NCBI RefSeq assembly: GCF_000025305.1 | Contig: NC_013740.1 | Location: forward strand, 1,612,001-1,676,000 | DNA from: Acidaminococcus fermentans DSM 20731 | GTDB lineage: Bacteria > Bacillota > Negativicutes > Acidaminococcales > Acidaminococcaceae | Direction: 5' to 3' | DNA: 64,000 bases | Shown: positions 1 to 64,000 of the stretch, piece by piece | Position numbering within the stretch: the first letter of the stretch is position 1 | Layout: each line of letters opens with the position of its first letter | Position numbers and translations under genes: made by a program | The notes under the pieces: generated by a model | Databases searched by the model: none | What the model was told of the DNA's origin: nothing | Seen by the model: the letters and a program-made list of their open reading frames with translations, nothing else

Positions 1-591
1 CTGCTGCAGGTCTTCTACCCTGCGAAAGGGAGCCTGCTGGCGGTATTCCACGATTCTCCTGGCCAGAGCCGGCCCGATTCCCGGAAGCCGGGTCAGTTCT
101 TCTTCCCCTGCCCGGTTTAAATTGATCCGGCGATTGTCTTTTTCCGTCCCTCTGCCATTTTGGGCAGTTTCTCCGGCCCCGCCCTTTGCATCCTGTCCCG
201 GTTCTCGTTGGTCTGCCGAAGCTCTGCCGGTACTCCTTTTCCGGATGCTGGTCTTCAGGTACGGAACATTCACCTGACTGCCGTCTTTGCATTTTTTGGC
301 CAGATTCACCCGGGTGAGATCTGCTTCTTTCGTAGCCCCGCCCGCCTCTTCCAGCGCTTCCTGATAGCGGATATCCGGTTTCACCTGGTAGAGTCCTGGT
401 TCCTGGACGGCTCCGCTGATATATACCGTTATTTTGGCTATTTTTTCCCGTTTTTCCGGCACCCCCGCCTCTGTCGCCTGTACGACAGATTTTTCCGGAA
501 CGTTTTCCCTGCTCTGCCACCAGCTGCCAGTCACACAGAGCAGTACCAGAGCCACTACTGCCAACCACTTTTTCTTTTCCCACGGATCCAT
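1..591 (-). CDS. comEA: Competence protein ComEA, 3' end beyond window
   Basis: Membrane-anchored DNA-binding protein of the natural transformation machinery; it captures DNA outside the cytoplasmic membrane. The 197 visible residues begin MDPWEKKKWL with a membrane segment at about residues 9-25. A SLBB-like domain follows (ITVYISGAVQEPGLYQV at about 53-69), then a charged linker, then a helix-hairpin-helix motif (INLNRAGEEELTRLPGIGPA), which is the DNA-binding part. The ATG at 589-591 has a good GGAGG ribosome site a few bases upstream. The reading frame is still open at base 1, so the last part of the helix-hairpin-helix domain lies outside. A second competence gene, comFC, lies at 12.1 kb. 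Confidence 0.93.
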   Translation of the reverse strand, partial: MDPWEKKKWLAVVALVLLCVTGSWWQSRENVPEKSVVQATEAGVPEKREKIAKITVYISGAVQEPGLYQVKPDIRYQEALEEAGGATKEADLTRVNLAKKCKDGSQVNVPYLKTSIRKRSTGRASADQREPGQDAKGGAGETAQNGRGTEKDNRRINLNRAGEEELTRLPGIGPALARRIVEYRQQAPFRRVEDLQQ

Positions 592-825
592 CTTTTTTTC
601 CTCCTTTTCCAGGGTATTTCTCCTGCTTTTCTGTAACGGAAGAAAAAATTCCTTCTTCATTGGAAAAATTGGGGTATTAACGGGAAAAAAGAGGCAATGA
701 ATGGAAAAACCACCAACTAAATTTTACCGAATTTTAACAGGAACTTTGCAAAGGGTGCTTGTATTTTTCTTCCTGTGGGGGGATACTATAACAAAAAACA
801 TTTTCCAGAAAAAGGGAGGATTTCT

Positions 826-1614
826 ATGCGGGACTTGAACATCATTCGGGAAAAGAAAGGCTTCATCAGTGATATGGACGGTGTGATCTACCATGGCAGC
901 ACCCTGCTGCCCGGGGTGAAGGAATTTGTGGCCTGGCTCCAGAAAGAAAAGAAACAGTTCCTGTTCCTGACCAACTCCAGCGAACGGTCTCCCCTGGAAC
1001 TGCGGAAGAAACTCCAGGCCATGGGGCTGGACATCGAGGAAAGCCATTTCTACACCAGCGCCCTGGCCACGGCCCATTTCCTGAAGACCCAGGCCCCCGG
1101 CTGTTCCGCCTACATCATCGGGGCCCACGGGCTCATGAACGCCCTGTATGATGCCGGGATCACCTACAATGATGTGAACCCGGAATATGTGGTGGTGGGC
1201 GAAACCACCGGCTACAATTATGAAATGATCATCAAGGCCACAGAACTGATTCACAAAGGGGCCAAGCTCATCGGCACCAACAGCGACATGACCGGCCCCA
1301 GCGACCGGGGCATCATCCCCGCCTGCCGGGCCCTCATCGCCCCTATTGAACTGGCCACCGGGAAAAAGGCCTACTTCATCGGCAAGCCCAATCCCCTGAT
1401 GATGCGCACCGGCCTGAAACGGCTGGGAGTCCATTCCGAAGACGCGGTGATGATCGGGGACCGGATGGATACGGACGTGATCGGTGGCGTGGAATCGGGC
1501 ATGGAAACGGTGCTGGTGCTCACCGGCGTTTCCAGCCGGGAAAACATCAAGCGGTTCTCCTACCAGCCCCATTATATCCTGAACGGGATCGGGGATCTGG
1601 TGCCGAAGAAATAG
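826..1614 (+). CDS. HAD-superfamily class IIA phosphatase (NagD-like)
   Basis: A 262-residue cytoplasmic hydrolase of the haloacid dehalogenase fold, the type annotated as NagD/AraL sugar-phosphate or nucleotide phosphatase. Motif I is SDMDGV with nucleophile and acid Asp16 and Asp18, motif II is the LTNSS segment, and the C-terminal motif GDRMDTDVIGG holds the metal-binding aspartates. The class IIA cap lies between motifs II and III. The ATG at 826 is preferred over an upstream in-frame ATG because AAAGGGAGGA sits just before it. The substrate cannot be read from the sequence. The gene stands alone, between divergent comEA and the convergent tRNA-Ser gene. Confidence 0.9.
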   Translation: MRDLNIIREKKGFISDMDGVIYHGSTLLPGVKEFVAWLQKEKKQFLFLTNSSERSPLELRKKLQAMGLDIEESHFYTSALATAHFLKTQAPGCSAYIIGAHGLMNALYDAGITYNDVNPEYVVVGETTGYNYEMIIKATELIHKGAKLIGTNSDMTGPSDRGIIPACRALIAPIELATGKKAYFIGKPNPLMMRTGLKRLGVHSEDAVMIGDRMDTDVIGGVESGMETVLVLTGVSSRENIKRFSYQPHYILNGIGDLVPKK

Positions 1615-1650
1615 TTGGAAAACGTCCAGGCGTTTTCCTTCCAAAAGAAA

Positions 1651-1671
1651 CGCCGGCGGAACCTCCGCCGG
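1651..1671 (+). terminator. Hairpin after HAD gene
   Basis: GCCGGCGG and CCGCCGGC form a strong stem 37 bases after the HAD stop codon. There is no T-run, so it is a weak intrinsic terminator at best. A heptamer array starts four bases after the stem. Confidence 0.4.
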
Positions 1672-1675
1672 CCCT

Positions 1676-1703
1676 GTCACTGGTCAATGGTCACTGGCCA
1701 ATG
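1676..1703 (+). repeat. Heptamer array 1 (GTCACTG type)
   Basis: Four contiguous 7-base units, GTCACTG GTCAATG GTCACTG GCCAATG, followed by GAAAGGA. It lies directly downstream of the hairpin at 1651-1671. Confidence 0.8.
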
Positions 1704-1736
1704 GAAAGGACCAAAAAACCAACTGTTTTCCCGCAC

Positions 1737-1769
1737 AAAAAAACCTGCCCTCAGGCAGGTTTTGTTTTT
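1737..1769 (-). terminator. Terminator of tRNA-Ser
   Basis: AACCTGCC and GGCAGGTT form a stem with a short loop. Read on the minus strand it is followed by a run of T. It lies three bases beyond the tRNA CCA end, so it terminates the tRNA transcript. Confidence 0.8.
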
Positions 1770-1772
1770 GAA

Positions 1773-1863
1773 TGGCGGAGTGGGAGAGATTCGAACTCTC
1801 GCGGGGTTTAACCCCCCTAACGATTTAGCAAACCGTCCTCTTCAGCCACTTGAGTACCACTCC
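1773..1863 (-). tRNA. tRNA-Ser (anticodon GCU)
   Basis: Read on the minus strand, the 91-base RNA starts GGAGTGG and ends CCACTCCGCCA, so the acceptor stem is fully paired and CCA is encoded. The anticodon loop TTTGCTAAA gives anticodon GCU, which reads AGC/AGU serine codons. A long variable arm and a normal T-arm (GTTCGAATC) fit a class II serine tRNA. Confidence 0.97.
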
Positions 1864-1934
1864 GTTTGAATCAGCTGACTTGTTTATAATACACGATTTA
1901 TGGATTTCTGTCAACAGTTTTTTGAAAAAAGGCT

Positions 1935-1950
1935 GTCAGCGGCCAGCTGG
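1935..1950 (+). repeat. Heptamer array 2 (short)
   Basis: GTCAGCG GCCAGCT, two units, on the other side of a GC palindrome from the minus-strand array at 2028-2048. The two arrays face each other across 1960-1987. Confidence 0.55.
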
Positions 1951-1959
1951 CAAAAAAAC

Positions 1960-1987
1960 GGGCTCCCCGGCGTGGAGCCCCTACGGT
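1960..1987. repeat. GC-rich palindromic element ending CCCCTACGG
   Basis: GGGCTCC and GGAGCCC are inverted around an 8-base spacer, followed by CTACGG. It is the same class as the palindromes at 3964-3992, 4018-4124, 8190-8280, 12000-12072, 46703-46731 and 57999-58090. Confidence 0.65.
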
Positions 1988-2005
1988 TTTCGTTATCCGT
2001 TCGGG

Positions 2006-2048
2006 AAATTTGCCAGCAAATTTCATCCTGCAGCCGTTGACAGCTGAC
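2006..2048 (-). repeat. Heptamer array 3 plus AAATTTGC inverted block
   Basis: On the minus strand: GTCAGCT GTCAACG GCTGCAG, then GATG, then the inverted repeat AAATTTGCTGGCAAATTT at 2006-2023. The array begins right after the terminator of the binding-protein gene. The same order recurs at 3899-3941. Confidence 0.75.
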
Positions 2049-2079
2049 AAAAAACGGGCGCCCGGAGCGCCCGTTTTTT
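2049..2079 (-). terminator. Terminator of amino-acid binding protein gene
   Basis: ACGGGCGC and GCGCCCGT form a perfect stem around CCGGA with a run of six T on the minus strand. It overlaps the stop codon of the gene. Confidence 0.9.
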
Positions 2080-2846
2080 CACTTAAACCACTTATCATAG
2101 ATCTTCTGGTATTCCCCGCTTTTTTTCAGGTCGGCCAGGGCTTTGTTCAGCTTGTCGGCCAGGTCCTTGTTCTTCTTGGCGGTGGCAATGCCGTACATAT
2201 CCCCTTTGGTGGGTTCGCCCACCATCTTGGCGTATTCCCCGCCTCCCTGCTTCAGGAAATACTGGAGCACCGGCAGATCGCTGATCACCGCATCCGCGCC
2301 CCCGTTCTTCAGTTCCAGGCAGGCGGTATCGGAAGTATCGAAGGTCTTTACTGTGGCCCCTTCGATCTTGCCTGCCGCTTCGGCGCCGGTGGTCCCCAGC
2401 TGGACGGCGATGGTCTTGCCCTTCAGGTCGTTCAGGCTCTTGATGGTGGTGTTGTCCTTCCGGACCAGGGTAGCCAGGCCGGATTCATAGTAGGGATCGG
2501 TGAAATTCACCTTCTGCTTCCGGGCATCGGTGATGCTCATCCCCGCAATGGCCACATCGATGTTCCCTGCATCCAGGGCCGGGATCAGGGCATCGAAGCC
2601 CATACCCTTCACGGTGACCTTTGCAAACCCGGCCTTCTTCCCCATGGCTTTGATCAGTTCCATGTCGAAGCCGGTGATTTCCCCGCTCTTTTTGTCCGGG
2701 AATTCAAAGGGCGCAAAGGAAGGTTCCGTCCCAACGATCAGTTCCTTCTTTTCTGCAGGTTTGTTTCCTGCCGTCTGGCTGCCCCCGCAGCCCAGTGTCC
2801 CCATCAGTGCAGCGAAAATGCAGATGGCAGCGAGAATCTTCTTCAT
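2079..2846 (-). CDS. Amino-acid ABC transporter substrate-binding lipoprotein
   Basis: Periplasmic solute-binding protein (SBP_bac_3 type, polar or basic amino acids), 255 residues. A lipoprotein signal peptide ends in the lipobox MGTLGC, so Cys20 should be lipidated. The mature part opens LIVGTEPSFAPFEF and contains GFDMELIKAMGKK and GNIDVAIAGMSIT, the usual ligand-cleft segments of this family. No permease or ATPase gene is adjacent on either side, so it is an orphan binding protein that must pair with a transporter encoded elsewhere. A GGAGGAAT ribosome site precedes the ATG, and a good promoter lies at 2902-2930. Confidence 0.93.
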   Translation of the reverse strand: MKKILAAICIFAALMGTLGCGGSQTAGNKPAEKKELIVGTEPSFAPFEFPDKKSGEITGFDMELIKAMGKKAGFAKVTVKGMGFDALIPALDAGNIDVAIAGMSITDARKQKVNFTDPYYESGLATLVRKDNTTIKSLNDLKGKTIAVQLGTTGAEAAGKIEGATVKTFDTSDTACLELKNGGADAVISDLPVLQYFLKQGGGEYAKMVGEPTKGDMYGIATAKKNKDLADKLNKALADLKKSGEYQKIYDKWFK

Positions 2847-2901
2847 ATTTATTCCTCCCTCATTCAGTCCTTTCCGTATTGTATGGCTTTGATTGGGATT
2901 A

Positions 2902-2930
2902 ATTATACGACTTCATGTATTATTATGCAA
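2902..2930 (-). promoter_or_regulatory. Sigma-A type promoter of binding-protein gene
   Basis: TTGCAT at 2925-2930 and TATAAT at 2902-2907 on the minus strand, 17 bases apart, about 55 bases upstream of the ATG. Confidence 0.7.
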
Positions 2931-2950
2931 CAATTTTTTAATAAAAATAC

Positions 2951-3161
2951 AAAAAACAACTCAGCTGACCTGGTTTTCGCCCCCACACCCGCCTGCTGGA
3001 AGGTTCGCTCCTAAGCCTCATGCTCCCCACTACTGCTTCTCTCGCTTTTCGCGGCAGGACTTACTTCTAAGCTGCACCGTGCTCACAATGGCTTTTCATT
3101 GCTTACGTGGATCGTTTTGCCTGCAACTGGCATCGACTTGCAACCACAGACCTGAGTTGTT
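2951..3161 (-). ncRNA. Structured non-coding RNA, family not identified
   Basis: A minus-strand transcript of about 210 bases with no ribosome site or plausible ORF. It starts downstream of a near-consensus promoter. Its first bases (ACAACTCAG) pair perfectly with its last (CTGAGTTGT), and TTTTTTG follows, so the ends close a long rod and terminate transcription. Internally, CTGCCGCG and further segments can form hairpins. Size, closing stem and terminator resemble 6S or other housekeeping RNAs. The hallmarks of SRP RNA (GGTCAGGTCC..GGAAGCAGCC), tmRNA and RNase P are absent. The other RNA, at 56955-57150, is the better 6S candidate, so this one may be a second 6S-like RNA or a new family. Confidence 0.65.
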
Positions 3162-3167
3162 TGTTCT

Positions 3168-3196
3168 ATTATAAGAGTCTGGGCAAAGTTTGACAA
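3168..3196 (-). promoter_or_regulatory. Near-consensus promoter of the non-coding RNA
   Basis: TTGTCA at 3191-3196 and TATAAT at 3168-3173 on the minus strand with 17-base spacing. It is divergent from the promoter of the HD-GYP gene. Confidence 0.8.
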
Positions 3197-3203
3197 CCGG
3201 AAA

Positions 3204-3232
3204 TTCACAAAGCCCGGGTTTTAGTGTATACT
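3204..3232 (+). promoter_or_regulatory. Promoter of HD-GYP gene
   Basis: TTCACA at 3204-3209 and TATACT at 3227-3232, spaced 17 bases, 40 bases before the ATG. Confidence 0.55.
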
Positions 3233-3271
3233 GAATAAGGTTTAGAAATCTCAAGCAAAGGTCGAATTCCC

Positions 3272-3871
3272 ATGATCACCATTCCCCAGTTCCTGGATTT
3301 TGCCACGGATACGGATAATACGGAAATTGTACAGGGGTTCCTGAAGCTGCTGGAGCTGAAAAGCCACGGTCTCTTCCTCCACAGCCAGCAGGTGGCCAAC
3401 TATGCTGCTGCCACAGCCATCAAGATGGGGCTGCCCCTCAGCGAGGTGAACGGCATCAAGACCGCTGCCCTGCTCCACGATATCGGACAGCTGGCCATCC
3501 CCAACATCATTCTGGCCAGATATCCCTATTTCAACATCCGGGAACGGGCTGCCTACCGGCGCCACTGTGAGGCCGGGGCCAGCATGGTGGAGAACATCCC
3601 TTCCTTTTCTCAGATCAGGAAGATTATCCTCCACCACCATGAAAACTGGGACGGCAGCGGGTATCCCAAGCGGCTGAAGGGCGTAAACATCCCCATCGGC
3701 AGCCGGATCATCGCCGTGGCCAATTTCTACGACCGGAAATGCAATCCCTGCACCCGCCAGTGGCAGATCGCAGGCTGCAAAAGCCCCCAGGTGATCCGGG
3801 ACCTGGCCGGTGTCAAATTCGATCCCGACGCGGTCCAGGCCTTTTTCGCTTCCATTTCCAATCCGGGATAG
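3272..3871 (+). CDS. Stand-alone HD-GYP domain protein
   Basis: A 199-residue cytoplasmic protein made of one HD-GYP metal-dependent phosphohydrolase domain with no receiver or sensor domain. The HD pair sits in LLHDIGQLAIP (family usually HDxGKxxxP), and the second signature is HHHENWDGSGYP. Known HD-GYP proteins cleave cyclic di-GMP or related dinucleotides. The usual Lys after HDIG is Gln here, and the conserved YDALTSDRPYR stretch near the C-terminus is replaced by FYDRKCNPCTRQ, so activity or substrate may differ. The ribosome site is weak. The gene is monocistronic and ends in the 3873-3898 hairpin. Confidence 0.85.
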   Translation: MITIPQFLDFATDTDNTEIVQGFLKLLELKSHGLFLHSQQVANYAAATAIKMGLPLSEVNGIKTAALLHDIGQLAIPNIILARYPYFNIRERAAYRRHCEAGASMVENIPSFSQIRKIILHHHENWDGSGYPKRLKGVNIPIGSRIIAVANFYDRKCNPCTRQWQIAGCKSPQVIRDLAGVKFDPDAVQAFFASISNPG

Positions 3872-3872
3872 A

Positions 3873-3898
3873 GGGGGTGCTGCTTTGGCAGCACCCCC
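3873..3898 (+). terminator. Hairpin after HD-GYP gene
   Basis: GGGGGTGCTGC and GCAGCACCCCC around TTTG, two bases after the stop codon. No T-run follows; a heptamer array starts immediately (GTCAACG). Confidence 0.5.
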
Positions 3899-3941
3899 GT
3901 CAACGGTCAGCTGCCGCAGGATGAAATTTGCAGGCAAATTT
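3899..3941 (+). repeat. Heptamer array 4 plus AAATTTGC block
   Basis: GTCAACG GTCAGCT GCCGCAG, then GATG and the inverted repeat AAATTTGCAGGCAAATTT at 3924-3941. It is the same composite as 2006-2048 on the other strand. Confidence 0.78.
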
Positions 3942-3963
3942 CCTGAACGGATAAAGAAAAACC

Positions 3964-3992
3964 GCAGGGGCTCCACGCCGGGAAGCCCGCAA
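3964..3992. repeat. GC palindrome, imperfect
   Basis: GGGGCTCCACGCCGGGAAGC followed by CCGCAAAG. A degenerate copy of the palindrome at 1960-1987 in the opposite orientation. Confidence 0.5.
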
Positions 3993-4017
3993 AGCACGCA
4001 CCCTGACGCTATCGACA

Positions 4018-4124
4018 CCGTAGGGGGCGCAGGCCCGGCGCCCCGCAAAACACACGGACAACCGGTGATTGGGCGGGCGGCCGGGCCTGCCGCCCCTACG
4101 GATACGATTTGGACAACCGCTGAC
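4018..4124. repeat. Paired GC palindromes with conserved linker
   Basis: Arm 1 (4018-4045) is GTAGGGGGCGC..GCGCCCC. The linker GCAAAACACACGGACAACC follows. Arm 2 (4072-4100) is GGCGGGCGGCCGGGC..GCCGCCCCTACGG, then ATACGATTTGGACA. Near-copies lie at 8190-8280 and 57999-58090. The element ends about 10 bases before the ribosome site of the TSCPD gene. Confidence 0.8.
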
Positions 4125-4143
4125 AGAAAGGAGTACCATACTT

Positions 4144-4398
4144 ATGAAAAACTTCACCATCAAAACCCAGGGGACCTGTGCCCGCCAGATTGAATTCGGT
4201 CTGGAGAACGGCCGGCTCCACCACATCCATTTCCAGGGAGGCTGCTCTGGCAACCTGTCGGCCATCAGCAAACTGCTGGAAGGGGCCGATGCCCGCCGGG
4301 TCGTGGATCTGCTGAAGGGAAACACCTGTGGGAACAAATCCACCTCCTGTGCGGACCAGCTGGCCCGGGGTGTGGAAGAGGCGTTGAAGGAAGAATAA
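4144..4398 (+). CDS. TSCPD domain protein (TIGR03905-like, four Cys)
   Basis: An 84-residue protein related to the small TSCPD domain found at the C-terminus of vitamin B12-dependent ribonucleotide reductases and as free-standing proteins of unknown role. Conserved cysteines are visible in GTCAR, GGCSGN, NTCGN and SCADQL, suggesting a metal or redox site. The ATG at 4144 is chosen for its AAAGGAG ribosome site; the longer in-frame extension upstream is repeat DNA. It is likely cotranscribed with the DUF554 gene 19 bases downstream. Confidence 0.85.
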   Translation: MKNFTIKTQGTCARQIEFGLENGRLHHIHFQGGCSGNLSAISKLLEGADARRVVDLLKGNTCGNKSTSCADQLARGVEEALKEE

Positions 4399-4417
4399 GA
4401 AGGAGGATTTTTTATTT

Positions 4418-5152
4418 ATGCCAATTGGAGTTTTGCTGAATGTGGCGGCGGTTGTTCTGGGCGGTATCCTGGGGAATTTCCTGGGGCCCCGGCTTTCAGA
4501 AGATTTCAAGGAAAAACTGACCACCGTGTTCGGCTCCTGTGCCCTGCTCATGGGGATCATTTCCATTACCTTTATGAAAAACCTGCCGGCGGTTGTCTTT
4601 GCGGTGATCGCCGGCACCATTGTGGGCCTGGGGATCCATATGGGAGACCGGATCACCGCCGGCTCCCGGAACCTGGAAAAGGCCATCAGCCGGGTGCTGC
4701 CCGCCTCTGCCGGGGACACCCTGATTCCCCGGGACGAATATGAGAGCCGGCTGATCACCATCATTGTGCTGTTCTGTGCCAGCGGCACCGGCATCTACGG
4801 CAGCATGGTGTCCGGCATGGCCGGGGATCACAGCATCCTCATCGCCAAATCCATCATGGACCTGCCCACTGCTGCACTTTTCGCCTGCGAACTGGGGATC
4901 ATCGTCAGCTTCATCGCCCTGCCCCAGCTGGTGATCTTCCTGGCCCTGTTTGCCCTGGCCAATATCCTGCTGCCCTTCTGCACCCCGGACATGATCGGGG
5001 ATTTCAAGGCCTGCGGAGGCACCCTGCTGGTGGCCACCGGTTTCCGGATGCTCCAGCTGAAAGATTTCCCCATCGCCGACATGATCCCGGCCATGGCACT
5101 GGTCATGCCCTTATCGGCCCTGTGGACGAATGTGGTGGTTCCGATGTTGTAA
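4418..5152 (+). CDS. DUF554 family membrane protein (YdfK/YqgA type)
   Basis: A 244-residue integral membrane protein with about six hydrophobic segments, starting MPIGVLLNVAAVVLGGILGN. This N-terminal GG-containing helix and the central GTIVGLGIHMG segment are typical of DUF554. Function is unknown; a transport or channel role has been proposed for the family. A GAAGGAGG ribosome site precedes the ATG. It follows the TSCPD gene closely and ends at a strong bidirectional terminator. Confidence 0.88.
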   Translation: MPIGVLLNVAAVVLGGILGNFLGPRLSEDFKEKLTTVFGSCALLMGIISITFMKNLPAVVFAVIAGTIVGLGIHMGDRITAGSRNLEKAISRVLPASAGDTLIPRDEYESRLITIIVLFCASGTGIYGSMVSGMAGDHSILIAKSIMDLPTAALFACELGIIVSFIALPQLVIFLALFALANILLPFCTPDMIGDFKACGGTLLVATGFRMLQLKDFPIADMIPAMALVMPLSALWTNVVVPML

Positions 5153-5201
5153 AAAAGGGGCTGTGAAAAATGAGAAATCATTTTTTCACAGCCCCTTTTT
5201 T
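5151..5201. terminator. Bidirectional terminator, DUF554 / alr
   Basis: A run of A, GGGGCTGTGAAAAA, an 11-base loop, TTTTTCACAGCCCC and a run of T. It serves the plus-strand DUF554 gene and the convergent alr gene. Confidence 0.92.
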
Positions 5202-6371
5202 TCACATCCTCAGCAACAATTCCTTCCCGACCACTTTCCCTTTTTCCAGGTACACCCGGGGCACCCGCTTGCTGATGTTGCAGGTGATTTCGTAGGGGAT
5301 GGTGCCGGCCAGTTGGGCCAGGTCGTCCAGGGACTGGCGGGTGCCGAACAGTTCCAGTTCGCTGCCCACGTCCACCTTTGGCTTGCCGGTCAGGTCCACC
5401 ATGCACATGTCCATGCAGATCCGTCCCCGCTGGGGCGCCGGGCCCTCTTCCGTCACGAAACTGCACCGGTTGGACAGGCAGCGCATGAACCCGTCGGCGT
5501 AGCCAATGGGGGCCACCCCCATCCGGGTGGTGTCCGGGCAGGTGTAGATGCCCCCGTAGCTGATCTTGGTCCCTTTGGGATAGATTTTGATGGTGCTGAT
5601 GGTGGTCTTCACCGTCATCACCGGTTTCAGCCCCAGCATCCGGGCGTGTTCCCCGTAGCCGTAGAGCAGCAGCCCCGGCCGGACCATGTCCAGATAGGTA
5701 TCAGGGAACAGGGTGGTGGCCCCGGTGTTGGCGCAGTGGCGGAGTTTGAATTTCTTCCCGGTGCGTTTTTCCACTTCGTCGCAGACTTTCCTGAACAGGG
5801 CGAACTGGTGCCGGGTATAGGCCAGGGCATCCTCCCCCGGTTCATCGGCCACGGCAAAATGGGTGAAGATCCCTTCCGGTTCCAGCCCCGGCAGGCTGCA
5901 GGCATGGATGATGCCCTCCACCCCATGTTCGAAATAATCCCCTTCGCAGATGTATCCCAGCCGGGACATCCCCGTATCCACCTTCACATGGATTTTCAGG
6001 GTTCCCCCGTATTTCACGGCTTCTTCGCTGTATTCCAGGGCTTTGGCCTCGCAGGTCACCGCCTGGGTGATGTTGAAGCAGATCAGCCGGTCCACCTGTT
6101 CCCGGGGGGTGTGGCCCAGGATCAGGATGGGCATGGTGATGCCGTTGAACCGGAGTTCCATGGCCTCATCGATGCTGCTCACCGCCAGATAATTGGCCCC
6201 CAGGGCCTGGAGGTGGCTCCCCACCTGGACGGCTCCATGACCGTAGGCGTCCGCCTTCACCACCCCCAGGAATTTCACCTGGGGCCCGATGTGTTCCCGG
6301 ATTTTATGATAATTGTAAGCCAGGGCGTCCAGATCGATTTCCGCCCAGGTACGGCGCAGCGTAGATTTCAT
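5202..6371 (-). CDS. alr: Alanine racemase
   Basis: PLP-dependent racemase making D-alanine for peptidoglycan, 389 residues. The PLP lysine is in VVKADAYGHG near residue 38; the catalytic tyrosine is in ISYGGIYTC in the C-terminal beta domain. The ATG at 6369-6371 is preferred over an upstream start because AAAGGGGAA precedes it and the protein then opens MKSTLRRTWAEIDLDALAYN, as in the family. It converges with DUF554 and is followed upstream by the nucleoside hydrolase gene 93 bases away. Confidence 0.96.
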   Translation of the reverse strand: MKSTLRRTWAEIDLDALAYNYHKIREHIGPQVKFLGVVKADAYGHGAVQVGSHLQALGANYLAVSSIDEAMELRFNGITMPILILGHTPREQVDRLICFNITQAVTCEAKALEYSEEAVKYGGTLKIHVKVDTGMSRLGYICEGDYFEHGVEGIIHACSLPGLEPEGIFTHFAVADEPGEDALAYTRHQFALFRKVCDEVEKRTGKKFKLRHCANTGATTLFPDTYLDMVRPGLLLYGYGEHARMLGLKPVMTVKTTISTIKIYPKGTKISYGGIYTCPDTTRMGVAPIGYADGFMRCLSNRCSFVTEEGPAPQRGRICMDMCMVDLTGKPKVDVGSELELFGTRQSLDDLAQLAGTIPYEITCNISKRVPRVYLEKGKVVGKELLLRM

Positions 6372-6464
6372 AGTCAATTTCCCCTTTGCAGCTATTCTTC
6401 TGCCCACAAACATGACAGGTCATACGGTTTTATGATACCACATTTTTCCAGCTCCGGCACAGCC

Positions 6465-7466
6465 TTACTGGCTGAAGCTTTTTTCCAGCATCCTCCACTG
6501 GTACCGGGGATTCACCCCCAGCACGGCGTGGACCAGGGTCCCCTGGGGATCTTCCGTCAAGCGGCCGGTTTTGTCCACGGTCACCCGCCGGTCCTCCACG
6601 GCGAACTGGTCCGGATCCATCCGGTAGAGCACGGGGAAAAGGGCCGGCAGTACCGCCGCCGGTTCCTCTCCCTGCCGGGCATGGGCTGCCTGGTTGGCCT
6701 GGAGCAGTTCCATAAATTCCGGCCAGGTGCCGTACCGGGCCAGTTTTCGGAGTTCTTCCTCTTCCACATACTGTGTGGCCGTCAGTTCCACCGGGAACAG
6801 GGTGATGTCCACCCCGCTTGCCAGCACCGCCTGGACGGCTTTGGGATCCTGGGCGAAGTTGAATTCTGCCGTCTCCCCCGCCAGGGAGCCCCCCACCAGA
6901 TACACCCGGTCCACCCGGCTGCGGATCCGGGGATCCTGGAGCAGGCCGGCCAGGGTAGAAAGAGGGCCGGCCGTGATATACGCAATATGATGGAAGGTCT
7001 TCAGCCGGTCCCGTGCCTCCTCCAGGCTGCCGGGCTTCCGGGGCTCCCGGCCGGCTTTTTCCGCTTTTTCCTTCAGGGCACCGGAAAGGCCCAGGAGCCC
7101 GTCCTTTCTATTGGATCCATCCCGGGGGGCTTTCCATTTCTTCCCTTTCCAGGGCCGGTCCGCTCCGTGGTACACCGGCAGGTCCAGATCCAGCACCTGG
7201 AGGGTGAGTCCCAGATTGGTGCTGGTCTGTTTTTCCGGAGCATTCCCGTAGGTGGACAGCACCAGATCCGGCACCTGTCCGCTGCGTTTCATCATGAACA
7301 GGGCCAGGACATCGTCGCTGCCCGGATCCACCTCCGCCGCCAGGGCCGTTTTCCCGGAAAGGTTCTCCGGTGCCGCCGCCCCCGCCGGCAGAGCACCCCA
7401 CCCCAGCTGACAGCCCAGCAGGGCCCCCAGCACCAGCGCCGCCGTTTTTTTCCTGTTCATGCCCAT
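6465..7466 (-). CDS. Exported inosine/uridine-preferring nucleoside hydrolase
   Basis: A 333-residue nucleoside hydrolase that cleaves the N-glycosidic bond of nucleosides. The calcium-binding signature appears as EVDPGSDDVLALFMM (family DTDPGxDDxxA, first Asp replaced by Val). Later segments YITAGPLSTLA and VYLVGGS match the conserved substrate loops. Residues 1-32 form a clear signal peptide (LVLGALLGCQLGWGALPAGAAA), so the enzyme is probably periplasmic, which is uncommon for this largely cytoplasmic family. GGGAGG lies 8 bases before the ATG. Activity needs testing because one calcium ligand may be altered. Confidence 0.88.
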   Translation of the reverse strand: MGMNRKKTAALVLGALLGCQLGWGALPAGAAAPENLSGKTALAAEVDPGSDDVLALFMMKRSGQVPDLVLSTYGNAPEKQTSTNLGLTLQVLDLDLPVYHGADRPWKGKKWKAPRDGSNRKDGLLGLSGALKEKAEKAGREPRKPGSLEEARDRLKTFHHIAYITAGPLSTLAGLLQDPRIRSRVDRVYLVGGSLAGETAEFNFAQDPKAVQAVLASGVDITLFPVELTATQYVEEEELRKLARYGTWPEFMELLQANQAAHARQGEEPAAVLPALFPVLYRMDPDQFAVEDRRVTVDKTGRLTEDPQGTLVHAVLGVNPRYQWRMLEKSFSQ

Positions 7467-7608
7467 TCCACAGGCCTCCCCTCGTCAAAAGAACCATGGA
7501 ATAGTATAGTACGGAAGGAGGCCGGTGACAAGGGGCACCCATCCCCCAACCGTCCCGGAATATGCTATAATCGGGTGGAAGGAATTTTTTTGAAGGAGAG
7601 ATGCATTT

Positions 7609-8169
7609 ATGGAACCCAATCCCCAGCAGGAAACCCCTGCGGAACAAACAGAACAAACAGAAGGACAGCCGGAAAAAGCCCCGGAACCGGTGACCCCGGA
7701 AGCCGGAGCAGCCGCCGGGACGGAAGAAACCGCCGGAACCGAAGAAACGAGAGCAGCCGCCGGAACGGAAACAGCAGAAGAAGCCCCGGTCCAGCCGGTG
7801 GAAGAAGAGGAGGAAAAGCCCCTGGGCCGGGCGGACCGGTCCCTGATGTTCTTTTTCTGGCCCCTGGTGGTGACGGCCCTGTACGTGCCCGTAGGCCTCA
7901 TCTGGATGTGTTTCCGGTTCATGGCCTACAAATCCCAGCTGCTGCTCCTCACCAACAAGCGGCTGGTGCTGTTCAAGGGCGTGTTCAAAAAGAAACAGTA
8001 CATGATCTCCCTGGACATGGCCGCCCATATGACCATGGAACAGGGATTCCTGGGCAGGAAGGCCGGCTACGGCACCCTGGTCATCGGCCAGGGCAAAGAA
8101 GCCATCCGGTACGATTACGTCCGGGATCCGGAAAAGTTCATGAAGATGTGCAAAGAGGCGGCCCAATAA
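7609..8169 (+). CDS. Membrane protein with acidic N-terminus and PH-like domain
   Basis: A 186-residue protein of unknown role. Residues 1-70 are rich in Glu, Pro, Ala and Thr and appear disordered. A hydrophobic hairpin follows (MFFFWPLVVTALYVPVGLIW). The C-terminal part (TNKRLVLFKGVFKKKQYMIS, then GTLVIGQGKEAIRYDYV) resembles bacterial PH-like domains (YdbS/YdbT, bPH_2) often found on membrane proteins. The ATG has a GAAGGAGAG ribosome site. It is single, divergent from the nucleoside hydrolase, and ends within its own terminator hairpin. Confidence 0.75.
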   Translation: MEPNPQQETPAEQTEQTEGQPEKAPEPVTPEAGAAAGTEETAGTEETRAAAGTETAEEAPVQPVEEEEEKPLGRADRSLMFFFWPLVVTALYVPVGLIWMCFRFMAYKSQLLLLTNKRLVLFKGVFKKKQYMISLDMAAHMTMEQGFLGRKAGYGTLVIGQGKEAIRYDYVRDPEKFMKMCKEAAQ

Positions 8170-8181
8170 GGCCGCCTCTTT
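8152..8181 (+). terminator. Terminator overlapping stop of PH-like gene
   Basis: AAAGAGGCGGCC and GGCCGCCTCTTT enclose CAATAA, so the stop codon is in the loop. A single GTCAGCT unit follows at 8185. Confidence 0.8.
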
Positions 8182-8184
8182 GCT

Positions 8185-8280
8185 GTCAGCTGCGGCAGGC
8201 CCGGCGCCCCGCAACACACACGGACAACCTTGATCAGGCGGGCGGCCGGGCCTGCCGCTCCTACGGATACGATTTGGACA
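8185..8280. repeat. GTCAGCT unit plus paired GC palindromes
   Basis: GTCAGCT GCGGCAG, then GGCCCGGCGCCCC, the linker GCAACACACACGGACAACC, a second arm GGCGGGCGGCCGGGC..GCCGCTCC and TACGGATACGATTTGGACA. It is a near-copy of 4018-4124 with a truncated first arm. Confidence 0.78.
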
Positions 8281-8282
8281 GA

Positions 8283-8314
8283 GGTTGTTGCACAGGACGT
8301 GCAACAACCCCTTT
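8283..8314 (+). terminator. Hairpin between PH-like gene and ABC exporter
   Basis: GGTTGTTGCAC and GTGCAACAACC around AGGAC, followed by CCTTTTT on the plus strand. On the minus strand, downstream of the ABC gene, it lacks a T-run. Confidence 0.6.
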
Positions 8315-10189
8315 TTATTCCAGTTCAACCGCTCCCGTATACAGCTGCCAGTACATCCCTTTTTGTTCCAGGAGCTGCCGGTGGGTGCCTCTTTCTTTAA
8401 TCTTTCCCTGGTCCAGCACCAGGATCTGGTCCGCGTTCCGCACCGTGGACAGCCGGTGGGCGATGACGAACACCGTCCTGCCTTCCATCAGGGCATCCAT
8501 CCCCCGCTGGACGATCTGCTCCGTCCGGGTGTCGATGCTGGAGGTGGCCTCATCCAGGATCATCACCGGGGGATCCGCCACCGCCGCCCGGGCAATGGCC
8601 AGCAGCTGGCACTGTCCCTGGCTGAGCCCGGCCCCGGCTCCCCGGAGCACCGTATGGTACCCCTGGGGCAGATGCCGGATGAAATCATCGGCCCCAGCCA
8701 GCCGGGCCGCCGCCACACATTCCTCATCAGTGGCCTCCAGCCGTCCGTACCGGATATTTTCCAGCACCGTGGCGGTGAACAGCACCGTATCCTGGAGCAC
8801 CATGCCCAGGGACCGGCGGAGGGCCCCCTTCCGGATCCGTTCCAGGGGGATCCCGTCACAGGTGATGGTGCCGGAGGAAATATCGTAGAACCGGGTGAGC
8901 AGGTTGGTGATGGTGGTCTTCCCGGCCCCCGTGGCCCCCACCAGGGCGATTTTCTCACCGGGCAGGGCATCCAGGGAAATGTCCCGGAGGATGGGCTTGC
9001 CCTTTTCATAGCCGAAATCCACCTGGCGGAAATGGACTTCTCCCCGGAGGGGCCGCAGTTCTTCCTGCCCCCTGTCCCCCGGCAGCACCCAGGCCCAGTG
9101 CCGGATACCGGTCCCTTCTGCCAGGGGCCGCAGTTCCACGGTTCCTTTGTCCTGTTCCGGCTTTTCATCCAGGAGCCCGAAGATCCGCTCCGCCCCGGCC
9201 AGGCCCATGACCATGGCGTTGATCTGGGGAGAGATCATCTGGATATTGGTGGCAAACTGCCGGCTCATGCCCAGGAAAGGCACCATCACCGCCAGGCTGA
9301 AGGGCAGCCCGGAAAGGGACAGGTTGGGCACCTGCCGTTCCAGGAGCAGGCCTCCGCAGGCCGCCACGATGATGTAGATCAGGTAGCTTACATTGTTCAG
9401 GATGGGCATCAGGGTATTGGAATACCGGTTGGCCTGATAGGACGCCTCATAGAGGGACTGGTTCACCCGCTCGAAATCCGCCCGGGCTGCCGCCTCATGG
9501 TTGAAGACCTTGATCACCCTGCCTCCGTTGATGCTCTCTTCCATGAACCCTTCGCAGTCCGCCAGGGTGTGCTGCTGGGCCATGAAATACCGGGCGCTCC
9601 GGCCCCCCACCTTCCGGGTGATGACCACGGACCAGAGGGAGCCTCCCACCACCACCAGGCTCATCCACACACTGTAATACAGCATGATGGCCAGAAGCAC
9701 CGTCAGGGTCACGGCGGTGACGCACAGCTGGGGGAAGGCCTGGGAGATCAGCTGCCGGAGGGCTTCCACATCGTTGGTGTAATAGCTCATGAGATCCCCC
9801 CGCTGGTGCCGGTCGAAATACCCCAGGGGCAGGGTTTCCATATGGGTGAACAGCTTTTCCCGGATTTTGGCCAGGCAGCCCTGGTTGAACACCGCCAGGA
9901 GCTGGTTGTAGGTCACATTGGCGGCCAGGGATACCAGGTACAGCAGGGCCAGGATCCGCACATACCCGTAGATTTCCGGCCGGACGGCGGACCAGGAAAG
10001 ATCCTGGGCCCAGGCTTTTTCCAGCACCGCCACCACTTTCTGCATGAACACCGCCGGCAGGGACAGGATGCCCGCATTGATGAAAATCAGGACCAGGATC
10101 CCGGGCAGCAGCCGGGGATAGAACCCCCACAGGGTCCGGAAGAACCGCCAGGCCATTTTCCGGCTGAAGATATTCTTTTTCTCAGCCAT
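8315..10189 (-). CDS. ABC exporter half-transporter, catalytically complete NBD
   Basis: A 624-residue type IV (type I exporter) half-transporter: six membrane helices in about residues 20-320, then a nucleotide-binding domain. Walker A is GATGAGKTT, the signature loop is LSQGQ, and Walker B is VMILDEATSSID with the catalytic Glu present. It pairs with the upstream gene, whose Walker B carries Asp instead, so the two form a heterodimeric exporter of the TM287/288 or BmrCD kind. The ATG at 10187-10189 overlaps the stop of the upstream gene (ATGGCTGA), and AAGGAGGAG precedes it. The substrate is unknown; the family exports drugs, peptides or lipids. Confidence 0.92.
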   Translation of the reverse strand: MAEKKNIFSRKMAWRFFRTLWGFYPRLLPGILVLIFINAGILSLPAVFMQKVVAVLEKAWAQDLSWSAVRPEIYGYVRILALLYLVSLAANVTYNQLLAVFNQGCLAKIREKLFTHMETLPLGYFDRHQRGDLMSYYTNDVEALRQLISQAFPQLCVTAVTLTVLLAIMLYYSVWMSLVVVGGSLWSVVITRKVGGRSARYFMAQQHTLADCEGFMEESINGGRVIKVFNHEAAARADFERVNQSLYEASYQANRYSNTLMPILNNVSYLIYIIVAACGGLLLERQVPNLSLSGLPFSLAVMVPFLGMSRQFATNIQMISPQINAMVMGLAGAERIFGLLDEKPEQDKGTVELRPLAEGTGIRHWAWVLPGDRGQEELRPLRGEVHFRQVDFGYEKGKPILRDISLDALPGEKIALVGATGAGKTTITNLLTRFYDISSGTITCDGIPLERIRKGALRRSLGMVLQDTVLFTATVLENIRYGRLEATDEECVAAARLAGADDFIRHLPQGYHTVLRGAGAGLSQGQCQLLAIARAAVADPPVMILDEATSSIDTRTEQIVQRGMDALMEGRTVFVIAHRLSTVRNADQILVLDQGKIKERGTHRQLLEQKGMYWQLYTGAVELE

Positions 10190-11984
10190 GGGCCTTCTCC
10201 TCCTTTTCCAGCAGATTCTGGGACCGGGCCATTTCCCGGTAGATGGCATTGGTCCGGAGCAGTTCCTGATGGGTGCCCAGACCGTTGATCTTTCCCTGTT
10301 CCAGCACCAGGATCCGGTCCGCCCGTTCCACGGAAGACAGCCGCTGGGCGATGATAAAGACGGTGGTGCCGGGAAGGGCGGTGGCCAGGGCCTCCCGGAT
10401 GGCCCGGTCCGTCCGGGTATCCACTGCCGAGGTGCTGTCGTCCAGGATCAGGATCTTTGGCCGTTTCAAAAGGGCCCGGGCAATGCACAGCCGCTGTTTC
10501 TGGCCCCCGGACAGGTTGGTGCCCCCCTGCCGGATCCAGGTATCGTACCCTTTGGGCAGCCGCCGGATGAATTCGTCCGCACAGGCCTGGCGGCAGGCTT
10601 CTTCCAGCTGGGCCTGGGTGGCCCGGGGAGCCCCCCACCGGAGGTTGTCCGCCACGGTGCCGGAAAACAGCAGGTTCTTCTGGAGCACCATGGCCACGCT
10701 GTCCCGGAGGGTTGCCAGATTATACCGGCGCACGTCCACGCCCCCCACCCGGACGGTGCCCTCCGTTGCATCATAGAGTCGGGGGATCAGCTGGACCAGG
10801 GAGGATTTCCCGCTGCCGGTGCCCCCCACGATGCCCATGACTTCCCCGCTCCGGACGGACAGGGTGATGTCCCGGAGCACCGGTTCCCCGGTACTGCCTT
10901 CATACTGGAAGGAAACCTGGTCGAACGCCACAGATCCGTCCCGGACCGTTTCCACCGGCTGTTCCGGCGAAGTGAGGGTGCTTTTTTCCTCCAGCACTTC
11001 CCGGACCCGCTGGACCGATTCTTCCGTAAAGGTCAGCATCACCAGGATCATGGACACCATCATCAGTGACCCCAGGATCTGGAAGCTGTAGGTGAGCAGG
11101 GTGGAAAACTGGCCGATGTCCAGCAGCCGGCCACGGGTGGTGAGGATCAGCCGGGAGCCCTGGGTCAAAAGGAAAATCATGATCCCGTAGATGCAGATCT
11201 GCATCAGGGGGTTGTTCAGGGCCACGATCCGTTCCCCTTTGGTGAACAGGGCCTGGACCTTCCGGGCGGTTGCGTCGAATTTGGCGGTTTCCGTTTCTTC
11301 CCGGACAAAGGATTTCACCACCCGGATGCCCTTGATGTTTTCTTCCACCTTGTAGTTCAGGGCATCGTACTGGGGGAACCCCTGCCGGAACAGGCCCAGG
11401 GCCCGCCGGGCGATCTTGTACAGGCCCCAGCCCAGCACCGGGATCACCACCAGAAAGCACAGGGCCATCCGGCCTCCCATGTACCAGGCCATGAAAAAGG
11501 AGGCCAGCAGGTTGAAGGGGGCCCGGAAAGCCGTGCGCACCAGCATCATGAAGGCCATCTGGATGTTCTGGATGTCCGTGGTGAGCCGGGTCACCAGAGA
11601 GGCGGAAGAGAACCGGTTGATGTTCCCGAAGGAAAACTCCTGGATCTGGCAGAACACGTCCTGGCGGAGATTCCGGGCAAAGCCGCAGGAGGCCCGGGCG
11701 CAGGTGATCCCGGCCACATAGCCGCAGCCCAGGGCGCACAGGGCCATCAGGAGCAGGATCCCGCTGTAATGGAGGATCCGGTCCAGTCCGCAGCCATCCT
11801 TCACCTCGTTGACCAAAAGGGCGATCTCATAGGGGATCAGGGCCTCGAACACCACTTCCCCCATCACGGTGACGGGGGCCAGCAGGGCATCTTTTTTGAA
11901 TTCCCGGAGGGACCGGAGCATCAGCAGCCAGGCATCCCGGCCATTCCGGAAATCCCGTTCATTCTGTCGATTTTTCTTTTCCAT
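10182..11984 (-). CDS. ABC exporter half-transporter, degenerate NBD
   Basis: A 600-residue partner of the next gene with the same layout: six membrane helices then an ATPase domain. Walker A is GGTGSGKSS, the signature is LSGGQKQR, and Walker B reads ILILDDSTSAVD. Asp replaces the catalytic Glu, the usual mark of the non-hydrolysing site in heterodimeric exporters. GGGGATGGAGT precedes the ATG. It overlaps the following half-transporter gene, so the two are translationally coupled. Two palindromic repeats separate it from comFC upstream. Confidence 0.92.
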   Translation of the reverse strand: MEKKNRQNERDFRNGRDAWLLMLRSLREFKKDALLAPVTVMGEVVFEALIPYEIALLVNEVKDGCGLDRILHYSGILLLMALCALGCGYVAGITCARASCGFARNLRQDVFCQIQEFSFGNINRFSSASLVTRLTTDIQNIQMAFMMLVRTAFRAPFNLLASFFMAWYMGGRMALCFLVVIPVLGWGLYKIARRALGLFRQGFPQYDALNYKVEENIKGIRVVKSFVREETETAKFDATARKVQALFTKGERIVALNNPLMQICIYGIMIFLLTQGSRLILTTRGRLLDIGQFSTLLTYSFQILGSLMMVSMILVMLTFTEESVQRVREVLEEKSTLTSPEQPVETVRDGSVAFDQVSFQYEGSTGEPVLRDITLSVRSGEVMGIVGGTGSGKSSLVQLIPRLYDATEGTVRVGGVDVRRYNLATLRDSVAMVLQKNLLFSGTVADNLRWGAPRATQAQLEEACRQACADEFIRRLPKGYDTWIRQGGTNLSGGQKQRLCIARALLKRPKILILDDSTSAVDTRTDRAIREALATALPGTTVFIIAQRLSSVERADRILVLEQGKINGLGTHQELLRTNAIYREMARSQNLLEKEEKAHG

Positions 11985-11999
11985 ACTCCATCCCCTTGA

Positions 12000-12072
12000 T
12001 TGTGTTTTGCGGGCCGCCCGGCATGCGGTCCCTACAGTTTGTTTTGCGGGCCGCCGGTTGTGCCGCCCCTGT
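12000..12072 (-). repeat. Two tandem GC palindromic elements
   Basis: On the minus strand, GGGGCGGC..GGCGGCCCGCAAAACA and GTAGGGACCGC..GGGCGGCCCGCAAAACA follow each other in the same orientation. The GCAAAACA tail is the start of the linker seen at 4046 and 58025. Confidence 0.65.
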
Positions 12073-12746
12073 CAGTTCCCGCTGGCCAGGGCCAGGCCGT
12101 ACACCCGGGCCACCCCGCCCTGTTTCAGGGTTTTGGCCCCTTCTTCCATCGTACTGCCCGTGGTGCAGATGTCGTCGCAGAGCAGCACGATATCCGGCAG
12201 ATCTTCCTGCCGGACCAGGGTGAAGCAGCCTTTCAGGTTCTTTTTCCGCTCTTCCGGGGTGAGCCCGTACTGGGACCGGGTGGGCCGGTTCCGGACCAGC
12301 AGGGATTCCCACCGGTACCCAGCCTCCCGGCACCAGGGACGGAAGATTTCTTCCGGCAGATCGTACCCCCGCTGCTTCCGCCGGTCCGGGTCCGTGGGGA
12401 TGCCGGTGACGGAAAGGCCCACCCCCGGCGGGAATTCCCAGGCAAACTTATGTTCCCGGCGGAGGCCCTGGAGCCATTCCTCCCCCAGCCGGGGCAGCAG
12501 GTCTTCCCGTCCCCGGAACTTGGCCATCCACAGGGCCTTTTGGATGGCCCCGGCATAATCCAGCAGGAAGAACAGCCCATCCACATGGGGACAGCCCAGA
12601 CTCTCCGGATGGAAGGAACGGGGATGCCAGATCTTTTCCCGGCACCGGCCGCAGAGCACCCCCGGCTCCCGGACCTCCTCCCCGCATCCCGGGCAGCCAT
12701 GGGGATAGAACAGGGACTGGAGCAGGCGGACAAAAGAAGAAAACAT
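12072..12746 (-). CDS. comFC: ComFC-type phosphoribosyltransferase-like protein
   Basis: A 224-residue protein of the ComF family, needed in known transformable bacteria for handling incoming single-stranded DNA. The N-terminal zinc finger has two CxxC pairs (CPGCGEE and CGRC), and the C-terminal PRPP-binding motif is IVLLCDDICTTGST. The ATG at 12744-12746 has the ribosome site GGAGGTG, and this site is fused to a heptamer array (12758-12792). A longer upstream start is rejected because it would translate that repeat. With comEA at the window start it suggests natural competence potential; helicase ComFA is not adjacent. Confidence 0.92.
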   Translation of the reverse strand: MFSSFVRLLQSLFYPHGCPGCGEEVREPGVLCGRCREKIWHPRSFHPESLGCPHVDGLFFLLDYAGAIQKALWMAKFRGREDLLPRLGEEWLQGLRREHKFAWEFPPGVGLSVTGIPTDPDRRKQRGYDLPEEIFRPWCREAGYRWESLLVRNRPTRSQYGLTPEERKKNLKGCFTLVRQEDLPDIVLLCDDICTTGSTMEEGAKTLKQGGVARVYGLALASGN

Positions 12747-12757
12747 GGAGCACCTCC

Positions 12758-12792
12758 GTGAGTCGTTCATCGTGAGTCGTTCATTGTGAGTC
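12758..12792 (-). repeat. Heptamer array abutting comFC ribosome site
   Basis: Five exact 7-base units read on the plus strand as GTGAGTC GTTCATC GTGAGTC GTTCATT GTGAGTC. On the minus strand these are GACTCAC/GATGAAC units running straight into GGAGGTG of comFC. Confidence 0.85.
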
Positions 12793-12804
12793 GCTGTGGA
12801 ACCC

Positions 12805-12945
12805 CCTACCCGTGCAGGCACGGGTCCTTTCTCCCTTTCAGGGGGACACACGCTTCGCTATTGGCCCGAAGAGCTGTCCGTCCCCTGAAAGGGGCGGGGG
12901 ACCGTTGCGCTTGCGCAATGGTGGTGGGATTTGGCCGGAGGCTCT
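12805..12945. repeat. Composite repeat block between recD2 and comFC
   Basis: It contains CCCGTGCAGGCACGGG, a word AGGGGGACACACGC also found inverted at about 30810-30830, CCCCTGAAAGGGGCGGGGG, and the 23-base segment 12918-12940. That segment matches 30698-30720 on the other strand at all but one base. No ORF of substance. Confidence 0.6.
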
Positions 12946-12952
12946 TCCCCCT

Positions 12953-15118
12953 TCACTCCCCATACCGCTTCAGCCGCTCTGCCAGGAGGCTGTAGCGCTT
13001 CCGGGTCCGGTCGTTTTCCACGGCGGTGCGCAGGGCCCGCCGGCTGCCGGCCAGGTACACCTGCTTCTTGGCCCGGGTGATGGCGGTGTAGAACAGGTTC
13101 CGCTGGAGCAGGATGTAGTGGCTCAGTACCAGGGGCATCAGCACCACCGCATATTCGCTGCCCTGGCTTTTGTGGACGCTCATGGCGTAGGCCAGCCGCA
13201 GATCAGAGACTTCCGCTCCCTCATAGGTCACCGCTTCCCCTTCCGCCCGATCCGGGAAATCCACGGTCACATGGGCCCCCTGGATGCTGCAGATCCGTCC
13301 GATGTCCCCGTTGAACACGTTCTTGTCGTAATTGTTCCGGATCTGCATCACCTTGTCCCCTTCCCGGAGCAGCAGGAAACTGCCCCGGTACTCCTGTTTC
13401 TCCGGGGACGGGGGGTTCATCCGGGCCTGGAGCATGTTGTTCAGGTTCTCCACCCCGCACAGGTTCTTGTGCATGGGGGTCAGCACCTGGATGGCGTCCT
13501 GGGGCTGCCGGGCGGCCAGATGGACGTAGAGATCCACAATGTAGTGCATGGTCTCCTCTTCCGTGGCGAATTCCCGGAAACGGAAATCCTTTTCCCCTTC
13601 CCACTGGGGCATCAGTCCCTGGTTGATCCGGTGGGCATTCCGGACAATGGGGCTCAGCTCCGCCTGCCGGAACACGTTTTCCAGACGGACAATGGGCATG
13701 GTGCCGCTGCGGATTATGTCCTGGAGCACGGAGCCGGGGCCCACGCTGGGCAGCTGGTCCACGTCCCCCACCAGGATCAGCCGGCAGCCCAGGGGCAGGG
13801 CCTTCAGCAGGTTGTACATGAGCACGATGTCCATCATGGAGGCTTCGTCCACGATCACCGCATCGGCTTCCAGGGGATTGTCCTCATTCCGTCCCCAGAA
13901 GGAATCCCCCTCCCCGTTGGGAGTGTATTCCAGCAGCCGGTGCACGGTGAGGGCCGGCTTCCCGGCGCTTTCCGACAGCCGCTTGGCCGCCCGTCCCGTG
14001 GGAGCCGCCAGCAGGATCTTGCAGCCGGCCTGTTCCATCACCGACAGGATCCCCTTCACCACGGTGGTTTTCCCGGTACCCGGGCCCCCGGTAAGGACGA
14101 ACACCCCGTGATCCACGGAAGCCTTCACCGCTTCCGCCTGTTCCGGTGCCAGTCGGATCCGTTCATCCCGTTCCCATTCCCGGATGATCTTCTGGTAATC
14201 CACCTTCCACAGGGCGTTCACATTGTCCCGGAGGGCCAGCAGCCGGTGGGCCACCCCCTCTTCCGCCCGGTACAGGTATTCCGGGTACACGCACACATGG
14301 TCCCCCCGGTCCTCCGCCCGGAGCAGGTTGTCCCGGAGCAGCTGGTCGAACACCTGGCGCACTTCCAGAGGGTCCACCTGGAGCACCCTGGCCGCATTGC
14401 CCACCAGCCAGGAATCCGGCACGCAGGTATGCCCCTGGCCGGCCCCCTGGAGCAGGGTATAGTGGATCCCCGCCCGGATCCGTTCGTCCCCGTGCTCATC
14501 CATCCCCAGGTTCCGGGCCAGGGCGTCCGCCGTCCGGAACCCGATGCCTTCCACATCTTCCGCCAGGCAGTAGGGATTGTTGCTGATCCGGGTCACCGCC
14601 GTGCTGCCGTAGAGGGCCTGGATCCGGGGGGCAAAATTCCCGCTGATCCCGTGGCTTTCCAGGAAAAACACCAGCTCCCGGTTTTCCCGGAGTTCCCCGT
14701 AGGAGGTGATGATGGCTTCCGCCTTTTTCTTGCCGATGCCGCTGACCTCCCGGAGCCGTTCCGGGAATTTTTCCAGCACCTCCAGGGTGTCCTCCCCGAA
14801 CTGGTCCACGATCCGCTGGGCCATGGCCGGGCCCACTCCCTTGAGCACTCCGCTGCCCAGCATCCGCACCAGGCCTTCCGCCCCCCTGGGCTGGACGGCT
14901 TCCCAGCTCTGGGCCTGGAACTGCCGGCCGAACCGGGGATGGTCCCCCCAGATCCCGGCCAGCCGGATCTGCTCTCCCGCATAAGGCGCCTGCCCCCGGT
15001 AGACGATGGAAATGGTCCCCACTTCCGGGTTCTCGCCCCGAAAGACACTGAAGGTGCCTGTGTCTGCCTGGAAGACGATGTTTTTGACAGTGATTTCGAT
15101 GGTAACGGATTCGGCCAT
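12953..15118 (-). CDS. recD2: RecD2 family ATP-dependent DNA helicase
   Basis: A 721-residue superfamily 1 5'-3' helicase of the RecD2 type, with the long N-terminal region that distinguishes it from RecBCD RecD. An OB-like N-terminus is followed by helix-hairpin-helix repeats (GVLKGVGPAMAQRIV, VSGIGKKKAEAII), then Walker A TGGPGTGKTT near residue 345, the DEAS box in AVIVDEASMMD, and the C-terminal motifs YAMSVHKSQGSE and FYTAITRAKK. RecD2 acts in DNA repair and replication-fork stability in bacteria lacking RecBC. It is monocistronic; the gap to comFC holds repeats. Confidence 0.95.
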   Translation of the reverse strand: MAESVTIEITVKNIVFQADTGTFSVFRGENPEVGTISIVYRGQAPYAGEQIRLAGIWGDHPRFGRQFQAQSWEAVQPRGAEGLVRMLGSGVLKGVGPAMAQRIVDQFGEDTLEVLEKFPERLREVSGIGKKKAEAIITSYGELRENRELVFFLESHGISGNFAPRIQALYGSTAVTRISNNPYCLAEDVEGIGFRTADALARNLGMDEHGDERIRAGIHYTLLQGAGQGHTCVPDSWLVGNAARVLQVDPLEVRQVFDQLLRDNLLRAEDRGDHVCVYPEYLYRAEEGVAHRLLALRDNVNALWKVDYQKIIREWERDERIRLAPEQAEAVKASVDHGVFVLTGGPGTGKTTVVKGILSVMEQAGCKILLAAPTGRAAKRLSESAGKPALTVHRLLEYTPNGEGDSFWGRNEDNPLEADAVIVDEASMMDIVLMYNLLKALPLGCRLILVGDVDQLPSVGPGSVLQDIIRSGTMPIVRLENVFRQAELSPIVRNAHRINQGLMPQWEGEKDFRFREFATEEETMHYIVDLYVHLAARQPQDAIQVLTPMHKNLCGVENLNNMLQARMNPPSPEKQEYRGSFLLLREGDKVMQIRNNYDKNVFNGDIGRICSIQGAHVTVDFPDRAEGEAVTYEGAEVSDLRLAYAMSVHKSQGSEYAVVLMPLVLSHYILLQRNLFYTAITRAKKQVYLAGSRRALRTAVENDRTRKRYSLLAERLKRYGE

Positions 15119-15178
15119 ACCCCTTCTGCTCCTTCTGAACGTATGTTTCCATCATTATACCATAGTTTTCGGTTTTTT

Positions 15179-15208
15179 TTGACAGTCCACGGCGAATTAC
15201 GGTATAAT
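15179..15208 (+). promoter_or_regulatory. Promoter of SpeD-like gene
   Basis: TTGACA at 15179-15184 and TATAAT at 15203-15208, spaced 18 bases. A perfect pair of hexamers 55 bases before the start codon. Confidence 0.8.
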
Positions 15209-15262
15209 AAGAAGGCTGAAATGTGAACGAAACTGAAGAAAAATAAAGGAAGTGAACGCCAC

Positions 15263-15727
15263 GTGATTGGAAAAGGGACACAGGCAGCACTGGATATGTA
15301 CCGCTGTGCCGAAGACGTCGTATTTGACAAGGAAAAGATCCGGGACATCCTGGAAGAAGCCGCTGACCGGTTCAGTCTGAAGGAACTCGCGCTGTATGCC
15401 ACGGAAAATGATGAAGGGGACGACTTCTGCTTTGTCATGCTGTGCACCAACGGCCATCTCTTCCTCCATGTATTCCCCACCTACGGATATGTGGAAGCGG
15501 ATATCTTCACCCTGGAAAGCGGAGCCAACCCGGAACAGGTGGCGGTTTTCCTCCGGCAGGAATTCGGTCCGGATCAGTCCAAGCTCACCACCCTGAAGCG
15601 GGGGGATTACGGTTCCATCAAGGACATGAAACCCCAGCGGAAAAAGATGGTGAAGACCATGCGGCGGGCCAAGAACGCCGGGGCCAAACTGAAGAAATTC
15701 ATGACCTGGAAAAACACCAAAGAATAG
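15263..15727 (+). CDS. S-adenosylmethionine decarboxylase-like protein lacking catalytic Ser and Cys
   Basis: A 154-residue protein with the fold signature of the prokaryotic SpeD/SpeH family: HLFLHVFPTYGYVEADIFTL matches the family core (ESHLSIHTWPE, then DIFTC). In true enzymes a Ser in ESH self-cleaves to give the pyruvoyl cofactor and a Cys in DIFTC is the proton donor. Here the positions are Gly64 (NGH) and Leu84, and only His69 remains, so neither processing nor decarboxylation is expected. The basic tail from residue 120 (about KPQRKKMVKTMRRAKN) is extra. Start is GTG at 15263 with AAAGGAAG upstream. No other polyamine gene is nearby. Role unknown. Confidence 0.72.
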   Translation: MIGKGTQAALDMYRCAEDVVFDKEKIRDILEEAADRFSLKELALYATENDEGDDFCFVMLCTNGHLFLHVFPTYGYVEADIFTLESGANPEQVAVFLRQEFGPDQSKLTTLKRGDYGSIKDMKPQRKKMVKTMRRAKNAGAKLKKFMTWKNTKE

Positions 15728-15732
15728 GACGG

Positions 15733-15767
15733 AAAACAAGAGGCTCTCGTTGGCGCCTCTTGTTTTT
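15733..15767 (+). terminator. Terminator between SpeD-like and HAD genes
   Basis: AAAACAAGAGGC and GCCTCTTGTTTT form a 12-base stem around TCTCGTTGGC, with a run of five T. Confidence 0.85.
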
Positions 15768-15789
15768 GACAATCAAAGGAAGAACAACC

Positions 15790-16479
15790 ATGAAATACAT
15801 CTGCTGGGATATTGACGGTACCCTGCTGCTCACCAATTATGCCGGGGTGGCCGCCATGAAATCCACCATCATCGACCTGTACGGTCTGGACAATTTTGAA
15901 TTCACCTACGGCATGGCCGGACGGACGGACACCTACATCGCCCGGAAGGCCATCGAGGGGATCCAGGGCCGCTGCACCCCGGAAGAAGTGACCCGGATGC
16001 TCCAGGCCTACGGAAAAAAGCTGCCTGCTTCCCTGGTGGAAAAACAGGGCCATCTCCTGCCCCATGTAAAGGAGACCCTGGAGTGGATCCGGCAGGATCC
16101 GGATACCACCTCCCTGCTGCTCACCGGCAACTGCGAAGTGGCCGCCCATGCCAAGCTGGCCTATTTCGGCATCGAAGAGGAATTCGACTACAGCCGCAGC
16201 GCCTTCGGGGAAATCAGCGAGCTCCGGGACGATCTTTCCCAGGCCCTGTGGGACAGGGTGCGGAAAACGGATCCCGGCGTGACCCGGGACCAGCTGGTGG
16301 TCATCGGGGATACCCCCCACGACATTACCTGCGCCCAGGCCATCGGGGTCCGGAGCCTGATCGTGCTGAAGGGTTCCGCCTATGCCCCGGACCGTCTGGA
16401 AGCGTACCATCCCTGGAAGATCATCCCGGAACTGCCGGAAGATCCCCGGGATCTGAACGCCATCCTGGAGGAGGACTGA
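15790..16479 (+). CDS. HAD-superfamily hydrolase, phosphoglycolate-phosphatase-like
   Basis: A 229-residue HAD phosphatase. Motif I is WDIDGTLL with Asp7 and Asp9, motif II is LLTGN, and motif III/IV is VVIGDTPHDITCAQA. An alpha-helical C1 cap lies in residues 15-85. The family usually acts on small phosphoesters; the substrate is not evident. A GGAAGAACAACC leader precedes the ATG. A terminator separates it from the preceding gene, while its stop TGA is one base from the ATG of the pentapeptide gene, so those two form an operon. Confidence 0.88.
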   Translation: MKYICWDIDGTLLLTNYAGVAAMKSTIIDLYGLDNFEFTYGMAGRTDTYIARKAIEGIQGRCTPEEVTRMLQAYGKKLPASLVEKQGHLLPHVKETLEWIRQDPDTTSLLLTGNCEVAAHAKLAYFGIEEEFDYSRSAFGEISELRDDLSQALWDRVRKTDPGVTRDQLVVIGDTPHDITCAQAIGVRSLIVLKGSAYAPDRLEAYHPWKIIPELPEDPRDLNAILEED

Positions 16480-16480
16480 C

Positions 16481-17230
16481 ATGCTGTCTGGAAAAAAACT
16501 GCTGCTTACGGCCCTGCTGGTCCTTTCTGCCGCCCTGCCGGCGGCCGCCTACCGGCAAAGCGATGTGGACCGGCTGCTGGCCACCCGTTCCTGCCCCGGG
16601 GGAGATCTGCGGGGGGCCTACCTGCGGGATGAGGACCTGACCGGGGCCGATCTCCAGGGGGCGGATCTGAGCTACGCCAACCTGACCAACGCCATCCTGG
16701 AAAACGCCAGCCTGAAGGAGGCCAATCTCCAGAAGGCCAATTTCCGGAACGCCTACATGGCCGGGGTCAATCTGGAAGGGGCGGACCTTTCCAACGCCAA
16801 CCTGTCCCACACGGTGCTGAACCGGAGCTCCCTGGTGGGGGTCACTGCCTACCGGACCAGCTTCTCCCATGCCCTGCTGACCTTTGCCAACCTGTACACC
16901 GCGGACCTGCGGGAAAGCAATTTCGACTACGCCAACGGGGCCATGGCCAATTTCTTTTCCGCCAACCTGGCCCGGAGCTGGTTCTTCAGTACCCAGCTCC
17001 GGGGGGCCAATTTCACCTCCGCCAACCTGTACAACGCCCGGCTGCGGAAGGCCAGCCTGCCGGAAGCCAATTTCAAGAACGCCAATCTCATGAGTTCCAC
17101 CCTGGAAGACAGCAACCTGTCCCGGGCCGTCCTCACCAACGCCAACCTGGACGACGCGGACCTGAGCCACGCCAACCTGGAAGGGACCCAGTTCACCAAC
17201 GCCGATCTGGCGCTGGCGTACAGGAAATGA
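16481..17230 (+). CDS. Exported pentapeptide-repeat protein
   Basis: A 249-residue protein with a signal peptide (KKLLLTALLVLSAALPAAAY) and then about 35 tandem pentapeptides of the A(D/N)Lxx kind, such as ADLQGADLSYANLTNAILEN. These fold into a right-handed quadrilateral beta-helix. Intracellular members mimic DNA (Qnr/MfpA), but an exported one in a diderm suggests a periplasmic or surface structural role; the function is unknown. It begins one base after the HAD stop codon and ends at a bidirectional terminator shared with pta. Confidence 0.9.
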   Translation: MLSGKKLLLTALLVLSAALPAAAYRQSDVDRLLATRSCPGGDLRGAYLRDEDLTGADLQGADLSYANLTNAILENASLKEANLQKANFRNAYMAGVNLEGADLSNANLSHTVLNRSSLVGVTAYRTSFSHALLTFANLYTADLRESNFDYANGAMANFFSANLARSWFFSTQLRGANFTSANLYNARLRKASLPEANFKNANLMSSTLEDSNLSRAVLTNANLDDADLSHANLEGTQFTNADLALAYRK

Positions 17231-17267
17231 AAAAAGAGCTGTTGCCTGCGCAACAGCTCTTTCTTTT
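17230..17267. terminator. Bidirectional terminator, pentapeptide gene / pta
   Basis: AAAAAAGAGCTGTTGC and GCAACAGCTCTTTCTTTT around CTGC. Confidence 0.9.
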
Positions 17268-17273
17268 CAAATC

Positions 17274-18287
17274 TTACTTTCCTTCCGCAGCAATGGCGTC
17301 GCTGGCGCAGACAGCCACTACGTCCACCACGTCCTGGGTGGAGCAGCCGCGGCTCAGGTCCAGAACCGGTTTGGCCAGGCCCTGTACCAGAGGCCCAAGG
17401 CAGGTGGCGCCGCTGAACCGTTCAACCAGTTTGTAGCCAATGTTGGCAGCGCACAGGTTCGGGAAAATCAGCACGTTGGCATGGCCAGCCACTTTGGAAC
17501 CGGGAGCCTTCCGTTCGCCCACTTCGGGAACCAGGGCAGCATCGGCCTGCAGTTCGCCGTCGAAAGCGAAGTCCACGTTCCGGGATTTCAGGATTTCAAC
17601 TGCTTCCTTGACCTTATCCACTTCTTCACCGGAGCCGGAGCCTTTGGTGGAGTAGCACAGCATAGCCACTTTCGGTTCTGCGATTTCCAGGGTGGTCTTG
17701 GCCCGTTCAGCGCAGCTTACAGCAATGTCAGCCAGCTGTTCAGCCGTCGGTTCGATGATGACGCCGCAGTCCCCGAAGACCAGTTTGCCGTGGTCGCCCA
17801 GGTTTTCTTTGTCGCTCAGCACGATGAAACCGCTGCATACGGTCTTGTTGCCGGGTTTCACCCCAACAACCTGCAGACCGGCTTTGATGGTGTCAGCGGA
17901 AGTCCGGGTGGAACCGGAAACAACGCCGTCAGCATCGCCCATGGCCAGCAGGCCGGCGCCAAAGAAGGTGGTATCGTTCAGCATGATTTCCCGTGCTTTT
18001 TCCACGGTCATGCCCTTTTTCTTTCTCCGTTCTGCGAAGTAAGCACACAGTTCGTCCATTTTTTCATAGGTTGCAGGGTTGACGATCTTTACGCCGTCAA
18101 AGCTGATGCCCAGACGTTCTGCATCTTTCTGCAGTTTGGCGGGATCCCCTACCAGCACGATTTTAGCAAACCCTTCCTTCGTAACGATAGCAGCAGCCTT
18201 CAGAGCTCTGTCACTGTCGTTTTCCGGCAGCACAATCACCTTTTGTGCAGGTTTTACACGAGCCTTCAGTTCGTCCATAAATGCCAT
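17274..18287 (-). CDS. pta: Phosphate acetyltransferase
   Basis: A 337-residue enzyme interconverting acetyl-CoA plus phosphate and acetyl-phosphate. With acetate kinase (not in this window) it gives ATP and acetate, the main energy step of fermentation. Family motifs include VLPENDSDRALKAA near the N-terminus, DADGVVSGSTRTSADTI and the C-terminal FPNLCAANIGYKLVERFSGA. The length fits the short stand-alone Pta of Firmicutes. Promoter at 18350-18377 and ribosome site GTAGGAG upstream. It ties functionally to the butyryl-CoA operon at 21.9-26.1 kb. Confidence 0.96.
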   Translation of the reverse strand: MAFMDELKARVKPAQKVIVLPENDSDRALKAAAIVTKEGFAKIVLVGDPAKLQKDAERLGISFDGVKIVNPATYEKMDELCAYFAERRKKKGMTVEKAREIMLNDTTFFGAGLLAMGDADGVVSGSTRTSADTIKAGLQVVGVKPGNKTVCSGFIVLSDKENLGDHGKLVFGDCGVIIEPTAEQLADIAVSCAERAKTTLEIAEPKVAMLCYSTKGSGSGEEVDKVKEAVEILKSRNVDFAFDGELQADAALVPEVGERKAPGSKVAGHANVLIFPNLCAANIGYKLVERFSGATCLGPLVQGLAKPVLDLSRGCSTQDVVDVVAVCASDAIAAEGK

Positions 18288-18349
18288 TCCATATCACTCC
18301 TACCCAAATATTAAAAGGCTGGCGCACGGCGCCCCTTTTCACAGCTTCT

Positions 18350-18377
18350 ATTATATCACTTTTTCCCGCAATGCCAA
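18350..18377 (-). promoter_or_regulatory. Promoter of pta
   Basis: TTGGCA at 18372-18377 and TATAAT at 18350-18355 on the minus strand, 16-base spacing. Confidence 0.6.
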
Positions 18378-18418
18378 ATCAGAACTTTCCCCAATGCAAA
18401 ACAAGTAATATTCTGATA

Positions 18419-18451
18419 AAAAGGACCTGGATGGCAAATCCAGGTCCTTTC
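18419..18451 (-). terminator. Terminator of cupin gene
   Basis: AAAGGACCTGGA and TCCAGGTCCTTT form a 12-base stem, with TTTTTAT on the minus strand. Confidence 0.85.
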
Positions 18452-18457
18452 CTTCAG

Positions 18458-18478
18458 CAATTGTCCATTGTCAATTGC
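18458..18478. repeat. Heptamer array 5 (CAATTGT type)
   Basis: CAATTGT CCATTGT CAATTGC, three 7-base units that also form a palindrome. It lies between the cupin stop codon and its terminator. Confidence 0.6.
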
Positions 18479-18481
18479 TTC

Positions 18482-18985
18482 TCATTTCTTCGGTGCAGCT
18501 TCCGGATGGTTCTTCAGATAGGTGTCGTTCTGGGCGATCACATCCAGGAACACCAGCGGGGTTTTCTTCACGTTCCGCAGCCCGTGGGACTGGCCGGGAC
18601 GGGCGATGGTCACATCCCCTGCCTTCACTACGGTTTCCTTGCCGGTGCCGTCGGTGAAGATCCCTTCCCCGGAGATGATGATGTAGGCGTCTTCATTGAA
18701 ACCATGTTTGTGGCAGCCGATGGAAGCGCCCTTCTTCAGTGTCAGATAGCAGATTTCCTTGATGGCGGAATCCGGAGCAGCCTTGTCGCGGGCAAAGGCG
18801 AATTTGCCGTAAGCAGTCCCCTTGCCTTTGGCTACATCCTGTTTATCAAAGGTGAACAGTTCTCCTTTGGGATAAACCTGTTCATCGGGTTTGAAAGGAG
18901 ATGCCGGCGACCCGGCGGCAAAAGCAGTCCCGGTCAGCAGGGTGGCCCCCAGCGTCAGCAGCACAGCCAGTTTTTTCAGTTTCAT
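18482..18985 (-). CDS. Exported cupin-domain protein
   Basis: A 167-residue protein with a signal peptide (LAVLLTLGATLLTGTAFA) and one cupin domain. Cupin motif 1 is GASIGCHKHGFNEDAYIIISGEG and motif 2 is PGQSHGLRN. The two HxH-type histidines and the Glu/Asp are candidate metal ligands. It is probably periplasmic; cupins of this plan bind a metal and sugars or organic acids, but no substrate can be assigned. Strong promoter at 19026-19054 and GAGGAGGGG ribosome site. Monocistronic. Confidence 0.87.
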   Translation of the reverse strand: MKLKKLAVLLTLGATLLTGTAFAAGSPASPFKPDEQVYPKGELFTFDKQDVAKGKGTAYGKFAFARDKAAPDSAIKEICYLTLKKGASIGCHKHGFNEDAYIIISGEGIFTDGTGKETVVKAGDVTIARPGQSHGLRNVKKTPLVFLDVIAQNDTYLKNHPEAAPKK

Positions 18986-19025
18986 GAAAACCCCTCCTCT
19001 GAAAATTCAAAATGATTGCATTTTT

Positions 19026-19054
19026 ATTGTAGCACTTTGGCTTTTGGTTGACAA
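19026..19054 (-). promoter_or_regulatory. Promoter of cupin gene
   Basis: TTGTCA at 19049-19054 and TACAAT at 19026-19031 on the minus strand, spaced 17 bases. Confidence 0.7.
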
Positions 19055-19064
19055 GACAAAGAAA

Positions 19065-19092
19065 GAGGGCTGTTGCATGAGCAACAGCCCTT
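19065..19092. terminator. Hairpin GGGCTGTTGC downstream of M18 gene
   Basis: GGGCTGTTGC and GCAACAGCCC around ATGA. On the minus strand TCTTTCTTT follows, so it can terminate the M18 aminopeptidase transcript. Confidence 0.8.
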
Positions 19093-19127
19093 GTCAACGG
19101 TCAGCTGTCAACAGTCAGTGGCCGATG
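19093..19127 (+). repeat. Heptamer array 6, five units
   Basis: GTCAACG GTCAGCT GTCAACA GTCAGTG GCCGATG, then GAAAG. It starts directly at the plus side of the hairpin, although the gene that ends here reads from the other side. The segment 19128-19158 (ACGCAGCCTTGCGGCTGC, then TAACCCAC) recurs inverted at 46786-46820. Confidence 0.88.
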
Positions 19128-19160
19128 GAAAGAGACGCAGCCTTGCGGCTGCTAACCCAC

Positions 19161-20534
19161 TCACTTGCTCTCAAAGAACGCCTTGTACGCCCGGTACGTC
19201 TCGTAGGCATCGGCTTTGCTCAGCAGGTCATAGGGAGAATGCATGCTCAGCATGGCGGTGCCGCAGTCCACCACTTCGCAGCCCCAGTCCGCCAGCATGA
19301 AGGCGATGGTGCCGCCGCCTCCCTGGTCCACCTTCCCCAGTTCCCCGATCTGCCAGGCCACCCCGGCTTCGTTGAAGATGGTCCGGATCTTCTGGATGAA
19401 CTCACTGTTGGCATCGTTGCTCCCTGCCTTGCCCCGGGCACCGGTGTACTTGGTCAGGGCCACCCCGTAGCCCAAAAGGGCCGCGTTGTCCTTTTCCGTC
19501 ACTTCCGGGAACATGGGGTCCAGGCAGCTGTTCACATCCCCGGAGAGCATCTCGCTGTTTTCCATGGTTTCATAGAAATCCAGCAGGCTGCCCCGGTCCT
19601 GGAGAGCCAGCAGCTTCATGACGAATTTGGCGAAATAGGAAGACTGCATGCCGGTGTTCCCGTAGGACCCGATTTCCTCCTTGTCCGCGAAAAGGGCCGC
19701 CTGGGTCTTTTCTCCCGGCACCGCCTCCAGGATGGCTTCCAGGTTGGCATAGGAGCACACCCGGTCGTCCTGGCCGTAGCCGGCGATCAGGGACCGGTCA
19801 AAGCCCACATCCCGGCTCTTCAGGGCCGGCACCAGTTCCAGTTCCGCCGTGGTGAAGTCTTCCTCCTCTACCCCGTAGCTGTCCTTCAGGAGCGCCATCA
19901 GGGCATCCTTCGCCTTCTGGTCCCTGTCCGTATGGGTGCCGATCACCGCCTGGAGCTGTTCCCCGGTGACCCCTTCCGCCAGGGTCTTCTTCATCTGGTC
20001 CTGGGCCATGTGGATCAACAGATCCGTAATGTAGAACACCGGATCCTTTTCGTCCATGCCGATGTTCACCTCAAGGGTCCGGCCGTCTTTGGTGTGGATG
20101 ATCCCCACCAGGGCCAGGGGCAGACAGGGCCACTGGTACTTCTTGATGCCCCCGTAGTAATGGGTGCGGAAATACACCACCCCGTCCTGTTCATGGACCG
20201 GGTTCCCCTTCAGGTCCAGCCGGGGAGAATCGATGTGGGAGCCCACGATCTTCAGTCCCTCATGGACCGGTTCCCGGCCGATCACCGCCAGGATGCAGGC
20301 CTTGCCCTTCTGGTTCCAGTACACCTTGTCCCCGGGCTTCAGTTGGCCCGCCTCATATAAAGGCTTGAAACCGGCGGCTTCCGCCTTTGCCAGGATTTCC
20401 TTCACGGCCAGCCGTTCGGTCCGGGCCCGGTCCAGGAACGCTTTGTACCGTTCCCCGTAGGCCAGGGTTTCCTGCCGTTCTTTTTCGTCCATCCGCGCCC
20501 AGGCGGATTCTTTTCTGCTGTATGGTTCTTTCAT
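19161..20534 (-). CDS. M18 family aspartyl-type aminopeptidase
   Basis: A 457-residue cytosolic zinc aminopeptidase of family M18 that removes N-terminal acidic residues. Metal ligands and catalytic residues are seen in GSHIDSPRLDLK (His, Asp), ADKEEIGSYG (Glu pair), and the C-terminal HSPYDLLSKAD. The glycine-rich QGGGGTIAFM segment is also typical. Useful for peptide scavenging in an amino-acid fermenter. NagZ lies 58 bases upstream in the same direction, with no terminator between, so cotranscription is likely. Confidence 0.93.
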   Translation of the reverse strand: MKEPYSRKESAWARMDEKERQETLAYGERYKAFLDRARTERLAVKEILAKAEAAGFKPLYEAGQLKPGDKVYWNQKGKACILAVIGREPVHEGLKIVGSHIDSPRLDLKGNPVHEQDGVVYFRTHYYGGIKKYQWPCLPLALVGIIHTKDGRTLEVNIGMDEKDPVFYITDLLIHMAQDQMKKTLAEGVTGEQLQAVIGTHTDRDQKAKDALMALLKDSYGVEEEDFTTAELELVPALKSRDVGFDRSLIAGYGQDDRVCSYANLEAILEAVPGEKTQAALFADKEEIGSYGNTGMQSSYFAKFVMKLLALQDRGSLLDFYETMENSEMLSGDVNSCLDPMFPEVTEKDNAALLGYGVALTKYTGARGKAGSNDANSEFIQKIRTIFNEAGVAWQIGELGKVDQGGGGTIAFMLADWGCEVVDCGTAMLSMHSPYDLLSKADAYETYRAYKAFFESK

Positions 20535-20592
20535 GGTTCAAGACCTCCTGTTTTCTCTCGCTTTTCCCACCAGTATACCATATTTTCCCCGG

Positions 20593-21702
20593 CTACAGAG
20601 CTTCCTTTGTCCGGAGGATCCGGTACAGGGCGGCGTCCACCTGTTCCCGGGGCAGGGTACCTTCCCGGATGGCTTTGGCCAGGGCCCCATGGACCCGACG
20701 GATGGTTTCCGGACCGTGGCAGACCATCACCAGGTCCGCGCCCGCCCGTACCGCCTGGACCGCCGCTTCTTCCAGGGGATACTGGCTGGCGATGGCCCCC
20801 ATGGTCAGGTCATCGGTGAGCACAAGCCCGGAGAAATGGAACTGGCCCCTGAGCAGATCCCCCATGATTTTGGGAGACAGGGAGGCGGGATAGTCCGGAT
20901 CCAGGGCCGGATACCGCACATGGGTCACCATGACCCCAAACCAGGGCTCAGGGTATTTTTCCAGGGCCAGCCGGAAGGGCAGCCCGTCTTCCTGGAGCAG
21001 GGTCTCCCGGTCCGCGGAGACGATCACCTGGCCCTTGTGGGTATCCTCTTTTCCCTTCCCCAGCCCGGGAAAATGCTTCAGGCAGGCCAGGAGATGGACC
21101 TTCTGATACCCAGCCAGGGCCCCTTCCACAAATTTGGCCGCCGTGGCCGGATGGCTGCTGTAGGACCGTTCCATGCCGCTGCCCACATCCGCCACCGGAG
21201 CCAGGTTCAGGTTGAAGCCCAGGGCTTTCAGCCGGGTCCCGGTTTTCGCCGCCCAGGCTTCCGCCTGTGCCGGGTCCCCGGTGCGGCCGATGGCTTCCTG
21301 GGAAGGAGGGGCGGGCAGCTGGTCCTTCATCCGGGCCACCTGTCCCCCTTCCTCATCCACCCCGATCAGCAGAGGTTCCGGCCGGGCCAGGTCCTGGAGA
21401 CGGCTGTTCAGGGCCTTCACCTGGTTTGGATCCTTCATGTTCCGGTCAAAGAGAATCACCCCGCCGTAGTGGTTCTCCTGCAGCTCCTTCTGGAAAGCGG
21501 CGGAAGGTTCCGTGCCCTCCATGCCCACCAGCATCAGCTGGCCGGCTTTTTCCTCCGGGGCCATGGCGGCGATCTTTTCCCGGATGGGATCCCCCTGGGT
21601 CGGCTTCCCCGTCCCGTGCTCCCGGGGAAACCGGGGCCGCAACACCATCCCCACAAATCCCACCAAAAAGATGCAAAAAATGCAAAACCAGAGTTTTTTC
21701 AT
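20593..21702 (-). CDS. nagZ: Beta-N-acetylhexosaminidase, membrane-anchored NagZ-like
   Basis: Glycoside hydrolase family 3, 369 residues; removes N-acetylglucosamine from muropeptides in cell-wall recycling. Family motifs: LIGVDEEGGQVARM, LKHFPGLG (with the KH and H residues of the catalytic dyad) and the nucleophile Asp in VLTDDLTMGAI. Residues 1-20 (MKKLWFCIFCIFLVGFVGMV) form an uncleaved anchor or signal, so it acts outside the cytoplasm, as in Gram-positive NagZ, not as in cytoplasmic E. coli NagZ. The ATG at 21700-21702 follows AAAGGAAG; an upstream start is rejected because it reads through repeat and terminator DNA. Confidence 0.92.
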   Translation of the reverse strand: MKKLWFCIFCIFLVGFVGMVLRPRFPREHGTGKPTQGDPIREKIAAMAPEEKAGQLMLVGMEGTEPSAAFQKELQENHYGGVILFDRNMKDPNQVKALNSRLQDLARPEPLLIGVDEEGGQVARMKDQLPAPPSQEAIGRTGDPAQAEAWAAKTGTRLKALGFNLNLAPVADVGSGMERSYSSHPATAAKFVEGALAGYQKVHLLACLKHFPGLGKGKEDTHKGQVIVSADRETLLQEDGLPFRLALEKYPEPWFGVMVTHVRYPALDPDYPASLSPKIMGDLLRGQFHFSGLVLTDDLTMGAIASQYPLEEAAVQAVRAGADLVMVCHGPETIRRVHGALAKAIREGTLPREQVDAALYRILRTKEAL

Positions 21703-21766
21703 ATTCTTCCTTTCCTTTTCCAGTTGCGCCTGCCAGCGGGCTGACCAACCTTCCCCTGCAAGAAAA

Positions 21767-21795
21767 AGGACCCGTCTGCAAAGGCGGGTCCTTTC
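21767..21795 (-). terminator. Terminator of thl-bcd-hbd-crt operon
   Basis: On the minus strand GGACCCGCC and GGACGGGTCC-type arms (AAAGGACCCG..CGGGTCCTTT) form a stem with TTTTTC. It lies about 60 bases beyond the crt stop; the gap holds a hairpin and a heptamer array. Confidence 0.8.
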
Positions 21796-21830
21796 CATCG
21801 GCCGCTGACCGTTGACAGCTGACCGTTGAC
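21796..21830 (-). repeat. Heptamer array 7, five units
   Basis: On the minus strand GTCAACG GTCAGCT GTCAACG GTCAGCG GCCGATG, then GAAAGG. It starts right after a GATTGCTGC/GCAGCAATC hairpin at 21831-21853. Confidence 0.88.
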
Positions 21831-21856
21831 AGATTGCTGCAGAAGCAGCAATCCCC

Positions 21857-22648
21857 TTACTTATTCATAAACACCGGTTTCCGTTTTTCCAGGAACGCCT
21901 TCATGCCTTCCTTCTGGTCCAACGTGGCGAAGCAGGTCCCGAACACCTGGGCTTCGTAGCTAAGCCCGGATTCCAGATCCATGCTCAGGCCCCGGTTGAT
22001 GGCATCCTTGGCGCTGGCAATGGCAATGGGTGCCTTCTTCATAATCTTCCGGCAGACTTCCTCGCAGGTGGGGATCAGTTGTTCCGGTTCCACCACCCGG
22101 TTCACCAGGCCGATCCGGTGTGCTTCTTCCGCATCCACCATGGCACCGGTGTAGATCATTTCCTTGGCATAGCCCTTGCCGATCAGCCGGGCCAGACGCT
22201 GGGACCCACCGAACCCGGGGATGATCCCGTAGTTCACTTCCGGCTGGCCGAACTTGGCCGTGGTGGAAGCAAACCGGAAATCACAGGCCAGGGCCAGTTC
22301 GCAGCCCCCGCCCAGGGCATAGCCGTTGACGGCCGCCACTGCCACCACCGGCAGCTTTTCAATGGCATCGAACACTTCGTGGCCCAGGTTGGAGAAATCT
22401 CTCCCTTCCACAGCGGTCATGGTGCTCATGGCCTTCAGGTCGGCTCCTGCCACAAAAGCTTTCTCCCCGGCCCCGCGGATGATCACGGCCTTTACCGCCG
22501 GATCCGTGGCCAGTTTGCCGAAGCAGTCCTTCATTTCTTCCAGGGTGGGCGTATCCAGGGCATTCAGGAACTTGGGACGATTCACCGAAACGGTGGTCAC
22601 CCCGTCATCCTGGATCTCCACCAGCAGATTCTTGTACTCGTACGTCAT
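21857..22648 (-). CDS. crt: Crotonase (3-hydroxybutyryl-CoA dehydratase)
   Basis: Enoyl-CoA hydratase of 263 residues that dehydrates 3-hydroxybutyryl-CoA to crotonyl-CoA. The oxyanion-hole loops are KAFVAGADLKAM and ALGGGCELALACDFR; the catalytic glutamates are in CELALA and FGQPEVNYGIIPGFGG. The ATG at 22648 (MTYEYKN) is preferred over the GTG 12 bases upstream because GGGTGGTG is then at normal distance and the length matches the family. It is the last gene of the thl-bcd-hbd-crt operon, 20 bases after hbd. Confidence 0.96.
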   Translation of the reverse strand: MTYEYKNLLVEIQDDGVTTVSVNRPKFLNALDTPTLEEMKDCFGKLATDPAVKAVIIRGAGEKAFVAGADLKAMSTMTAVEGRDFSNLGHEVFDAIEKLPVVAVAAVNGYALGGGCELALACDFRFASTTAKFGQPEVNYGIIPGFGGSQRLARLIGKGYAKEMIYTGAMVDAEEAHRIGLVNRVVEPEQLIPTCEEVCRKIMKKAPIAIASAKDAINRGLSMDLESGLSYEAQVFGTCFATLDQKEGMKAFLEKRKPVFMNK

Positions 22649-22668
22649 CGACCACACCACCCATCAGA

Positions 22669-23526
22669 TTATTTGTTGTAATCGTAGAAACCTTTGCCGG
22701 TCTTGCGGCCCAGATAGCCGGCTTCCACCATTTTCCGCAGCAGAGGAGCCGGACGGTATTTGGGATCGCCGAAGCCCTTGTACAGCACTTCCATAATGGC
22801 CAGCACCGTATCGTTCCCGATCAGGTCGGACAGAGCCAGAGGCCCCATGGGATGGTTGAAGCCCAGTTTGGCAACGGCATCGATGTCTTCCTTGCTGGCA
22901 ACCCCTTCGCTGAGGGTGAAGATGGCTTCGTTGATCATGGGGATCATGATCCGGTTGCCCACAAAGCCGGGAGCATCGTTGACCTTTACCGGGTTCTTTT
23001 CCAGGGCTTTGGCCAGTTCATAGACCTTTTCGAAGGTTTCTTCAGAGGTACCCAGTCCTTTGGTCACTTCCACCAGCTTCATCACAGGAGCCGGGTTGAA
23101 GAAATGCATGCCGATGAATTTGTCCGGACGGGAAGTGCCGGCAGCCAGCATGGTGATGGAAACGGAAGAGGTGTTGCTGGCGATGATGGCATCTTTCGGC
23201 ATCTTTTCATCCAGTTCCTTGAAAATGCTTTGTTTGATCTTGATGTTTTCCGTAGCGGCTTCGATGGCCAGATGCACATCGCAGGCTTCCGGGGTCAGGT
23301 CCACCACACCGTGGATCCGGGCCATGGTGGCGTTCTTGTCGTCTTCGGTGATGCGGCCCTTGGTTACGCTGTGAGCCAGGCTTTTTTCGATCTTGGCAAT
23401 GCCCCGGTCAACGAATTCCTGTTTGATGTCCCGCAGGGTCACTTCCACCCCGTGAGCAGCCATGACCTGTGCGATCCCGCTCCCCATCTGGCCGGCGCCG
23501 ATTACCATAACTTTTTTCAGTTCCAT
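22669..23526 (-). CDS. hbd: 3-hydroxybutyryl-CoA dehydrogenase
   Basis: A 285-residue NAD(P)-dependent enzyme reducing acetoacetyl-CoA to 3-hydroxybutyryl-CoA. The Rossmann motif is [16 protein letters not shown] at residues 8-23. The catalytic His is in [16 protein letters not shown], and the C-terminal domain carries [15 protein letters not shown] and [15 protein letters not shown]. The ATG at 23524-23526 is chosen for its GGAGATC ribosome site; the upstream extension reads through intergenic DNA. A hairpin lies between it and bcd. Confidence 0.96.
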
Positions 23527-23579
23527 AGTTGAAGATCTCCTTTTCGTGTATGATGAGAAAATCTGCATTTCTGCAAAGC

Positions 23580-23660
23580 ATTCCAGAGGAAGGGAATCCC
23601 TCTCCCTCTGTGCAAAGGAAGGGCTGGCATACACCAGCCCCTCTGTGTCCCTTTCCCGGA
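23580..23660. repeat. Intergenic block with nested inverted repeats, bcd-hbd
   Basis: GGGCTGG and CCAGCCC form a stem around a short loop. On the minus strand it is followed by TTCCTTT and could attenuate transcription between bcd and hbd. GGGAATCCC and repeated CCCTCTG words flank it. Confidence 0.45.
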
Positions 23661-23667
23661 GAAAGGA

Positions 23668-24819
23668 TTATTTTTTCTTGTCACGCAGCAGGGCACGGGA
23701 GGTTACGATCCGCATAACCTGGTTGGTGCCTTCGTAGATCTGGGTGATCTTGGCATTCCGCATGTAGCGTTCTGCAGGGTAGTCAACGGTGTATCCGTAG
23801 CCGCCGAAGATCTGTACTGCATCGGTGGTCACTTCCATGGCCACATCGGAAGCGAAGCATTTAGCCATGGCCGCAGCTTCGGAATAAGGTTTCCCTTCGT
23901 TCTTCAGCATGGCGGCATGGTATACCAGATACCGGGCAGCTTCGATCTTGGTGGCCATGTCAGCCATCATGAACTGCAGAGCCTGGAATTTGGAAATGGA
24001 ACGGCCGAACTGTTCCCGTTCTTTGGAATATTTCACGGCAGCAGCCAGAGCGCCTTCCGCAATACCCAGAGCCTGAGCGGCTACGCCGATACGGCCGCCA
24101 TCCAGGGTTTCCATGGCGATCTTGAAGCCTTCGCCTTCCTTGCCCAGCAGGTTTTCTTTGGGGACTTCGCAGTCTTCAAAGATCAGTTCTGCGGTGATGG
24201 AGGTATGGCCGCCCATTTTGTCTTCGATCTTACCGAAGCGGAAGCCGGGCATGCCTTTTTCCAGGATGAAAGCGGAAATCCCGTGTACGCCCTGGCTCTT
24301 GTCGGTCATGGCGAATACCACGTAGGTATCAGCTTCCTTGCCGTTGGTGATGAAGATCTTGGAGCCGTTCAGGATGTATTTGTCGCCTTTCAGCACAGCA
24401 GTGGTCTGCTGGGCGGAGGCATCGGTCCCGGCGGAAGGTTCGGTCAGGCCGAAAGCCCCGACATGGGTGCCTTCTGCAATGGGAGCCAGGTATTTTTGTT
24501 TCTGTTCTTCGGTCCCGAACATGTAGATCGGGGTAGCGCACAGGGAAACGTTGGCGCTCAGGGTGATACCGGTACCATCATCCACTTTGGACAGTTCTTC
24601 CACAGCCAGGATGTAGCTCAGCACATCCAGTCCCATGCCGCCGTATTCTTCCGGGAAGCAGATGCCGCAGAAACCGGCTTCGCCCATCTTGTCGATGAGT
24701 TTGCGGTCCCAGATATGGGCTTTGTCTCTTTCTTCAACGGTGGGTGCCAGGAATTTTTCAGCAAATTCCGCAGCCATGTCCTTAATCATCTGTTGGTCTT
24801 CAGTCAGATTGAAATCCAT
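23668..24819 (-). CDS. bcd: Butyryl-CoA dehydrogenase
   Basis: A 383-residue FAD acyl-CoA dehydrogenase of the short-chain type. Signatures: AFGLTEPSAGTDASAQQ (FAD/substrate loop), the catalytic Glu in the C-terminal IYEGTNQVMRIVTSRALL, and QIFGGYGYTVDYPAERYMRN. In anaerobes Bcd works with EtfAB, reducing crotonyl-CoA with NADH and bifurcating electrons to ferredoxin; Acidaminococcus fermentans is a known example. No etfAB genes are in this operon. AGAGGAAAGAGG precedes the ATG. Confidence 0.96.
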   Translation of the reverse strand: MDFNLTEDQQMIKDMAAEFAEKFLAPTVEERDKAHIWDRKLIDKMGEAGFCGICFPEEYGGMGLDVLSYILAVEELSKVDDGTGITLSANVSLCATPIYMFGTEEQKQKYLAPIAEGTHVGAFGLTEPSAGTDASAQQTTAVLKGDKYILNGSKIFITNGKEADTYVVFAMTDKSQGVHGISAFILEKGMPGFRFGKIEDKMGGHTSITAELIFEDCEVPKENLLGKEGEGFKIAMETLDGGRIGVAAQALGIAEGALAAAVKYSKEREQFGRSISKFQALQFMMADMATKIEAARYLVYHAAMLKNEGKPYSEAAAMAKCFASDVAMEVTTDAVQIFGGYGYTVDYPAERYMRNAKITQIYEGTNQVMRIVTSRALLRDKKK

Positions 24820-24900
24820 AATGTTTGTACCTCTTTCCTCTTGATCTTTTTAGATGGTGAGAGGGAACCCCGCTTCAGGAAGCAGTGCTCCCTGAATTGC

Positions 24901-26082
24901 TTAGAGCATTTCCACAACAGTGGCCGTGCCCATGCCGCCGCCGATGCACAGGGTGGCCAGGCCCAGTTTCTTATTTCTGTGTTTCAGCGCATACAGCAGG
25001 GTGACCAGGATACGGGCACCGGAAGCACCGATGGGGTGACCCAGGGCGATGGCACCGCCGTTCACGTTGGTCTTGTCCCAATCCAGCTGCAGTTCCCGGC
25101 CCACTTCTACGGTCTGGGCTGCGAAAGCTTCGTTGGCTTCCACCAGATCCAGATCCTTCACTTCCAGACCGGCTTTGGCCAGAGCCTTCCGGCTGGCAGG
25201 GATGGGTCCGATGCCCATGATGGCGGGATCCACACCAGCAGAAGCGTAGGAAACGATCTTGGCCATGGGTTTCAGGCCCAGTTCTGCGGCTTTTTCAGCG
25301 GTCATCAGGACCAGAGCGGCAGCCCCGTCGTTCAGGCCGGAAGCGTTGCCGGCGGTAACGGTGCCGCCCTTCTTGAAGGCCGGGCGCAGTTTGGCCAGGA
25401 CTTCCATGGTTGTTCCTTCTCTGGGGAATTCATCGGTATCGAAGACTTTTTCGCCTTTTTTGGTTTTAATGGTAACAGGGACGATTTCTTCCTTGAAAGC
25501 GCCGCTCTTGATGGCTTCAATGGCTCTTGCCTGGGAACGGGCAGCCACTTCGTCCTGGTCTTCCCGGGTTACGCCGAATTTTTCCGCCACGTTTTCAGAG
25601 GTGATGCCCATGTGGTAGTCGTTGAAAGCATCCCACAGACCGTCACGGATCATTACGTCGATCATTTTCTGATCGCCCATCTTCAGGCCCCAGCGGGCTT
25701 TCCCCGGTACGGTAAAGGGAGCGTTGGACATGCTTTCCATGCCGCCGGCCACAACGATGTCGTTATCTCCGGCCAGGATGGACTGGGCAGCCAGTTCCAC
25801 GCATTTCAGTCCGGAACCGCAGACTTTGTTGACGGTGAAGGCAGGGACTTCCACCGGCATGCCGGCAAAAATGGCAGCCTGACGGGCAGGGTTCTGGCCC
25901 AGGCCGGCCTGGAGCACGTTCCCCATGATCACTTCATCCACCAGTTCCGGTTTCACACCGGCTCTGTTCAGGGCTTCCTTGATGACGATGGCGCCCATCT
26001 GAGGAGCGGACAGCGGGGTCAGGCTTCCGCCGAACTTACCGATTGCCGTTCTTACAGCACTTACAATAACAACTTCACGCAT
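24901..26082 (-). CDS. thlA: Acetyl-CoA acetyltransferase (thiolase)
   Basis: A 393-residue biosynthetic-type thiolase condensing two acetyl-CoA to acetoacetyl-CoA. The nucleophile Cys is in [15 protein letters not shown] near residue 88; the other catalytic residues are in [18 protein letters not shown] (His) and [14 protein letters not shown] (Cys). The ATG at 26080-26082 follows AAGGGATGG; a longer in-frame start is rejected because family proteins begin [12 protein letters not shown]. First gene of the operon thl-bcd-hbd-crt. Two TATAAT-like words lie about 140-160 bases upstream, with no good -35 match. Confidence 0.96.
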
Positions 26083-26277
26083 TTTCAAACCATCCCTTCT
26101 AGTTTTGAAATTGAAGCATTCAATGACAATCGTGGCGGCAGCGGCATGAGGTAAGGGTTCCAGCCGCTGCCGTTCCGATTGGATCAGGCAAAAATGCAAT
26201 CAGCCTTTACTTATGGACTTGATTATACACTAATTATAGCGCAAAAGGAAGCCCCTAGTTTTCTGAAAATTGGCTGT

Positions 26278-26679
26278 TTACCCTCTGATGAAAAAATTGC
26301 GAAAAAGTGTCCATACCAGGAATGCCCCCACTCCCACCAGGGCAAAGCCCAGCAGGGTGGGCAGCAGGAACAGGATGCCCAGGATCAGGAGCGCTGCCAC
26401 CAGCATCAGCCGGCCGTTCAGCTTCACAATTTCCCAGACCGCCGCCCATTTTTCCTTCCGGGCCTCTTTCTCCTGCTCCTTCCGGATATCTTCCCGGTCG
26501 TAGACCTTCCAGTCTCCCCGGTTTTCCTCATCCGTCCCCGTTTCGATGGTCACCCCGTCAAAGGCGTCCCGTTCTTCCTCACTCATCACCTGGGCTTCCC
26601 CCTCTTCGTTGAGGGTGCCGCAGCCCGGGCAGGCTTCCAGATCATCCGGATATTCCAATCCGCAGTGCTTACAGATCAT
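26278..26679 (-). CDS. Zinc-ribbon membrane protein
   Basis: A 133-residue protein of unknown role. The N-terminus is a zinc ribbon, MICKHCGLEYPDDLEACPGCG (CxxC..CxxC). An acidic, then strongly charged, helical middle follows (DREDIRKEQEKEARKEKW). Two hydrophobic segments close the protein (LMLVAALLILGILFLLPTLL and GFALVGVGAFLVWTLF). The ATG at 26677-26679 follows AGGAGT. It is separated by 10 bases from the large unknown gene upstream, so the two are probably cotranscribed. Confidence 0.78.
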   Translation of the reverse strand: MICKHCGLEYPDDLEACPGCGTLNEEGEAQVMSEEERDAFDGVTIETGTDEENRGDWKVYDREDIRKEQEKEARKEKWAAVWEIVKLNGRLMLVAALLILGILFLLPTLLGFALVGVGAFLVWTLFRNFFIRG

Positions 26680-26689
26680 CGTGTTACTC

Positions 26690-28216
26690 CTAGACAAATT
26701 TTGAAAACAGCATCAGGAATCCCATTTCATCCAGATACCGGGGGTCCGACGGTTCCAGTTTCAGCTGGTTCCGGATTTCCATATAGGCCCGGGTCAGGTC
26801 CCGGTGAGGGACTCCGAAGGTCTCCAGCAGGAACGGTTTCTGCCGGGCGGCCCGTTTGTCGTTGATTTCCAGGAAATTCTCCACCAGGGCCGCGGCCCAC
26901 ACCTGGGGTTCATAGAGCCCGGTATGGGGGCAGAGGTCCTTGAAATCCGCCCACATGTGGCGGATCAGCCGGATGTCGTATTCCCCCCGGCCGCTGACCA
27001 GGACGATTTCCTGGACCATTTTTTCCACCGGGGTCATTTTTTCCGGCAGGGGTCCGGGCACATAGTCCCGGTGGCGGGTTTCGTAGGGGAACCGGCAGGC
27101 GGCGGGATTTTTGCTCACCTTCCGGAGCACCTCCCGGCACACCAGGGCCTGCCGGGAAAGGAATTCCCCCCAGTCCGCCCCGGGGAACTGGACATCATAC
27201 CAGTCCCGGCAGGCTTCCAGCACCTCCAGCAGCCGTTTCCGGGCCAGGGGCTTCAGGGTGTAGCTCTGGAGCCAGTTCATCCCCATGCTCCGGTTGTAGA
27301 ACACATGGCCCAGGAACACCCGGTCTTCCAGGGGGTCCGTGCCGGTCAGGGGGAAACTCAGGTAATAGAGTTCTCCCGTAAGGAAATCCCGGCACACGAA
27401 CCGGTTCTCATCCAGCACTTCCTCGATGGTGAACAGGGCCAGGAACCCCTGGCTCAGTTCGTTCACCAGCTGGGGATAGGCGCTGCTCCCGGTCCGCCGG
27501 AAGATCTCCAGGGGGGTCACATCCTCTTCCAGCAGATGGTAGTCGAAGAGGAAATAATCCCAGTACCCCCGCCAGAAATCCTCCCCGCATTCCTCCTCCA
27601 GCTCCAGGATCCCCAGGGCCTGTTCGTAAAGCACCAGGGAATGCTGGAAGTCCGTATCGAATTCCTCTTTCTGGAAGAACTGGTGGATTTCCTCCATCAG
27701 CCCCCGGAGGGAGGCTCCCGCGTTCAGGAACACCCGGCCTTCCGGAGGGGGTGCGCCGGCCGCTTCCCGTTCCTCTTCTCCCGGCAGGTAATTGCCAAAG
27801 CCGTCGATGATGGCCACCCCTCCGTCGTCCCGGAGCAGCTGCTGCCGGGCCAGGTAGGGGGCCAGGGCGTTCTGGAGCCGTCCCTGCTGTTTCAGGAACA
27901 CGAAGAAAGAACCCAGGGTATCCAGCAGGTCCCGGATGGAATCGTAGGAAACCTTGAATTCCACCACATTCCGGCCGCACCAGGATACCAGATCCACAAT
28001 GTCGTCCTCTGTCAGTTCCTCCAGGGTCAGTTCTGCGTTTTCTATGTAGATGCACAGCATCACCAGATGTTCCCACTGGTGCTGCAGTTCCGGGTCAGGC
28101 ACCCCGTGCCAGGCCAGATGGCGGAAATAGGCTTCCACATCCGCCCGGGGAAGGACCTGATCCCAGCCGGGATCGTTGTTGTAAAAGGCTGTTATTGCGT
28201 CATAGACATTCGCCAT
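26690..28216 (-). CDS. Large protein of unknown function
   Basis: A 508-residue soluble protein I do not recognise. It is acidic and rich in aromatic residues, with no signal peptide, membrane segment or familiar nucleotide-binding motif. Recurrent helical stretches such as ADVEAYFRHLAWHG, WRGYWDYFLFDYHLLEEDV and DRVFLGHVFYNRSMGMNW suggest an all-alpha scaffold, perhaps like the UPF0149/SEC-C accessory proteins, but no metal-binding C-terminus is present. The ATG at 28214 has GGGGAGAAG upstream; an extended N-terminus is rejected because it overlaps nth in another frame. It sits between nth and the zinc-ribbon gene in one direction. Confidence 0.7.
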   Translation of the reverse strand: MANVYDAITAFYNNDPGWDQVLPRADVEAYFRHLAWHGVPDPELQHQWEHLVMLCIYIENAELTLEELTEDDIVDLVSWCGRNVVEFKVSYDSIRDLLDTLGSFFVFLKQQGRLQNALAPYLARQQLLRDDGGVAIIDGFGNYLPGEEEREAAGAPPPEGRVFLNAGASLRGLMEEIHQFFQKEEFDTDFQHSLVLYEQALGILELEEECGEDFWRGYWDYFLFDYHLLEEDVTPLEIFRRTGSSAYPQLVNELSQGFLALFTIEEVLDENRFVCRDFLTGELYYLSFPLTGTDPLEDRVFLGHVFYNRSMGMNWLQSYTLKPLARKRLLEVLEACRDWYDVQFPGADWGEFLSRQALVCREVLRKVSKNPAACRFPYETRHRDYVPGPLPEKMTPVEKMVQEIVLVSGRGEYDIRLIRHMWADFKDLCPHTGLYEPQVWAAALVENFLEINDKRAARQKPFLLETFGVPHRDLTRAYMEIRNQLKLEPSDPRYLDEMGFLMLFSKFV

Positions 28217-28272
28217 TGCTTCTCCCCTAACTTTTTCCAATCTTTCCTGTGGTCCGGAAAGGCTTTCCCCCC

Positions 28273-28902
28273 TTACAGGATCCGGGAAGGACAGAGATCC
28301 ACCACCGGGCAGGCGGTGCATTCCGGTTTCCGGGCCTTGCAGAGTTTCCGGCCATGCCAGATGAACCAGTGATGGGCTTCCCCCCATTGGGCCCGGGGGA
28401 TCAGTTTCATCAGATCCTGTTCCACCGCCAGGGGATCCGCCCCCTGGGACAGGCCCAGCCGGTGGGCCACCCGGAACACATGGGTATCCACCGCGATGGC
28501 CGGCTGACCGAAAGCCACGCTGAGCATCACATCGGCGGTTTTCCGGCCCACCCCCGGCAGGCTCAGGAGGCTTTTCATATCCTGGGGCACTTCCGAATGG
28601 AATTCCTCCACCAGTTTCCGGCACAGGCCCAGGATGTTCCGGGCCTTGGACCGGAACAGGCCGCAGTCCCGGATTTTCTCCTCCATCTGTTCCTGGGTCA
28701 GGTTGCCCAGCTTCTCCGGGGTATCATACTCCGGGAACAGCCGGGCGGTCACCTTGTTCACCCGTTCGTCGGTGCACTGGGCGGAAAGGACCACTGCCAC
28801 CAGCAGTTCGAAGGGAGTCCGGTAATGGAGGGCCGTGCCCTGTCCCCGGTAGGTCTCCTCCAGTTTCGTCAGGATGGCCGCCACCCGTTCTTTCTTCCGC
28901 AT
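28273..28902 (-). CDS. nth: Endonuclease III
   Basis: A 209-residue base-excision repair DNA glycosylase/AP lyase for oxidised pyrimidines. The helix-hairpin-helix LLSLPGVGRKTADVMLS includes the catalytic Lys, the catalytic Asp is in AIAVDTHVFRV, and the 4Fe-4S cluster ligands are in CKARKPECTACPVVDLC (C-x6-C-x2-C-x5-C). The ATG shares one base with the stop of the UPF0210 gene (TGATG), so the two are translationally coupled. Confidence 0.97.
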   Translation of the reverse strand: MRKKERVAAILTKLEETYRGQGTALHYRTPFELLVAVVLSAQCTDERVNKVTARLFPEYDTPEKLGNLTQEQMEEKIRDCGLFRSKARNILGLCRKLVEEFHSEVPQDMKSLLSLPGVGRKTADVMLSVAFGQPAIAVDTHVFRVAHRLGLSQGADPLAVEQDLMKLIPRAQWGEAHHWFIWHGRKLCKARKPECTACPVVDLCPSRIL

Positions 28903-30263
28903 CAGTTGGTCAGGCTCCGTACCGGTGCCGGGATCCGTCCGCCCCGATGGATGAACACATCGGGTTTGAAGGAATTCACGGCGCTGATGGGCGCATAGCC
29001 CAGCAGACCGCCGAATTCCACCTTGTCCCCCACCTTCTTGCCCGGTACGGGGATCAGCCGGACTGCGGTGGTCTTGTTGTTGATCATGCCCACCGCCGCT
29101 TCATCGGCGATGACGGCGGAAATGGTTTCAGCCGTGGTGTCCCCGGGGACGGCGATCATATCCAGGCCCACAGAGCACACGCAGGTCATGGCTTCCAGTT
29201 TCTCGATGGTCAGGGAGCCTTTTTCCACCGCAGCGATCATGCCCGCATCTTCCGAAACGGGGATGAAGGCGCCGCTCAGGCCGCCCACATAGCTGGAGGC
29301 CATCAGGCCGCCCTTTTTCACCGCATCGTTCAGCATGGCCAGGGCCGCCGTGGTGCCCGGGCAGCCGCAGGATTCCAGGCCGATCTCTTCCAGGATATGG
29401 GCCACGGAATCCCCCACCGCCGGGGTGGGTGCCAGGGACAGGTCGATGATGCCGAACTGGGTATTCAGCCGTTTGGCGGCTTCCTGGGCCACCAGCTGGC
29501 CCACCCGGGTGATCTTGAAGGCGGTCTTCTTGATGGTTTCTGCCACCACGCCGATGTCTTCCCCCCGGACCGCTTCCAGGGCGTGCTTCACCACCCCGGG
29601 GCCGGATACCCCCACGTTGATCACCGTTTCCGGTTCCGTTACCCCGTGGAAGGCCCCTGCCATGAAGGGATTGTCCTGGACCGGGTTGCAGAAGATCACC
29701 AGTTTGGCGCAGCCCAGGGCATCCTGGTCCGCGGTGCGGCGGGCGGTTTCCTTCACCACCTGGCCCATTTCCCGGACGGCGTCCATGTTGATGCCGGCCT
29801 TGGTGGAACCGATGGCCACGGAAGAGCACACAATGTCCGTGGTGGACAGGGCTTCCGGGATGGAGCGGATCAGGGTCCGGTCCCCATGGGTATAGCCTTT
29901 TTCCACCAGGGCGCTGAAGCCGCCGATGAAGTTCACCCCCACGGCTTTGGCCGCGTCATCCATGGCTTTGGCCAGGGGCACATAGCTGTCCGTTTTGCAG
30001 GCTTCCCCCACCAGGGAAATGGGAGTCACGGAGATCCGTTTGTGGATGATGGGCACCCCCAGTTCCGCTTCCAGCTGTTCCCCCACCTTCACCAGGTCTT
30101 TGGCCTTGGTGGTGATCTTGTCATAGATTTTCTGCGCGCACACCTTCACATCCGGATCCGCACAGTCCCGCAGGCTGATGCCCATGGTGATGGTGCGCAC
30201 ATCCAGGTTGTTCTGGGTGATCATCCGGGTGGTTTCCAGTACGTCTTTGATTTCGTAGAACAT
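28902..30263 (-). CDS. UPF0210 / DUF711 (PFL-like) family protein
   Basis: A 453-residue cytoplasmic protein of the UPF0210 family, distantly like pyruvate formate-lyase folds but without its glycine-radical motif. The function is not established. The start, [21 protein letters not shown], and the segments [20 protein letters not shown] and [16 protein letters not shown] are characteristic. In many Firmicutes this gene directly follows a UPF0237 ACT-domain gene, as here (12-base gap), which points to a regulator-effector pair. It overlaps nth by one base. Confidence 0.92.
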
Positions 30264-30275
30264 GTACGGGCCTCC

Positions 30276-30545
30276 TTAAATCCGGTGCATGGCCGTAAAG
30301 ATCTGTTCGCTCTGCACCCGGATTTCCACGCCCAGTTCCTTGCCCAGGGCCGTGGCTTTTTCCTTCAGGGCTTCCACGGATACGGCTGCATTGTCCAGGT
30401 CACCAATCAGAACCATGTTGAAGAATCCGTCATCAATGTTCTGGTTGATGTTCAGGATATTCACGTTGTTTTCCGCCAGCAGCGTGCTGGCTTTGGCAAT
30501 GATGCCCACTTTGTCCACACCTACGATGGTCATAACGATACGCAT
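30276..30545 (-). CDS. UPF0237 ACT-domain protein
   Basis: An 89-residue single ACT domain, MRIVMTIVGVDKVGIIAKAS, followed by NNVNILNINQNIDDGFFNMV. ACT domains bind amino acids or other small ligands to regulate partner proteins. The ATG at 30543-30545 is picked for AGAAAGGATG upstream and the family length of about 90. It is the promoter-proximal gene of the cluster ACT-UPF0210-nth. Confidence 0.92.
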   Translation of the reverse strand: MRIVMTIVGVDKVGIIAKASTLLAENNVNILNINQNIDDGFFNMVLIGDLDNAAVSVEALKEKATALGKELGVEIRVQSEQIFTAMHRI

Positions 30546-30742
30546 AAATAACATCCTTTCTGTTTCAGGAACTCCGGAATGATTTTGCCAGAGGAGTTTA
30601 CAGTTTATTATACGATAAAATCCCGTAAGCTTCAATGTTACTGGAAGAATCCACAAGGATTTCACCATTTTCCGTCTCCGGTGCACGGGTCAGGCGGCTC
30701 CGGCCAAACCCCACCACCATGCTGCGCATGGCCCCCCTTTTT

Positions 30743-30770
30743 GTCAACGGTCAGCAGTCAGCGGCCAGGG
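30743..30770 (+). repeat. Heptamer array 8, four units
   Basis: GTCAACG GTCAGCA GTCAGCG GCCAGGG, followed by GAAAGGACCCG. Preceded by CCCCCCTTTTT. Confidence 0.85.
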
Positions 30771-30870
30771 GAAAGGACCCGCGCCTTGCAGGAATGGTCC
30801 GGGCAGCGGAGCGTGTGTCCCCCTTCCGTATCATATGAAACAAACATTCACACCCATAACGAGAAAATTA

Positions 30871-30900
30871 TTCGACTAAACCCCGTTCCTGTGATATGAT
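30871..30900 (+). promoter_or_regulatory. Promoter of purC
   Basis: TTCGAC at 30871-30876 and TATGAT at 30895-30900, 18-base spacing, about 44 bases before the ATG. Confidence 0.5.
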
Positions 30901-30943
30901 AAGGATACAAAACCGTACTGTCTATTTTCAAGGAGGATGGATC

Positions 30944-31819
30944 ATGCAGGAATACAAACCCGTTAAATCTGGGAAAGTTCGTGAAATCTACGATCTGGGC
31001 GACAGCCTGATCATGGTGGCTTCCGACCGGATCTCCGCGTTCGACCACATTCTGAAAAACACCATTACGGACAAAGGGGCCGTCCTGACCCAGATGTCCA
31101 AATTCTGGTTCGACTATACCAAAGACATCATCCCCAACCACATGATCAGTGTGGATCCTGCGGATATGCCCGAATTCTTCCGGACTCCGGAATTCGCCGG
31201 CAAGAGCATGAAATGCCGGAAACTGAACATGATCCCGGTGGAATGCATCGTCCGGGGCTACATCACCGGCAGCGGCTGGGAATCCTACAAGGAAAACGGC
31301 ACCGTCTGCGGCATCAAGATGCCCGAAGGGCTGAAAGAATGCCAGAAGTTGCCTGAGCCCCTCTTCACCCCCAGCACCAAAGCCGAACTGGGTGACCATG
31401 ATGAAAACATCACGGAAGACCAGTGCGTCACCTACCTGGAAAAGATCTTCCCGGGCAAAGGGGCGGAATACACCAAAGCCATCAAGGACGCCACCATCGC
31501 CCTGTACAAGAAATGTGCGGACTATGCCTATGAAAGAGGCATCATCATCGCCGACACCAAATTCGAATTCGGCCTGAACGAAAAAGGCGAAGTGGTCCTG
31601 GGTGACGAAATGCTCACGCCGGACAGCTCCCGGTTCTGGCCCCTGGAAGGGTACGAAGCCGGCAAGGGCCAGCCTTCCTACGACAAGCAGTTCGTCCGTG
31701 ACTGGCTGAAAGCCAACCCGGACAGCGACTACCTGCTGCCCCAGGACGTAATCGACAAGACCATCGCCAAATACAAAGAAGCCTACGAAATGCTCACCGG
31801 AAAGAAGTTCGGGGAGTAA
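30944..31819 (+). CDS. purC: Phosphoribosylaminoimidazole-succinocarboxamide synthase (SAICAR synthetase)
   Basis: A 291-residue ATP-dependent ligase of de novo purine synthesis, joining CAIR and aspartate. Motifs: GKVREIYDLGDSLIMVASDRISAFD at the N-terminus, VECIVRGYITGSGW, and IIADTKFEFGLN followed by LGDEMLTPDSSRFWP. AAGGAGGATGG precedes the ATG. It is alone here, not in a pur operon. Its terminator is followed at once by a heptamer array. Confidence 0.97.
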   Translation: MQEYKPVKSGKVREIYDLGDSLIMVASDRISAFDHILKNTITDKGAVLTQMSKFWFDYTKDIIPNHMISVDPADMPEFFRTPEFAGKSMKCRKLNMIPVECIVRGYITGSGWESYKENGTVCGIKMPEGLKECQKLPEPLFTPSTKAELGDHDENITEDQCVTYLEKIFPGKGAEYTKAIKDATIALYKKCADYAYERGIIIADTKFEFGLNEKGEVVLGDEMLTPDSSRFWPLEGYEAGKGQPSYDKQFVRDWLKANPDSDYLLPQDVIDKTIAKYKEAYEMLTGKKFGE

Positions 31820-31827
31820 GGGATAGA

Positions 31828-31859
31828 AAAAAGGCGCTGCCTCCGCAGCGTCTTTTTTT
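31828..31859 (+). terminator. Terminator of purC
   Basis: AAGGCGCTGC and GCAGCGTCTT around CTCC, then seven T. Confidence 0.85.
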
Positions 31860-31880
31860 GTCACGGGTCGCGAGTCGTGG
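31860..31880 (+). repeat. Heptamer array 9 (GTCGCGA type)
   Basis: GTCACGG GTCGCGA GTCGTGG, starting on the base after the purC terminator T-run. Confidence 0.7.
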
Positions 31881-31974
31881 GCTTGTTAGCGGAGCCCGAA
31901 AATCCGATTTTCCAGATTTCTGTCGAATTATCTTCTCTATAGAAAAAAACAACAAACGGCCAAAACATCCAGGC

Positions 31975-32002
31975 TCGCGGCCGTGACCCTCGGCCCGCGA
32001 CC
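31975..32002 (-). repeat. Heptamer array 10 (GGTCGCG type)
   Basis: On the minus strand GGTCGCG GGCCGAG GGTCACG GCCGCGA, immediately after the hairpin that follows the nucleosidase gene. It faces array 9 across about 95 bases. Confidence 0.8.
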
Positions 32003-32003
32003 G

Positions 32004-32031
32004 GGGTGTTGCACATAACATGCAACACCCC
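32004..32031 (-). terminator. Hairpin after nucleosidase gene
   Basis: GGGTGTTGCAT and ATGTGCAACACCC form a stem starting right at the stop codon; no T-run on the minus strand. Confidence 0.5.
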
Positions 32032-32787
32032 CTACCCCATCACCCTCACAATCCACTCCTGCAGCGCCCTGGCCGTTTCCGGATTGAAGGGCTCCCCGGT
32101 CCGGTTGTTGTTGGAAATCACCCGGACGGCCCCGAAGGGCACCCCGAACCGGGCTGCGGTTTCCCCGGCTCCGGCGGTTTCCATCTCTTCGCACAGGGCA
32201 CCGGTTCCCTGTTCCAACGCCCGGATGGTATCCGGGCAGTCGTTCCACCGGTCCCCGGAGGCAATTGCCCCCACCAGGGCCCGGCCCCGTTGCCAGCGGA
32301 CCCCTTCCCGGTCCAGCCAGGCCAACACTTCCCGGTCCGTCCAGTGCCAGAAGGGTTTTTCCCCGGTGAATTCATTTTCCTTGCTTTCCCCTTCCAGGGC
32401 CTCCAGGTCCAGGAAATAATCCTTTCCATACCGGCTCTGGAACAGGGCATTACTGTTGTACCACCGTTCTCCCAGCACCAGGTCGAAGGGCTGCACCCCT
32501 TCCGGATAGCCCCCTGCGGTCCCCTGGTTCAGCACCAGGGAGGGGTGGAATTCCGCGCAGCCCACCGCCGTGGCCGCCGCCGCGGCTGCGGTGCCGATCC
32601 CAGTCCGGCTCACCACCACCGGCCTGCCGCCCAGGGTTCCCTCCCAGAAGGCGAATCCGCCGAACCGGCAGCTCCGACAGTCCTTCAGTGCCTCCCGGAG
32701 CACGGCCACTTCCAGTTCCATGGCTCCCTGCAGCAAAACCGGCTTTTCCCCCAGGAGAAAAGCCGGTTTCTTGTTCTGTGCCCCCAT
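32032..32787 (-). CDS. MTAN-like nucleoside phosphorylase-family protein
   Basis: A 251-residue member of the PNP/UDP phosphorylase superfamily nearest to 5'-methylthioadenosine/S-adenosylhomocysteine nucleosidase and futalosine hydrolase. Typical parts are the alanine-rich GIGTAAAAAATAV, VLNQGTAGGYPEG, and EEMETAGAGETAARFG containing the nucleoside-binding Glu. In MTAN an Asp follows in RxISD; here the text is VRVISNNNRTGEP, with Asn at that place, so the reaction or activity is uncertain. The ATG lies 4 bases from the stop of the SIMPL gene and follows GGAGTAAGGGG. Confidence 0.75.
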   Translation of the reverse strand: MGAQNKKPAFLLGEKPVLLQGAMELEVAVLREALKDCRSCRFGGFAFWEGTLGGRPVVVSRTGIGTAAAAAATAVGCAEFHPSLVLNQGTAGGYPEGVQPFDLVLGERWYNSNALFQSRYGKDYFLDLEALEGESKENEFTGEKPFWHWTDREVLAWLDREGVRWQRGRALVGAIASGDRWNDCPDTIRALEQGTGALCEEMETAGAGETAARFGVPFGAVRVISNNNRTGEPFNPETARALQEWIVRVMG

Positions 32788-32791
32788 CCCC

Positions 32792-33514
32792 TTACTCCAG
32801 GGTCAGGGCGAACAGGGTATTCACCCGTACCGTCACCGTCAGGGCCTTGGGGGCCAGCTGGGTGGGAGTGGCGGCATCATTGGCAGCCCCCACTTTTTCC
32901 ATCCGGGCCATCAGCAAAGGCTGGGCTTCCACCACGGACGTGGTGGGGATGCTGGCCTGGCGGAGCACACCCAGTCCCCGTCCGCCGGCACTGGCCACCG
33001 CCTGGGCCGTATATTTGGCATTTTCCACGGCCTGGCCCAGCAGCTGCCGTTTGATCAGGTTCTCATCCTGGAGCCCGAACCGCACATTGTCCAGACGGTT
33101 GGCGCTTTCCAGGCCCTTGTCGATCACCGTGCCCAGATTGTCCAGACTCTTCACCTTCACGCTCCAGTCCGCCGTCACCTGGTAGCCGGCCAGTTTCTGC
33201 CCCCCGTTTTTCTGGTAGGTGTACCGGGGAGACACATTGTATCCGGTGGTGGCGATGTCATCCCGGGCAATTCCCTGGGCCACCATGGTGCGGATGAACT
33301 TCTGGCTGGCCTGGGCCCCGGCTTCCCGGACCTCATCCAGGGTCGCCCCCTGTTTTTCATAAGCAAAATCCACCGTGGCCATATCCGGGTCCACCGTACG
33401 GGTGGCCGTCCCGGTGATCTGGATGGTATCCAGGGGCTGATCCGCCCAGGCTGGTGTGGCATGGAGGCTGAAAGCCAGGACTGCTGCCGCGAACAATGCT
33501 CCGATTTTTTTCAT
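32792..33514 (-). CDS. Exported SIMPL (DUF541) domain protein
   Basis: A 240-residue protein with a signal peptide (MKKIGALFAAAVLAFSLHATPAWA) and a SIMPL domain: ITGTATRTVDPDMATVDFAYEKQG, then GYNVSPRYTYQKNGGQKLAGY and VTVRVNTLFAL at the end. Family members occur in the periplasm or outer membrane of bacteria and form oligomeric barrels; their biochemical role is unclear. GAGGTGATTG precedes the ATG. Operon with the nucleosidase gene. Confidence 0.9.
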   Translation of the reverse strand: MKKIGALFAAAVLAFSLHATPAWADQPLDTIQITGTATRTVDPDMATVDFAYEKQGATLDEVREAGAQASQKFIRTMVAQGIARDDIATTGYNVSPRYTYQKNGGQKLAGYQVTADWSVKVKSLDNLGTVIDKGLESANRLDNVRFGLQDENLIKRQLLGQAVENAKYTAQAVASAGGRGLGVLRQASIPTTSVVEAQPLLMARMEKVGAANDAATPTQLAPKALTVTVRVNTLFALTLE

Positions 33515-33580
33515 ACAATCACCTCATAAGAAAATTGTGAACATCGGTATTATAACACACTTCTGGGCAAAAGGTGACGG

Positions 33581-34090
33581 TCAGTCCTTTTTCCCGGATT
33601 TTTCCTCTTCCAGTGCCTTCTGCCAGGCCGGGCAGTCCCCGCTGATGGCTCCGTGGCATTCCTTCCGGCTGCTGCGCTGGGTTTCCACGATCTGTGCCGT
33701 CACATCCCCCAGGGTGATCCCCTTCAGATGATCCATGCACAGCCGGTCCAGCTCCCGGTACAGGGAATCGAACACCGAGGACATGCCGCTGCTGATGAAG
33801 CAGTTGTTCTCCTCATTGCCGCTGCGCCATTTGGTATCCACGAACACCGTATCCATGCCCTGGGCGATTTCATAGAGGGACACCTTTTCCAGGCCTTCAC
33901 AGGGGCAGTATCCCCCCACATGGCCTTCCCGGGTGGTGATGATCCCCATTTTCTTCAGTTTCCCCATGATTTTCCGGACCCGGGCCGGGTTGGTGCAGAT
34001 GTTTTCGGCCAGTTCCTCGCTGGAAGCCAGGCAGCCCCGATGGGACAGGTACACCAGCGCATGGACGGCCACAATAAAATCACTTTTCAT
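33581..34090 (-). CDS. Rrf2-family transcriptional regulator
   Basis: A 169-residue winged-helix regulator. The N-terminus MKSDFIVAVHALVYLSHRG, then SSEELAENICTNPARVRKIMGKLKKMGII, is the Rrf2 DNA-binding domain; the wing has GHVGGYCPCEG. Cysteines (CPC, NNC and a C-terminal KEC..GDC) could bind an Fe-S cluster or sense redox, but their spacing differs from IscR. It follows trxB by 51 bases in the same direction, suggesting it senses redox state together with thioredoxin. The ATG at 34088-34090 lacks a clear ribosome site; a TTG four codons upstream is an alternative. Confidence 0.88.
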   Translation of the reverse strand: MKSDFIVAVHALVYLSHRGCLASSEELAENICTNPARVRKIMGKLKKMGIITTREGHVGGYCPCEGLEKVSLYEIAQGMDTVFVDTKWRSGNEENNCFISSGMSSVFDSLYRELDRLCMDHLKGITLGDVTAQIVETQRSSRKECHGAISGDCPAWQKALEEEKSGKKD

Positions 34091-34141
34091 ACTTGCTCGC
34101 AAAGCAGGCCGGTTTCCGCCAGCCTGCTTTTCCCCTTCCTT

Positions 34142-35059
34142 CTATTTTTCGTTGAGATATTCCTCAGCATAGTGGATGGCCACCGCTCCGTCAGCGGCTG
34201 CCGTAATGATCTGCCGCACGGCCTTGGTCCGCACATCCCCCACGGCAAACACCCCGGGGACGGACGTTTTGGTATCTTCTCCCGCCATGATGTATCCTGC
34301 CTTGTCGGTGGCCACCTGACCGGCCGCCAGGCTGCTTTCCGGCAGCTGCCCGATGGCCACGAACAGGCCGTCCGCCGGCAGCACCCGTTTTTCACCGGTC
34401 TTCACATCCGTCAGTTCCACCCCGGTAAGCTTTTTGTCCGCCTGGAGCCCGGAAACCACGCTGTTCCAGATGATTTCCACCCCGGCATCCTTCAGCCGCT
34501 GGAGGTAGATGGGGGTAGCCCGGAGGGTATCCCGCCGGTGGACCAGGTACACCTTGCTGGCCAGTTTGGCCAGGTACAGGGCGTCGCCTACGGCGGTGTT
34601 GCCCCCACCATTGACCACCACCACTTTGTCCTTGTAGAAGTTCCCGTCACAGGTGGCGCAGTAGGCCACCCCCCGGTTCACCAGGGCTTCTTCCTGAGGG
34701 ATCCCCAGTTTCCGGGGATGGGCCCCGGTGGCCAGGATCACCGTCCGGCCCAGGAAAGTGCCTTCAGAAGTTTCCACCACTTTGGGGTCCGCCAAGAGAT
34801 CCACTTTGCTCACTTCCGCAAAGAAAGTCTCTGCCCCAGCCTTTTCGGCCCCTTCCTGCATCCGTTCCCCCAGCTCGAAACCATCCACCACCCCGGGGAA
34901 TCCGGGATAGTTTTCCACATCGCTGGTGGTGGCCATCTGTCCTCCCGGGGACAGTTTTTCCAGCACCGCGGTGGCAAAGCCGCTCCGGGCCCCGTAGAGG
35001 GCTGCAGTATAGCCGGCGGGCCCACCGCCGATGATCAGGATATCATAGACTTTGCTCAT
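34142..35059 (-). CDS. trxB: Thioredoxin reductase
   Basis: A 305-residue FAD/NAD(P)H disulfide reductase. The FAD motif is LIIGGGPAGYTAALYGARSG, the redox motif is CATC (in GVAYCATCDG), the NADPH motif is VVNGGGNTAVGDA, and the C-terminal FAD motif is GVFAVGDVRTK. It regenerates thioredoxin. Its ATG overlaps the trxA stop (ATGA), so trxA-trxB are coupled. Confidence 0.96.
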   Translation of the reverse strand: MSKVYDILIIGGGPAGYTAALYGARSGFATAVLEKLSPGGQMATTSDVENYPGFPGVVDGFELGERMQEGAEKAGAETFFAEVSKVDLLADPKVVETSEGTFLGRTVILATGAHPRKLGIPQEEALVNRGVAYCATCDGNFYKDKVVVVNGGGNTAVGDALYLAKLASKVYLVHRRDTLRATPIYLQRLKDAGVEIIWNSVVSGLQADKKLTGVELTDVKTGEKRVLPADGLFVAIGQLPESSLAAGQVATDKAGYIMAGEDTKTSVPGVFAVGDVRTKAVRQIITAAADGAVAIHYAEEYLNEK

Positions 35060-35382
35060 AATGCGCCTTTCTCCTGGAGCCAGGTCTTCACCGCCGCTTT
35101 GGAGGGCGGGTTCACCAGCAGTTCACTGCACTGGCCGTCCTTCACCAGCATCAGGCTGGGGATGGTTTCCACTTTGAACTGTTCCGCCAGTTCCCGTTCT
35201 TCATCAATGTTCACTCCGCCAAAGGACACCTTGTCGGCGATTTCCATGGCCAGCTGGCCCAGGGCCGGTTTCAGCCGTTTGCAGTACCCGCACCAGGGAG
35301 CGGAAAAGCCCACCACCATGGGTTTGCTGCTCTGGAGCACCTCTTTGTCAAAATTGTCTTTGGTGATATGTAAGAATTCCAT
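35056..35382 (-). CDS. trxA: Thioredoxin
   Basis: A 108-residue thioredoxin fold protein. The active site is WCGYC at residues 30-34; most thioredoxins have WCGPC, and the Tyr in place of Pro should shift its redox potential. The cis-Pro is in VETIPSLMLV. The ATG at 35380-35382 follows GGAGGTCAT. Promoter at 35435-35463. First gene of trxA-trxB-rrf2. Confidence 0.94.
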   Translation of the reverse strand: MEFLHITKDNFDKEVLQSSKPMVVGFSAPWCGYCKRLKPALGQLAMEIADKVSFGGVNIDEERELAEQFKVETIPSLMLVKDGQCSELLVNPPSKAAVKTWLQEKGAL

Positions 35383-35434
35383 GAATATGACCTCCTTCAG
35401 TCCATTGGAAACAGTGGATTTTCGATTTACTGTA

Positions 35435-35463
35435 ATTTTAGCAAATACAGTTAAGAAAGTCAA
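35435..35463 (-). promoter_or_regulatory. Promoter of trxA
   Basis: TTGACT at 35458-35463 and TAAAAT at 35435-35440 on the minus strand, 17-base spacing. Confidence 0.7.
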
Positions 35464-35491
35464 GAGGAGGATGCCGGCATCCCGGCATCCT
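35464..35491. terminator. Hairpin between nhaC and trxA
   Basis: GAGGATGCCGGCAT and ATGCCGGCATCCTC overlap to form a long stem. On the minus strand it follows nhaC; the tail CCTCTTGACT merges with the trxA -35 hexamer. Confidence 0.55.
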
Positions 35492-35493
35492 CC

Positions 35494-35514
35494 GTCACTG
35501 TTCTCTGTTCACTG
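35494..35514 (+). repeat. Heptamer array 11
   Basis: GTCACTG TTCTCTG TTCACTG, starting three bases after the hairpin and running toward the 3' end of the nhaC gene. Confidence 0.6.
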
Positions 35515-35542
35515 GCAAAAAAAGAAGGAACCTGCGGCAGGC

Positions 35543-36853
35543 TTATTTCCCCTCATGGGTCCCCAGCTGGATGGTCACGCAGGCGGCGATCAGCAGGGCG
35601 TACACGTAGTAGCAGTACTTCATCACGTCCAGAGGCGAGGTGCCTGCCAGCTGGGTCACGATCAGCATCCCCCCGTCATGGGGCATGACGCACAGGAAGC
35701 TGCAGGCGAAGATATCCACCAGGCTGGCCAGCCGTTTGGGTGCGATTTCGTATTTCTTCCCGATCACCTTGGCAATGGGACAGGTAACGATGATGGCGAT
35801 GGTGTTGTTCACCATGGCCGCGGACAGCAGCCCGGACAGGAGCCCGATGCCGTATTCCGCCCCTTTCCGGCCGTGGATCCAGCCGGTGATCTTCTCCACC
35901 AGCCATTCTACGCCCCCGTAATACCGGACCAGGCCGATGATCCCGGAAACCAGGATGGCCACCATGCTGATGGAGAACATGTCCGCCATGCCGTCCCCCA
36001 GACCCTTGGCCCAGGTGAAGATGTCCACCGTTCCCTGGAGAAGGCCGATAACCCCGGTGAGCAGGATGCCCCCGAACAGCACCAGGGCCACGTTGATGCC
36101 CATCAGGGCCAGCACCAGCACCACCACATAGGGCAGAACCTGGAACAGGTTGAAATCCCCCACCTGGATGCCGCCCTGGACCTGGCCGCTGACCAGGTAG
36201 TACAGCACCAGGCTCACCAGGGCCGCCGGCAGGGCGATGGCAAAATTCATCCGGAACTTGTCCTTCATCCGGGAGCCGCAGCCTTCCGCTGCAGCAATGG
36301 TGGTGTCAGAGATCATGGACAGGTTGTCCCCGAAATAGGATCCGCAGATCACCGCGGCGCACACCGCCGCCAGGTTCAGGCCGGCCCCCTGGGCCACCCC
36401 GATGGCCACCGGGGCCATGGCCGCAATGGTCCCCATGCTGGTGCCGATGGCGGTGGAAATGAAGCAGCACATCAAAAACACCCCGGGGATCAGGAAGGAG
36501 GGCGGCACGAACTGGAGGCAGAAATTCACCACGCTGGTCTTGCCCCCGATGGCGGCGGCCGCCCCCTGGAACCCGCCGGCCAGCAGGTAGATCAGCACGA
36601 TCATCATCACCCCGGAATCCCCCATGCCGGAGCAGAAGACTTTTAATTTTTCCTCAATGGGGCCCTTCTTCCACAGCAGGAAGGCCACCAGTGTCCCGGC
36701 CAGCAGGGCCACGTGACGGGGCAGGAAGCTGAAGGGCTTGGGGATCCCCAGCAGGGTAAAGGCCAGCCCGCAGCCAATGTACAGGCACAGGAACACCAGA
36801 AGGGGCAAAAAGGCCACGCCCCCCAGATTGCGGCTTTCGTCGTTGTTCATCAT
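35543..36853 (-). CDS. NhaC-family Na+/H+ antiporter or related ion-coupled transporter
   Basis: A 436-residue membrane protein with about eleven helices of the NhaC/ion-transporter superfamily. Family-like parts are FISTAIGTSMGTIAAMAPVA and ICGSYFGDNLSMISDTTIAAA, with the paired acidic residues in GDNLSMISDTT, and SAAMVNNTIAIIV. NhaC proteins exchange Na+ for H+ (some exchange organic acids), so it may link to the Na+ cycle suggested by the GcdB-like protein at 45.3 kb. AAAGGATG precedes the ATG. Monocistronic, just after the ompH terminator. Confidence 0.85.
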   Translation of the reverse strand: MMNNDESRNLGGVAFLPLLVFLCLYIGCGLAFTLLGIPKPFSFLPRHVALLAGTLVAFLLWKKGPIEEKLKVFCSGMGDSGVMMIVLIYLLAGGFQGAAAAIGGKTSVVNFCLQFVPPSFLIPGVFLMCCFISTAIGTSMGTIAAMAPVAIGVAQGAGLNLAAVCAAVICGSYFGDNLSMISDTTIAAAEGCGSRMKDKFRMNFAIALPAALVSLVLYYLVSGQVQGGIQVGDFNLFQVLPYVVVLVLALMGINVALVLFGGILLTGVIGLLQGTVDIFTWAKGLGDGMADMFSISMVAILVSGIIGLVRYYGGVEWLVEKITGWIHGRKGAEYGIGLLSGLLSAAMVNNTIAIIVTCPIAKVIGKKYEIAPKRLASLVDIFACSFLCVMPHDGGMLIVTQLAGTSPLDVMKYCYYVYALLIAACVTIQLGTHEGK

Positions 36854-36866
36854 ATCATCCTTTCAA

Positions 36867-36895
36867 ATAAAAAAGGTGCTGCCGGGCAGCACCTT
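36867..36895 (-). terminator. Terminator of ompH
   Basis: AAGGTGCTGC and GCAGCACCTT with a minus-strand run of six T, immediately before the nhaC ribosome site. Confidence 0.88.
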
Positions 36896-36907
36896 CCGTG
36901 TTCTGAT

Positions 36908-37342
36908 TTATTTGGCTCCTACGGCCTTCATCACATCGTTGGTGATGTCCACGCCGCCGTCAACTACGGCACCGGCGCTCAGGACCGTATTGATACCCTT
37001 TTCCTTGGCCACTTTATGGACGGCATCCAGGATCTTCTTCCGGATGGGGTCGAACAGGGACTGTTCTCTCTTGGCGATCCGTTCCGTCAGATTGTTGTCC
37101 AGGGCCCGTTTGCCGTTGTCGTCCAGGCTGGGAGCCTTTTCCTGGAACTCCTTCTGGGCGTTCTGCTGTTCCAGGCTCATGGCTGCCCGGGCAGAAGCGA
37201 AATCAGGATGGTGGGAAAAGACCGTATTTAAATCCACATAACCGATGGTTTCAGCCGCATAGGCCGTAGCCGGTACCAGAGCGCCGGAATACCCGACACA
37301 CAGCAGCAGGGCCATAACCATAGCCATCAATTGTTTTTTCAC
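36908..37342 (-). CDS. OmpH/Skp-family periplasmic chaperone
   Basis: A 144-residue exported protein: signal peptide (KKQLMAMVMALLLCVGYSGALVP..AYA) then IGYVDLNTVFSHHPDFASAR, the Skp/OmpH N-terminal strand, a central alpha-helical coiled-coil region rich in Gln, Glu and Lys, and a C-terminal GINTVLSAGAVVDGGVDIT. Skp-like proteins carry outer-membrane proteins across the periplasm, so this gene supports a diderm cell plan. GTG at 37340 is chosen: AAAGGA is then at normal distance, while the upstream ATG overlaps the ribosome site. Promoter at 37403-37431. Confidence 0.9.
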   Translation of the reverse strand: MKKQLMAMVMALLLCVGYSGALVPATAYAAETIGYVDLNTVFSHHPDFASARAAMSLEQQNAQKEFQEKAPSLDDNGKRALDNNLTERIAKREQSLFDPIRKKILDAVHKVAKEKGINTVLSAGAVVDGGVDITNDVMKAVGAK

Positions 37343-37402
37343 GAAAATCATCCTTTCTGTTGAGAAAATCTTCCTAAAGTAAAAGTGAATCTAACAGGAG
37401 TC

Positions 37403-37431
37403 ATTATATCATGAGTGGTTTTCGGGTGCAA
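37403..37431 (-). promoter_or_regulatory. Promoter of ompH
   Basis: TTGCAC at 37426-37431 and TATAAT at 37403-37408 on the minus strand, spaced 17 bases. Confidence 0.75.
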
Positions 37432-37435
37432 GAGA

Positions 37436-37465
37436 AAAAGGGGGTGTGAAAGAATTCACACCCCC
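37436..37465 (-). terminator. Terminator of csoR-copZ
   Basis: GGGGGTGTGAA and TTCACACCCCC form a stem, with a minus-strand T-run. Confidence 0.85.
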
Positions 37466-37507
37466 GGTCGCAGGTCATGGGTCGCGAGCCGAGACCCGCG
37501 ACCTGCA
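37466..37507 (+). repeat. Heptamer array 12 (GGTCGCR type)
   Basis: GGTCGCA GGTCATG GGTCGCG AGCCGAG ACCCGCG ACCTGCA. The outer units are inverted copies of each other, so the array is also a dyad. It lies between the copZ stop and its terminator. Confidence 0.8.
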
Positions 37508-37530
37508 GCTTCGCTGCCCCTGACCATCTT

Positions 37531-37731
37531 TTACGCCAGCTCGTACCCTGCGTCTTCGATGACCTTTTTGAATTCGTCCTGGGAGATTTCCCGGTCCGCG
37601 GTCACTTTGGCGGTGCCTTTTTCCAGGTTCACGTCCACGGCGGATACACCGGCCATGGCGGCCAGGGCATCATGGACATGTTTCTGGCAGTTCACACACA
37701 TCATTCCGTTGACTTTCAGTTCTTTTTCCAT
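37531..37731 (-). CDS. copZ: Copper chaperone / heavy-metal-associated domain protein
   Basis: A 66-residue HMA-domain protein with the metal site GMMCVNC (Cys12 and Cys15). It carries Cu(I) in the cytosol to a P-type ATPase or regulator. AAGGAGGA precedes the ATG. It follows the CsoR-type repressor gene by 43 bases, so it is likely induced by copper. No copper ATPase gene is in the window. Confidence 0.93.
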   Translation of the reverse strand: MEKELKVNGMMCVNCQKHVHDALAAMAGVSAVDVNLEKGTAKVTADREISQDEFKKVIEDAGYELA

Positions 37732-37774
37732 TGTTTTTTCCTCCTTCAGATTACACAGGCAATCGGCCTTTTTT

Positions 37775-38065
37775 TCATTTCATCAGTTTCTGCAGGGTTT
37801 CGCACAGCTCATCCACTACAGAATCATCCCCGGCCCGGATATCGTTCACCACACAGGACTTGATGTGGTTGGCCAGGAGCTTTTTATTGAAGGCATTGAG
37901 CCCGTTGCTGATGGCACTGACCTGGGTCAGGATGTCCACACAGTACCGGTCCTCTTCCAGCATTTTTTTCACTCCCCGCACCTGGCCTTCGATCCGGTTC
38001 AGCCGGGTAATCAGGTCCTGATATTCCTTGCAGTCCTTGTCCCGTACTGTCTTCAGATGTTCCAT
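37775..38065 (-). CDS. csoR: CsoR-family copper-sensing repressor
   Basis: A 96-residue all-helical repressor. The Cu(I)-binding triad Cys-His-Cys is visible as Cys42 (RYCVDIL), His67 and Cys71 (NHIKSC). The start is EYQDLITRLNRIEGQVRGVKKML, the family signature. It should repress its own csoR-copZ operon and release DNA on copper binding. GGAGGTAT precedes the ATG, and a near-perfect promoter overlaps a palindrome at 38100-38131. Confidence 0.94.
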   Translation of the reverse strand: MEHLKTVRDKDCKEYQDLITRLNRIEGQVRGVKKMLEEDRYCVDILTQVSAISNGLNAFNKKLLANHIKSCVVNDIRAGDDSVVDELCETLQKLMK

Positions 38066-38088
38066 GGTACTATACCTCCGTTACGTAT

Positions 38089-38117
38089 ATTGTAGCCATG
38101 AAAGAAGGGATTGTCAA
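38089..38117 (-). promoter_or_regulatory. csoR promoter with embedded palindrome
   Basis: TTGACA at 38112-38117 and TACAAT at 38089-38094 on the minus strand, spaced exactly 17. The -35 hexamer is part of the hairpin at 38100-38131. Confidence 0.8.
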
Positions 38118-38131
38118 GATGACAATCCCTT
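38105..38131. terminator. Hairpin downstream of ileS, overlapping csoR -35
   Basis: AAGGGATTGTCA and TGACAATCCCTT are perfectly inverted around three bases, with a short T-tract on both sides. It may end ileS transcription and act as an operator at csoR. Confidence 0.6.
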
Positions 38132-38143
38132 TCCCGATAAACG

Positions 38144-38164
38144 GTCAACGGTCAGCGGACAATG
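38144..38164 (+). repeat. Heptamer array 13
   Basis: GTCAACG GTCAGCG GACAATG, then GAAG, between the hairpin and the ileS stop codon. Confidence 0.75.
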
Positions 38165-38173
38165 GAAGCCGGG

Positions 38174-40978
38174 TCACTCCACCGCTTCGCAGCACTTGGC
38201 GCAGAGGGTGGGATGCTGGGGATCCTGGCCCACGGTCTTGCTGTAGCACCAGCACCGTTCGCATTTCTCCCCTTCGGCGGCTTCCACCAGCACCTTCAGG
38301 TCGTCCCGGCCAGTGGCTTCCCCGGCGTCGGTGAGTCCTTCGTGGACTTCCGCCTGGGAAACGATCAGCAGGGTGGGCAGATCTTTTTCCACCGCCTTCA
38401 GTTCCGCCAGGGCATCCCCGGTGGCGAACAGTTCCACCTTGGCATCCAGGGAATGGCCGATGGTCTTGGCCCGGCGGGCCCCTTCCAGCACTTTGGTGAT
38501 TTCGCCCCGGATGGCGATGAAGGCATCCCATTTGGCCTTCAGGTCTTCCTTCACATATTCCGGATGGGCCTGGGGCCAGGGCAGCATCTGCACGCTCTGG
38601 GGGGCGTCAGCCGGCTTGTTCATATATTGGTAGACTTCTTCCATGGTGAAGCTCAGCACCGGCATCAGCATCACCATCAGTTCCCGGAGGATCTGGGTCA
38701 TGGCGGTCTGGGCAGACCGGCGGGCCTTGCCGTCCTTCCGGCTGGTGTACAGACGGTCCTTGATGATATCCAGGTAGAAGGAGCTCATGTCCACGGTGCA
38801 GAAATCATGGATGGCATGGAACAGCACATGGAAATCGTAGGTTTCGTAGGCTTCGGTCACGTCCTTCTTCAGGGCTTCGAAGCGCATCAGGGCCCACTGA
38901 TCCAGTTCTTCCATCTCTGCGAACGCCACCTTCTGGGTTTCGTAGTCGAAATCGTGGGTGTTCCCCAGGATGTACCGGATGGTGTTCCGGACTTTCCGGT
39001 AGGCTTCCGCCAGCTGTTTCAGGATCACCGGAGAGATCCGCACGTCCTGTTTGTAGTCGGAAGAAGCGGCCCACAGACGGACGATGTCGGCACCATACTG
39101 GTCGATGACTTCCTGGGGCACCACCACGTTCCCCAGGGATTTGCTCATCTTCCGGCCTTCCCCGTCCAGCACGTAGCCGTGGGTCAGCACGCTCCGGTAG
39201 GGAGCCTTGCCGGTCACGGCCACGGAAGTCAGCAGAGAGCTCTGGAACCAGCCTCTGTGCTGGTCGCTGCCTTCCAGGTACATGTCAGCGGGCCAGCTCA
39301 GTTCCGGACGGCGCTTGCAGACCCCCATGTGGGAGGAACCGCTGTCGAACCACACATCCATAATGTCCTTTTCCTTCCGGAAATGGGTGCCGCCGCATTT
39401 GGGGCATTTGGTCCCTTCCGGCAGCAGTTCTTCCGCCGTATGGTTCCACCAGGCATCGCTGCCTTCCTTGTCGAAGATGGTGGCAATCTTTTCCACGGTT
39501 TCTTCGTTGATCAGGGGTTCCCCACAGTCTTCGCAGTAGAAGATGGGGATGGGCACGCCCCAGACTCTCTGCCGGGAAATGCACCAGTCATGGCGGTCGG
39601 CCACCATGTTGTGGATCCGGGATTCACCCCAGCTGGGGATCCACTGGACATCCTCCGCAATGGCCTTCAGGGCATCGTCCCGGAACCCGTCCACAGAAGC
39701 GAACCACTGCTCGGAAGCCCGGAAGATGATGGGGTTCTTGCAGCGCCAGCAGTGGGCGTACTGGTGATGGATAGTCTTTTTGCCCAGGATGGCATTCTGT
39801 TCCGCCAGGTGCTTGATCACCAGGCCGTTGCTGTCAAAGACGAACTTGCCCTGGAACAGTTCCCCTGCTTCTTCCGTGAAGCAGCCTTTCTGGTCCACCG
39901 GGCACAGGATGGGCAGATTGTATTTCAGACCGGTGAGATAGTCCACGTCCCCATGGCCGGGAGCTGTATGGACGCAGCCGGAACCGGCTTCCTTGTCCAC
40001 ATAGTCCGCCAGTACCACCAGGGATTTCCGGTGGTTGTATTCCGGGAAGGGATGTTCGCATTCCGCATATTCAAAGGCACGGCCTTTGATGGTCCCCAGC
40101 ACCGGCCCGAATTCCACGCCGCATTCCTGGGCCACTTTGTCCACCATATCGGCAGCCATGATCAGCACTTCCCCATTGTATTCCACCCAGGCATAGTCAA
40201 AGTCCGGGTTCAGGGCCACAGCCACGTTGGCGGGAATGGTCCAGGGGGTGGTGGTCCAGATCACCATATAGGCTTTTTTGCCCTGGGCGGCTTCCGGGGT
40301 CAGCCCGTTGTCCTTCACCAGAGGCATCTTCACGAAAATGGTCGGAGTCTTCTGGTCGGCATATTCGATTTCCGCTTCCGCCAGGGCCGTTTCGCAGTGA
40401 GGGCACCAGTATACGGTCTTCTTGCCTTTGTAGATGTAGCCTTTGTTGGCCATGGTGCCGAACACCCGGATCTGTTCCGCTTCGAAATGGGGATCCAGAG
40501 TCACATAGGGATGGTCCCAGTCACCCAGCACACCCAGCCGTTTGAAATCCTTCCGCTGGGTATCGATCCACTGGAGGGCATATTCCCGGCACATTTTCCG
40601 CAGTTCCACCGGGGACAGCTTGTGACGGTCCACGCCGGTGGCCTTCAGGCAGGCATGTTCGATGGGCATGCCGTGGGTATCCCAGCCGGGGACATAGGGG
40701 GTGTCATACCCCTGGGCGTATTTGTATTTGATGATGATGTCCTTCAGGACCTTGTTCAGGGCATGGCCCATGTGGATCTTGCCGTTGGCGTAGGGAGGTC
40801 CGTCATGGAGGACGAACTTCTTGTGGCCTGCATGGAGTTTCTGTTTTTCTCCATAGATATCGTTTTTATACCAGAAATCCAGGAAATCCGGTTCCCGTTT
40901 GGGCAGGCCCGCCCGCATAGGGAATTCAGTTTCCGGCAGGTTCAACGTCGCTGCATACTTGTCGTCTTTCTTGCTCAC
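38174..40978 (-). CDS. ileS: Isoleucyl-tRNA synthetase
   Basis: A 934-residue class I synthetase charging tRNA-Ile. The HIGH motif is KIHMGHALNKVLKD, the KMSKS motif is GRKMSKSLGN, and the C-terminus has a CxxC-type zinc site (GEKCERCWCYSK and LCAKC). The editing CP1 domain is in about residues 190-400. Start is GTG at 40976-40978 (VSKKDDKYAATL) with GGAGGTG upstream; the longer frame would run into the T-box leader. It is controlled by the T-box at 40993-41240. Confidence 0.95.
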   Translation of the reverse strand: MSKKDDKYAATLNLPETEFPMRAGLPKREPDFLDFWYKNDIYGEKQKLHAGHKKFVLHDGPPYANGKIHMGHALNKVLKDIIIKYKYAQGYDTPYVPGWDTHGMPIEHACLKATGVDRHKLSPVELRKMCREYALQWIDTQRKDFKRLGVLGDWDHPYVTLDPHFEAEQIRVFGTMANKGYIYKGKKTVYWCPHCETALAEAEIEYADQKTPTIFVKMPLVKDNGLTPEAAQGKKAYMVIWTTTPWTIPANVAVALNPDFDYAWVEYNGEVLIMAADMVDKVAQECGVEFGPVLGTIKGRAFEYAECEHPFPEYNHRKSLVVLADYVDKEAGSGCVHTAPGHGDVDYLTGLKYNLPILCPVDQKGCFTEEAGELFQGKFVFDSNGLVIKHLAEQNAILGKKTIHHQYAHCWRCKNPIIFRASEQWFASVDGFRDDALKAIAEDVQWIPSWGESRIHNMVADRHDWCISRQRVWGVPIPIFYCEDCGEPLINEETVEKIATIFDKEGSDAWWNHTAEELLPEGTKCPKCGGTHFRKEKDIMDVWFDSGSSHMGVCKRRPELSWPADMYLEGSDQHRGWFQSSLLTSVAVTGKAPYRSVLTHGYVLDGEGRKMSKSLGNVVVPQEVIDQYGADIVRLWAASSDYKQDVRISPVILKQLAEAYRKVRNTIRYILGNTHDFDYETQKVAFAEMEELDQWALMRFEALKKDVTEAYETYDFHVLFHAIHDFCTVDMSSFYLDIIKDRLYTSRKDGKARRSAQTAMTQILRELMVMLMPVLSFTMEEVYQYMNKPADAPQSVQMLPWPQAHPEYVKEDLKAKWDAFIAIRGEITKVLEGARRAKTIGHSLDAKVELFATGDALAELKAVEKDLPTLLIVSQAEVHEGLTDAGEATGRDDLKVLVEAAEGEKCERCWCYSKTVGQDPQHPTLCAKCCEAVE

Positions 40979-40992
40979 TGCTTTACACCTCC

Positions 40993-41240
40993 AAAAAATA
41001 AGTCCCGTCCCCCGAAAGGGACGGGACAAAAGGGCCCGTGGTACCACCCTCATGACAGCTGTGCTGCCACTCTGTATGAGGTAACGGTCATAACCCGGGT
41101 CCATCTACTGCTGGTTCGATGACCGGCTCCAGAGTGATCTTCTTCCGCAAGGCCTCCTGTCCGGGCTCCCACCCTCCCCGGATCGCTGCACCAGCCCGGC
41201 GGCGTACTGTCTCTGTCATCGCCTGTTGGTATCAAATTCC
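40993..41240 (-). promoter_or_regulatory. T-box leader of ileS (Ile specifier)
   Basis: On the minus strand the conserved T-box GGTGGTACCACGGGCCC (41032-41048) is followed by a terminator stem GTCCCGTCC/GGACGGGAC and TTATTTTTT. Stem I carries GAAGATCACT, in which ATC (41136-41138) is followed by A, fitting an isoleucine specifier codon. Uncharged tRNA-Ile would stabilise the antiterminator and switch on ileS. Confidence 0.93.
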
Positions 41241-41245
41241 TGTAT

Positions 41246-41274
41246 ATTATACACTTCTTCCACAGGCAGGTCAA
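41246..41274 (-). promoter_or_regulatory. Promoter of T-box/ileS inside methylase 3' end
   Basis: TTGACC at 41269-41274 and TATAAT at 41246-41251 on the minus strand, 17-base spacing. The -35 hexamer overlaps the stop codon of the upstream methylase gene. Confidence 0.8.
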
Positions 41275-42053
41275 CTGGAAAAGGCCCGTGCCGCCTCGAA
41301 CATCACGATTCCCCCGGCCACGGCCACGTTCAGGCTTTCCGCATGGCCGGCCATGGGGATCTTCACCTTCTGGTCCGCAGCGGCCAGGATTTCCGGGGAT
41401 ACCCCTTCCGCCTCGCTGCCCAGCACCAGGGCCGTCTTTTCCGGCCAGGTGAGTCTTGTCATGTCCTCCGCCCCTTCCAGGGCCGTGGCCCACAGGGCAT
41501 ACCCGTGCTGCCGGCACCATTCTTCCAGTTCCCCGGTCTTCACCCCGGTGAACACCGGCAGGTGGAACAGGGAGCCCATGGTGGACCGGACCACCTTGGG
41601 ATTGTAGAGATCCGCCGTATTTTCCAGCAGCACCACCCCGGCGGCTCCCAGGGCATCTGCGGTGCGGATCAGGGTTCCCAGGTTCCCCGGGTCCCGGATC
41701 CGGTCCAGCACCAGCACCATTCCCCGTTCCGGGGCAAAGGCGGCCAGTTCTTCCCGGCGCAGTTCCACCAGGGCCGCCACGCTCTGGGGATCTTCCGTGG
41801 CCGTGATCTTCTGGAGCACCGGCAGGGGCACTTCATACCAGGGCAGGGAACTGTTTTCCGCCTGCTGTTCCCAGCCTTCCGGCAGCCGGGTGAAGAACAG
41901 GGCCCGGATGGTCCAGCCGGAAGCCAGGGCTTCTTCCACCGCCCGTTTCCCTTCCAGCAGGAACAGGCCCTCCTTCTGCCGGTACTTTTTCATTTTCAGG
42001 GAAGCCGCCCGCTTCACCAGGTCATTTTTCAACGATGTCAGGGTTGTGATCAT
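41271..42053 (-). CDS. TrmH/SpoU family RNA 2'-O-methyltransferase
   Basis: A 260-residue SPOUT methylase for tRNA or 23S rRNA. An N-terminal L30e-like substrate domain (FLLEGKRAVEEAL) is followed by the trefoil-knot domain with motif 1 LDRIRDPGNLGTLIRTADALG, motif 2 ALVLGSEAEGVSPEIL and motif 3 IPMAGHAESLNVAVAGGIVMFEA. The exact modified nucleotide is not evident. The start overlaps the ktrA stop (ATGA). Confidence 0.92.
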   Translation of the reverse strand: MITTLTSLKNDLVKRAASLKMKKYRQKEGLFLLEGKRAVEEALASGWTIRALFFTRLPEGWEQQAENSSLPWYEVPLPVLQKITATEDPQSVAALVELRREELAAFAPERGMVLVLDRIRDPGNLGTLIRTADALGAAGVVLLENTADLYNPKVVRSTMGSLFHLPVFTGVKTGELEEWCRQHGYALWATALEGAEDMTRLTWPEKTALVLGSEAEGVSPEILAAADQKVKIPMAGHAESLNVAVAGGIVMFEAARAFSS

Positions 42054-42709
42054 ATGCCGTCCTCCAGGGCTTCCACACTTTTCCGGCTGCCGATGACCAC
42101 CAGCAGATCCCCCTCCTGGAGGGGCTTGGTGGGTTCCAGGGTCATTTCCGTGGAGCCGTCCCTGTGCTTCACCGCCACCACGTTCACCTGGTACTTCCGC
42201 CGCACATCCAGTTCCGCCAGGCTCTTCCCGGCCATGCTTTGGCTCAGGTTCACTTCCATCAGGCAGATGTTGTCCGACAGTTCCACGAAATCCAGGATAT
42301 TGGTGTAGGCCAGGTTGTGTCCCACCCGGCGGCCCATATCCCGTTCCGGATAGATGATTTTGGTGGCCCCCAGCTTCTTCAGCATCTTCCCGTGGATGGG
42401 ATTGGAGGCCTTGGCCACAATGGTCTTCAGCCCCGCTTCCTTCAGCAGCAGGGTGGCCAGCAGGCTGGGTTCCAGGTTGCCGATGGCCACCACTCCCACA
42501 TCGAAGTTCCGGATGCCCAGGCTGTTCACCGTCTTCTCATCGATGACGTCGCAGACCACCGCGTGGGTCAGCTTGTCCGCCATGTTTTCCACCACATCTT
42601 CATTGTTGTCAATGCCCAGGACCTCGTGGCCCAGCGAAGTGAGGGTTTCCGCCACACTGCTGCCGAACCGGCCCAGGCCCCAGACGATAAATTGCCGTTT
42701 GTCTTTCAT
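42050..42709 (-). CDS. ktrA: Potassium uptake regulatory subunit KtrA/TrkA-N
   Basis: A 219-residue cytoplasmic gating ring protein: RCK N domain with FIVWGLGRFGSSVAETL (Rossmann, NAD/ATP binding), then the RCK C (TrkA-C) domain SLAELDVRRKYQVNVVAVK..LVVIGSRKSVEAL. It controls the KtrB channel-like subunit encoded 16 bases upstream in the same direction. It overlaps the methylase gene by 4 bases. Confidence 0.94.
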   Translation of the reverse strand: MKDKRQFIVWGLGRFGSSVAETLTSLGHEVLGIDNNEDVVENMADKLTHAVVCDVIDEKTVNSLGIRNFDVGVVAIGNLEPSLLATLLLKEAGLKTIVAKASNPIHGKMLKKLGATKIIYPERDMGRRVGHNLAYTNILDFVELSDNICLMEVNLSQSMAGKSLAELDVRRKYQVNVVAVKHRDGSTEMTLEPTKPLQEGDLLVVIGSRKSVEALEDGI

Positions 42710-42725
42710 GGTATACCGAACGCTC

Positions 42726-44054
42726 CTAACCGATGATGATATTTTCCTTGGGATAATGGATATGGCCCGAAGGCTTGTTGGCCGCCAGAGCCAGGGCGAA
42801 AGTCATGAACCCCACCCGGCCTGCATACATGGACAGCATCAGGATGATCTTGCTGGCCGTGCAGATATGCTGGCTGAGCCCGGTGGACAGCCCCACTGTG
42901 GCATAGGCCGAAACCACTTCAAAGGCCGCATACAGGAACGAGGTGTCCTCCAGGCAGGTGAGCATCAGGGTGGCAAAGAACACCCACAAAAGGGACATGC
43001 TGGCGATGGCAAAAGCCTGGAACATGGTCTCGCCGGTGATCCGCCGTCCGAAGATCTCACATTCCTCCTTGCCCCGGACCACCTGCCAGATGTTCAGCAG
43101 CAGCAGGGAAAAGGTGGTGGTCTTGATCCCGCCCCCGGTGGATGCAGGGGAAGCCCCGATGAACATCAGCATGATCACGAAAATCATGGTGGGCACCCGC
43201 AGGCTGTTCAGGTCCAGGGTATTGAACCCGGCAGTACGGGGGCTCACCGACTGCATGAAGCTGGCCCAGAAGGCCTCGCTGCCGGTGAGGCTCCCCAGGG
43301 TCCCCGGGTTGTCCCGTTCCAGCAGGCCGATAACCGCCGTCCCGCCTGCAATCAGCACCACGGTGCTCACCAGCACCATTTTGCTGTGGAGCTTCAGCTG
43401 CCGGAAGTTCCGTTTTTCCATCACATCCCGCATCACCGCAAACCCCAGGCCCCCCAGGATGATCAGCAGGCAGATGCACAGGTTCACCACCGGATCCCCC
43501 ACATAGGCAGTCAGGCTCTGGTAATGGCCGAACAGGTCGAACCCGGCGTTGCAGAAGGCAGAGACGGAATGCCAGTAGCCGTAATAGATGCCCCGGATCC
43601 CATACTGGGGATAGAATCGGATGGCCAGGAGGGTGCCGAACACCCCCTCGATCACCGCCGTATACTTGGCGATCCGCAGGCTCATCCGCACCACCCCGTC
43701 CAGTTCATTCTGGTTCAGGGACGCCTGGATGTTCAGCCGGGACTGGAGATCGATCCGTTTCCGCATGATCACGGAAAAAAGCGTGGCAAACAGCACCAGA
43801 CCCAGGCCTCCCAGCTGGATCAGGGCGATGATCACCAGCTGGCCGAACAGGGAAAAATAGGTCCCGGTGTCCACCACCACCAGGCCCGTGACACAGGAAG
43901 CGGATGTGGCGGTGAACAGGGCATCCACAAAGGAAAGAGACGACCCGTCCGCGCTAGCACAGGGCAGCATCAGCAGCAGGGCCCCGGCCAGGATCAGCCC
44001 CACGAAGGTCAGGGCGATCAGCTGGGAAGGAGAAAACCGTTTGATCTGGTTCAA
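42726..44054 (-). CDS. ktrB: Potassium uptake transporter KtrB
   Basis: A 442-residue Trk/Ktr/HKT membrane protein with four pore-loop repeats, e.g. TATSASCVTGLVVVDTGTYF, ISAFCNAGFDLFGHYQ-type (SVSAFCNAGFDLF) and SVSPRTAGFNTLDLNSL. It is probably Na+-dependent, as in B. subtilis KtrAB. It follows the hydroxyacid oxidase gene by 11 bases and precedes ktrA, so all are likely one transcript. Confidence 0.94.
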   Translation of the reverse strand: MNQIKRFSPSQLIALTFVGLILAGALLLMLPCASADGSSLSFVDALFTATSASCVTGLVVVDTGTYFSLFGQLVIIALIQLGGLGLVLFATLFSVIMRKRIDLQSRLNIQASLNQNELDGVVRMSLRIAKYTAVIEGVFGTLLAIRFYPQYGIRGIYYGYWHSVSAFCNAGFDLFGHYQSLTAYVGDPVVNLCICLLIILGGLGFAVMRDVMEKRNFRQLKLHSKMVLVSTVVLIAGGTAVIGLLERDNPGTLGSLTGSEAFWASFMQSVSPRTAGFNTLDLNSLRVPTMIFVIMLMFIGASPASTGGGIKTTTFSLLLLNIWQVVRGKEECEIFGRRITGETMFQAFAIASMSLLWVFFATLMLTCLEDTSFLYAAFEVVSAYATVGLSTGLSQHICTASKIILMLSMYAGRVGFMTFALALAANKPSGHIHYPKENIIIG

Positions 44055-44065
44055 GATGGTCCACC

Positions 44066-45079
44066 TTATTTCCGGATCATTTCAGCATTGATGTCCTTGA
44101 GAGAAGCGGCACCGCACATTTCCATGGTGTCCGCCAGTTCCGCTCCCAGTTTGTCCGCCAGCAGTCTGGCCCCTTCCCGGCCGCCGCCGTACACCGCATT
44201 CACGAAAGGACGGGCGATCAGCACGGCATCGGCTCCCAGTGCCAGTGCCTTGAACACATCCACCCCGCTGCGGATGCCCCCGTCCACCAGGATCTTCATG
44301 GTGCCGCCCACGGCCACGGCGATTTCTTCCAGCACTTCCGCCGTTGCCGGGCTCTGGTCCAGCACCCGGCCCCCATGGTTGGACACCACGATGGCGGAAG
44401 CGCCGGCTTCCCGGGCCTTCAGGGCGCCCTTGACGCTCATGATTCCCTTGATGATGAAGGGCAGTCCAGCCTCTTTGATGATGGCTTTCATCTCATCCAC
44501 GGATTTGCTCCCCGCAGGGGGCACGAAATTCTTCAGGAAGGGCAGTCCGGCCGCATCCACGTCCATGGCCACCGCAAAGGCACCGGATTGTTTCACCAGT
44601 TCCATCTTTTCCGCGATCATCTGGGCGTTCCAGGGCTTCACCGTGGGAACCCCCACCCCGCCGCAGGCCTTGATGGCGTCCGTGGCCCCCTGCATCACCT
44701 GGGGATCCATCCCGTCCCCGGTAAAGGCGGCGATGCCGGCATCCGCACACCCGGGCACCAGTTCCGCATTGTAGGTCACATCATTGTATTTGTCGCTGTA
44801 GTGCATGGCCACCGCGCCCACCGGACCGGCAAAGATCGGGTATTTGAAAGTGCGGCCGAACAGTTCGATGGACGTATCCACCGGCCGTTTTTCACAGAGG
44901 GTATCCATCACCACACGGATGTCCTGCCATTTGGCATAGTTCCGGATGGCCGTATCCCCCACACCCTTGGCCCCAGGGCCGGGAATGGTGTTCCGGCAGG
45001 CAATGCCGTTGCAAACCGGGCACCCCTTGCACTTGCCCAGACATTTTCTCGCGTTTTCCATAACTTCCTTAAAATCCAT
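44066..45079 (-). CDS. FMN-dependent alpha-hydroxy-acid oxidizing protein
   Basis: A 337-residue TIM-barrel flavoprotein of the lactate/glycolate oxidase family. FMN site motifs are FAGPVGAVAM, AIVVSNHGGRVLDQSPAT (catalytic His) and KILVDGGIRSGVDVFKALALGADAVLI. It lacks the usual oxidase active-site segments near the N-terminus and instead begins with a Cys-rich stretch, CLGKCKGCPVCNGIAC, which could bind an Fe-S cluster, so an NAD- or Etf-linked dehydrogenase is likelier than an oxygen-using oxidase in this anaerobe. The ATG at 45077-45079 has AGGGGAGTG upstream. It heads the ktrB-ktrA-methylase group. Confidence 0.85.
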   Translation of the reverse strand: MDFKEVMENARKCLGKCKGCPVCNGIACRNTIPGPGAKGVGDTAIRNYAKWQDIRVVMDTLCEKRPVDTSIELFGRTFKYPIFAGPVGAVAMHYSDKYNDVTYNAELVPGCADAGIAAFTGDGMDPQVMQGATDAIKACGGVGVPTVKPWNAQMIAEKMELVKQSGAFAVAMDVDAAGLPFLKNFVPPAGSKSVDEMKAIIKEAGLPFIIKGIMSVKGALKAREAGASAIVVSNHGGRVLDQSPATAEVLEEIAVAVGGTMKILVDGGIRSGVDVFKALALGADAVLIARPFVNAVYGGGREGARLLADKLGAELADTMEMCGAASLKDINAEMIRK

Positions 45080-45134
45080 ATCTGTCACTCCCCTGTATGG
45101 AAGGTACCCCCGGCACCTCCCGGATTCGATACCT

Positions 45135-45184
45135 ATTATACCACATCTTCCCCCCTTGCAATCCCCTCCAGAATACGCTATAAT
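45135..45184. promoter_or_regulatory. Divergent promoters sharing a palindromic TTGCAA
   Basis: TTGCAA (45156-45161) is its own reverse complement. Plus strand: TATAAT at 45179-45184, spacing 17. Minus strand: TATAAT at 45135-45140, spacing 15. They serve the GcdB-like gene and the hydroxyacid oxidase gene. Confidence 0.6.
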
Positions 45185-45205
45185 ACCCATACCAATTGGA
45201 TAATC

Positions 45206-45279
45206 CCTTCCTGCGGATGGCACAGGGGCAGGAAGGATCATGAGGACCTGGCATTGTAAAATGTCCGGTCCTCTTTTTT
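45206..45279 (+). promoter_or_regulatory. Attenuator-like leader of GcdB-like gene
   Basis: Two hairpins lie between the promoter and the start codon. The first (CCTTCCTG 45206-45213 with CAGGAAGG 45229-45236) is followed by an intrinsic terminator: GAGGACCTGGCATT and AATGTCCGGTCCTC at 45242-45273, then six T. The ribosome site is 26 bases further on. Confidence 0.65.
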
Positions 45280-45317
45280 GGTGTTCCACCTGGCACATTC
45301 TACAATGAGGTGATTCT

Positions 45318-46469
45318 ATGTCAAACACAAGTCAAGTCTTTCAGGAACTGTTCGCCGGTGTCATGGGCATGGCTGACTGGACCGTCTGGGTCATGTTGGC
45401 CATCGGGGTCCTGCTGATCTGGCTGGGGGTCCGCAAGGGCTACGAACCGGTGCTGCTGTTCCCCATGGGGGTGGGCTGCATCCTGGCCAACATCCCCGGC
45501 CATTTCGCCGTCATGCCCACCGGAGGCGGTGAGCCCGGATTCCTTACGGTGCTCTACAACCTGGGCATCGCCAACGAGCTGTTCCCGGTGCTGATCTTCA
45601 TCGGCATCGGTGCCATGTGTGATTTCACCCCCCTGCTCCGGGCGCCCTACATGATGCTGTTCGCAGCCGCCGCCCATCTGGGGATCTTCGCCGCCACCCT
45701 CTGCGCCGCCCTGGTTGGCTTCCCCTTCAACGAAGCCGCCTCCATCGGGATCATCGGCGCGGCGGACGGCCCCACCACCATCTTCGTGGCCCAGAAATTC
45801 GCCACCGAACTGCTGGCGCCCCTGACCGTCACCGCCTTCTGCTACATGTCCCTGGTGCCCATCATCCAGCCTCCGGTGGTGAAACTGCTGACCACCAAAG
45901 AAGAACGGCGGATCCGGATGCCCTACGAGGAAGAAAAGCCCGTATCCCAGACCGCTCTGTTCCTGTTCCCCCTGATGGTGACCCTGATCGCCGGGATCAT
46001 CGCCCCCATCTCCGTACCCCTGATCGGTGCCCTGATGTTCGGGAACCTACTGAAGGTATCCGGGTGCTGCGACAGCCTGTCCAACTGTGCCCAGAATGAA
46101 CTGACCAACCTGGTGACCCTGCTGCTGGGGATCACCGTAGGGGCCACCATGACCGCCGAAAATATCCTGACGGTCCAGGTGCTGAAGATCCTGGCCCTGG
46201 GGGCCGTGGCCTTCATTTTCGATACGGTGGGGGGCCTGCTCTTCGCCAAACTGGCCAACCTGTTCCTGAAGAAAAAGATCAATCCCATGATCGGGGCCTG
46301 CGGCATCAGCGCCTTCCCCATTTCCGGACGGGTCATCGCCAAAATGGCCCTGAAGGAAGATCCCACCAATTTCATCATCCAGCAGGCCATCGGGGTCAAC
46401 GTGGCCGGACAGGTGGCCAGCGTGGTGGCCGGCGGCCTGGCCATGGCCCTGATCCCGGTCCTGATGTAA
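45318..46469 (+). CDS. gcdB: Na+-translocating decarboxylase beta subunit (GcdB/OadB/MmdB family)
   Basis: A 383-residue membrane protein with about eleven helices, homologous to the beta subunits of glutaconyl-CoA, methylmalonyl-CoA and oxaloacetate decarboxylases, which decarboxylate carboxybiotin and export Na+. Ligands known for the family are present: the Asp in GIIGAADGPTTIF, and Asn, Gly, Ser and Arg in NPMIGACGISAFPISGRV. The alpha (carboxyltransferase) and biotin-carrier subunits are not adjacent, whereas in A. fermentans gcdD-gcdC-gcdB are together. It may be a second beta subunit using shared partners. GAGGTGATT precedes the ATG, and the leader has an attenuator. Confidence 0.92.
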   Translation: MSNTSQVFQELFAGVMGMADWTVWVMLAIGVLLIWLGVRKGYEPVLLFPMGVGCILANIPGHFAVMPTGGGEPGFLTVLYNLGIANELFPVLIFIGIGAMCDFTPLLRAPYMMLFAAAAHLGIFAATLCAALVGFPFNEAASIGIIGAADGPTTIFVAQKFATELLAPLTVTAFCYMSLVPIIQPPVVKLLTTKEERRIRMPYEEEKPVSQTALFLFPLMVTLIAGIIAPISVPLIGALMFGNLLKVSGCCDSLSNCAQNELTNLVTLLLGITVGATMTAENILTVQVLKILALGAVAFIFDTVGGLLFAKLANLFLKKKINPMIGACGISAFPISGRVIAKMALKEDPTNFIIQQAIGVNVAGQVASVVAGGLAMALIPVLM

Positions 46470-46482
46470 AGGAGGCAGAAAC

Positions 46483-46605
46483 ATGGATTCCGTAACCGCA
46501 TCTCTGGAACTGCTCGTCATCGCCTATCCCCTGGTGTTCGTGGTCATGGCCCTGTTCGCCGGCCTCACCTGGGGCCTGACCAAACTGTTTCCGGCAAAAG
46601 AATAA
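46483..46605 (+). CDS. Small membrane protein, candidate delta/gamma-like decarboxylase subunit
   Basis: A 40-residue protein (MDSVTASLELLVIAYPLVFV..LTKLFPAKE) with one membrane helix and a short charged tail. It begins 13 bases after the GcdB-like stop with the strong ribosome site AAAGGAGG, and a terminator follows at once. By position and plan it resembles the membrane part of OadG/GcdD subunits, which anchor the carboxyltransferase, but it lacks their Pro/Ala-rich cytoplasmic tail. The gene is too short for standard ORF cut-offs. Confidence 0.75.
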   Translation: MDSVTASLELLVIAYPLVFVVMALFAGLTWGLTKLFPAKE

Positions 46606-46606
46606 A

Positions 46607-46639
46607 GGAAGGGGCTGTTGCAAGCGCAACAGCCCCTTT
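46607..46639 (+). terminator. Terminator of GcdB-like operon
   Basis: GGGGCTGTTGC and GCAACAGCCCC around AAGC, then TTT. Confidence 0.85.
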
Positions 46640-46682
46640 GTCAGCTGTCAGCGGCCGATGGGAATCAATTTTGCAAATTGAT
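46640..46682 (+). repeat. Heptamer array 14 plus AT inverted block
   Basis: GTCAGCT GTCAGCG GCCGATG GGAATC, then CAATTTTGCAAATTG at 46667-46682. The array starts on the base after the terminator. Confidence 0.8.
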
Positions 46683-46960
46683 TTTGAAAGAAAAAAGACA
46701 GACCGTAGGGGGCGCAGGCCCGGCGCCCCGGCCACCGTTTTTTCTATCCGCCCTTTACAAGGGCGGGGGTATCCATGCGCAGCATGGGTGGTGGGTTAGC
46801 AGCCCAAGGGCTGCCTTTCCATTCAGAAACATTTGCCGGGGCAAATGGTATCCTTCGGCGTGAGGCAGATTTGAGGGGCGGGGCAACCGGCCTGCGCCCC
46901 CTCGTATAATAAAGTTGTACCAGATATTCCCTTTTAAAATGAATTACGGTACGATTAGAA
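46683..46960. other. Gene-free region, mosaic of repeats before IS110 remnant
   Basis: It holds a GC palindrome (46703-46731), the block 46747-46820 (TGCGCAGCATGG, then GGTGGTGGG and TAGCAGCCC..GGGCTGCC, shared with 12.9, 19.1 and 30.7 kb), and CGGGGCAACCGGCCTGCG at 46879-46896, repeated exactly at 49519-49536. No ORF. Confidence 0.65.
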
Positions 46961-46961
46961 T

Positions 46962-47118
46962 GGAGCTGTGGATCGGTTGCGCCCCCTACCGCTTGACGGT
47001 TTTCGTAGAGTCCGACCACAGACTTCATTCAATTTGTTAATGAGTTGGATACCGCTCGACGGTTCATATCTAGCGAGGATACATTATGATGAAGTCTCTG
47101 TGGCTTTGATGCACAGCT
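46962..47118 (+). ncRNA. Candidate IS110 bridge RNA region
   Basis: The 5' non-coding end of the IS110 element is strongly structured. AGCTGTG (46964-46970) pairs with CACAGCT (47112-47118). Inside, CCACAGACTTCA (47016-47027) pairs with TGAAGTCTCTGTGG (47090-47103). A 15-base word, TACCGCTYGACGGTT, occurs twice, at 46987-47001 and at 47050-47064, the second in the loop. IS110-group elements transcribe a two-loop bridge RNA from this position. Confidence 0.5.
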
Positions 47119-47146
47119 GCCAATTCAAAAAAGGAGGTCGATTTTT

Positions 47147-48284
47147 ATGCTTTGTGTCGGAATTGATGTTGCAAAGCGGAAACATGACTGCTGTATCATC
47201 GACTCGGATGCATTGAAAACAGTTGAATCTTTTACGTTTCCCAATTCACGGGAAGGCTTTGACATGCTTCTTTCCAAGATTTCTGAGCTGGGCATCCCAA
47301 AAGATAAAATAAGAGTAGGGTTGGAAGCAACCGGCCACTATTCCTCGAATCTCGCCCATTTCATCTCAGAACATGACCTTCCCCTGAACATTTTCAATCC
47401 GCTTCTCACAAATAGATACAAGCAAGGATTCAGCCTGCGCTATTGCACAGATGATTGTGTCAGGAAAAGCATCCCAAACCTACTCTCCTTTATTGTACCA
47501 TAACGAGGAGCTGAAATCACTCTCTCGTTACAGATCTCAAACCATACAGAAGTGTTCCAAGCTAAAGATATCGGTTTCCCGCCTGGTTACGATTTTGTTC
47601 CCAGAGCTGGAAGGTCTGACATCGTCCATCCATCTTGCTTCAATTTATGCGCTTCTAAAAGCCTATCCTGGCCATGAACAGATTGCTCATTGCAGCATGA
47701 AGCAGCTGACACGCCTGTTAAGTGATGCCTCCCAAGGCAGATTTGACAAAAGCAAGGCTTTGGAGATTCATCAGGCAGCATGCCGTTCTATCGGGACGGT
47801 CTCGCTTTCGGCTTCTATGGAACTCGTCCATGCCATTACGGATATTGAAGTTTTGAAGCAGCATGTTGCTGAAATCGATGAGAAAATTAAGGAAATGGCA
47901 GACCAGGAGGAATCTTCGATTATTGACATACCAGGGATCGGTTATACCCTTTGTGCCAGTATTCTGGGCGAAACCGGTGATTTCAAGCGTTTTCCTGATG
48001 TCGATAAGCTCCTTGCTTATGCAGGGATGTCACCTTCCAAATATGAATCTGGAGGTTTCCATTCGAACCATAACAAGATGGAAAAAAGAGGATCCCCCTA
48101 TTTGCGAAAGACACTGTTCGTCGCTGTCCGCCTGGTTGCACAGAATGTGCCAAAGTTCAAAGAATACCTTGAAAAGAAATTGTCCGAACACAAGCCTTAC
48201 AAAGTCGCTTTGTCCCATGTGGCCAAGAAACTGATCCGATTGATTTACCGGCTTGGTGTTAGTCGCTGCCCTTATTTAGCCTGA
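47147..48284 (+). pseudogene. IS110-family transposase, inactivated by internal deletion
   Basis: The N-terminal RuvC-like part (MLCVGIDVAKRKHDCCIIDS, then GLEATGHYS) holds the first Asp and the Glu of the DEDD site. The C-terminal Tnp20 part continues in another frame from about 47441 (AIAQMIVSG, SYHNEELKS-like text, then IPGIGYTLCASILGETGDF and GGFHSNHNKMEKRGSPYLRK). At the junction 47437-47441, FSLR joins directly to AIAQMI: the usual KTKTDxxDA stretch with the last two Asp is missing and the frame shifts. So the protein is split and lacks catalytic residues. The base composition is visibly AT-richer than the surroundings, indicating transfer. Confidence 0.9.
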
Positions 48285-48603
48285 TTTTTGAAAGCCCACA
48301 AGAGGGGGCTTGGGTAAGTGCGCCCTTTTGCCAAAATCCATAGCAACTGAAATTTATTTTAAAATTGGCTTGACTTTATATAGTTGGTCTACGCTATCGC
48401 AATGGATCATTGGATTTCCGCCGTCCCGCTCTGCACTCTTCTCCGTGCATCCCGTCAGGTCCGTGTCTGCCTTCTTATCACCCCCAAATCCCATTCATAC
48501 CGGTAAAACTCCCGATAATGACCTTCTTTTTCCAGTTGGGAAGGAATTTTTCTGTTCCCTTCAGAAGAAATTCCCCATACCAACTTTTTAAGGAGACCAG
48601 TCT
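48285..48603. other. Gene-free region after IS110 remnant
   Basis: AT-rich DNA with the hairpin AAGCCCACAAGAGGGGGCTT near 48291, presumably the right end of the IS element. Then comes a 35-base copy (48389-48423) of the direct repeat also found at 49541-49575. No ORF of substance; a short ribosome site for the rpn gene ends it. Confidence 0.6.
48389..48423 (+). repeat. Direct repeat left of rpn gene
   Basis: CTACGCTATCGCAATGGATC, then ATTGG and TTTCCGCCG. It matches 49541-49575 at about 29 of 35 positions and in the same orientation. Confidence 0.7.
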
Positions 48604-49440
48604 ATGGAAAGAATCAAAACCTTTGACGAACTCACCATCCGGGACAATTTTCTCTTTCAGCATGTTATGCGCAATGAACGGCTTTGCAAACATCTGATTG
48701 AAAAGTTCCTGAACATCCAGATCCGTTCCCTCCAGTACCAGAGTTTCGAAAAAACCATCGATCTCCGTCTGGAGGGCAAAAGCATCCGCCTGGATGTCTT
48801 CGTGGAAGACAATGAAGGCCGTGTTTACGACATCGAAATGCAGTGTTCCAATTCCCCCAGGAATGACCTGGCCAAACGCAGCCGTTTCTACCAGAGCCTG
48901 ATCGATGGAGAGCTGCTGGACAAGGGCAAACCCTACGAAGAACTGAATCCGTCCTATGTCATCTTCATCTGTACCTTCGACCCTTTTCACAGAGGGCTGC
49001 CCATTTACACTTTTACCCATTGCTGTAAAGAGGATAACAGGGTACAATTAAAAGACGAAGAGACCCGGATGTTCCTGAACAGCAAGGGCAGCGAGAATGC
49101 GGCAGATCCTGACATCGCCGCCTTTCTCCGGTACGTGGACGGAAAAGCGGCTGAAGGAAGGTTCGTGGAAAGCCTGGATCAGGAAGTCCATCTTGTCAAA
49201 AGTATGGATAAAGTGAGGCGAGAATATATGATTTTAAGCGATGAAATCAGAAGACGCCAAAAAGAAGCAGCAGAAGAAGGCTGGCAGGAAGGTATGCAGA
49301 AGGGCATGGAAAAAGGCCGGCGGCAGATGCTGCTGAATTTCCTTTCCAGCGGCATGTCTGTAGAACAGGTAGCTGCCGGAGCCAAAGTTCCCATTGATTA
49401 CGTACGGAAACTGGCTGAAGAGATGAAAGAAGAAGTATAG
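48604..49440 (+). CDS. Rpn family recombination-promoting nuclease / PD-(D/E)XK transposase-like protein
   Basis: A 278-residue protein of the Rpn/PDDEXK_2 family. The nuclease core is SIRLDVFVEDNEGRVYDIEMQ, with Asp and the ExQ variant of the catalytic motif; upstream is FDELTIRDNFLFQHVM, the family start. The C-terminus has the typical helical, Gly-containing repeat EEGWQEGMQKGMEKGRRQ followed by a helix-turn-helix-like end (GMSVEQVAAGAKVPIDYVRKL). E. coli RpnA-E cut DNA and promote RecA-independent recombination. It lies between direct repeats and beside the IS110 remnant. GGAGACC precedes the ATG. Confidence 0.9.
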   Translation: MERIKTFDELTIRDNFLFQHVMRNERLCKHLIEKFLNIQIRSLQYQSFEKTIDLRLEGKSIRLDVFVEDNEGRVYDIEMQCSNSPRNDLAKRSRFYQSLIDGELLDKGKPYEELNPSYVIFICTFDPFHRGLPIYTFTHCCKEDNRVQLKDEETRMFLNSKGSENAADPDIAAFLRYVDGKAAEGRFVESLDQEVHLVKSMDKVRREYMILSDEIRRRQKEAAEEGWQEGMQKGMEKGRRQMLLNFLSSGMSVEQVAAGAKVPIDYVRKLAEEMKEEV

Positions 49441-49443
49441 GAA

Positions 49444-49473
49444 AAAAGGCCGCCGGAAGTTCCGGCGGCCTTT
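49444..49473 (+). terminator. Terminator of rpn gene
   Basis: AAAGGCCGCCGGAA and TTCCGGCGGCCTTT, a 14-base stem with TTT. Confidence 0.85.
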
Positions 49474-49508
49474 GTCAGCGGTCAACGGTCAGCTGTCAGC
49501 GGCCGTTC
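49474..49508 (+). repeat. Heptamer array 15, five units
   Basis: GTCAGCG GTCAACG GTCAGCT GTCAGCG GCCGTTC, starting on the base after the rpn terminator stem. Confidence 0.88.
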
Positions 49509-49518
49509 GTGCGTCCCG

Positions 49519-49575
49519 CGGGGCAACCGGCCTGCGTTCCCTACGGTACCGCAATGGATTGTTGGTTTCCCGCCG
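49519..49575 (+). repeat. Right-hand copies of two direct repeats
   Basis: CGGGGCAACCGGCCTGCG (49519-49536) is identical to 46879-46896. CTACGGTACCGCAATGGATT (from 49541) is the partner of 48389-48423. Confidence 0.75.
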
Positions 49576-49610
49576 AACAAATCTGATCTCCGCCTTCTTC
49601 CCCAGCCCCC

Positions 49611-49639
49611 TTGCCCCCTTCCCCCAACTGTTCTATACT
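49611..49639 (+). promoter_or_regulatory. Promoter of alpha/beta hydrolase gene
   Basis: TTGCCC at 49611-49616 and TATACT at 49634-49639, spaced 17 bases. Confidence 0.5.
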
Positions 49640-49674
49640 ATTACCCGTGACCAAATGGAAAGGATGCCTGCTTC

Positions 49675-50436
49675 ATGGAAAAATACATCGATATCAATGA
49701 AAACGGCTACAGCGTCCGCTGCAAGCTGTTCTACCAGAAGGATTTCCGGAACATTCCCAACCTGGTGATCTGCACCCACGGGTTCGGGGGAAACAAGGAG
49801 AACCATTCGGCGGCCAAGTTTGCCCAGCAGCTGATCACCAAATACAAGGGGTACGGGGTGCTGGTATTCGACTGGCCCTGTCACGGGGCCGACGCCCGGA
49901 AGAAACTGGTGCTGGAGGAATTCATGACCTACCTGACCCTGGTGGTGGACTACGCCCGGAAAGAACTCCATGCCACCACCCTGTATAACTATTCCGCCAG
50001 TTTCGGAGCCTACCTGACACTGAAATACATGGCGGAAATCGGCAATCCCTTCAAAAAGGTGGCCCTCCGGTGCCCGGGGATCCACATGGCCCAGCTGACC
50101 CGGAACTACCTGAGCCCGGAAGAGATGGAGAAGCTGAAAAAGGGCAAGGAAGTCCAGGTGGGCTACGAACGGAAGATGAAGATGGACCAACAGTTCCTGG
50201 ACGATCTGGACCGGTCGGACATCCGGAAGTATGAGTACTTCGACTGGGCGGACAATATGCTGATTCTCCACGGGACCAAGGACAAGCTGGCCCCCATCGA
50301 GGATTCCCGGGAATTTGCGGAGAACAACGTGATCACCTTCCTCCCGGTGGAAAACGCCAACCACACCTTCAGCGATCCCAAGACCAGTGATTTCGCCGCC
50401 CACACGATCGTAGAGTTTTTCGGACCGGAACAATAA
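49675..50436 (+). CDS. Alpha/beta hydrolase
   Basis: A 253-residue serine hydrolase. VICTHGFGGNKENH gives the oxyanion loop (HGFGG), the nucleophile is the Ser in YSASFGAY (an A/S-x-S-x-G variant of the usual GxSxG elbow), an Asp is in LHGTKDKLAPIEDS, and the His is in VENANHTFSD, so the Ser-Asp-His triad is complete. No signal peptide. It is likely a carboxylesterase or acyl-peptidase-like enzyme; the substrate is not evident. It ends at a bidirectional terminator shared with ftsY. Confidence 0.88.
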   Translation: MEKYIDINENGYSVRCKLFYQKDFRNIPNLVICTHGFGGNKENHSAAKFAQQLITKYKGYGVLVFDWPCHGADARKKLVLEEFMTYLTLVVDYARKELHATTLYNYSASFGAYLTLKYMAEIGNPFKKVALRCPGIHMAQLTRNYLSPEEMEKLKKGKEVQVGYERKMKMDQQFLDDLDRSDIRKYEYFDWADNMLILHGTKDKLAPIEDSREFAENNVITFLPVENANHTFSDPKTSDFAAHTIVEFFGPEQ

Positions 50437-50477
50437 AAAAATAAGGGGTGCTGCTCCCGCAGCACCCCTTATTTTTT
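50434..50477. terminator. Bidirectional terminator, hydrolase / ftsY
   Basis: AATAAGGGGTGCTGC and GCAGCACCCCTTATT around TCCC with A-run and T-run on both sides; it covers the ftsY stop codon. Confidence 0.92.
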
Positions 50478-51386
50478 CGTTTCAAACAATGCTTCCACGA
50501 ACTGCTGGGGATCGAAGGGGCGGAAATCCATCATCCCTTCGCCGATGCCGATCCACTTTACATCCAGCCCCAGTTCCTCCTTGATGGCGACCACCACGCC
50601 CCCTTTGGCGGTGCCGTCCAGCTTGGTGAGCACCACCCCGGTCACATGGGCGGTTTCCAGGAAGATCTTGGCCTGGCTGATGGCGTTCTGACCGGTGGTG
50701 GCGTCCAGCACCAGCAGGGTCTCATGGGGTCCGTCGGGGATTTCCTTCCGGATCACCCGGTAGATCTTGTCCAGTTCCTTCATCAGGTTGGTCTTGTTGT
50801 GGAGCCGTCCGGCGGTATCCACAAAGAGCACGTCGGCTTTCCGGGCAATGGCGGCTTTCACCCCGTCATAGACCACTGCCGCCGGATCCGCCCCGTCCCC
50901 GTGAGCGATCACGTCCACCTGGGCTTTTTTGCCCCAAATCTGGAGCTGTTCCGTGGCTCCGGCCCGGAAGGTGTCCGCGGCGCACATCATCACCTTGTAC
51001 CCCATGAGCCGGTAATAATTGCTCAGTTTGCCGATGGTGGTGGTCTTCCCCACCCCGTTCACACCCACCACCAGGACGATGGAGGGATGGCCCTTGAAGC
51101 GCATCCGGGGTCCGGTGGTCTTCAGCAGGTCGGCAATGTAGCTTTTCAGGAAGGGCAGGGCCTCCGCCGGCGATTTAATCTGCCGGGTGGCAGCAGCCTT
51201 CCGCAGGGCGGCCATGATCTTTTCCGTGGTCTTGATCCCCACGTCCCCGGCCACCAGGATCATCTCCATCTCATCCATGAAGTCCTCGTCCAGGTCCACG
51301 CTGGCTCCCACCAGGTCCTCCATCCGTTCGGTGAAGTTTTTCCGGGTCTTGCTGAGCCCGTCTTTCAGTTGTTCCATAAAACTCAT
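50469..51386 (-). CDS. ftsY: Signal recognition particle receptor FtsY
   Basis: A 305-residue SRP GTPase that docks ribosome-SRP complexes at the membrane. NG domain motifs: GVNGVGKTTTIGKLS (P-loop), DTFRAGATEQL, VDTAGRLHNKTNLM and LTKLDGTAKGG. The long acidic A domain seen in E. coli is absent, as in many Firmicutes. Its ATG overlaps the smc stop (ATGA). It is the last gene of lspA-rluD-pyrR-smc-ftsY. Confidence 0.97.
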   Translation of the reverse strand: MSFMEQLKDGLSKTRKNFTERMEDLVGASVDLDEDFMDEMEMILVAGDVGIKTTEKIMAALRKAAATRQIKSPAEALPFLKSYIADLLKTTGPRMRFKGHPSIVLVVGVNGVGKTTTIGKLSNYYRLMGYKVMMCAADTFRAGATEQLQIWGKKAQVDVIAHGDGADPAAVVYDGVKAAIARKADVLFVDTAGRLHNKTNLMKELDKIYRVIRKEIPDGPHETLLVLDATTGQNAISQAKIFLETAHVTGVVLTKLDGTAKGGVVVAIKEELGLDVKWIGIGEGMMDFRPFDPQQFVEALFETKK

Positions 51387-54300
51387 GATTCGGCTACCTC
51401 CGATAATTTCACAGACAGCACCCGGGATACCCCGGATTCTTCCATGGTGACCCCGTGGAGCACATCCGCGGCTTCCATGGTCCCTTTCCGGTGGGTGATC
51501 ACGATGAATTGGGTCTGCTGTCCGTAGGCTTTCAGGAATTGGGCAAATCGGTCGATGTTGGTTTCATCCAGGGGTGCATCGATTTCGTCCAGGATCACAA
51601 AGGGCGCCGGCTGATAGGTCAGCAGGGCGAACAGCAGGGCGATCACCGTCAGGGCCCGCTCTCCCCCGGAAAACAGGGACAAATTCCGCATCTTTTTCCC
51701 CGGCGGCTGGGCCTCGATCTCGATGCCCGATTCCAGCAGGTTCTTCTCATCCTGGATCCGCAGCTGAGCCCGGCCCCCGCCGAACAGCTTCTCATAACAG
51801 TCGCTGAAATACCCGTTGATCTGCTTAAAAGCTTCCCGGAACCGGCGGGTCATGTCGCTGTTGATGCCGCTGATCACCGTTTCCAGCTGTTCCCGGGCCT
51901 GGACCATGTCCTGGTACTGTTTCTTCAGAAAATCGTACCGTTCCCGGGCTGCCTGGTATTCTTCCTGGGCGGCCTGGTTCACCGGTCCCAGTTCTTCCAG
52001 TTCCCGGGCGGCCTGGGCTTCCCGTTTTTTCAGTTCCCCTTCCGGCAGATCCCCTTCCAGGGCTTCCTGCCGGGCGGTTTCCTCGGTGAGCCCGTAGGCT
52101 TCCTGGAGCTGCTGCCGGCTGTGCTGGGCCTCTGCGGCCTTTTTCACCTGGTCCATTTCGCAGTTGTGGAGTTTCTGCCGGATACTGGCTTCCTGGCCCT
52201 GGAGGATCACTCCCTGCTGGGTCAGCTGCTGCCGCTGTGCCAGCAGGGCTTCCCGGGCGTCCAGGAACTGCTGCCGGGCACTGTCGCTGCCGGCCAGTTC
52301 CGCTTCCAGCCCGGCGATTTTCTTTTCCAGGGCGGCCCGGTTCTTTTCACAGCCGGCAATGGTTGTTTCCAGCTGCCGGGTCTCTTCTTCTCCCCGGGTG
52401 ATTTCCTGCTGGGTCTTTTCTCCCAGCTGGTCGATAGACTGGATCCGGGCGTTCAGGGCTTCCAGCTGGCTCTGGCCCGCATTGACGGCGATCAGGGCAT
52501 CCTGGTGCCGGCGGGTGGCCCCTTCCAGCAGGGTCCGCTGTTCCACCAGCCCGTCACTGAGGGCCTGGGCCGCTTTTTTCCCTTCCACATCGGCATTTTC
52601 CATGGCTTCCACCTGGGGAGCCAGTTCTTTGGCCTGGGCCTGGAGGGCCAGGAAATTTTCCGCCCCCTGGCGCTTTTCCCCCAGCAGCAGTTCCAGATTT
52701 TCCTGCTGGCGTTTTTTCTGGGTTTCTTCCTGCTGGACCCGGGCCACTGCCCCGGCCTTTTCCACTTCGATTTTCTGGAGGGCTTCCACTCCCTGCTGGC
52801 GTTTTTCCTTCACCCGCCGACCTTTTTCCGCCAGGTCTTCCAGTTCCTGCCGGAGCGTCTCCCCGGCCTTTTCCAGGGCCTGGGTCTCTTCCGTCAGATG
52901 GCGGATTTCCTGCTTCCGGGACAGGAAGCTTTTCCCCTGCTGTTTCTGGCCCCCGCTGAGGGACCCGCCGGCGTAGACCACATCCCCTTCCAGGGTGACG
53001 ATCCGCACCCGCATATCTGCTTTCCGGGCCGCCGCCATGGCATGGTCCAGATTGTCCGCCACCAGCACCTGGCCCAGGAGGAACCGGACCGCCGGCCGGA
53101 CGGCCTCTTCGCACCGGACCAGATCCCCGGCGATGCCGATGATCCCCGGGCAGGACAGGGCCGCCTTTTCCCGGGTTCCCAGGGCCCGGGGACGGAGGGT
53201 ATCCAGGGGCAGGAAGGTGGCCCGTCCCCCCTGGACTTTTTTCAGATAGGCGATGGCATCCTGGGCCGCCCGGGCATCCTGGGTGATGATGTTCTGGAGG
53301 GCACCGCCCAGGGCCGTTTCCAGGGCGGTTACATAGGCATCCTCCACGGAAAACAGTTCTGCCACCACCCCGCAGATCTTCGGCCGGAAAGCTGCCCGGG
53401 CATTCAGTACGGTCCGGACCCCTTTGCTGAACCCTTCATGTTCCCGTTCCATGGCGGAAAGCACCTGGAGACGGGCTTTTTTCTGGTTCAGGGTCCGCCG
53501 GTTCTGATTCAGGCCGGCTTCCTTTTCCCGGTAGGCCCGGACGCTCTGTTCCAGGTCCCGGTTCAGTTGGAGGGCCTGTTCTTCCAACTGGTTTTTCCGG
53601 TCTTCCAGGGTCTCCAGCCGGTCTTTTTCCTCCTGGAGGGCCCCTGTGACACCTTCCAGGCCTTCTTCCGCTTCCCGGACCTTTTCCTTCAGCTGTTCCT
53701 GCTGCCGGTGGAGCCGTTCCTGTTCCTGGCGGATCCCCGCCAGTTTGTTCCGGGTCATCACCAGGGTCCGCATGCTGTCGAAAGCCTGCTCCTGATAGGC
53801 CTGGAGTTTTTCTTCCCCGGCTTTCACCAGGCCCGTGAGGGTTTCCTTTTCTGCGGCGGCCTTTTCCAGCAGGTTCCGGGACCGGTACTGGTTTTCTTCC
53901 AGCCGGTCGTATTCCTCGGTGACCAGACGCAGATTTTCCTGGCTCCGGGCCAGTTCCTCCTCCAGGCCGGTACGGGCTTTGGCCAGCTGGTCCATCCGGT
54001 TCCGGCTCTGCTGGATCCGTTCTTCCTGGACTGCTTTCTGGCTCCGGTAGCCGGCGGCTTCCTTTTCCCGGGCCATGATCTTTTCCTGGCAGGCGCTGTA
54101 GGCGTCTTCCTGATTCTGGAGCTTCTGTTCCAGTTCTTCTTCCTGGCCGGTGAGTTTTCCGGACAGATCCGCCAGTTCCTTCAGCTGTCCTTCCAGGGAC
54201 CGGATCTTTTCCTTCAGCCGGGTCTTTTCCCCTTCCAGGGCTCCCAGCTGGGTCAGCAGCCGGGTCACCTTCACCTGCCGGAGCCGGCCACTGATTTCCC

Positions 54301-54946
54301 CGTACTGCCGGGCCTTTTCCGCCGCCGCTTCCAGGGGCACCAGCTGGTTTTCGATTTCGCTCTGGATATCCTGGATTCGCAGCAGGTTGGCGGCGGTGTC
54401 ATCCAGTTTCCGCAGGGCTTCCTTCTTCCGCAGCCGGTATTTGGCAATGCCCGCCGCCTCTTCGAAGATGGACCGCCGGTCTTCCGGACGGCTGTTGAGG
54501 ATCTCGTCGATCTTGTTCTGGCCGATGATGGAAAGGGATCCCCGGCCCAGACCGGTATCCGCAAACAGGGCCACCACATCCTTCAGCCGGCAGTTCTTCC
54601 CGTTGATGATGTATTCGCTGTCCCCGCTCCGGAACACCCGGCGCTGGAGAGAGACCTCGTCGAAATCCACCGGAAGGCTGTGATCCGTGTTGTCGAACAC
54701 CAGATCCACTTCCGCCATGCCCATAGGCCGTCGGCCGCTGCTGCCGGCGAAGATCACATCTTCCATTTTGGTGCCCCGGAGGTATTTCACGCTCTGTTCC
54801 CCCAGCACCCAGCGGATGGCATCGGAGATGTTGCTTTTGCCGCTGCCGTTGGGGCCCACAATGGCCGTGATCCCCGGCTCAAAGTCGATATTCACTTTAT
54901 CCGCAAAGGACTTGAACCCATGGGCTGAGAAACTTTTTAAACGCAC
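51383..54946 (-). CDS. smc: Chromosome partition protein SMC
   Basis: A 1187-residue SMC ATPase that compacts and segregates chromosomes with ScpAB. N-terminal Walker A AIVGPNGSGKSNISDAIRW, two long coiled coils around a hinge at about residues 500-660, signature LSLFSGGERALTVIALLFAL-type loop (LFSGGERALTV) and Walker B FVILDEIDAPLDETN. Overlap with ftsY of 4 bases is a common arrangement in Firmicutes. Confidence 0.97.
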   Translation of the reverse strand: MRLKSFSAHGFKSFADKVNIDFEPGITAIVGPNGSGKSNISDAIRWVLGEQSVKYLRGTKMEDVIFAGSSGRRPMGMAEVDLVFDNTDHSLPVDFDEVSLQRRVFRSGDSEYIINGKNCRLKDVVALFADTGLGRGSLSIIGQNKIDEILNSRPEDRRSIFEEAAGIAKYRLRKKEALRKLDDTAANLLRIQDIQSEIENQLVPLEAAAEKARQYGEISGRLRQVKVTRLLTQLGALEGEKTRLKEKIRSLEGQLKELADLSGKLTGQEEELEQKLQNQEDAYSACQEKIMAREKEAAGYRSQKAVQEERIQQSRNRMDQLAKARTGLEEELARSQENLRLVTEEYDRLEENQYRSRNLLEKAAAEKETLTGLVKAGEEKLQAYQEQAFDSMRTLVMTRNKLAGIRQEQERLHRQQEQLKEKVREAEEGLEGVTGALQEEKDRLETLEDRKNQLEEQALQLNRDLEQSVRAYREKEAGLNQNRRTLNQKKARLQVLSAMEREHEGFSKGVRTVLNARAAFRPKICGVVAELFSVEDAYVTALETALGGALQNIITQDARAAQDAIAYLKKVQGGRATFLPLDTLRPRALGTREKAALSCPGIIGIAGDLVRCEEAVRPAVRFLLGQVLVADNLDHAMAAARKADMRVRIVTLEGDVVYAGGSLSGGQKQQGKSFLSRKQEIRHLTEETQALEKAGETLRQELEDLAEKGRRVKEKRQQGVEALQKIEVEKAGAVARVQQEETQKKRQQENLELLLGEKRQGAENFLALQAQAKELAPQVEAMENADVEGKKAAQALSDGLVEQRTLLEGATRRHQDALIAVNAGQSQLEALNARIQSIDQLGEKTQQEITRGEEETRQLETTIAGCEKNRAALEKKIAGLEAELAGSDSARQQFLDAREALLAQRQQLTQQGVILQGQEASIRQKLHNCEMDQVKKAAEAQHSRQQLQEAYGLTEETARQEALEGDLPEGELKKREAQAARELEELGPVNQAAQEEYQAARERYDFLKKQYQDMVQAREQLETVISGINSDMTRRFREAFKQINGYFSDCYEKLFGGGRAQLRIQDEKNLLESGIEIEAQPPGKKMRNLSLFSGGERALTVIALLFALLTYQPAPFVILDEIDAPLDETNIDRFAQFLKAYGQQTQFIVITHRKGTMEAADVLHGVTMEESGVSRVLSVKLSEVAES

Positions 54947-54958
54947 GGCAGTCCCTTC

Positions 54959-55525
<567 letters not shown>

Positions 55526-56518
55526 TCAATGGAACTGCCCGTGGCGCAGACGGGTCAGGATGGTTTGCATGTCTTCCGGCACTGGAGCCCTGAAGGTCAT
55601 CCATTCTCCGGTACGGGGATGGCGGAAGGTCAGCTGCTCAGAATGGAGCGCCTGGCCGTTGATGGAAAAGCAGGTTTTCTGGGGACAGTATTTGGGGTCC
55701 CCCACCAGGGGATGGCCGATATACGTCATATGGACCCGGATCTGGTGGGTCCGGCCGGTCAGGAGCCGGCAGCGGACCACGGTGAATTTCCCGTACCGTT
55801 CCAGAACTTCGTAATCGGTGGCCGCCCACCGGCCCCCGGAAGGCACCACCGCCATTTTCTTCCGGTCCCGGGGATCCCGGTCCAGCTGGGTTTCGATATG
55901 CCCCCGGTCGTCTTTGATGTTCCCCCGGACAATGGCCAGATAGGTCCGTTTGGCTTCCTTTTTCTGGATCTGCTCCGCCAGGGACAGATGGGCCCTGTCG
56001 TTCTTGGCGCAGATCATCACCCCGCTGGTGTCCTTGTCCAGTCGGTGGACGATTCCCGGCCGGATCACCCCGTTGATGCCGGACAGATCCCGGCAGTGGT
56101 ACAGCAGGGCGTTCACCAGGGTCCCGTCCGGGTTCCCGGCGGCCGGATGCACCACCATGCCCCGGGGTTTGTTCACCACGATCACATCCTGGTCTTCATA
56201 GAGGATATCCAGGGGGATGTTCTCCGGCCGGGCTTCCAGATCCACCGGAGGCAGCACCTGCACCTGGAACACGTCCCCTTCCTTTACCTTGGTATTGGCC
56301 TTGGCCGGTTTCCCGTTCCGGGTGACCCGGCCTTCCTGGATGTCGTGCTGGACGGCGGACCGGGTGCAGTCCAGCCGGGCAGCCAGGAACACATCCGCCC
56401 GCAGGCCCTTTTCTTCCGGGGCTGCAGGGTCCAGGGTCTTCAGTTCTGCCCCATCCGGGGTTTGTCCGGTTGTTCCGGGTGCTGTCCCTTCCCGGTTTCG
56501 TTCTCCAGCATACTCCAT
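55526..56518 (-). CDS. rluD: RluD-type 23S rRNA pseudouridine synthase
   Basis: A 330-residue pseudouridine synthase. An S4 RNA-binding domain (LRADVFLAARLDCTRSAVQHDIQEG) is followed by the catalytic domain with the Asp in GIVHRLDKDTSGVM and with GRTHQIRVHMTYIGHPLVGD. It modifies uridines in helix 69 of 23S rRNA if it is a true RluD. The ATG at 56516-56518 follows AGGAGTGGG and puts the first 26 codons inside the end of lspA (79-base overlap in another frame). Confidence 0.93.
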   Translation of the reverse strand: MEYAGERNREGTAPGTTGQTPDGAELKTLDPAAPEEKGLRADVFLAARLDCTRSAVQHDIQEGRVTRNGKPAKANTKVKEGDVFQVQVLPPVDLEARPENIPLDILYEDQDVIVVNKPRGMVVHPAAGNPDGTLVNALLYHCRDLSGINGVIRPGIVHRLDKDTSGVMICAKNDRAHLSLAEQIQKKEAKRTYLAIVRGNIKDDRGHIETQLDRDPRDRKKMAVVPSGGRWAATDYEVLERYGKFTVVRCRLLTGRTHQIRVHMTYIGHPLVGDPKYCPQKTCFSINGQALHSEQLTFRHPRTGEWMTFRAPVPEDMQTILTRLRHGQFH

Positions 56519-56919
56519 ACGATCAGTCCCACTCCTGCACAAATAAAGATATCAGCCACGTTGAACACCGGCCAGAAATGAAAATCCACAAAGTCGATCA
56601 CGTACCCGGTGGCGATCCGGTCGATCAGGTTCCCCAGGGCGCCCCCCAGGAACAGTCCCGTCCCCAGCCGGGCTCTGGGGCCTTCCCGCCGGATATGGTC
56701 CCGGAGCAGGAAAATGGCCACAGCGGCCGCCAGGGTGATCACCACAAAGAAGACCCGCTGGTATTCCAGCAGGCCGAAAGCCGCCCCCGGGTTCAGCACA
56801 TAGGTGCAGCTGACCACCCCGGGGATCACCGGGAAGCTCATGCCGACGGTCATGGTATGGGTAATGAACAGTTTGGTGATCCGGTCCAGCAGGACCACCA
56901 GACAAATCTGTTTGAGCAT
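56440..56919 (-). CDS. lspA: Lipoprotein signal peptidase
   Basis: A 159-residue aspartic membrane peptidase (signal peptidase II) that cleaves before the lipidated Cys of lipoproteins such as the one at 2.1 kb. Conserved boxes: LLDRITK, VLNPGAAFGLL, LGGALGNLIDRI (catalytic Asp) and VDFHFWPVFNVADIFI (catalytic Asp). Four membrane helices; the C-terminal tail is charged. AAGGAGCC precedes the ATG. It is directly downstream of the probable 6S RNA. Confidence 0.95.
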   Translation of the reverse strand: MLKQICLVVLLDRITKLFITHTMTVGMSFPVIPGVVSCTYVLNPGAAFGLLEYQRVFFVVITLAAAVAIFLLRDHIRREGPRARLGTGLFLGGALGNLIDRIATGYVIDFVDFHFWPVFNVADIFICAGVGLIVWSMLENETGKGQHPEQPDKPRMGQN

Positions 56920-56954
56920 CGGTGCAACAGGCTCCTTTGATTATTTTGGTATAA

Positions 56955-57150
56955 AAAAAGAAAGAGCCCTACAATGCCGTACCAATTCCGAGTTTTGAAC
57001 CTGCCTAAGCAGGTGGGTGCCCTCCCTGTCATATCTGATGTCCCCTCGAAAGGGCATATCATCAACGGCCGGAGTTCACGGGCTCCCTTATAGAGAGTGT
57101 TGGCTCAAAACATATGGAATTCGACTCGCACATCGGAGGGTTGCTCTTTT
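56955..57150 (-). ncRNA. ssrS: Probable 6S RNA
   Basis: A minus-strand RNA of about 195 bases, bounded by a good promoter (57157-57185) and a T-rich end (CTTTCTTTTTTTA). Its ends pair: AAAGAGC..CCCT with AGGGCTCTTT, then CGATG with CATTG. GAGTCGAATTCC can pair with GGAATTGGTAC-side bases to extend the rod. The segment CACCTGCTTAGGCAGGTTCAA has the small hairpin and GTTCAA seen on the 3' side of the 6S central bubble. It could instead be an lspA leader, since lspA starts 36 bases after its terminator. Confidence 0.55.
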
Positions 57151-57156
57151 ATCTGT

Positions 57157-57185
57157 ATTATACAGCCATAAGGGAATATTGTCCA
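57157..57185 (-). promoter_or_regulatory. Promoter of probable 6S RNA
   Basis: TGGACA at 57180-57185 and TATAAT at 57157-57162 on the minus strand, spacing 17. Confidence 0.75.
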
Positions 57186-57195
57186 GTCTTTTCCC

Positions 57196-57846
57196 TTATC
57201 CCTTCACCTGTTCCAGGATCTGTTCCGAACTGTCGATGAGAGAAGTGGGCCGGAGGGCCGCCAGTTCATCCCGGTCCCGGAAGCCCCAGGTCACCAGGAA
57301 ACAGTCCATGCCGGCGTTGTCCGCGGTCATTTTATCCACTTCCGAATCCCCCACATACACCGCCTCTTCCCGGGGGATGCCCAGTTCCTCCAGGGCCCGG
57401 AACACCGTATCCGGTGCCGGTTTCCGCCGCACCTCCCGGCTTTCCCCGATGGCCACCTGCATGGTTTTGGGGAAATACCGGTCCCGGAGAGCCAGCACCG
57501 CCGGATGGGCCTTGTTGGACACAATGGCCGTCTTCACCCCCAGTTTTTCCAGGGCTTCCAGCAGTTCCGGGATGCCCCGGTAGGGACGGGTCTCCTCGTT
57601 GCAGTGGGCCAGGTAATAGGTCCGGAAATCCTGGAACACCCGCTGGAACCGGGCCGGGTCCATGGTCTCCGGCAGGGACTTGTGCAGCAGGTTTTCCAGC
57701 CCGTTGCCCAGGGCCCGGCGCACCTGGAGCCGGGTACGGGGGGCACAGCCCGCTTCCCGGCAGGCCGCATTCACACTGTTCCACAGATCCGTCAGGGTAT
57801 CCAGAAGGGTCCCGTCCAGATCAAAAACCACCGCCTTGTATTTCAC
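57196..57846 (-). CDS. HAD hydrolase, phosphoglycolate phosphatase-like
   Basis: A 216-residue HAD phosphatase with motif I VVFDLDGTLLDTLTDLWNSV, a helical cap, motif II TAIVSNKAHP, motif III Lys in REVRRKPAPDT and motif IV YVGDSEVDKMTADNAGM. This is the Gph/PpaX plan; the exact substrate is open. GTG at 57846 is chosen because AAGGAG lies 10 bases upstream; a GTG three codons earlier touches the ribosome site. The leader just upstream is a heptamer array (57866-57907). Confidence 0.9.
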   Translation of the reverse strand: MKYKAVVFDLDGTLLDTLTDLWNSVNAACREAGCAPRTRLQVRRALGNGLENLLHKSLPETMDPARFQRVFQDFRTYYLAHCNEETRPYRGIPELLEALEKLGVKTAIVSNKAHPAVLALRDRYFPKTMQVAIGESREVRRKPAPDTVFRALEELGIPREEAVYVGDSEVDKMTADNAGMDCFLVTWGFRDRDELAALRPTSLIDSSEQILEQVKG

Positions 57847-57865
57847 GTTCCACACACTCCTTAAC

Positions 57866-57907
57866 GTTCGTCATTCATCGTTCATCGTTTGTCGTTCATC
57901 GTTCGTC
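57866..57907 (-). repeat. Heptamer array in 5' leader of HAD gene, six units
   Basis: Plus strand GTTCGTC ATTCATC GTTCATC GTTTGTC GTTCATC GTTCGTC; on the minus strand GAYRAAC units leading into the AAGGAG ribosome site. It shares the unit GTTCATC/GATGAAC with the comFC leader array. Confidence 0.88.
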
Positions 57908-57911
57908 GTGA

Positions 57912-58151
57912 GGCTGCTGCAGAGGCAGATGCCTGCGCTGTCAACGGTCTGCAGGCGCTGGAAAGCAATTTCTGCAAATTGATCATAAACAGCATAAACC
58001 GCAGGGGCCGCAGGCCGGGCGGCCCGCAAAACACACGGACAACCGTTGATTTGGCGGGCTGCCGGGCCTGCAGCCCCTAAAGGAACGATTCATCCCTGCA
58101 AAAAATTTGCCGGCAAATTTATCATTCGGCAGCTGACAGCTGACCGTTGAC
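57912..58151. repeat. Composite repeat region (arrays, palindromes, AT block)
   Basis: Gene-free. In order: GTCAACG GTCTGCA GGCGCTG GAAAG (57940-57964), CAATTTCTGCAAATTG, a palindrome pair with the linker GCAAAACACACGGACAACC (57999-58090), AAATTTGCCGGCAAATTT (58103-58120), and minus-strand array GTCAACG GTCAGCT GTCAGCT GCCGAAT (58124-58151). All the repeat types of the window occur here together. Confidence 0.85.
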
Positions 58152-58236
58152 AGGATTTCCTCCACAGGGAAGATGATACCACATCCTGTCAAACTATGGT
58201 ACAATAAAAGAATCAAACCAGAAGGAGAGTGGGTCC

Positions 58237-58791
58237 ATGAAAATCCTGCGTTCTTTACTGCTGACGGCCATCCTGGCGGTCAGTGCGGCGTTCACCGCCT
58301 TTGCCTCTCCGGAAGCTCCCACGGATCAGGAAGTGATCCAGGCCTTCCAGGAAGCCAACACTGTTTATGAATGGTTCGAACATCATCCCCTGAAAACCGA
58401 CGGAAAAGGGGAAAAAGACACCGGGTACATGATCTATTACACGGTGGCCGACAAGAATTACCCCAACATGATGGCCCTGAAGACCCGGGTCAATGAATGC
58501 TTCACCGAAGCCCTGGCCGGCTTCATCATCAGCGACAGCCGGATGTACCGGGAATTCGACGGGAAGCTGTATGTGGCCCCCAGTGCCAAAGCCCTGGATC
58601 CCCGGAAAGGGACCTCCACCATCAACATCGTGCGGGAATCCCCCACCCGGATCAACCTGGAGGTATCCACCCCCATCATGGAAGACCCGGTCCACGGGAA
58701 AACCAATGTGGTGGAAACCCGGAAAACCATCTTCCCCTATGTGAAGACCCTGAAGGGATGGCGGTTCTCCTATTTTGAATCCCTGGAGTAA
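58237..58791 (+). CDS. Exported protein of unknown function
   Basis: A 184-residue protein with a signal peptide (MKILRSLLLTAILAVSAAFTAFA) and a small alpha/beta mature domain, EVIQAFQEANTVYEWFEHHPL, then YYTVADKNYPNMMALKTRVNECF and FPYVKTLKGWRFSYFESLE. The plan resembles NTF2-like or IseA-type exported domains, but I cannot assign a family. It is probably periplasmic. AGAAGGAGAG precedes the ATG. It is single, with terminator and array directly after. Confidence 0.78.
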   Translation: MKILRSLLLTAILAVSAAFTAFASPEAPTDQEVIQAFQEANTVYEWFEHHPLKTDGKGEKDTGYMIYYTVADKNYPNMMALKTRVNECFTEALAGFIISDSRMYREFDGKLYVAPSAKALDPRKGTSTINIVRESPTRINLEVSTPIMEDPVHGKTNVVETRKTIFPYVKTLKGWRFSYFESLE

Positions 58792-58798
58792 GAAAAAT

Positions 58799-58833
58799 GA
58801 GGTGCTGCACTTTGGTGCTGCACCTCATTTTTT
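58799..58833 (+). terminator. Terminator of exported-protein gene
   Basis: GAGGTGCTGCAC and GTGCTGCACCTC form a stem with a run of six T. Confidence 0.9.
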
Positions 58834-58854
58834 GTCACTGGTCACTGGTCGAAG
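58834..58854 (+). repeat. Heptamer array 16
   Basis: GTCACTG GTCACTG GTCGAAG, starting on the base after the terminator T-run. The following 58855-58915 holds two small hairpins (GGCAAATGC/GCGTTTGCC and GCAGCC/GGCTGT). Confidence 0.75.
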
Positions 58855-58916
58855 GCAGGCAAATGCGGCTGGCGTTTGCCTTGGAACAGAAACGCAGCCT
58901 ACGGCTGTGTTTTCCA

Positions 58917-59138
58917 TTAAGGGAACCCGCAGCCCGGCTTCCAGGGCCCGGGCGGTTTTCCAGTCCAGGGTATCGATGTCTTCATACCCCAGCTGGCTGC
59001 GGAACGGCAGTATTCCACCAGGTTTTTGGTGAACTTGTCCGGCTGGCCGTTGTTCCATACGGAAAGATCCGTGATGTCCTTGTCGATGCCTTCCCGGAGA
59101 GCCGTCAGCAGCACATCCACATCTTTGTCCCAACGCAA
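58917..59138 (-). pseudogene. Frameshifted gene remnant downstream of aspS
   Basis: Two minus-strand frames together give a coherent protein piece: RWDKDVDVLLTALREGIDKD, then ITDLSVWNNGQPDKFTKNLV and EYCRS in one frame, then QLGYEDIDTLDWKTARALEA and GLRVPLMENTA in the next. Removing about four bases near 59005 would join them. There is no start codon or ribosome site; it begins directly at the aspS terminator. It looks like the decayed 3' part of a lost gene. The family is not recognised. Confidence 0.55.
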
Positions 59139-59172
59139 AAACGGCTGCCTCTCACTGGTGACAGCCGTTTTT
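59137..59172 (-). terminator. Terminator of hisS-aspS operon
   Basis: AAAAACGGCTG and CAGCCGTTTTT on both strands with a 14-base loop. Confidence 0.88.
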
Positions 59173-59178
59173 CCGGAT

Positions 59179-60975
59179 TTATTTCTTTTCTTCTTTTTCC
59201 TTCTTCACCACGGTGCTCCGGATATGGAGTTCCCGCAGCTGCTTTTCGTCCACTACATTGGGTGCCTGACACATCAGGTCGATGGCACTCTGGGATTTCG
59301 GGAAAGCGATTACGTCACGGATGGACGGCCGTTTGGCCATGAGCATCACCAGACGGTCCAGGCCGAAGGCCAGACCCCCATGGGGAGGTGCTCCGAATTC
59401 AAAGGCTTTCAGCAGGAAGCCGAATTTTTCCTGGGCCTGTTCATCGGTGAGGCCGATGGCTTCGAACACCTTCTTCTGGATGTCTTCCCGATGGATACGT
59501 TCGGAACCGCCGCCGATTTCCACCCCGTTCAGCACCATGTCATAGGCCTTGGCATACACATGGCCGGGATCGGTGAGCAGCTTGTCCACATCTTCATCGC
59601 AGGGAGCGGTGAACGGATGGTGCATGGCCACATACCGGTGTTCTTCCTCGCTGTATTCAAACATGGGGAACTTCACCACCCAGGTGAAGCACAGCTTGTC
59701 GGGATCGATGAGCCCCAGCCGTTTGCCCATTTCCAGACGCAGTGCGCCCAGGGCCGCAGCCACCACCTGGGGTTTCCGGTCGGCCACGAACAGCAGCACG
59801 TCGCCCTTTTCCGCCTTGCCGGCTTCCAGGATCCGCTGCATTTCTTCGTCAGAGAAGAATTTGGCAATGGGGGATTTGATGGAACCGTCATCGTTGACGA
59901 TGATCCAGGCCAGCCCTTTGGCGCCGTAGATGCCTACGAATTCCACCAGGCCGTCCAGTTCTCTCCGGGGGATCTTGTTGTAGCCCTTCACGTTGATGGC
60001 TTTTACCAGACCGCCCTTTTCGATGATGTCCTTGAACACCTTGAACTGGGTCCCTTCCAGGGCGCCGTTCATGTTCACCAGCTGCATGCCGAACCGCAGG
60101 TCCGGTTTGTCGCTGCCGTATTTGTCCATGGCTTCATCCCAGGTCATCCGGGCCATGGGTACGGGCACATCCACGCCCAGGGTTTCCTTGAACACATAGG
60201 CGATCAGCTTTTCGGTGAGGGCCATGATGTCATCCTGGTCCACAAAGGACATTTCCATATCCAGCTGGGTGAATTCCGGCTGCCGGTCGGCACGCAGGTC
60301 TTCATCCCGGAAGCACCGGGCAATCTGGAAATACCGTTCCATGCCGGCAATCATCAGCAGCTGTTTGAACAGCTGGGGAGACTGGGGCAGGGCGTAGAAC
60401 TTGCCAGGGTTCACACGGCTGGGCACCAGATAGTCCCGGGCCCCTTCCGGGGTGCTCCGGATCAGATCCGGTGTCTCGATTTCCAGGAAATCCTGTTTGT
60501 CCAGGAAGTCCCGGATTGCCTTGGTCACCTGGTGGCGCAGGATCAGGTTCTGCTGCATTTCCGGACGCCGCAGATCCAGGTACCGGTAGCGGAGGCGGAC
60601 GTTTTCATCCACGTCGATCCCGTCCTGGATGTAGAAGGGCGGAGTCTTGGAGGGATTCAGCACGTTCAGGTCCTTGACCACCACTTCCACTTCGCCGGTG
60701 GGCAGATGGGGGTTGACGGTTTCCGCACTCCGTTCCCGGACCAGTCCCCGGACCTGCAGCACATATTCGCTGCGGACCCCTTCAGCCTTGTGGAAATCCT
60801 TTTCATCGTGGGCCGGATCGATGACCACCTGCACCAGACCGTGACGGTCACGGAGATCGATGAAGATGATGCCGCCGTGGTCACGCCGTTTGCTTACCCA
60901 GCCGCACAAGGTAACCGTCTTGCCGGCGTCTGCTTTTCTCAAGTCACCGCAATGATGACTGCGTTCCATACTCAT
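59179..60975 (-). CDS. aspS: Aspartyl-tRNA synthetase
   Basis: A 598-residue bacterial-type class II synthetase. N-terminal OB fold (VTLCGWVSKRRDHGGIIFIDLRD), class II motif 2 FRDEDLRADRQPEFTQLDME, a GAD insertion domain in the middle, and motif 3 GLAFGLDRLVMLM near the C-terminus. Whether it is discriminating or also charges tRNA-Asn cannot be told from what I can see. AGAGGTG precedes the first ATG. It is 21 bases after hisS in the same operon. Confidence 0.97.
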   Translation of the reverse strand: MSMERSHHCGDLRKADAGKTVTLCGWVSKRRDHGGIIFIDLRDRHGLVQVVIDPAHDEKDFHKAEGVRSEYVLQVRGLVRERSAETVNPHLPTGEVEVVVKDLNVLNPSKTPPFYIQDGIDVDENVRLRYRYLDLRRPEMQQNLILRHQVTKAIRDFLDKQDFLEIETPDLIRSTPEGARDYLVPSRVNPGKFYALPQSPQLFKQLLMIAGMERYFQIARCFRDEDLRADRQPEFTQLDMEMSFVDQDDIMALTEKLIAYVFKETLGVDVPVPMARMTWDEAMDKYGSDKPDLRFGMQLVNMNGALEGTQFKVFKDIIEKGGLVKAINVKGYNKIPRRELDGLVEFVGIYGAKGLAWIIVNDDGSIKSPIAKFFSDEEMQRILEAGKAEKGDVLLFVADRKPQVVAAALGALRLEMGKRLGLIDPDKLCFTWVVKFPMFEYSEEEHRYVAMHHPFTAPCDEDVDKLLTDPGHVYAKAYDMVLNGVEIGGGSERIHREDIQKKVFEAIGLTDEQAQEKFGFLLKAFEFGAPPHGGLAFGLDRLVMLMAKRPSIRDVIAFPKSQSAIDLMCQAPNVVDEKQLRELHIRSTVVKKEKEEKK

Positions 60976-60996
60976 TCTTGTTTACACCTCTGGTTT

Positions 60997-62250
60997 TTAT
61001 TTGTTGAAATAGGCTTCCAAAGCCCCGAAACATACTTCTTCCTGGCTGCTGTCCGCCATGTTCCGGACAGTGACAGCGCCCCGGGACCGTTCTTCTTCCC
61101 CGAAGATCAGGGCGAAACGGGCCTGTTCCCGGTTGGCCTGCTTCATCTGGGCTTTCATGCTCCGTTCCACCAGGTTCATATCGCAGACAAGCCCCTTGTT
61201 CCGCAGATTGGTGATCACCCGGAAGGCATCGGTCACGCCTCCTTCATCAGGGATGACGGCGAAAATGTCCACGGCTTCCTTGCCGGTGGGCAGCAGGTTC
61301 TGTTTTTCCATGGCCAGGAGGATCCGTTCCAGGCCGATGGCAAAGCCCACACCGGGAGTGCTGGGACCGCCCAGTTCTTCCACCAGGCCGTCATACCGTC
61401 CGCCACCGCCTACAGCGCTCTGGGCGCCCAGGGGAGCGTACTGGATTTCGAAAGCGGTCTTGGTGTAGTAGTCCAGGCCCCGTACCAGGTTGCTGTCCAC
61501 TTCGTATTCCACCCCTGCCTCATCCAGCAGTTTCTTCACGGTTTCGAAGTGGGCCCTGCATTCATCGCACAGGTGGTCGGTGATCTTGGGGGCACCTGCC
61601 ATAAAGGGCTTATCCGCATCCACCTTGCAGTCCAGGATCCGCAGCGGGCTCCGGTCGAACCGGCTCTGGCAGTCTTCACACAGTTCGTCCAGATGCGGAC
61701 GGAAGTAATCCTGGAGCAGTTTCCGGTGCTGGGGCCGGCAGTTGGGGCAGCCTACGGAGTTGATCTTCAGCTTCAGGTCCTTCAGACCGAACCGTTTCAG
61801 CACGGTCAGGGCCAGCAGGATCACTTCCGCATCCACTACGGGAGATTCCGCCCCCAGGGCTTCCACCCCGAACTGGTGGAACTGTCTCATCCGGCCTGCC
61901 TGGGGCCGGTCATACCGGAACATGGGTCCGATATAGAACACTTTCAGCGGCATGGGTTCCGCATACAGTTTGTTTTCCACAAAGGACCGGACCACGGATG
62001 CGGTGTTTTCCGGACGCAGGGTCAGGCTGCGGCCGCTCCGGTCCGTAAAGGTGTACATTTCCTTGTCCACCACGTCCGTGCCGTCCCCGATGCCTCTCTG
62101 GAACAGCTCGGTATGTTCAAAAATCGGGGTTCTGATTTCCTGATAGTTGAATTCCCGGCATACTTCACGAATGATTTGTTCTGCATAGCGCCAGCCATTG
62201 ATGGTGCCCGGCAGAATGTCTTTGGTACCACGCGGTACCCCTGTTAACAT
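60997..62250 (-). CDS. hisS: Histidyl-tRNA synthetase
   Basis: A 417-residue class II synthetase. It begins MLTGVPRGTKDILPGTINGW. Motif 2 is LRPENTASVVRSFVENKL..YIGPMFRYDRPQAGRMRQFHQFG, the histidine loop is LVRGLDYYTKTAFE, and motif 3 is GVGFAIGLERILLAM. GGAGGGGATT precedes the ATG. Promoter at 62291-62320. No T-box is visible in its short leader, unlike ileS. The order hisS-aspS is common in Firmicutes. Confidence 0.97.
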   Translation of the reverse strand: MLTGVPRGTKDILPGTINGWRYAEQIIREVCREFNYQEIRTPIFEHTELFQRGIGDGTDVVDKEMYTFTDRSGRSLTLRPENTASVVRSFVENKLYAEPMPLKVFYIGPMFRYDRPQAGRMRQFHQFGVEALGAESPVVDAEVILLALTVLKRFGLKDLKLKINSVGCPNCRPQHRKLLQDYFRPHLDELCEDCQSRFDRSPLRILDCKVDADKPFMAGAPKITDHLCDECRAHFETVKKLLDEAGVEYEVDSNLVRGLDYYTKTAFEIQYAPLGAQSAVGGGGRYDGLVEELGGPSTPGVGFAIGLERILLAMEKQNLLPTGKEAVDIFAVIPDEGGVTDAFRVITNLRNKGLVCDMNLVERSMKAQMKQANREQARFALIFGEEERSRGAVTVRNMADSSQEEVCFGALEAYFNK

Positions 62251-62290
62251 AAAAATCCCCTCCGTCCACAGAACTTGTTTGAACTTATTA

Positions 62291-62320
62291 ATTTTAACAC
62301 AGTTTATTGGTTTTTATCAA
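62291..62320 (-). promoter_or_regulatory. Promoter of hisS-aspS
   Basis: TTGATA at 62315-62320 and TAAAAT at 62291-62296 on the minus strand, spacing 18. The -35 region lies inside the 3' end of the AI-2E transporter gene. Confidence 0.5.
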
Positions 62321-63374
62321 CTGACCCGGGACATTCCTCCCCGGCATGCCAGAAGTACCCGTACAGCACCTTGATGATGGACAGCACGGGAACGGCAAAG
62401 ATCAGACCGGCCACGCCCCCGATCTGTCCCCCCACCATCACCGCCAGGATGATCAGCACCGGGTGCAGGGTGATGCTGTGGCCCATGAGATTGGGCATGA
62501 TCACCTGGGCATCCACCTGGTAATACACCAGATACAGCACCAGCACCTTCAGGGCCAGGGAGGGCTTCTGGAGCAGGGCGATGAACACCGCCGACAGGGT
62601 CCCCACCACGGATCCCACCAGGGGGATCAGTTCGCTGATCATGGCCAGGAAGCCCAGCACCAGGGTGTACTGGACACCCAGGATGGAGTTACCGGCGGTC
62701 AGGCAGGCGGCGGCCACGAAGCACAGTTTGAACATATTGTCCACATAGGCGCAGAGGATCCGGCCCATATCCGACAGCACCCGGTCCGCCAGGGGCTGTT
62801 TTTCATAGGCAAAGAGCCCCACCACCATTTTTTTCAGGGTCCGCCAGTCCTTCAGGAAATAGAAGCTGAGGAAGGGGACCAGGGCCAGGCTCACCAGGCT
62901 CTTGGCCGCCTGGACCGTGGAGGCCAGCATGTCCTTCAGAAGACCCATCACATAGGTGCTCAGGCTGCTGCCGGCCTGCTGGAGCATATCCCGGGTATTG
63001 GGCGGCAGCTTCTGGGCTTCGCTGCCCAAAAACAGGCTGATGCTTTCATTGGCTTTGGCTGCCAGTCCCGGCATGGCCTTCAGCAGGGTGTTCACCTGGG
63101 TCACCAGGGGAACGATCAGCACATTGGCCGCCGCATACAGGAACAGCCCGAACAGCAGGAAGGCAATGAGCACCGCCAGGGTGTTGGGAAAGGCCCGTCC
63201 TTTGATTTTCAGCCGTTCCAGCCGGTCCACGATAGGATACAGCAGGAAGCTCATGCCGATGGCCAGGAACACCGGAAGGAACCAGTGGCCCAACAGATAA
63301 AAAGCCCCGAACCCCAGGAGACCGAAAAGCAGCTTGATCACCAGTCCCCGGGGCTTCTGTTGTTTGTCCGTCAT
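62304..63374 (-). CDS. AI-2E (PerM/YtvI) family transporter
   Basis: A 356-residue membrane protein with about seven or eight helices of the AI-2E transporter family. Typical parts: LPVFLAIGMSFLLYPIVDRLER, a central cytoplasmic/periplasmic helical region, and the C-terminal SELIPLVGSVVGTLSAV..ALQKP, then LVGSVVGTL and VLYLVYYQVDAQVIMPNLMG. Members export autoinducer-2 or act as Na+/H+ antiporters. It follows the metallo-hydrolase gene by 12 bases. Confidence 0.92.
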   Translation of the reverse strand: MTDKQQKPRGLVIKLLFGLLGFGAFYLLGHWFLPVFLAIGMSFLLYPIVDRLERLKIKGRAFPNTLAVLIAFLLFGLFLYAAANVLIVPLVTQVNTLLKAMPGLAAKANESISLFLGSEAQKLPPNTRDMLQQAGSSLSTYVMGLLKDMLASTVQAAKSLVSLALVPFLSFYFLKDWRTLKKMVVGLFAYEKQPLADRVLSDMGRILCAYVDNMFKLCFVAAACLTAGNSILGVQYTLVLGFLAMISELIPLVGSVVGTLSAVFIALLQKPSLALKVLVLYLVYYQVDAQVIMPNLMGHSITLHPVLIILAVMVGGQIGGVAGLIFAVPVLSIIKVLYGYFWHAGEECPGSVDKNQ

Positions 63375-63386
63375 AGGGTCACGACC

Positions 63387-64000
63387 TTACTGGAGGAACG
63401 GGTTCCGCCGTTTTTCCCAGCCCACCGTGGTGGCCGGACCGTGGCCCGGAAGCAGCTTGTAGTCATCGGGCAGTACCAGCAGCTTGGTCTTGATGGAGTC
63501 CAGGATGGCATCATAGGAACCGCCGGGCAGGTCCGTCCGGCCGATGCTTTCCAAAAACACCGTATCCCCGCAGAACACCACTCCGTCTCCGATGATGCAC
63601 ACCCCGCCGGCGGTGTGGCCCGGGGTGGCGGCGATGGTGAAGTCCATGCCGGCCACATTCAGTTTTTCCCCGTCGGTAAAATATTCATCCGGAGGATCGA
63701 ATTTCTTGTCCCGGTTGGTAGAATAGGACAGGCTGCTGTTCCACACCCGGAGCATGGGCGCATCCTCCCGGCTCATGTACACTTTGGCGCAGGTGGCCGC
63801 CTTCACTTCGTCCAGGGCGGACACATGGTCCCCATGGCCGTGGGTGATGAAAATGGCCGGGACCTTTTCGATGCCGGCTTTGGCCACCGCGTCCATGATC
63901 CGGTTGGCTTCATCCCCCGGATCCACGATGATGCCCTGGTTGTTGGCCTCATTTTTGATGATGTAACAATTTTCCTGGATCGGTCCCACGACCACCCGAT
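63387..64000 (-). CDS. MBL-fold metallo-hydrolase, glyoxalase II-like; 5' end beyond window
   Basis: 204 residues visible of a metallo-beta-lactamase-fold hydrolase. Metal ligands are in ITHGHGDHVSALDEV (HxHxDH), ATPGHTAGGVC, FCGDTVF and LLPGHGP. Related enzymes hydrolyse hydroxyacyl-glutathione or other thioesters, but the exact substrate is unknown here. The frame is open at base 64000, and family proteins start a few residues earlier (before VVGPIQENCYII), so only the first residues are missing. Likely cotranscribed with the AI-2E gene. Confidence 0.92.
   Translation of the reverse strand, partial: RVVVGPIQENCYIIKNEANNQGIIVDPGDEANRIMDAVAKAGIEKVPAIFITHGHGDHVSALDEVKAATCAKVYMSREDAPMLRVWNSSLSYSTNRDKKFDPPDEYFTDGEKLNVAGMDFTIAATPGHTAGGVCIIGDGVVFCGDTVFLESIGRTDLPGGSYDAILDSIKTKLLVLPDDYKLLPGHGPATTVGWEKRRNPFLQ

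Follow-up and report, generated by a model that had tools for sequence, protein, structure and literature searches.

The question raised by the locus at positions 15,263-15,727 of the stretch of DNA analysed here (the window, 64,000 nucleotides of Acidaminococcus fermentans DSM 20731) is what a relative of the SAM decarboxylase SpeD may be retained for, once the residues by which SpeD acts have been replaced. A preliminary description of the locus had placed the protein in the AdoMet_dc family, with both catalytic residues lost and an extra basic C-terminal tail, had taken the gene to be probably expressed from a near-consensus promoter ahead of a strong terminator, and had proposed as its role a regulator of a true SpeD, a ligand sensor or a nucleic-acid-binding protein. 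The features of the locus are as follows.

15263..15727, plus strand: open reading frame with a GTG start preceded by AAAGGAAGTGA, encoding the tail-type SpeD-like pseudoenzyme of 154 aa
15272..15595, plus strand: AdoMetDC-fold core, residues 4-111 (Pfam match over residues 10-114; AlphaFold2 model; superposition on Thermotoga maritima SpeD)
15452..15454, plus strand: codon of Gly64, aligned with Ser63 of T. maritima SpeD, where the enzyme cleaves itself to form the pyruvoyl group
15512..15514, plus strand: codon of Leu84, aligned with Cys83 of T. maritima SpeD, a catalytic residue
15596..15724, plus strand: basic C-terminal tail, with a net charge of +13 over residues 112-154, a predicted strand (125-130) and a predicted amphipathic helix (132-152)
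15179..15208, plus strand: predicted sigma-A/70 promoter TTGACA-N18-TATAAT, 12 of 12 positions, the promoters of the relatives being similar
15732..15767, plus strand: predicted intrinsic terminator hairpin followed by a U-rich tract (by folding, 13 bp, -19.3 kcal/mol, z -3.79)
12953..15118, minus strand: recD2, divergent neighbour, context only, an adjacency kept in Acidaminococcaceae and some other families
15790..16479, plus strand: HAD-like hydrolase, downstream neighbour past the terminator, context only

SpeD Ancestry and Loss of the Catalytic Residues

The placement in the AdoMet_dc family holds, the profile PF02675 being matched by the window protein at 80.8 bits (cut-off 25; E 1.2e-22), and the class 1b SpeD equivalog TIGR03330 at 53.7 bits, under its cut-off of 75.65. 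A missing profile match, named beforehand as an outcome that would refute the placement, was therefore not observed. Among solved structures, T. maritima SpeD (PDB 1tlu) is nearest in sequence, and the alignment with it reads, from T. maritima to the window protein, E62 to N63, S63 to G64, W70 to F71, E72 to T73 and C83 to L84, with the catalytic His68 kept as His69. Both catalytic losses claimed beforehand are thus seen on this alignment, and concern two of the residues (Ser63, His68 and Cys83) required for the self-processing and catalysis of SpeD (PMC10407285). Judged by its sequence, the window protein is a member of the AdoMet_dc superfamily by origin and, because the two defining residues are absent, not a SpeD enzyme. 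As the Ser that forms the pyruvoyl group and the Cys needed for catalysis are gone, the established chemistry of the family would allow neither self-processing nor a pyruvoyl-dependent formation of dcSAM, agmatine or putrescine, and it is close to certain that the protein has no pyruvoyl chemistry.

The predicted structure agrees with this ancestry. An AlphaFold2 model, built on a 36-row alignment, has the SpeD fold at a pLDDT of 89 overall (core blocks mostly 94-98), that is, an AdoMetDC half-sandwich, then the tail strand and tail helix at the lower confidence of 66-83. T. maritima SpeD is the top match by Foldseek (1tlu, E 2.8e-9), with its S63A mutant also among the best, and the model superposes on it with a TM-score of 0.87 by target length and an rmsd of 2.3 Å. 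The likeness to class 1b SpeD (T. maritima TM0655, PDB 1tlu/1tmi) includes the fold, the core length, Cys15, the positions of His64 and His68, the Asp80 equivalent and the KRG motif ending the core, whereas the window protein is without the self-cleaving Ser and catalytic Cys, has Trp70 and Glu72 replaced, stays under the TIGR03330 cut-off and carries the extra conserved basic tail.

The tail is as basic as had been stated, its charge of +13 over 43 residues standing against -12 for the core, and its helix is basic and amphipathic in the model. Its residues 113-142 (RGDYGSIKDMKP...RRAKNAGAK) include the motif RGDFGxxxDMKP and the RR..N.G.K tail; compared alone with Pfam, it matched no family and hence no known nucleic-acid-binding family.

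Expression Signals and Selection

The promoter proved stronger than the near-consensus one claimed at first, and the strong terminator was recovered by folding, the strict consensus terminator scan listing nothing at the 3' side of the gene; both predicted signals support the probable expression of the gene. No Rfam element lies near it, and its relatives gave only sub-threshold matches. Two genes downstream (16481-17230, plus strand), a pentapeptide-like ADLxxANL repeat protein with a probable signal peptide is encoded, and such a protein is found near the SpeD-like gene again in several Acidaminococcaceae loci.

A best -35/-10 match of at least 11 of 12 positions is present in 78 of 121 genes of the family (64%) vs. 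14 of 292 neighbouring genes (4.8%) and 0.8% of shuffled sequences, and each of the 11 Acidaminococcaceae relatives checked has, at the corresponding place, a promoter with 11 or all 12 positions matching. Because the match is exceptional, high and probably constitutive expression is predicted. The values of dN/dS between relatives lacking the Ser are 0.02-0.12, in core and tail alike, so the Ser-less genes are under purifying selection; the mean column entropy in these members is 1.65 bits in the tail vs. 2.28 bits in the core. Two residues, Arg113 and Pro124, are the same in 122 of 122 tail-type proteins. As read from these comparisons, selection keeps the promoter and the tail, and the core in part.

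A Class-Wide Family in the Negativicutes

Relatives of the window protein were found in 283 of the 300 sampled genomes of Negativicutes, and in 223 of the 227 of high quality, with the common architecture of an AdoMetDC-fold core and a basic tail RGDFGSxxDMKPxxK....RRxxNTGxKxxK. When 84,980 species genomes were scanned, the tailed proteins among the matches listed came from Negativicutes only, except for two MAGs titled Acholeplasmataceae, and all the other examined matches among those listed were tail-less canonical SpeDs. The tail-type sequences of the two MAGs (L171 and L172) are Acidaminococcaceae-like, L171 being identical to that of a genome of this family (G019), so the records seem to be wrongly titled or to come from contaminated bins. 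A restriction of the tail-type family to Negativicutes is strongly suggested by the matches listed. A phage origin was rejected, as no relative was found in viral contigs. The tail-type gene is absent, with SpeE kept, from G001 and G010, two nearly complete genomes belonging to the genus and family, so it can be lost and is dispensable in evolution. The notion of a dead SpeD-like protein stands for A. fermentans but not as a singular loss, since the trait belongs to a class-wide family. In kind, it is a family of pseudoenzymes, and no earlier description of it was found in the open-access literature searched.

The residues at the cleavage site were compared in an alignment of 122 distinct tail-type proteins and 23 canonical SpeDs. 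The tail-type proteins have there Gly (71), Ser (38), Cys (6), Ala (4) or Thr (3), the Ser being absent from 84 of 122 and the full Ser-His-Cys triad present in 23, while the canonical SpeDs have Ser at the Ser63 site and Trp at the Trp70 site in 23 of 23. The Trp70 position of the tail-type proteins is occupied by Tyr or Phe (119 of 122), rarely by another residue and never by Trp, so the pocket differs even in the Ser-bearing members. In a tree of the 145 rows, from which the cleavage-site column was left out and in which, the columns being few, many forks are unresolved, the tail-type proteins form one clade apart from the canonical SpeDs (SH-aLRT 99). Changes between Ser and other residues at the cleavage site number 9 on the best tree, and at least 4 are forced by well-supported branches.

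Relatives with another Ser in the cleavage loop had been envisaged as evidence against a dead protein. Those of the Sporomusa-like clade do have a Ser, at the exact cleavage site, but all the sampled Acidaminococcaceae have Gly. The Ser-less proteins share no single replacement nucleophile; Cys61, common in Acidaminococcaceae, was rejected as a substitute because it is missing from several Acidaminococcus members. The Ser-less proteins retain His65, His69 (93%), Asp11, Cys15 and Asp80, which could reflect a retained ligand pocket or unusual chemistry. The equivalent of His69 is lost in a few tail-type members, among them that of A. intestini (L169), where His68 is replaced by Arg and Pro72 by Glu, with the tail intact.

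Tail-type genes of the Sporomusa-like clade (e.g. L108, L139 and L150) have leaders of about 170 nt with a conserved GGCGUA...UACGCC pairing, for which these sequences were chosen, so the conservation is owed partly to that choice. In the helix, 5 of 9 pairs have changes on both sides (covariation 0.244 vs. 0.119 shuffled), and its 3' strand may pair instead with the AGGGGCGA Shine-Dalgarno. The leader is a candidate cis-regulatory switch of this clade, absent from A. fermentans.

Polyamine Genes, Gene Neighbourhood and Alternative Explanations

The regulation of a true SpeD, as proposed in the preliminary description, would make the protein a dead paralog that heterodimerises with SpeD and tunes it, like the Trypanosoma brucei prozyme. 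The trypanosome prozyme (PDB 5tvm; PMC5201418) is likewise a paralog of AdoMetDC fold that has lost catalysis but is maintained by selection, class 1b SpeD of bacteria dimerises via beta-sheet faces (PMC5201418), and most Negativicutes outside Acidaminococcaceae do possess a second, true SpeD alongside the tail-type gene. However, the prozyme descends from a eukaryotic enzyme of double length and depends on an active partner, and the tail-type family adds a basic tail of its own. The search of the whole A. fermentans genome (2,329,769 bp, one contig) for the second speD gave no other AdoMet_dc (PF02675) and no class 1a SpeD (TIGR03331), the control search for the latter giving a match; the search for class 2 SpeD gave no match in any control genome and so carries no weight. 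Most of the Acidaminococcaceae also have no second SpeD, and the tail-type gene is found in many relatives without SpeE, just as SpeE is found without it. By raw counts, 36 of 36 Ser-bearing rows with known counts are from genomes with at least two AdoMet_dc genes, but this link is gone once only independent pairs are counted, and the idea that genomes with a second SpeD tend to keep the Ser was rejected. The prozyme analogy thus fails in A. fermentans, because no partner is found there, and survives elsewhere in the class; as an explanation of the protein it is improbable.

Other derivatives of SpeD are comparable in part. The V. vadensis SpeD-SpeDC fusion (PMC10407285) is also bacterial and SpeD-like, with a degraded C-terminal domain and no self-cleavage, but this is a fusion domain in one lineage, whereas the tail-type proteins are free-standing, tailed and class-wide; the known dead AdoMetDC homologs (prozyme and the V. 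vadensis domain) differ from the tail-type family in origin, architecture and spread. The pyruvoyl arginine and ornithine decarboxylases SpeDA and SpeDC, which arose from SpeD, are likewise SpeD homologs without the matching SpeD/SpeE pathway role, but they keep the Ser and make the pyruvoyl cofactor (PMC10407285), which the window protein with its Gly64 cannot do. The main text of PMC10407285 makes no mention of Negativicutes.

An active enzyme without the Ser-derived pyruvoyl, either SAM lyase-like or with another nucleophile and possibly feeding SpeE, has an equally small chance. A. fermentans encodes a SpeE above the cut-off and no recognisable SAM decarboxylase to supply it with dcSAM, and the histidines and other residues kept in the Ser-less proteins, as well as a weak fold match to the phage SAM lyase (PDB 6znb, E 2e-3), point in the same direction. 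Yet the lyase, with a TM-score of 0.36 to the query and an rmsd of 8.8 Å, is not a convincing relative, no replacement nucleophile is conserved (Cys61 being absent from several members of Acidaminococcus itself), His69 is lost in some members, and SpeE and the tail-type gene each occur without the other, SpeE alone in G001 and G010. Besides, SpeE lies in a polyamine operon (2,103,256-2,109,129, minus strand) together with an OKR-type decarboxylase, an agmatinase, a carboxynorspermidine synthase-like protein and a carboxynorspermidine decarboxylase; because these genes fit a known pathway, we infer a carboxynorspermidine-type route to spermidine that would have no need of dcSAM.

The SpeE scores, compared by eye, are about 1e-51 to 1e-59 in the genomes with the tail-type gene as sole AdoMet_dc gene vs. 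about 1e-56 to 1e-74 in those with a second SpeD, with exceptions such as G031, which suggests that the lower-scoring SpeE is a subtype independent of SpeD.

The third possibility, rated slightly below the two preceding ones, is a polyamine- or SAM-sensing regulator linked to the polyamine-decorated peptidoglycan, which would act on decarboxylases in an antizyme- or sensor-like manner. The AdoMetDC fold derives from an enzyme of the polyamine pathway, and the family seems confined, among the matches listed, to the Negativicutes, the class in which the outer membrane is tethered to a peptidoglycan bearing cadaverine or putrescine (PMC10628300). However, co-occurrence at the level of a class amounts to a single evolutionary event and is weak evidence, and no polyamine, decarboxylase or peptidoglycan gene is found beside the tail-type gene in the loci examined. 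The gene stands alone in these loci, with no conserved operon partner: in Acidaminococcaceae, and in a few families besides, it diverges from recD2 (recD2-comFC), and in many others it is near ctsR-mcsA-mcsB-clpC, neighbours that suggest no functional link.

A decaying, functionless relic of speD, for which the repeated loss of the catalytic residues and the outright loss of the gene in some genomes could be adduced, is contradicted by the data on selection and retention (dN/dS, presence in 223 of 227 high-quality genomes, conserved tail and promoter) and has hardly any probability left.

Proposed Function

The best explanation, to which we assign a probability of about 0.6, is that the window protein is a non-catalytic descendant of class 1b SpeD that acts via its basic tail on an acidic partner, being the A. 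fermentans ortholog of the Negativicutes family. The AdoMetDC core would serve as a scaffold, probably dimeric, or as a ligand pocket, and the selected function would be binding through the basic tail to the acidic partner, at a high copy number. An abundant basic-tailed binding protein is favoured because it accounts for the retention of all three, namely the promoter, the tail and some of the core. We infer a binding partner for the tail-type protein, which would most likely be RNA, DNA or the ribosome, with a membrane or a protein as alternatives, since an amphipathic basic helix might equally bind these; a small ligand, for instance SAM or a polyamine, might exert control over the protein. 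From the other roles proposed at first, a nucleic-acid-binding protein or a ligand sensor is possible, the tail as the most conserved part favouring a role in binding. A further and doubtful step, less probable than the binding function itself, would be that the Negativicutes have made of a polyamine decarboxylase an abundant, non-enzymatic, basic-tailed regulator on RNA or DNA, for which the Sporomusa-like leader would be a candidate target of autogenous control.

The tail-type genes are liable to be named as SAM decarboxylases and then used as evidence for spermidine synthesis; most proteins of the family cannot function as such. An inactive enzyme retained throughout a class, with several losses of the Ser behind an extra domain and a strong promoter, represents a replicated natural experiment in the passage from enzyme to non-enzyme, and its real function is open to direct tests through the tail and promoter that have been conserved.
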